14,515 bases of DNA from an uncultured Porphyromonadaceae bacterium (GTDB lineage Bacteria > Bacteroidota > Bacteroidia > Bacteroidales > Muribaculaceae). The position numbers and the translations under genes are program-made. Numbering within the stretch: the stretch's first letter is position 1; the number at the start of each line of letters is the position of its first letter. Location of the stretch: NCBI GenBank assembly GCA_905193485.1, contig CAJJOX010000034.1:1-14515 (forward strand), read 5' to 3'. The notes below the pieces were generated by a model. The model had not been told where the DNA came from. It made no database searches and worked only from the letters and a program-made list of their open reading frames with translations. Of this stretch, positions 1 to 14,515 are shown piece after piece.

Positions 1-34
1 CCAAATGTTTGGGCATTTTCCTGTTTCACACTTT
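1..34. repeat. Left copy of outer inverted repeat
   Basis: Bases 1-34 are the reverse complement of 406-439 with one mismatch (33 of 34). The repeat may extend left beyond the window. On the + strand, frame 1 is open from the window edge to a TGA at 106-108. It would end a protein containing PNVWAFSCFTL, which matches PNIWAFSCFTL in the minus-strand ORF at 308-526. The repeat is therefore a shared coding-like piece in two convergent reading frames. I do not recognise the family. Confidence 0.75.
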
Positions 35-95
35 ATTTTCCTCCACTGATGATAGTCAGACCGAGAAAAATAGATTGTTTTTCTACTATTCTCCC

Positions 96-346
96 ATACT
101 TCTCTTGATAAGAGAAATATAACGAGTGCAAAATTACTCATTTTATTTGAAAAACAGGCAAAAATGGGCAATATTTTTCACAAAGCGTGCTGAAATAGTC
201 GAAAGCAGTCGAATTACAGATCTTCTGGTGTCAATAGTATGTGGATTTCGAAAAGTATGTATGCAGCAAGATAAATGCTTGTATTCGGTAAGGCATTAGA
301 TTTTCACCTAATTATACTTAATAATTTCTCTTATCAAGAGAAGTAT
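96..346. other. Candidate invertible segment bounded by 23-bp inverted repeats
   Basis: Bases 96-118 (starting atacttctcttgataaga) are an exact reverse complement of 324-346. The repeats enclose 205 bp (119-323). Each arm also has a palindromic core, ttctctt-gat-aagagaa. Arms of this size around about 200 bp, with a promoter-like sequence just inside one arm, resemble the invertible promoters that tyrosine or serine recombinases flip at Bacteroides capsule loci. The repeats are seen directly; inversion is inferred. No recombinase gene is in the window. The outer repeat (1-34 and 406-439) encloses the inner pair. Confidence 0.55.
129..162 (-). promoter_or_regulatory. Putative Bacteroidota promoter reading leftward out of the window
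   Basis: On the minus strand a TAATTTTG (-7 box, pattern TAnnTTTG) lies at 136-129, and a TTTG (-33 box) at 162-159, 22 nt upstream. The start site would be near 122, just before the inner inverted repeat. In this orientation it would transcribe leftward out of the window. If the segment inverted, it would point right. The spacing is slightly long for this promoter class. Confidence 0.4.
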
Positions 347-526
347 TAAATAATTGATATAATCTTTTTTTGCTAATTCATAGCAGATTATAGGATTATA
401 CGGGAAAAGTGTGAAACAGGAAAATGCCCAAATATTTGGAGCTGCCACGCCGAACTGCTTGAAGACCAATGTGATGTAACTTCTTGCAGGATTGACAGCT
501 ATGCTTTTGATGTAAGGTGCGACCAT
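308..526 (-). pseudogene. Small unrecognised ORF, possibly a gene remnant
   Basis: This is a 72-residue frame starting MVAPYIKSIAVNPARSY. I do not recognise it. The same frame is open about ten codons further upstream, to a TAA, and reads DFGYNTEER before the Met. It may therefore be the 3' remnant of a larger gene, although the IS lies about 40 bp beyond. The first half has protein-like composition. The second half, after the outer repeat, is AT-rich and low complexity, as if the original end had been replaced by the repeat-bounded segment. There is no clear ribosome binding site. A short real gene or a chance ORF is possible. Confidence 0.25.
406..439. repeat. Right copy of outer inverted repeat
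   Basis: This copy pairs with 1-34, with one mismatch at the position that gives Val in one copy and Ile in the other. Its end, ccaaatatttgg (428-439), is a perfect 12-bp palindrome; the left copy has one mismatch there. It lies inside the minus-strand ORF at 308-526. Confidence 0.75.
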
Positions 527-572
527 GCGTTCTTCTGTATTATAACCAAAATCTTAACAATGAAAATTATTA

Positions 573-1878
<1,306 letters not shown>

Positions 1879-1903
1879 TGGTTAAATTTGGTTTTTGGCG
1901 AAA

Positions 1904-1936
1904 CAAAAATAACCATAAAGGGCTGACTCCTGCAAA
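1904..1936 (-). promoter_or_regulatory. Transposase promoter
   Basis: The minus strand shows TTTG at 1936-1933 and TATTTTTG at 1911-1904, separated by 21 nt. This fits the Bacteroidota primary sigma factor consensus closely. Transcription would start near 1897, about 20 nt before the transposase ATG. Confidence 0.7.
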
Positions 1937-1977
1937 TGGTAATCGACTTTAGTCGTTTGCTTTGCAAGAATCAGCCC
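1920..1977. repeat. Long imperfect hairpin in the right end of the IS
   Basis: Bases 1920-1936 pair with 1961-1977, 15 of 17 matching. One arm contains the -33 box of the transposase promoter. The IS's own transcript starts downstream and lacks the hairpin, whereas transcripts entering from outside would fold it. Several IS families use this arrangement to limit transposase made from impinging transcription. That role is inferred here. Confidence 0.65.
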
Positions 1978-2084
1978 TAATTTTTCAATTGCTCAAAAAG
2001 TTTAGCGGACAGTAATAATAAAAAATAGATTAATAAAAATATTAGTTGAATTTTTTGTCAATAGATATGTTGTAAACATGCGGT

Positions 2085-2840
2085 TCAAAACAGATTTACC
2101 TTGAAGCCTACACCCCCGGTGAAGTATCTGCAGTCAATCATTGCCGCCTGAATGATCAGATGTTTCCAAAGCAGGCAATCGGCACCGAAGTTTATTTCAT
2201 TGCCGGTCCACTCTCCGATAAGACGGAAATCGGGAATCCATTTCGGCCTCCATGTCGCAGAGGCAAATACTCCTTGCCATTTTTTGCCATATGAAACCGG
2301 CACATAACGGTAGCCGAGGTCAGCTCCTATAGTCTGTCCGGAAGGAGTGAAATGTTTGGTGAGCACTACATAGTAGTTGGCGAAATAGCCCGCACCGCTA
2401 CCGCCGCCATGATGCCGCTTAGTGGGAGTACCCAGAAAATCATTGGAGCCGATGGCTATGGCCGGTACATATTTGCCTTCCCGGACAGGATTCAGCTTCA
2501 GGGAGAAATAGCGATCTTTTTGATTGAATTTCGGCTTCGCACCTTCATGATGGATTGTCTTCAAAAGCGTGAACGTGTAACCGATCTCAATCCACCTGAA
2601 AGGAGTTATTGAAAGAGAAAAATCATAGGTGCCGTATTTTTTGCCGTCGCATTTAAAACCACCGTCAGGAGTGAATCTCTTGTTGAGGAAATAGCTTGAA
2701 ATCATTGCATCGCCGGCTTCATTCATTTCAGCGGACGGATTTTTTATAAGTCCGGACGTGCCGGTATAAAGCTGACCTATACAGGCAATCGGGCCGGCGA
2801 GAGCGAAACTCAAGACAATAACAAGAATCCGCTCCCTCAT
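2085..2840 (-). CDS. YjbH-like outer-membrane protein, N-terminal-type domain
   Basis: This is a predicted 251-residue secreted or outer-membrane protein. The start at 2840 gives MRERILVIVLSFALAG, a clear signal peptide, and overlaps the upstream stop as ATGA; a longer frame starting at 2906 would bury the signal. After cleavage the motif GTSGLIKNPSAEMNEAGDAM matches the start of the YjbH family (G-x-x-GLI-x-x-P-[ST]-A, then acidic-G), known in proteobacterial exopolysaccharide loci. The rest alternates aromatic and polar residues like a beta-barrel and ends in Phe (KVNLF). It is translationally coupled to the gene at 2837-3736, which looks like the other half of the family. It is probably the last gene of the operon. 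Exact function is unknown; secretion or surface attachment of the polymer is inferred. Confidence 0.65.
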   Translation of the reverse strand: MRERILVIVLSFALAGPIACIGQLYTGTSGLIKNPSAEMNEAGDAMISSYFLNKRFTPDGGFKCDGKKYGTYDFSLSITPFRWIEIGYTFTLLKTIHHEGAKPKFNQKDRYFSLKLNPVREGKYVPAIAIGSNDFLGTPTKRHHGGGSGAGYFANYYVVLTKHFTPSGQTIGADLGYRYVPVSYGKKWQGVFASATWRPKWIPDFRLIGEWTGNEINFGADCLLWKHLIIQAAMIDCRYFTGGVGFKVNLF

Positions 2841-3736
2841 TTCTTGTCCTCCTCTTTCCCGGTGTCGGTATATTTGAAGTCTTCCTCCATCAGGTCGGTG
2901 CCCCATGGGATCAGATCGCGGTCAAACCATCCGGTGCGCTCGTTCTCCTCTGGATCGGTGAAATATTTCCGCATGCCGGGATAAGTAGCTTCGATGTTAT
3001 AGGTCAGTCTGAAAGCGTCGGCCGGACGGAAATTCACCCTACGTTTTTTGCGTTTGTAGGGCGGCAACATGAATATCACCTTAAATCCCGCGCTTTCCTT
3101 GCTCAGGTCGCTGTAAGTGGCGAAAACGCCTACGCTGACGTGCTTGAAATGTCGGAATGCCTCGGCTTCGACGCCATAGTCGTTGAAGAGATATCTCCCT
3201 CCGCGCAATGACAGCTGAGTGTTCCAGCGCCGCAGATAGAATTCCGGGCCGGCAAGAAACGTTATCTTTTCCATCGGACTCGCCTTCCATCCGTCAGCCA
3301 TCGAGAGATAGCCCGTAAGGCCGATCTGTGCAACGGCGGCAAGCCACGGTTTGATAACGTACATGTTTTTTATGTCAAGTCCGTAGCTTTCGGCAGTGAA
3401 TATGCCTCCCGACACTTTCATTTTCCATTTGTCACTTACGGCAAGCTGCTTGGATACAGATGCGACACGCGGACGCACGTGTCTGTAATAATCGCCATAC
3501 TGGTTTACCACGGGTACATAAAGCTGTGCGGCAACCTCCCACCTGTGCCCGGGATACCATTTCACGCCGGGTGTAAGATTTATAAGCACATCATAGACGC
3601 GATTGTTGAAATAGACGTCGCGGTAATTGAAATCCACGCCCATGAATATGTCGATGCTGCCCGTCCGGTCATTTCCTTCCGCCATGCCCGAGAGCGCACA
3701 CCACAAAAACAATATCAGGGACAGCGGTTTCTTCAT
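2837..3736 (-). CDS. Putative outer-membrane beta-barrel, YjbH C-terminal-like
   Basis: This 299-residue protein starts with a signal peptide (MKKPLSLILFLWCALSG). The body has many alternating hydrophobic strands (GVDFNYRDVYFNN, AAQLYVPVV, QLSLRGGRYLF), consistent with a beta-barrel. The final segment RPADAFRLTYNIEA, then G, Y, TDP and WFDRDLIPWG, resembles the C-terminal region of YjbH-type proteins. It is followed by a very acidic and basic tail (TGKEEDKK). Its stop overlaps the next start by ATGA, so the two are made together and may form one YjbH-like unit split in two. It lies 139 bp after the tyrosine kinase gene; that gap shows no obvious terminator or promoter. A role at the outer membrane in polymer export is inferred from context. 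Confidence 0.6.
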   Translation of the reverse strand: MKKPLSLILFLWCALSGMAEGNDRTGSIDIFMGVDFNYRDVYFNNRVYDVLINLTPGVKWYPGHRWEVAAQLYVPVVNQYGDYYRHVRPRVASVSKQLAVSDKWKMKVSGGIFTAESYGLDIKNMYVIKPWLAAVAQIGLTGYLSMADGWKASPMEKITFLAGPEFYLRRWNTQLSLRGGRYLFNDYGVEAEAFRHFKHVSVGVFATYSDLSKESAGFKVIFMLPPYKRKKRRVNFRPADAFRLTYNIEATYPGMRKYFTDPEENERTGWFDRDLIPWGTDLMEEDFKYTDTGKEEDKK

Positions 3737-3875
3737 CAGGTTATTATTCGCTTTCCATATGTGCTATGATACCCGGCAGTGTGCAGATAATATGGGGACA
3801 GTGACGAATCCAGGACCATAGGGTGCGGAATCAATGTCGATCCGCCCGAACATATGGATATCGGCAGCACAATGC

Positions 3876-6314
3876 TTAAGATTTGTGCTTGGATTTTTTC
3901 GTGCCGAAACCGTTGTCGTAGTTGTAACCGTAACCATATCCGTAACCATAACCGTAGCGGTAGGAGTGTGAGTAGCCATAACGACCCTTGTCGTTGCGTG
4001 TGCCGTTGAGGATGAATGCCATGTTGCGGTATTTTTTCTCTTCATACAGACGGTCGATCTCGGGGAGCATAGAGCGCTCGAGAAGGCCGGCGCGGATTAT
4101 GAAGAATGTGCGGTCGACGTATCGGTCAATGATTTGTGCGTCGGCAACCACTTCAATCGGAGGACAGTCGATGACGATGTAGTCATATTCGGATTTCATC
4201 TTCTCGATGAGTTCGGCAAAACGGGGCGACTCGAGCAGTTCGGTGGGATTGGGAGGGTTGGAGACCACAGGAAGGAACGAGAGCGTGTCGCACATTTGAT
4301 CCTTGACGATAAGCGATGATAAATCATTGTCGGCTCCGCTGAGATAATCGGCGAGGCCGGTTGACGGCGAACCGATGTATGACGACGTGGAACCATGGCG
4401 CATGTCGCCGTCGATTATAAGAACCTTGCGGCCTTTCAGCGCAATCGAAGTGGCAAGATTGACGGAAATGAACGATTTTCCGGATCCGGGATTGAAAGAG
4501 GTGAAGGCTATCACTTTGGAACCGTCGATGGCGTTGCACATAAACTCGACGTTTGTGCGGAGCACGCGGAAGGCTTCGTTGATTATGTCGCGTTTGCCTT
4601 CGCGAACCACAATGGTGTTTGCTTCGGAGTGGTCTTTTTTCTTGCCGCGGCGGCCGTCTTTGGAGTATTGCGGAATCTCGCCGAGGAACGGAGTGGAGAG
4701 ATTTTCAACGTCTTTGCGTCCACGGAGTTTTGTGTTGCTTGTTGTGCGGACATATGTGACGCCAAACGGGATAGCCAACCCTATGATGAATGCCATGGCA
4801 AGGATGTTGCGACGGTTGGGCGTGGGTGGAACGCCTGAGAATCCGGGCTTATTAACGATGCGGGTATTATAGGCGGTAAACGCCTGTGAGAGTTCATTTT
4901 CCTCTCGTTTCTGAAGGAGGAATAGGTAAAGAGCCTCTTTAACTTTCTGTTGACGCTCGGTGGAAAGAAGGTTTTTGGCCTGAGTGGGATTGGACGCGAT
5001 ACGCGACATCGTTTTGGCCTCACTGCCACGGAGTGATTTCAACTGTGTGTCAAGAGCAATGATTTCGTTGTCGATAGAACTGATGACCGCCTGTCGTTGG
5101 GCATTGAGTTGCTCGTCAAGCTGAATGACAAGCGGATTCTTGTCTGATGATTTTATTACAAGCGAGTTGCGTTGAAGGAGTTTTTCATTGTATTCACTGA
5201 TAAGAGAAAGAACGCTGTTGCTACGCAGGCCTGTGCTTGCCGGCAGCAATTTGTCGCGGTTGCCTTCGGCGGTAAGATAGGAGCGGATGTAGCGTGCCAT
5301 GGAAAGCTGATTGCTCACATCGAGAATCTCTGCCTGTGTCTGCTGACTCTGGGTCATATACATTGATGCGGCGGCTTCTACATCGGGCACAAGGTTTTCG
5401 CTTTTGTAGGTCGAGATATCGGAATCGACGATGCCGAGTTCGCCTTCAATAACGCCAAGTCGTTCGTTGATGAAATTGGAGGTTGAAATTGCTATCTGGT
5501 TTTTGTCACGGATCCAGTTTTCGTTATAGATGCCAATAAGGGTATTAAGCACATCGTCGGCGCGTTGGGTCGACTGGTCGGATAGCGTGAGCTTCAGCAC
5601 GGTGCCCTTTTCGTTGGACATAGTCACTGTAAGCCGCCCGGTATAGGAGTCGATCGAAGCACTGAGCGGTTTTTTGTCAACGATCAGTTTCACTTCTTCC
5701 CCGGCCTTATAGTTCGGTGTGGGTGATACGACTATCTTGCCAACGGGCGTGGCAATGGAGTCGTTGAAGTTTCCGGTGAAATCGGTCGATGACGATTCGT
5801 GGCCGGGCACGGCAAGATCGCTGATGGTTACTTTGCCATCTTTGTTTACTGACAGATCCATCGACAGGCTGCCCTCGTCGGGGAAGCCGGAGAGCGAGAG
5901 TTTGACAGGCAGATCAGAACCATAGGCCACGACATCATGGAATCTGCCGTTGCGATAATAATTGATGTCGAGTCCAAGGCGTTTCACCACTTCTTCCATA
6001 AGATCTTTAGCCATGAGATTTGTCATCTCGTTCTGGATGTTGGTGCTTGACTGGAAAAGGCCAAGAGATTCAAACTCTGAACTGCTGATCGATTGACCGT
6101 TCTGATCGTCTTTGATCAGGATTTCCGCCGAACGGCTATAGACGGTCGGCGTTCGCAACAAATAGATATAGGCGACTCCTACGCAAATAAACACGGACAA
6201 CAATATCCATGGCCATTGGTGGATGGTAAGGAAAAATATGTCGGATAGGGGCACGGAGCCCGACTGATTTTGATGCTTTTTACTTGCTGTAAGCGTTTCT
6301 TTCACGTCAGCCAT
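3876..6314 (-). CDS. wzc: Wzc-type polysaccharide co-polymerase and tyrosine autokinase
   Basis: This 812-residue inner-membrane protein controls chain length and export of polysaccharide. The Wzz-type domain begins near residue 23 with a first membrane helix at about 35-53. A long periplasmic region with coiled-coil stretches (about 280-480) and the GNVR-like PPTPNRRN precede a second helix at about 503-522. The cytoplasmic bacterial tyrosine kinase domain has Walker A at 607-614 (FNPGSGKS), Walker A' at 631-638 (VLIIDGDM, D635 and D637) and Walker B around D716 (YIVIDCPP). The C-terminal tail carries ten tyrosines between 779 and 799, the autophosphorylated cluster. The nearby CpsB/CapC-type gene is the expected counteracting phosphatase. 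It starts 234 bp after the WecA-like gene. No promoter is clear in that gap, so read-through is likely. Confidence 0.93.
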   Translation of the reverse strand: MADVKETLTASKKHQNQSGSVPLSDIFFLTIHQWPWILLSVFICVGVAYIYLLRTPTVYSRSAEILIKDDQNGQSISSSEFESLGLFQSSTNIQNEMTNLMAKDLMEEVVKRLGLDINYYRNGRFHDVVAYGSDLPVKLSLSGFPDEGSLSMDLSVNKDGKVTISDLAVPGHESSSTDFTGNFNDSIATPVGKIVVSPTPNYKAGEEVKLIVDKKPLSASIDSYTGRLTVTMSNEKGTVLKLTLSDQSTQRADDVLNTLIGIYNENWIRDKNQIAISTSNFINERLGVIEGELGIVDSDISTYKSENLVPDVEAAASMYMTQSQQTQAEILDVSNQLSMARYIRSYLTAEGNRDKLLPASTGLRSNSVLSLISEYNEKLLQRNSLVIKSSDKNPLVIQLDEQLNAQRQAVISSIDNEIIALDTQLKSLRGSEAKTMSRIASNPTQAKNLLSTERQQKVKEALYLFLLQKREENELSQAFTAYNTRIVNKPGFSGVPPTPNRRNILAMAFIIGLAIPFGVTYVRTTSNTKLRGRKDVENLSTPFLGEIPQYSKDGRRGKKKDHSEANTIVVREGKRDIINEAFRVLRTNVEFMCNAIDGSKVIAFTSFNPGSGKSFISVNLATSIALKGRKVLIIDGDMRHGSTSSYIGSPSTGLADYLSGADNDLSSLIVKDQMCDTLSFLPVVSNPPNPTELLESPRFAELIEKMKSEYDYIVIDCPPIEVVADAQIIDRYVDRTFFIIRAGLLERSMLPEIDRLYEEKKYRNMAFILNGTRNDKGRYGYSHSYRYGYGYGYGYGYNYDNGFGTKKSKHKS
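3918..3980 (-). repeat. Gly-Tyr codon repeat in the kinase tail
   Basis: Residues 779-799 of the kinase are almost pure Tyr-Gly alternation, encoded by near-identical 6-base (GGT TAY) and 12-base units. The DNA repeat could change copy number by slippage in 6-base steps. That would keep the frame and change the number of phosphorylatable tyrosines. Confidence 0.7.
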
Positions 6315-6548
6315 AATGTCGATTTATTGTTTCAGAGATGTAATAGGATAGTTGTTGTTAAAATGGCGGTTAAGCCGATAAATGCACTCCGGCAGGTGTT
6401 TTGGTCGTGTTTGATATCCGTTGCGGTTTTTGATACTGTTATCAGATCGGTCTGATGCGGATTATGATGTCGTCAGAGAGAAAGACAAAAGCCCGCGACT
6501 GGAATGCAAGCTCGTTTTTTGGGACGGTGGTCATGCGGCCGCCGGTCA
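6315..6548 (-). other. Gap between WecA-like and kinase genes
   Basis: This 234-bp stretch has no strong gene, terminator or Bacteroidota promoter. Two tiny minus-strand frames of 27 and 30 codons begin at or just after the WecA-like stop, but neither has protein-like character. It is long for an otherwise tightly packed operon and may act as a 5' leader for the kinase gene. Confidence 0.4.
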
Positions 6549-7682
6549 TCAATCATATAGTTTGCAACCGAGTTTATTCTCCCGTCTGTGAATGGCATGT
6601 GTCAGACATGTGTTGATTATGATCCAGAATGCGAGGTTGCTGAAGAACAACACAGTGATATTGACAGACGAGCTCAGGAAATAATTTATCAATATGAGCA
6701 CTATCGATGATGCCACGATAGTTATCATCGCTTTGCGCTGGGAGAGGCCTGCTGCGAGCAATTTATGATGGATGTGGGTTTTGTCGGGGAGGAAAGGATT
6801 GCGGTGGGCGCGAAGACGATGGAGATACACACGGACGACATCAAATCCGGGAATCAGGAGCGGCGCAAACGCTATGATGGCAGGATTCTCACCGCTATGC
6901 GTCTGCGGTATGGAACAGGCCACTATGCTCATGACACTGAGGTATAGGCCGATGATCAATGCTCCGGTGTCGCCCATGAATATTTTACGATGTTTTCGGG
7001 CGTCGCCAAACACATTGAATGCGAAGAATGGCAGCAATGAGCCAAGCGTTGCCACAGCCAAAGCCGAATACGTGTAGAGCTCGTTTGACATGAACACGTA
7101 GACATAGAATCCGCAGGCAACGCCACTGAGGCCGGAAGCAAGTCCGTCGAGGCCGTCAATAAGGTTTATGGCATTGATGATGAAAATAATCAGCACAGCG
7201 GTGAGGAGGACAGAGATCACAAACGGCAGATTGTAGATTCCAAGAAACCCATGAAGATTTTCAATTCTCAGTCCTCCGATGATGAGCATTGCCGCAGAAA
7301 TGGTCTGCATGGCGAATTTCGCTCTGTATTTGACGCCTACAAGATCATCGGCCATGCCCGTGAGATAAAGAAGCACTGTGGCACAGCCTATGAAGCAAAG
7401 CGGAAGAACGTGCTTGAACAATCGGTGGATGAGATCAGCATCGTTCGACATCAGGCCGATTCCCAAGAGAAGGAGCAGCGCAAACAATATGGCGGGAAAG
7501 AAAGCGATTCCTCCAAGACGGGGCACCTCACTGGTGTGAATTTTGCGCGGATCGGGTTTGTCAAACAGGTTTTTGCGGAACGCGATCAGCAGGATCTGCG
7601 GTATGATGAATCCTGTGATTGTGACAACACATATCAAAACCAGCGCATTAATGAAAATCCATTGCATCATAAGACTAAACAT
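6549..7682 (-). CDS. WecA/MraY-family undecaprenyl-phosphate sugar-1-phosphate transferase
   Basis: This integral membrane enzyme would start the repeat unit by moving a sugar-1-phosphate, likely GlcNAc-1-P or a related HexNAc, from its UDP form to undecaprenyl phosphate. With the start at 7682 it is 377 residues with about ten or eleven membrane segments. Family motifs are present: the DD pair at about 112-113 (GMADDLVG), NLIDGLDGLASG with D176 and D179, FMGDTG with D238, and HIHH at 303-306. The FDKPDPRKIH segment early in the protein is typical of the WecA branch. The upstream frame to 7790 overlaps the phosphatase gene heavily and lacks family similarity, so I reject that start. Met at 7670 is an alternative. 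Start 7682 overlaps the preceding stop by 8 bp, implying coupling. Sugar specificity cannot be read from sequence. Confidence 0.9.
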   Translation of the reverse strand: MFSLMMQWIFINALVLICVVTITGFIIPQILLIAFRKNLFDKPDPRKIHTSEVPRLGGIAFFPAILFALLLLLGIGLMSNDADLIHRLFKHVLPLCFIGCATVLLYLTGMADDLVGVKYRAKFAMQTISAAMLIIGGLRIENLHGFLGIYNLPFVISVLLTAVLIIFIINAINLIDGLDGLASGLSGVACGFYVYVFMSNELYTYSALAVATLGSLLPFFAFNVFGDARKHRKIFMGDTGALIIGLYLSVMSIVACSIPQTHSGENPAIIAFAPLLIPGFDVVRVYLHRLRAHRNPFLPDKTHIHHKLLAAGLSQRKAMITIVASSIVLILINYFLSSSVNITVLFFSNLAFWIIINTCLTHAIHRRENKLGCKLYD

Positions 7683-8394
7683 TGTTTTTAATGAGTTGGC
7701 AAAGATTTGAACCGAGAATGCGAGGCAACCGCAGACTTTGCATTGATCCGACTTGCGCCATACGGTGCAGATCGGTTCCCGCGAAGTCATACATGCCGCG
7801 ATTCAGCAACTCCTTTGCTTTCTTCTGTGCCGGGATACCGTAATGACCCGACAGCGAAAGGATGTTGAGCTGAAATTTCACTCCGGCATCTTTCCAATCC
7901 CTGTATTGTGAAATTTTATTAACGTATGTGTATCTTTCCGGATGTGCCAGAAGCGGATGAAATCCGGCACTTTTGATTTTTTGAAATATGTCGTTGAGAT
8001 TTAACGGAGCATTGAAATAAGACGTTTCGATAAGCAACATGTCCGATTTCTCACCGATCGGCAATAGATCCCTGTTTTTCAGCCGCTCATAAAACAACGC
8101 GTCAATCATGTTTTCCGATGCAAGATGCAACATGATTGGTCCGTGATAATTTGATTGAAGTTCGTCGAATCTTTCTTTCAGTAATTCAGTCGAATTGGGC
8201 ATATCTTCCATTATATGTGGCGTAAGCCACACATTCTGAATGCCTATCCGCTCATATCGAGATAGGATTTCGAGCGATTCGCTCAGCGCCCCTACCCCAT
8301 CATCGACTCCCGGAAGAATATGGGAGTGAAAATCGGTGAATCCTGAAAGATCAACCGGAAATGCGTGGCGGAAAAGCTTGCTGAATATGGACAT
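7675..8394 (-). CDS. CpsB/CapC-type protein-tyrosine phosphatase (PHP-like)
   Basis: This 239-residue metal-dependent phosphatase of the CpsB/CapC (YwqE) family removes phosphate from the tyrosine cluster of the partner kinase. Metal-site motifs occur in the expected order: DFHSHILPGVDDG at 21-33 (D21, H23, H25), TPH ending at H60, E94 in ASEN, LLAHPERY with H151, and GTDLHR with D208 and H210. Length is normal. It lies 13 bp after the antiterminator gene and overlaps the WecA-like gene by 8 bp, so the three form a tight operon. The substrate is most likely the Wzc-type kinase encoded two genes downstream. The kinase-phosphatase cycle is established for the family; the pairing here is inferred from proximity. 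Confidence 0.92.
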   Translation of the reverse strand: MSIFSKLFRHAFPVDLSGFTDFHSHILPGVDDGVGALSESLEILSRYERIGIQNVWLTPHIMEDMPNSTELLKERFDELQSNYHGPIMLHLASENMIDALFYERLKNRDLLPIGEKSDMLLIETSYFNAPLNLNDIFQKIKSAGFHPLLAHPERYTYVNKISQYRDWKDAGVKFQLNILSLSGHYGIPAQKKAKELLNRGMYDFAGTDLHRMAQVGSMQSLRLPRILGSNLCQLIKNNV

Positions 8395-8407
8395 GAGTGA
8401 TTTCCAG

Positions 8408-8962
8408 TTAGACGAACTGTATGTAATCGGGATCCACCTCCACCGCCGAAACGATGAAGCCGGGAATCTCGACTAATATGCGACGTGCGCGCATCCCCCT
8501 GACCGAAAGCAGGCGCCCCTCGAACCCATCGAGGACTCCTCCGACGATCCTGATGCTCCTGCCCAACATCGATGGCGTGAGCTCGTCGGGCATGTAATAT
8601 TTTGAATTATCACCACATGACGTCGCGCGTATGAAAATCTCCATATCGCGCTCCCTTACAGTGAGTGGCTCGCTGACGGGTTTCCCGATACAATACCGAT
8701 ACTGTATATTGGGATGCCTCATCACATGTGTATCCAGAATTTCCTTTGATTCGTGAACGAAAAGAAGATCCTGAATCACCGGCACATGCCTGCGCTGCCG
8801 TTTGCCTTTGACAGTCATAATCATATCCTTCATCGGGGTGAAAACTTCCAACCCCTCATTACGAAGGATATCATGCGCCATCACTTTGGCATTGCGACGG
8901 CTTAAATCGCGCAATGCGAACCACTTTTTCGGGGGGGGGGTACATATCGTATTTTGTGACAT
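8408..8962 (-). CDS. UpxY-like NusG-family transcription antiterminator (phase-variable candidate)
   Basis: This 184-residue protein has the NGN domain of NusG paralogues: KKWFALRDL at about 12-20, LEVFTPMKD near 38-46 and DLLFVHES near 65-72. A KOW-like segment, SIRIVGGVLDGFEGRLLSVRG, follows at about 136-156. In Bacteroides, UpxY proteins bind RNA polymerase in the leader of their own capsule operon and prevent early termination. This gene is first in its unit, about 190 nt after a promoter, and precedes the phosphatase, WecA-like, kinase and YjbH-like genes. Codons 8-11 contain ten consecutive C (8931-8940). At this length the frame is intact; at nine or eleven it would stop within about 30 codons. 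The start at 8962 has a GGAG about 10 nt upstream. No UpxZ partner gene is seen. It could belong to the related RfaH/LoaP groups, but context favours UpxY. Confidence 0.88.
   Translation of the reverse strand: MSQNTICTPPPKKWFALRDLSRRNAKVMAHDILRNEGLEVFTPMKDMIMTVKGKRQRRHVPVIQDLLFVHESKEILDTHVMRHPNIQYRYCIGKPVSEPLTVRERDMEIFIRATSCGDNSKYYMPDELTPSMLGRSIRIVGGVLDGFEGRLLSVRGMRARRILVEIPGFIVSAVEVDPDYIQFV
8931..8940 (-). repeat. C10 homopolymer in the antiterminator gene (ON length)
   Basis: Ten consecutive G on the + strand (C on the coding strand) begin 22 bases into the reading frame, ahead of the NGN domain in a Thr-Pro-Pro-Pro linker. Ten keeps the frame. Tracts of this length are typical slipped-strand mispairing switches. 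Confidence 0.85.
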
Positions 8963-9155
8963 AATGGCAATTCTCCAAATCCTGCCCGGCTTTTTACGAA
9001 ACTGAAAGCCAAGCAGTTGCCATATCAGGGTTAAAAGAACGTGTGTTTAGACCCTATCATTTTACACACTCGTTGGCATCGGCCCAACGTCTATTGGTTG
9101 TGAGCCTGAATGCCTTTACCTTAAGAACATTCTCTTCGTAACATAAAGAGAAATG
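8963..9155 (-). promoter_or_regulatory. Untranslated leader of the antiterminator operon
   Basis: This is about 190 nt between the predicted start site and the antiterminator ATG. Possible RNA hairpins occur at 9128-9155 (arms ACATTTCTCTT and AAGAGAATGT, one bulge), at about 9072-9092 (CGTTGG and CCAACG, 7-nt loop) and at about 9000-9020 (AACTG and CAGTT). A long structured leader is where UpxY-type proteins are known to act. No classical intrinsic terminator with a U-run is visible, so any termination would be Rho-dependent or pause-based. Confidence 0.5.
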
Positions 9156-9161
9156 TGATTG

Positions 9162-9193
9162 CAAAGATATGAAAAATTGCCGATACCGTCATA
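9162..9193 (-). promoter_or_regulatory. Promoter of the antiterminator operon
   Basis: TATCTTTG at 9169-9162 is an exact match to TAnnTTTG. A TATG at 9193-9190, 20 nt upstream, fits the -33 TTTG at three of four bases, next to a run of seven T on the minus strand. The position fits a new transcription unit starting after the GT2 gene. Confidence 0.6.
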
Positions 9194-9225
9194 AAAAAAC
9201 TTAATTTTTATGTCAGGCGCGATTT

Positions 9226-9245
9226 TTGTATGTGATTGTATGTGA
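9226..9245. repeat. Tandem 10-bp direct repeat upstream of the promoter
   Basis: ttgtatgtga occurs twice back to back at 9226-9235 and 9236-9245, about 70-90 bp upstream of the predicted start site. Two identical half-sites one helical turn apart are typical of a transcription factor site. The remaining sequence from 9246 to 9379 shows only AT-rich DNA and a weak hairpin at the GT2 stop. Confidence 0.4.
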
Positions 9246-9379
9246 ATGCGACAATAAAAAAGCGACCTATAAGGGCAGCATATCTATAGTATTTAGAACA
9301 ATATTTCCGGGGAAAAGATTAATTTGAGGCTAAGTGTTTTAATCGCGCCTACCCGGGAATGATCGTGTCGCATGCATTT

Positions 9380-10180
9380 TTATGCGTCATCTTTATGGCG
9401 ATCCGAAAAAGTATGGAATTTGGAGATTACGAGCTCTCCGATTTTTATCGGGTAGCGTAGAAAATCAAGAATATAACCCGTTTTCAAATTATACTTCCTG
9501 AAGGCCTTATGATGGTCGGAAATGATGTTGCGATGGCTTCTCAGACCGTTTGTCGAAGCACCGCCAAGGCGCATTGTGACAAAATCTGTAGGCAAATATC
9601 GAGTTTTGATGCGATTGATATAAATAAGCCTCAGCAGGTGCTCAAAATCGGCCGCGACTCTAAATCCGGTGTCAAACGAGCCGTAGCGGTCATAGATCGA
9701 CTTCTTGCAGTAAAACGACGGATGCGCGGGCTGATAACCCAAAAGCATCGTCCAGCGGTAGAAAAACCGTGAGGAATAATAGCGTACGCTTTTATTGAGG
9801 TCGGCGTCGGTTACGAAATGGATGTCGCCGAACACGGCGTCGACGCTTTCGTCGGTTGTGAAAGCTATGGCCACCTTGCTCAACACTCCGGCCGATGTGA
9901 AGAAATCATCAGAATTGAGAATGCCTATCACATCGCCCGATGCCATAGCTATGCCTTTGTTCATGGCGTCGTATATGCCATGGTCCGGTTCGCTGATCCA
10001 CTTCAGTCGCCCCAGATAAAGAGGCTCGGCCTCTTTGATAATCTCGACAGTGTTGTCTTTCGAGCCACCGTCGACGATGATATGCTCCCAGTCGGGATAA
10101 CTTTGCAGGAGGACGCTCCCGATAGTGTCACGAAGCGTGCCACCGCTATTGTAAGCTGCGGTGATAATTGAAATTTTCAT
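9380..10180 (-). CDS. GT2 family glycosyltransferase (GT-A fold)
   Basis: This 266-residue cytoplasmic or membrane-associated enzyme adds one sugar to the lipid-linked repeat unit. The N-terminus MKISIITAAYNSGGTLRDTI is the GT2 nucleotide-sugar-binding start. HIIVDGGSKDNT (D37), SEPDHGIYDAMNKGI (63-77) and the metal-binding NSDD (89-92) follow in the usual order. PAHPSFYCKK and the acceptor-side FRVAADFEHLLRL (with ADFE) match the WcaE-like subgroup. Length is normal. It is the last gene of the polysaccharide-building block: the next feature is a non-coding region with a new promoter. A weak hairpin overlaps its stop but lacks a U-run. Donor and acceptor cannot be deduced. Confidence 0.92.
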   Translation of the reverse strand: MKISIITAAYNSGGTLRDTIGSVLLQSYPDWEHIIVDGGSKDNTVEIIKEAEPLYLGRLKWISEPDHGIYDAMNKGIAMASGDVIGILNSDDFFTSAGVLSKVAIAFTTDESVDAVFGDIHFVTDADLNKSVRYYSSRFFYRWTMLLGYQPAHPSFYCKKSIYDRYGSFDTGFRVAADFEHLLRLIYINRIKTRYLPTDFVTMRLGGASTNGLRSHRNIISDHHKAFRKYNLKTGYILDFLRYPIKIGELVISKFHTFSDRHKDDA

Positions 10181-10205
10181 CAGACATTAAATAAAATCAG
10201 ATCCG

Positions 10206-10319
10206 TCAGAACCTGATGCCATATTCGGTTTTATCATTGAATTCATTGTTGATTCGTGACAAGACACGTTCCAAGGTGTCACAAATCGATTCTCCACTGT
10301 TATAAGTGGATGTGGTGGA
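10206..10319 (-). pseudogene. Possible 3' remnant of a lost gene
   Basis: Between the acyltransferase stop and the GT2 start, one minus-strand frame is open for 37 codons, from a TAG at 10322-10320 to a TGA at 10208-10206. It ends LERVLSRINNEFNDKTEYGI then RF, which reads like a real amphipathic helix followed by a protein C-terminus. It has no ATG. It may be the tail of a gene deleted during locus reshuffling, or chance. I do not recognise a family. Confidence 0.25.
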
Positions 10320-10332
10320 CTACGTGCCCGAA

Positions 10333-11362
10333 TTAAAAATGCAAATGCGGGCCGAGTTTCGTCGAAATTCTGCTATTCACGGCATAGAAGAGTGCTGCTG
10401 TAACAATGGATAAGCTTACGAGGGCAATCGCAAGCATGAAGTCGCCCCCGACTGTTGGATAAAATGGGAAATGAATAAGGTAAACTTCATAAGATATTAT
10501 TCCGCAAAAGATCAGAAACCCATTCCGGCGAATGAACGGCAAGATCGACACGATGCCAACAATACAGAGTGCAAATGCCATATTGTGCATCATCTGTATA
10601 AAAGAGTACAATGGTGAGCCTAAGTATTCACGGATCGCAGGCAATTGCTTAATCCCAAGGAAAAGGACTCCTATAAACGCGAAAACAGCCAGTTGAATCC
10701 ACATACTGCGGAGGCTGAACGTTGTCAGCTTGTCCTTATAACATGATGCAAGCACACCTAATATGAAGGCCGGTGTCTGTTCTACTTCCAGTGATCCAAG
10801 GGTGATGAACATCAAGACACCCACAATAGCAAGAATCAACACTCTTTGACGAGGGAAAAAGAGCATGGTCATAAAGAAAGCAAGATACCATTTTAGCTGA
10901 TATGCAACATACCAATACATTGTCTTCATGCCTGTGATTTCAAGAATGTAGCGAACAAGGTCAATATCATACTGTCTGAAAATCACGAGCAATGTAATGA
11001 CGATAGCATATGGCAACAATACTCTTGTAATTTTCTTGCCCCAAAATTTATTCAGTCCCTTTGAATTATAGGACTCCGACAATCCATATCCCGAACACAT
11101 CAGGAAAAGCGATACACCTAATGCCGGCAGTGGTGTAAAAACAACGGTGTGGAAAGTCCCGGAAATATGCCCTATAAGTATGAACAGGATAGCTATTCCC
11201 TTAATGCAATTGGTAGACTGAACGTCCAGTTTATACCCCCCCCCTCATGTGATCACCTATCTCTCTGATTTTGATAGGCTTATGACTTTTGATCCATGGA
11301 TATCTGATATTGAGGAAAGAGAAGGCCGCCAGGGTGATGAATAAGATAAGGATTTGAACCAT
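10333..11362 (-). CDS. Membrane acyltransferase (acyltransferase_3), switched out of frame by a G9 tract
   Basis: The gene as sequenced is frameshifted. From ATG at 11362 the frame encodes a membrane-helix start (MVQILILFITLAAFSFL) and reaches ATGAGG and nine G (11244-11236), then stops at TAA 11233-11231. The downstream frame begins after a TGA just before the tract and encodes YKLDVQSTNCIKGIAILFIL then IGH, the classic first helix of acyltransferase_3 with its conserved His. MCSGYG and the KKITRVLLPY motif follow, with about nine more helices, to a stop at 10333. Eight or eleven G would join the parts into 342-343 residues, normal for the family. Such enzymes move acetyl or other acyl groups onto polysaccharides across the inner membrane. 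The start lies 12 bp after the WcaF-like stop. In the current state only a truncated product from an internal start such as 11100 could form. Confidence 0.8.
11236..11244 (-). repeat. G9 homopolymer in the second acyltransferase (OFF length)
   Basis: Nine C on the + strand (G in the coding sense) follow ATGA at 11248-11245. The frame needs eight or eleven. An in-frame TGA (11247-11245) immediately precedes the tract in the downstream frame, so the OFF state gives clean loss of the protein. Confidence 0.85.
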
Positions 11363-11374
11363 TGATGAAATTGA

Positions 11375-11914
11375 TTATCGTTTACTTTTTAACACAGCAG
11401 GGTTTCCCTGATAAATAGTTGCTGCATCAAGTGACTTTGTTGCCACCGAACCAACTGCGAGCACCGCATCCTCACTTACAGTAACACCGGGACAAACAAC
11501 CGATTTAGCACCTACCCATGCCCCGTCTTCAATCGTTATCGGCTTTACAATAAGATCGAAGGTAACGGAGCGGAAATTATGATTGCCGCAAAGCAACATA
11601 GCGCCTTGACTGATACAGCAATTATTGCCGATTTTTACATAGCCAAGATTATCTATCCACACATCCTCTCCTATCCAAGAATAATCTCCGATTTCAAGAA
11701 GCCAGGGATATTTGATATTAACTCCAGGTTTAATGACAACACCTTTCCCTATCTTTGCACCATAAAGACGTAAAATTTTTATTTTAAGAATATTTACCGG
11801 ATTCCAATGATTTTTTATAAACAATAAATCAGTAAAATACCACAAAGCACGTTTTATTATATTCCCTCCAGGATTATACCAAGAGTTGTCATAAGTACTT
11901 AAATCAATATTCAT
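11375..11914 (-). CDS. WcaF-like polysaccharide O-acetyltransferase (left-handed beta-helix)
   Basis: This 179-residue enzyme of the hexapeptide-repeat family probably transfers acetyl from acetyl-CoA to a sugar of the repeat unit in the cytoplasm. The start at 11914 gives MNIDLSTYDNSWYNPGGN, the conserved WcaF opening; an upstream Met at 11935 adds seven unlike residues. KRALWYF, ILRLYGAKIGKGVVIKPGVN, IKYPWLLEIGDYSWIGEDVW and the catalytic-site CGNHNF (His at about 112) follow. The C-terminal turns GAWVGAKSVVCPGV and IYQGNPA complete the fold. It overlaps the end of the GT4 gene by 11 bp, so the two are co-translated. It contains no homopolymer tract, so this acetylation would be constitutive, unlike the two membrane acyltransferases. 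Confidence 0.92.
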   Translation of the reverse strand: MNIDLSTYDNSWYNPGGNIIKRALWYFTDLLFIKNHWNPVNILKIKILRLYGAKIGKGVVIKPGVNIKYPWLLEIGDYSWIGEDVWIDNLGYVKIGNNCCISQGAMLLCGNHNFRSVTFDLIVKPITIEDGAWVGAKSVVCPGVTVSEDAVLAVGSVATKSLDAATIYQGNPAVLKSKR

Positions 11915-13058
11915 ACACAAAATTGGGTTTGTCAATTTCCTTATTTAACCATAGATATAAATTGTTCATTTTTTGTGCAACTTTGTTTGCGCTAAAGTTT
12001 TGAAGTATATATTCTCTCCCTCGCAGTCCCATTGCATGCCTTTCTTCATCCGATAGAGAATAGAGTTCATCAATGACTGCAGCAATCGATTCCGGAGAAT
12101 TGTCGCGCCACCATCCGCAACGCTCCGAGTTAAGAGCCTCCCAGGGGGTTCCTAAAGATGCCATAACCGGTGTACCGACAATAAGTGCTTCCGGAATTAT
12201 CATTCCGAAATTTTCCATGTCGCTTGGCACAAACAGAGCATCCATCGTTGCCAATCGCTTAAACTTGTCTTTACCATTGATAAATCCGAGGAAATGAGTT
12301 CGATCCGAAATACTGAGACGTTTTGCTTCGTTTCGTAGAAATTCTTCATAGTCATCATCTCCTTTTCCCATTATGTAGACATTGACGTTTTCGTGTGATG
12401 ACAATGACACCCCATAAAGAAGGTTTTCAACCTTCTTTATGGGGTGTAGCCTTCCGAGAAAGGCTACACCCCATAATGGTGAAGCCTTTTTTCGCCGCGA
12501 TGAAAACAGGCCCTCGGTATAGTCAGGTACGGCCACGGGGTTGCCGATTACGGCAATAGGTCCCTTATATCCAAGAAGACGCAGATTTTCCATTTCCTTG
12601 TCACACGTCGCATGGATGCAAGAGGCTTCGCGTATATCTCTTCCAAACCATAATTTCTCTAACAGCCGTTTTTTCCATGAACTACGAGCCAATGCTTCCG
12701 GATAGAGCATTCCATGAGGTGTAATCAAATAGGGTTTTCCTTTCTGTCGGGCATGGATACAAGTTTCATGCACTATAAATTGCCAGAGCCCATTGGCATG
12801 ATATATGTCGTAATTATTGGCATCTAACCATTTTACAAAATTTCTAGAGTAATTAACAGGGCCTATACCATCGTTTTTATATTGTATATTCCATTTCTCA
12901 CCGTCCCCAAGAAGTCTGTCAGAATTGTTTTTTAGCGAAGGTGAGATTATATCTACGGATATATTTAATAAGTTTAGAAATTTAACGAGGTCATATGTAC
13001 ATGTGGCAATACCTCCGAATTTCGCCCCCATCCCTTCAATTGTATGTAATATTTTCAT
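11904..13058 (-). CDS. GT4 family glycosyltransferase (GT-B fold)
   Basis: This 384-residue retaining glycosyltransferase adds a sugar to the growing repeat unit. The N-terminal domain starts MKILHTIEGMGAKFGGIATC with the glycine-rich acceptor loop (about 13-17). ITPHGMLYP is at 112-120. The C-terminal donor domain opens with VAFLGRLHPIKKVENLL (198-214). The EX7E element is in DMENFGMIIPEALIVGTPV (E282 and E290). Length is typical. It starts 237 bp after the acyltransferase stop, an AT-rich gap without a recognisable promoter. Its stop overlaps the WcaF-like gene. Codons 195-218 form two overlapping perfect hairpins in the DNA. The sugar is not predictable. Confidence 0.93.
   Translation of the reverse strand: MKILHTIEGMGAKFGGIATCTYDLVKFLNLLNISVDIISPSLKNNSDRLLGDGEKWNIQYKNDGIGPVNYSRNFVKWLDANNYDIYHANGLWQFIVHETCIHARQKGKPYLITPHGMLYPEALARSSWKKRLLEKLWFGRDIREASCIHATCDKEMENLRLLGYKGPIAVIGNPVAVPDYTEGLFSSRRKKASPLWGVAFLGRLHPIKKVENLLYGVSLSSHENVNVYIMGKGDDDYEEFLRNEAKRLSISDRTHFLGFINGKDKFKRLATMDALFVPSDMENFGMIIPEALIVGTPVMASLGTPWEALNSERCGWWRDNSPESIAAVIDELYSLSDEERHAMGLRGREYILQNFSANKVAQKMNNLYLWLNKEIDKPNFVYEY
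12407..12476. repeat. Two overlapping perfect hairpins inside the GT4 gene
   Basis: Hairpin 1 has 19-bp arms at 12407-12425 and 12429-12447 with a 3-nt loop. Hairpin 2 has 17-bp arms at 12437-12453 and 12460-12476 with a 6-nt loop. They share ttatggggtgt (12437-12447), so only one can form at a time. The encoded protein (GRLHPIKK region) is a normal GT4 sequence. Confidence 0.9.
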
Positions 13059-13295
13059 AAAACTTATTATTGTATTGTTAAATTTTATGTTATCTCTTGC
13101 CTAAGAATATATCTTTAAAGTGGTTGTTCTTAGAAAGATATAGATGAATGATAGTATCTATAAATAAAGAAATGATTATTTACAGGATAATTCGAAAATG
13201 CGCGCTTATTTTGCGCGTGAAATATAAATCTTCGTTCGGCGGCCGCGGCGTGAAAACTTGGCTTGAGCACTATAAGGGTTCTCTGGGCGAGAGTG
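13059..13295 (-). other. AT-rich gap between acyltransferase and GT4 genes
   Basis: This 237-bp stretch has no supported gene and no TAnnTTTG promoter. It contains short interleaved inverted repeats at 13101-13142 and a 5-bp GC stem with an AT loop near 13201-13217, following the acyltransferase stop, which might weaken read-through. Confidence 0.4.
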
Positions 13296-14350
13296 TCAGG
13301 CGGCGGTATTCGACTGTATTGGGTTCCTCTTCGGCGACATGCCGAAGAGATATTTGGCCAGTATCGGACTTGTCCTGAGAAATGCGCTTATAGCCAATGA
13401 GCAACCGGTTATGACCAAAGTCAATGTCGCCACAACTAAAAATTCGAGAGTATAGTTTCGTCCATCAGAGAAATACTCGCCTATTATCGGCAGTGACGGC
13501 AAAAAGAAATAATGGATCATATATAGATCCAGTGTTCTTCGTCCTATAAATACAGCACACTTTTGCAACTTACCACTTTTGTTCCAATAATCTGCATTGT
13601 TTCGGAAGAGAGCGAATATGGTGACGGACAGAGTCATGCCGTCTATAAGGCGCACCACCTCCCAGGCAAATCCGGTCACAGGTAATCTTGCCGATCCATA
13701 TATTAGAAGCAGATTTGCCAACGGGATTATGACAATCAGAGTCAACAGCAACTTGTTTGATATAAACCGCACAAACATGTCATTGTATTTTTTACAGAAC
13801 AATCCTAAAAGGAATGCACCGAAATAATTTCCAAGTTGATAAAGGCAAAGATTACTTGAAAATCTGATTGAGGTCATCTTGAAACTGAAAACGAACATGA
13901 ACAGGCATATGCAGATCAAGAGTATGTCTTCCGTAATAGGTTTGCACCGCCTCATCAAAAAAGAAACACTGAAATATATGAAAAACAATTCAAACAGAAC
14001 CTCTGTAAACCAGAAACCGGCAGGAAATCCCCACGGATAAATTTGGATATACACCAATATTGACCAGAACACCATAGTCGGCACCAAGAGCATGATTGCC
14101 TTGTTTAGAATCTCTTTTCCGTAAAGAGAAGCAGACCATTGACGTTTTTTATAAGCAAGATAGCCGCTAATGAAAAAGAACATGTGCACCATGACCGCAT
14201 TGAAGAAAGTTCCTATTGGAGAAGATTCAGGCGACAATTTAAAACTGAAAAGACGCACATGACAGTAGATGACCATCAGCATCGACAATCCCCTCAGCAC
14301 GTCAAGGTAATATATTCTCCCCCCCCCGTTATCAGGCTCACTTCTTTCAT
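13296..14350 (-). CDS. Membrane acyltransferase (acyltransferase_3), switched out of frame by a G9 tract
   Basis: This is a multi-helix inner-membrane acyltransferase predicted to acetylate or acylate the polysaccharide. The natural ATG at 14350 reads MKEVSLIT then nine G (14327-14319), and at this length runs to a TGA after 18 codons. The downstream frame, open from a TAA at 14363-14361 but without ATG, encodes RIYYLDVLRGLSMLMVIYCH, a typical first helix with conserved Arg and His. Later segments (FFISGYLAYKKR and about nine hydrophobic helices) run to the stop at 13296. Ten or seven G restores MKEVSLITGGGRIYYLDV and a 350-351-residue protein, normal for the family. A GTG at 14300 could start a form lacking the first 17 residues. 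A GGA lies close upstream of the ATG. The partial gene upstream ends 47 bp before it. Confidence 0.82.
14319..14327 (-). repeat. G9 homopolymer in the first acyltransferase (OFF length)
   Basis: Nine C on the + strand start 24 bases into the reading frame, between a short variable leader peptide and the first membrane helix. Ten or seven would restore the frame. Confidence 0.85.
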
Positions 14351-14397
14351 GATTTCCAATTTATTAGTTATTAGAAACTTCCTTTAAAATGATGATT

Positions 14398-14515
14398 TCA
14401 GTCAATCCAAGGAACCTTTGGTTGATTTCCGTTGAGTGTTTCAACAAAATAATCTGCCGCCATTTGTCCACTTATATGATTGTTTAGTAGATGACAAAAA
14501 TTAATTTTTGTCAGT
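14398..14515 (-). CDS. 3' end of an unrecognised gene (cut by the window edge)
   Basis: A minus-strand frame is open from the window edge to a TGA at 14400-14398, encoding 38 residues that end MAADYFVETLNGNQPKVPWI then D. The composition is protein-like, and it sits 47 bp upstream of an acyltransferase in the same direction, so it is probably another polysaccharide biosynthesis gene. I cannot assign a family from so short a tail. Confidence 0.6.
   Translation of the reverse strand, partial: LTKINFCHLLNNHISGQMAADYFVETLNGNQPKVPWID
14492..14513. repeat. 22-bp perfect palindrome
   Basis: The centre is gacaaaaattaatttttgtc (14493-14512), extended by one pair on each side. It is a perfect palindrome with no spacer, inside the partial gene at the window edge. 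It could be chance in AT-rich DNA or a protein-binding site. Confidence 0.6.

Follow-up and report, generated by a model that had tools for sequence, protein, structure and literature searches.

Gene content and homopolymeric tracts of the locus

The window, that is, the whole 14,515-nucleotide stretch of Bacteroidales DNA analyzed here, carries the following polysaccharide genes and tracts:

13296–14350, minus strand: acyl2, membrane acyltransferase (PF01757 on the body); ATG 14350 and body 13296–14318 in different frames
14319–14327, minus strand: G9 tract (coding strand) of acyl2, codons 8–11 of ATG 14350
11904–13058, minus strand: family 4 glycosyltransferase, tract-free (PF00534, PF13439)
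11375–11935, minus strand: WcaF-family hexapeptide acetyltransferase, tract-free (NF007797 above cut-off, PF00132)
10333–11362, minus strand: acyl1, membrane acyltransferase (PF01757 on the body); ATG 11362 and body 10333–11235 in different frames
11236–11244, minus strand: G9 tract (coding strand) of acyl1, from codon 40 of ATG 11362
9380–10180, minus strand: family 2 glycosyltransferase, tract-free (PF00535)
8408–8962, minus strand: upxY, UpxY-family NusG-like antiterminator, from upstream ATG 8962 (NF033644, PF02357, leader alignment)
8931–8940, minus strand: C10 on the coding strand, in the opening codons of upxY, immediately before the NusG-like domain with its conserved start KKW(F)ALRDL
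7675–8394, minus strand: CpsB/CapC-type phosphatase (PF19567)
6549–7790, minus strand: WecA-like polyprenyl-phosphate sugar-phosphate transferase (PF00953; TIGR02380 below cut-off)
3876–6314, minus strand: Wzc-like co-polymerase/tyrosine autokinase (PF13614, PF13807, PF02706; TIGR01007 above cut-off)

The tracts listed are the only C/G runs of seven or more in the window (on the forward strand, G10 at 8931–8940 and C9 at 11236–11244 and 14319–14327), which otherwise holds one A7 and one T7 of such length. They lie near the starts of the two membrane acyltransferase genes and of upxY, which bears out a preliminary description of three C/G runs of 9–10 near starts and none elsewhere, with a WcaF-like acetyltransferase free of tracts. 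That description put the chance expectation of C/G runs of nine or more below 0.1; base composition indeed predicts 0.035, against the three present, and across 2,000 dinucleotide-preserving shuffles the mean was 0.037, none having three or more. Set against the 80 such runs counted in 37.2 Mb of twelve relatives' genomes, three in 14.5 kb correspond to a Poisson P of ~5 × 10⁻⁶, assuming an even spread. As at contingency loci, the runs are thus longer than chance predicts and placed where length sets frame or expression. In the window, both acyltransferases have their ATG out of frame with the body, as expected from the earlier reading of both acylations as OFF, and the upxY frame is open.

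A C10 tract in the first codons of upxY

The antiterminator assignment of the tract-bearing gene is upheld by a score of 117.6 bits against NF033644 (cut-off 100) and by a match to the PF02357 NusG domain. Gene order (UpxY-cpsB-wecA-wzc) and a 5' leader hairpin fit UpxY as the first gene of a polysaccharide operon, and the protein is predicted to act as an antiterminator here; in Phocaeicola vulgatus, a polysaccharide is reported to need UpxY (PMC13114119).

The tract spans codons 8–11 counted from ATG 8962, or codons 2–5 from the conserved upxY start codon, ATG 8945. Owing to C10, this conserved ATG is out of frame in the window, and the frame opens only from the upstream staggered ATG 8962, a start common to 1 of 17 aligned relatives. 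A second copy, P0001, is identical to the window UpxY (100% over 96% of the query), and its N-terminus, MENCHYVTKYDMYPPPKKW, corresponds to the other frame ahead of the run, implying a C9 tract probably read from the conserved ATG. Both lengths leave the gene readable and two of the three registers look translatable, so that the tract resembles a dial rather than the plain ON/OFF switch of polymer assembly proposed earlier. For the same reason, and because the open frame depends on a non-conserved upstream ATG, the proposed 'polymer ON' state is insecure, even if the frame is open.

An equivalent of the UpxY tract was matched in 0 of 397 family genomes in a search run with a positive control, and none of the 80 further distinct UpxY loci has a counterpart at its coding start. 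The tract could therefore be a recent accident. A neutral origin, namely chance expansion of C-rich codons with length changes tolerated since two ATGs cover two frames, is a serious contender, if less likely than not; it is compatible with switching of the acyltransferases. This missing counterpart, the C-rich codons (CCC TCC) of some relatives at the tract site and the apparent readability of both observed registers all favor it, whereas a C10 run is itself very improbable and the third register would silence UpxY, selected or not.

The upxY upstream region has a single palindromic half-site

Upstream of upxY, the following elements were recognized:

8960–9019, minus strand: conserved UpxY leader hairpin (CTGCTTGGCTTT...AAAAGCCGGGCAG), then GCAGGAYTTGRAGAATTGCC
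9030–9080, minus strand: terminator-like GTGTG..CACAC followed by TTCTTTT, read by eye, unscored and absent from the sites listed by the sigma-70 scan
9132–9150, minus strand: CTCTT..AAGAG palindrome, at the position of the proximal inverted-repeat arm of relatives
9162–9169, minus strand: candidate −7 box TATCTTTG for upxY, a consensus match

A covarying hairpin, AACTGCTTG...GCAGGAYT, is a mark of UpxY leaders. A search of the window leader against Rfam returned 0 matches at the gathering threshold, which rules out a known Rfam element, and the literature searched held no description of the hairpin. In several relatives, GAGGC..GCCTC plus TTTCTTTTT occupies the place of the terminator-like element.

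The candidate −7 box is the sole minus-strand TANNTTTG between 1912 and 14515; matches to this motif, which we take to be the Bacteroides −7 consensus, number ten in the window, against a chance mean of 9.97, and a sigma-70 scan of the window gave 19 promoter-like sites where 16.1 were expected. Because upxY lies downstream of the acyltransferase and glycosyltransferase genes and comes with a leader and a candidate promoter of its own, the preliminary claims of one polysaccharide and eight surface states stay unproven.

No distal partner of the palindrome was found up to 10400, nor any inverted-repeat pair of 13 or more bases flanking the upxY promoter within ~1.06 kb or of 15 or more within 1.2 kb. 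Three inverted repeats of 10–11 bases occur at 8900–9480, two of them crossing each other. Hence, the window upxY is unlike an inverton-controlled UpxY locus, with one palindromic half-site only.

An invertible-promoter-like element at the left end, and inverted repeats before upxY in relatives

The left end of the window carries three further features:

1–439, no strand assigned: invertible-promoter-like segment with nested inverted repeats 1–34/406–439 (97%) and 96–118/324–346 (100%)
452–511, plus strand: another leader hairpin of the UpxY type, on the downstream side of the inverted-repeat segment (36.9 bits with model R1, E 5 × 10⁻⁹)
566–2019, minus strand: IS4-family element with perfect 20-bp terminal inverted repeats

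Within the first segment, TTTG-N-TANNTTTG occurs at 129–162 on the minus strand, one of two promoter matches of this type in the window (0.43 expected). Inverted repeats thus flank a putative promoter, as in invertons, the promoter being a consensus match only and directed away from the second leader. The IS4 element begins, at its left end, three bases past ATG 560–562; no recombinase other than its transposase was found among the window ORFs scanned against families. With this nested element at the left end, the contrast with inversion systems drawn in the preliminary description fails.

Of the first 32 relatives, 25 have inverted repeats of 15 or more bases before upxY, as do 45 of 81 distinct loci in a larger sample, by a loose test that also accepted some repeats that are not inverton-like; a stricter comparison had reduced to 81 the 88 loci first kept as distinct. 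Tracts of eight or more near upxY number seven among these 81, window included. Mutual exclusion of tracts and invertons looked promising in the first 32 loci and was discarded with 81, where tracts accompany 4 of the 45 loci with such repeats and 3 of the 36 without (Fisher P 1.0). Two related loci differ in run length at the same non-coding place, ~265 bases before upxY (C10 in L014 vs C9 in L016).

Tract sites and frame states of the membrane acyltransferases

A natural copy of acyl1, P0121, is 99% identical over the body and in frame through the tract. The closest match to acyl2, P0152 (99% identical), is called from an internal Met only; its contig is just 3185 bases long, and truncation instead of a frame change may account for this. 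Two or more Gs occupy the acyl1 tract site in 10 of 14 aligned rows (chosen from 31 hits) and the acyl2 site in 6 of 17 (chosen from 34 hits; GG/GGG in relatives). Among acyl2-type genes of relatives, 3 of the 27 readable have a C/G run of 7–9 no more than 75 bases ahead of the conserved start motif. Matches of any kind to acyl1 were limited to 10 of 397 family genomes, the best at 43% identity, which left no DNA of close relatives.

Near-identical copies thus differ in run length or frame, as at contingency loci: P0001 has another frame before the UpxY tract and P0121 is in frame across that of acyl1, pointing to natural variation in run length. P0001, P0121 and P0152 were compared as protein sequences, so their tract lengths are implied ones, and they come from separate assemblies, where homopolymer sequencing or assembly error is possible. 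With near-identical genes on other assemblies in different frames at two runs, the tracts look like random switches, in support of the two membrane-acylation tracts proposed earlier.

The acyltransferases might instead be decaying or misassembled, their tracts being frameshifts in dying genes or consensus errors, as their out-of-frame state in the window and the assembly origin of the compared copies would allow. However, apart from the tracts, the bodies have open frames of 300 and 340 codons and match PF01757, and an intact 99%-identical acyl1 exists. Moreover, no C/G run of nine or more occurs in the window other than those that carry the two lesions and the length difference of UpxY, and the run site is kept in acyl1 and acyl2 homologues; we consider this explanation improbable. 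Programmed slippage of RNA polymerase or ribosome, with a fixed full-length fraction made from any tract length, is compatible with everything in the sequence, and G9 and C10 runs are in principle long enough for it, but an in-frame acyl1 copy is needless for a slippage-dependent gene and run lengths vary among relatives, making it very unlikely.

Census of C/G runs in relatives' genomes

In the twelve relatives' genomes with complete place lists, out of 22 scanned, PF01757 genes hold 9 of the 80 C/G runs of nine or more, against 0.17 expected (binomial P 2 × 10⁻¹³, even placement assumed). Acyltransferases are tract hotspots in relatives, an enrichment in surface genes of the kind seen at contingency loci. 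The first eight genomes (7 of 55 runs, 0.13 expected) were not a blind choice, since acyltransferase-like genes at runs were already known in G014, G017, G019 and G020. Omitting G014, labelled Ruminiclostridium, leaves 6 of 49, and a further acyltransferase run in these eight (L148, read by eye; it would be the eighth) was left uncounted. In the last four (G003, G006, G007 and G016), whose acyltransferase tracts were previously unseen, the count is 2 of 25 (0.05 expected, P 1 × 10⁻³), or 2 of 40 (P 3 × 10⁻³) with G001, G008 and G021, whose runs were partly read and yielded no acyltransferase. The remaining 71 runs lie outside PF01757 genes, many of them intergenic or in ordinary glycine-rich proteins, and the census keeps contig-end runs as well as those of extreme length, which in G003 and G006 are probably artefacts. 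The UpxY tract differs in this respect, with no match among the 397 family genomes.

The preliminary description also suggested a look for altered mismatch repair genes. Altered repair is not indicated by the relatives and was rejected as a cause: of 12 of their genomes, 11 have mutS scoring above the family cut-off and the twelfth a partial match, which argues against very high slippage rates.

A model for tract-dependent variation

We consider it likely that in this bacterium, a member of the Bacteroidales and probably of the Muribaculaceae, the runs in polysaccharide genes act as slipped-strand contingency tracts, those of acyl1 and acyl2 as switches and that of upxY in a different manner. 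Replication slippage in G/C runs of 9–10 would change the frame near the acyl1 and acyl2 starts, so that the acyl group would be added or omitted, cell line by cell line. In upxY, two ATGs in different frames precede the run: one length, as in P0001 (implied C9), would be read from the conserved ATG, the C10 of the window from the upstream ATG, and the third register would be served by neither. UpxY would accordingly be made in a high amount, in an altered amount or not at all, with read-through of the UpxY-cpsB-wecA-wzc operon following. We infer that slippage is frequent and reversible and that surface acylation and UpxY dosage change with it.

More speculatively, and rather unlikely as a whole, the antiterminator may be under a homopolymer dial, with two translated registers and one silent given by the staggered starts. 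A promoter inverton would have been lost, leaving one half-site, and one-base slippage would rescale the whole polysaccharide operon as the other runs toggle decorations.

Comparison with known systems

Contingency runs of Campylobacter and Neisseria have lengths of 8–10. As far as the accessible portions of the reports describe, these poly-G/C loci (capsule and LOS genes in Campylobacter jejuni) have simple repeats in surface-glycan genes that are hypermutable and whose length decides expression, as is predicted for the window (PMC8437040, PMC13317227). Unlike them, the window is from Bacteroidales, has one tract in a processive antiterminator, and has relatives in which mutS is present. The Haemophilus lic2A repeat is made of four-base units. 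In H. influenzae lic2A, the repeat is preceded by several start codons in different frames, as is the upxY run, with output described in the cited excerpt as graded rather than ON/OFF (cited in PMC4235727). The window differs in having a mononucleotide run, in a regulator.

The Akkermansia muciniphila acyltransferase Amuc_2098 likewise combines a long C run (C10) with a capsule locus in a gut commensal, and a slippage switch was proposed for it (PMC3048395), capsule switching being later linked to an invertible DNA region (PMC13343947); it belongs to another phylum and, in the sections available, comes without an antiterminator tract. Slippage was also suggested within the Bacteroidales, for an acetyltransferase of the Bacteroides fragilis PSI/9 polysaccharide locus, from a frameshift in a run of only four Cs, and the extract at hand contains no enrichment test (PMC3090145). 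UpxY is also first in the polysaccharide operon at Bacteroides/Phocaeicola loci, which lie behind invertible promoters and are phase-variable in production (PMC13114119). In contrast, the window upxY has no inverted-repeat pair, and its variable element is a C run in the coding start.

Implications for surface variation

To our knowledge, phase variation in gut Bacteroidales has been studied mainly as DNA inversion. The leader hairpin provides a concrete candidate site for UpxY recruitment, and the acyltransferase enrichment makes switching testable in existing accurate long reads. Should the runs in the acyltransferases and the antiterminator indeed switch as well, a second level of surface variation that matters for phages and immune recognition is being overlooked.

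Homopolymeric tracts cluster in a polysaccharide locus

The three tracts of the preliminary description, C10 in upxY (8931-8940) and G9 in each of two membrane acyltransferase genes, acyl1 (11236-11244) and acyl2 (14319-14327), are present as described; no other C/G run in the window reaches seven. Its figure of fewer than 0.1 chance runs also holds: for C/G runs of at least nine, composition gives 0.035 in the window, and three or more such runs arose in none of 2000 dinucleotide-preserving shuffles. The twelve relatives' genomes with complete run lists contain 80 C/G runs of nine or more in 37.2 Mb; at so low a density, three tracts in 5.4 kb constitute a cluster (P ~5e-6 under even spread).

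All identified genes between 2085 and 14350 lie on the minus strand, in the order acyl2, GT4, WcaF-type acetyltransferase, acyl1, GT2, UpxY, CpsB, WecA-like, Wzc-like and two YjbH-like pieces. Among named genomes, the three UpxY loci nearest to the window's own (65, 60 and 60% identity) carry Muribaculaceae titles, as do 12 of all 34, Muribaculum included. Bacteroidales-type polysaccharide loci also occur under the record titles Ruminiclostridium (L013), Phocaeicola (L016) and Acetatifactor (L023), L016 and L023 being close copies of L014 and L022, respectively; some bins therefore look mixed.

Acyltransferase tracts are likely contingency tracts

For ACYLTRANSFERASES (acyl1 and acyl2), both bodies match the acyltransferase family PF01757 with open frames, and in each gene the start codon is out of register with the body. 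A natural protein 99% identical to acyl1 (P0121) has the same start, MVQILILF, in frame across the tract site; an intact acyl1 copy with a run length other than the window's therefore exists. The acyl2 counterpart (P0152, 99% identical) has an internal Met as its start, the choice expected of gene-calling software when the true start is out of frame, and is weak evidence because its contig is short. Homologues down to about 35-43% identity carry a glycine run at the same place, with at least GG in 10 of 14 acyl1 and 6 of 17 acyl2 aligned rows, picked from 31 and 34 hits, respectively. At the DNA level, 30 acyl2-type loci were read out of 136 family genomes with a match; three lacked the start motif, and a C/G run of 7-9 lies just ahead of it in 3 of the 27 readable genes. 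PF01757 genes hold 9 of the 80 runs in the twelve genomes versus 0.17 expected, the first eight genomes not being a blind choice; the four added last place 2 of 25 runs in such genes (P 1e-3). Some runs split PF01757 genes into two frames (G017:C3 and G020:C7). The acyltransferase tracts are likely contingency tracts.

Of the four runs of nine or more in the Bacteroides bouchesdurhonensis genome, three sit inside 2.2 kb; these lie 12-14.5 kb downstream of a same-strand upxY, and two of them fall in PF01757 genes. The cluster belongs to one polysaccharide locus (L065):

12928, G9 run
13662, G13 run
15073, G12 run

In the L004 locus, an acyltransferase-like gene (by eye), with cpsB and wecA on either side, has a C8 run at its start. 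Three G9 runs share a 20-kb stretch of L068 (6862, 7808 and 14938), located by eye at an acetyltransferase-like start, a GT2-like frame break and one further gene. L148 (G018:C2) has, by eye, an acyltransferase-like gene with G9 near its start and a frame break near a later T run. A non-coding run ahead of upxY is C10 in L014 (7735-7744) and C9 at the same place in L016 (7736-7744), a natural length difference between closely related loci.

Slippage has been suggested, in the available portions of the reports, for one B. fragilis acetyltransferase (PMC3090145) and in Akkermansia (PMC3048395). Neither a poly-G/C system in Bacteroidales polysaccharide loci nor a tract in an antiterminator was found described in the accessible portions of the literature searched.

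The UpxY tract is not a simple switch

Alignment with 17 relatives identifies the ATG at 8945, directly ahead of the run, as the counterpart of the conserved UpxY start codon; at C10 it is out of frame. The ATG that opens the upxY frame lies at 8962, a position with ATG in one of the 17 relatives (L002). A natural UpxY protein (P0001), which matches 96% of the query at 100% identity, reads the other frame ahead of the run, which fits a predicted C9 and the conserved start; its start as called corresponds to a TTG further up. The simple ON/OFF gating proposed for UpxY fails, because each of the two observed lengths has an in-frame ATG. In H. influenzae lic2A, start codons in different frames are described as giving graded output (cited in PMC4235727, seen in excerpt). 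An equivalent run was found in none of 397 family genomes by a pattern search that detects the window, and in no coding start among the other 80 distinct UpxY loci, so that, within the scope of these searches, no other lineage shares the tract. The tract is real; it is possibly a dial, possibly an accident.

The available text of PMC7819879 describes UpxY proteins as blocking premature termination inside 5' leaders, and that of PMC13114119 reports polysaccharide abolished upon upxY loss in P. vulgatus. In the window, acyltransferase and glycosyltransferase genes come first, followed by UpxY with its own leader hairpin (8960-9019). The UpxY leader region also has a stem that resembles a terminator and, at 9162-9169, a candidate -7 box. 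Another terminator-like site (10217-10196) has acyl1 on one side and GT2 on the other, the window scan giving 10 such sites versus 5.0 expected. In relatives, UpxY precedes cpsB/wecA/wzc wherever those genes were located. Because of this own leader, the terminator-like sites, the candidate box and the relatives' gene order, we read the sequence as probably more than one transcription unit. The 'eight states' earlier derived from the three tracts are arithmetic, not evidence.

Candidate inversion elements accompany many UpxY loci

The contrast initially drawn with inversion systems does not stand, a segment resembling an invertible promoter being present at the left end:

1-439, inverted repeats, one pair nested in the other (34 bases, 97%; 23 bases, 100%)
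452-511, plus strand, second UpxY-type leader hairpin, after the 1-439 segment
566-2019, IS4-family element; its terminal inverted repeats match perfectly over 20 bases

The repeats enclose a minus-strand match to the TTTG-N-TANNTTTG promoter, which points away from the plus-strand leader; this predicted promoter, a consensus match, is in the OFF orientation. The IS4-family element begins three bases past an ATG (560-562), itself 3' of the left-end leader. Inverted repeats of 15 or more precede upxY in 25 of the first 32 relatives, those with enough upstream DNA, versus 6 of 138 control segments, and in 45 of 81 loci of a larger sample; the window's upxY retains only a palindromic half-site (9132-9150). 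Homopolymers as a replacement for invertons were rejected, no association appearing across 81 distinct UpxY loci.

A conserved hairpin marks UpxY leaders

A conserved and covarying hairpin (AACTGCTTG..GCAGGAYT) lies ahead of UpxY genes, at 8960-9019 (minus) and 452-511 (plus) in the window and in the leaders of L001-L034. Thirty-two leaders, the window's among them, align over 60 columns with one single-base gap. In the stem, 85.5% of cells pair, and 53 cells changed on both sides versus 18.8 +/- 3.6 when shuffled (0/500 as high) and at most 23 when the stem is slid, the stem having an advantage over slid versions as it was drawn from the same 32 sequences. Pairs with both-side change were less striking (7 versus 5.8; 24/500). 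Among 62 UpxY loci beyond these, the model built from the 32 found 45 at E 0.01, and 39 of 54 once loci sharing DNA with the training set or each other were dropped.

In eight genomes, the model gave 12 hits, 10 directly ahead of UpxY genes and two ahead of Wza-type operons. Those 10 genes are the top-scoring ten of 22 UpxY-like matches; the others lacked a hairpin hit among the 150 candidates scored per genome, one of these matches (G018:C81) lying at a contig end. The Wza-type operons (by eye; L146 on G018:C18, L147 on G018:C54) have the hairpin without UpxY, and their first gene encodes an unknown protein, about 130 residues long and lacking a Pfam match. Hairpins at UpxY-less operons hint at action in trans. 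At the gathering threshold, the window matches no Rfam entry, and no description of the hairpin was found among the matches listed from open-licence literature. We suggest the leader hairpin as a putative UpxY recruitment site.
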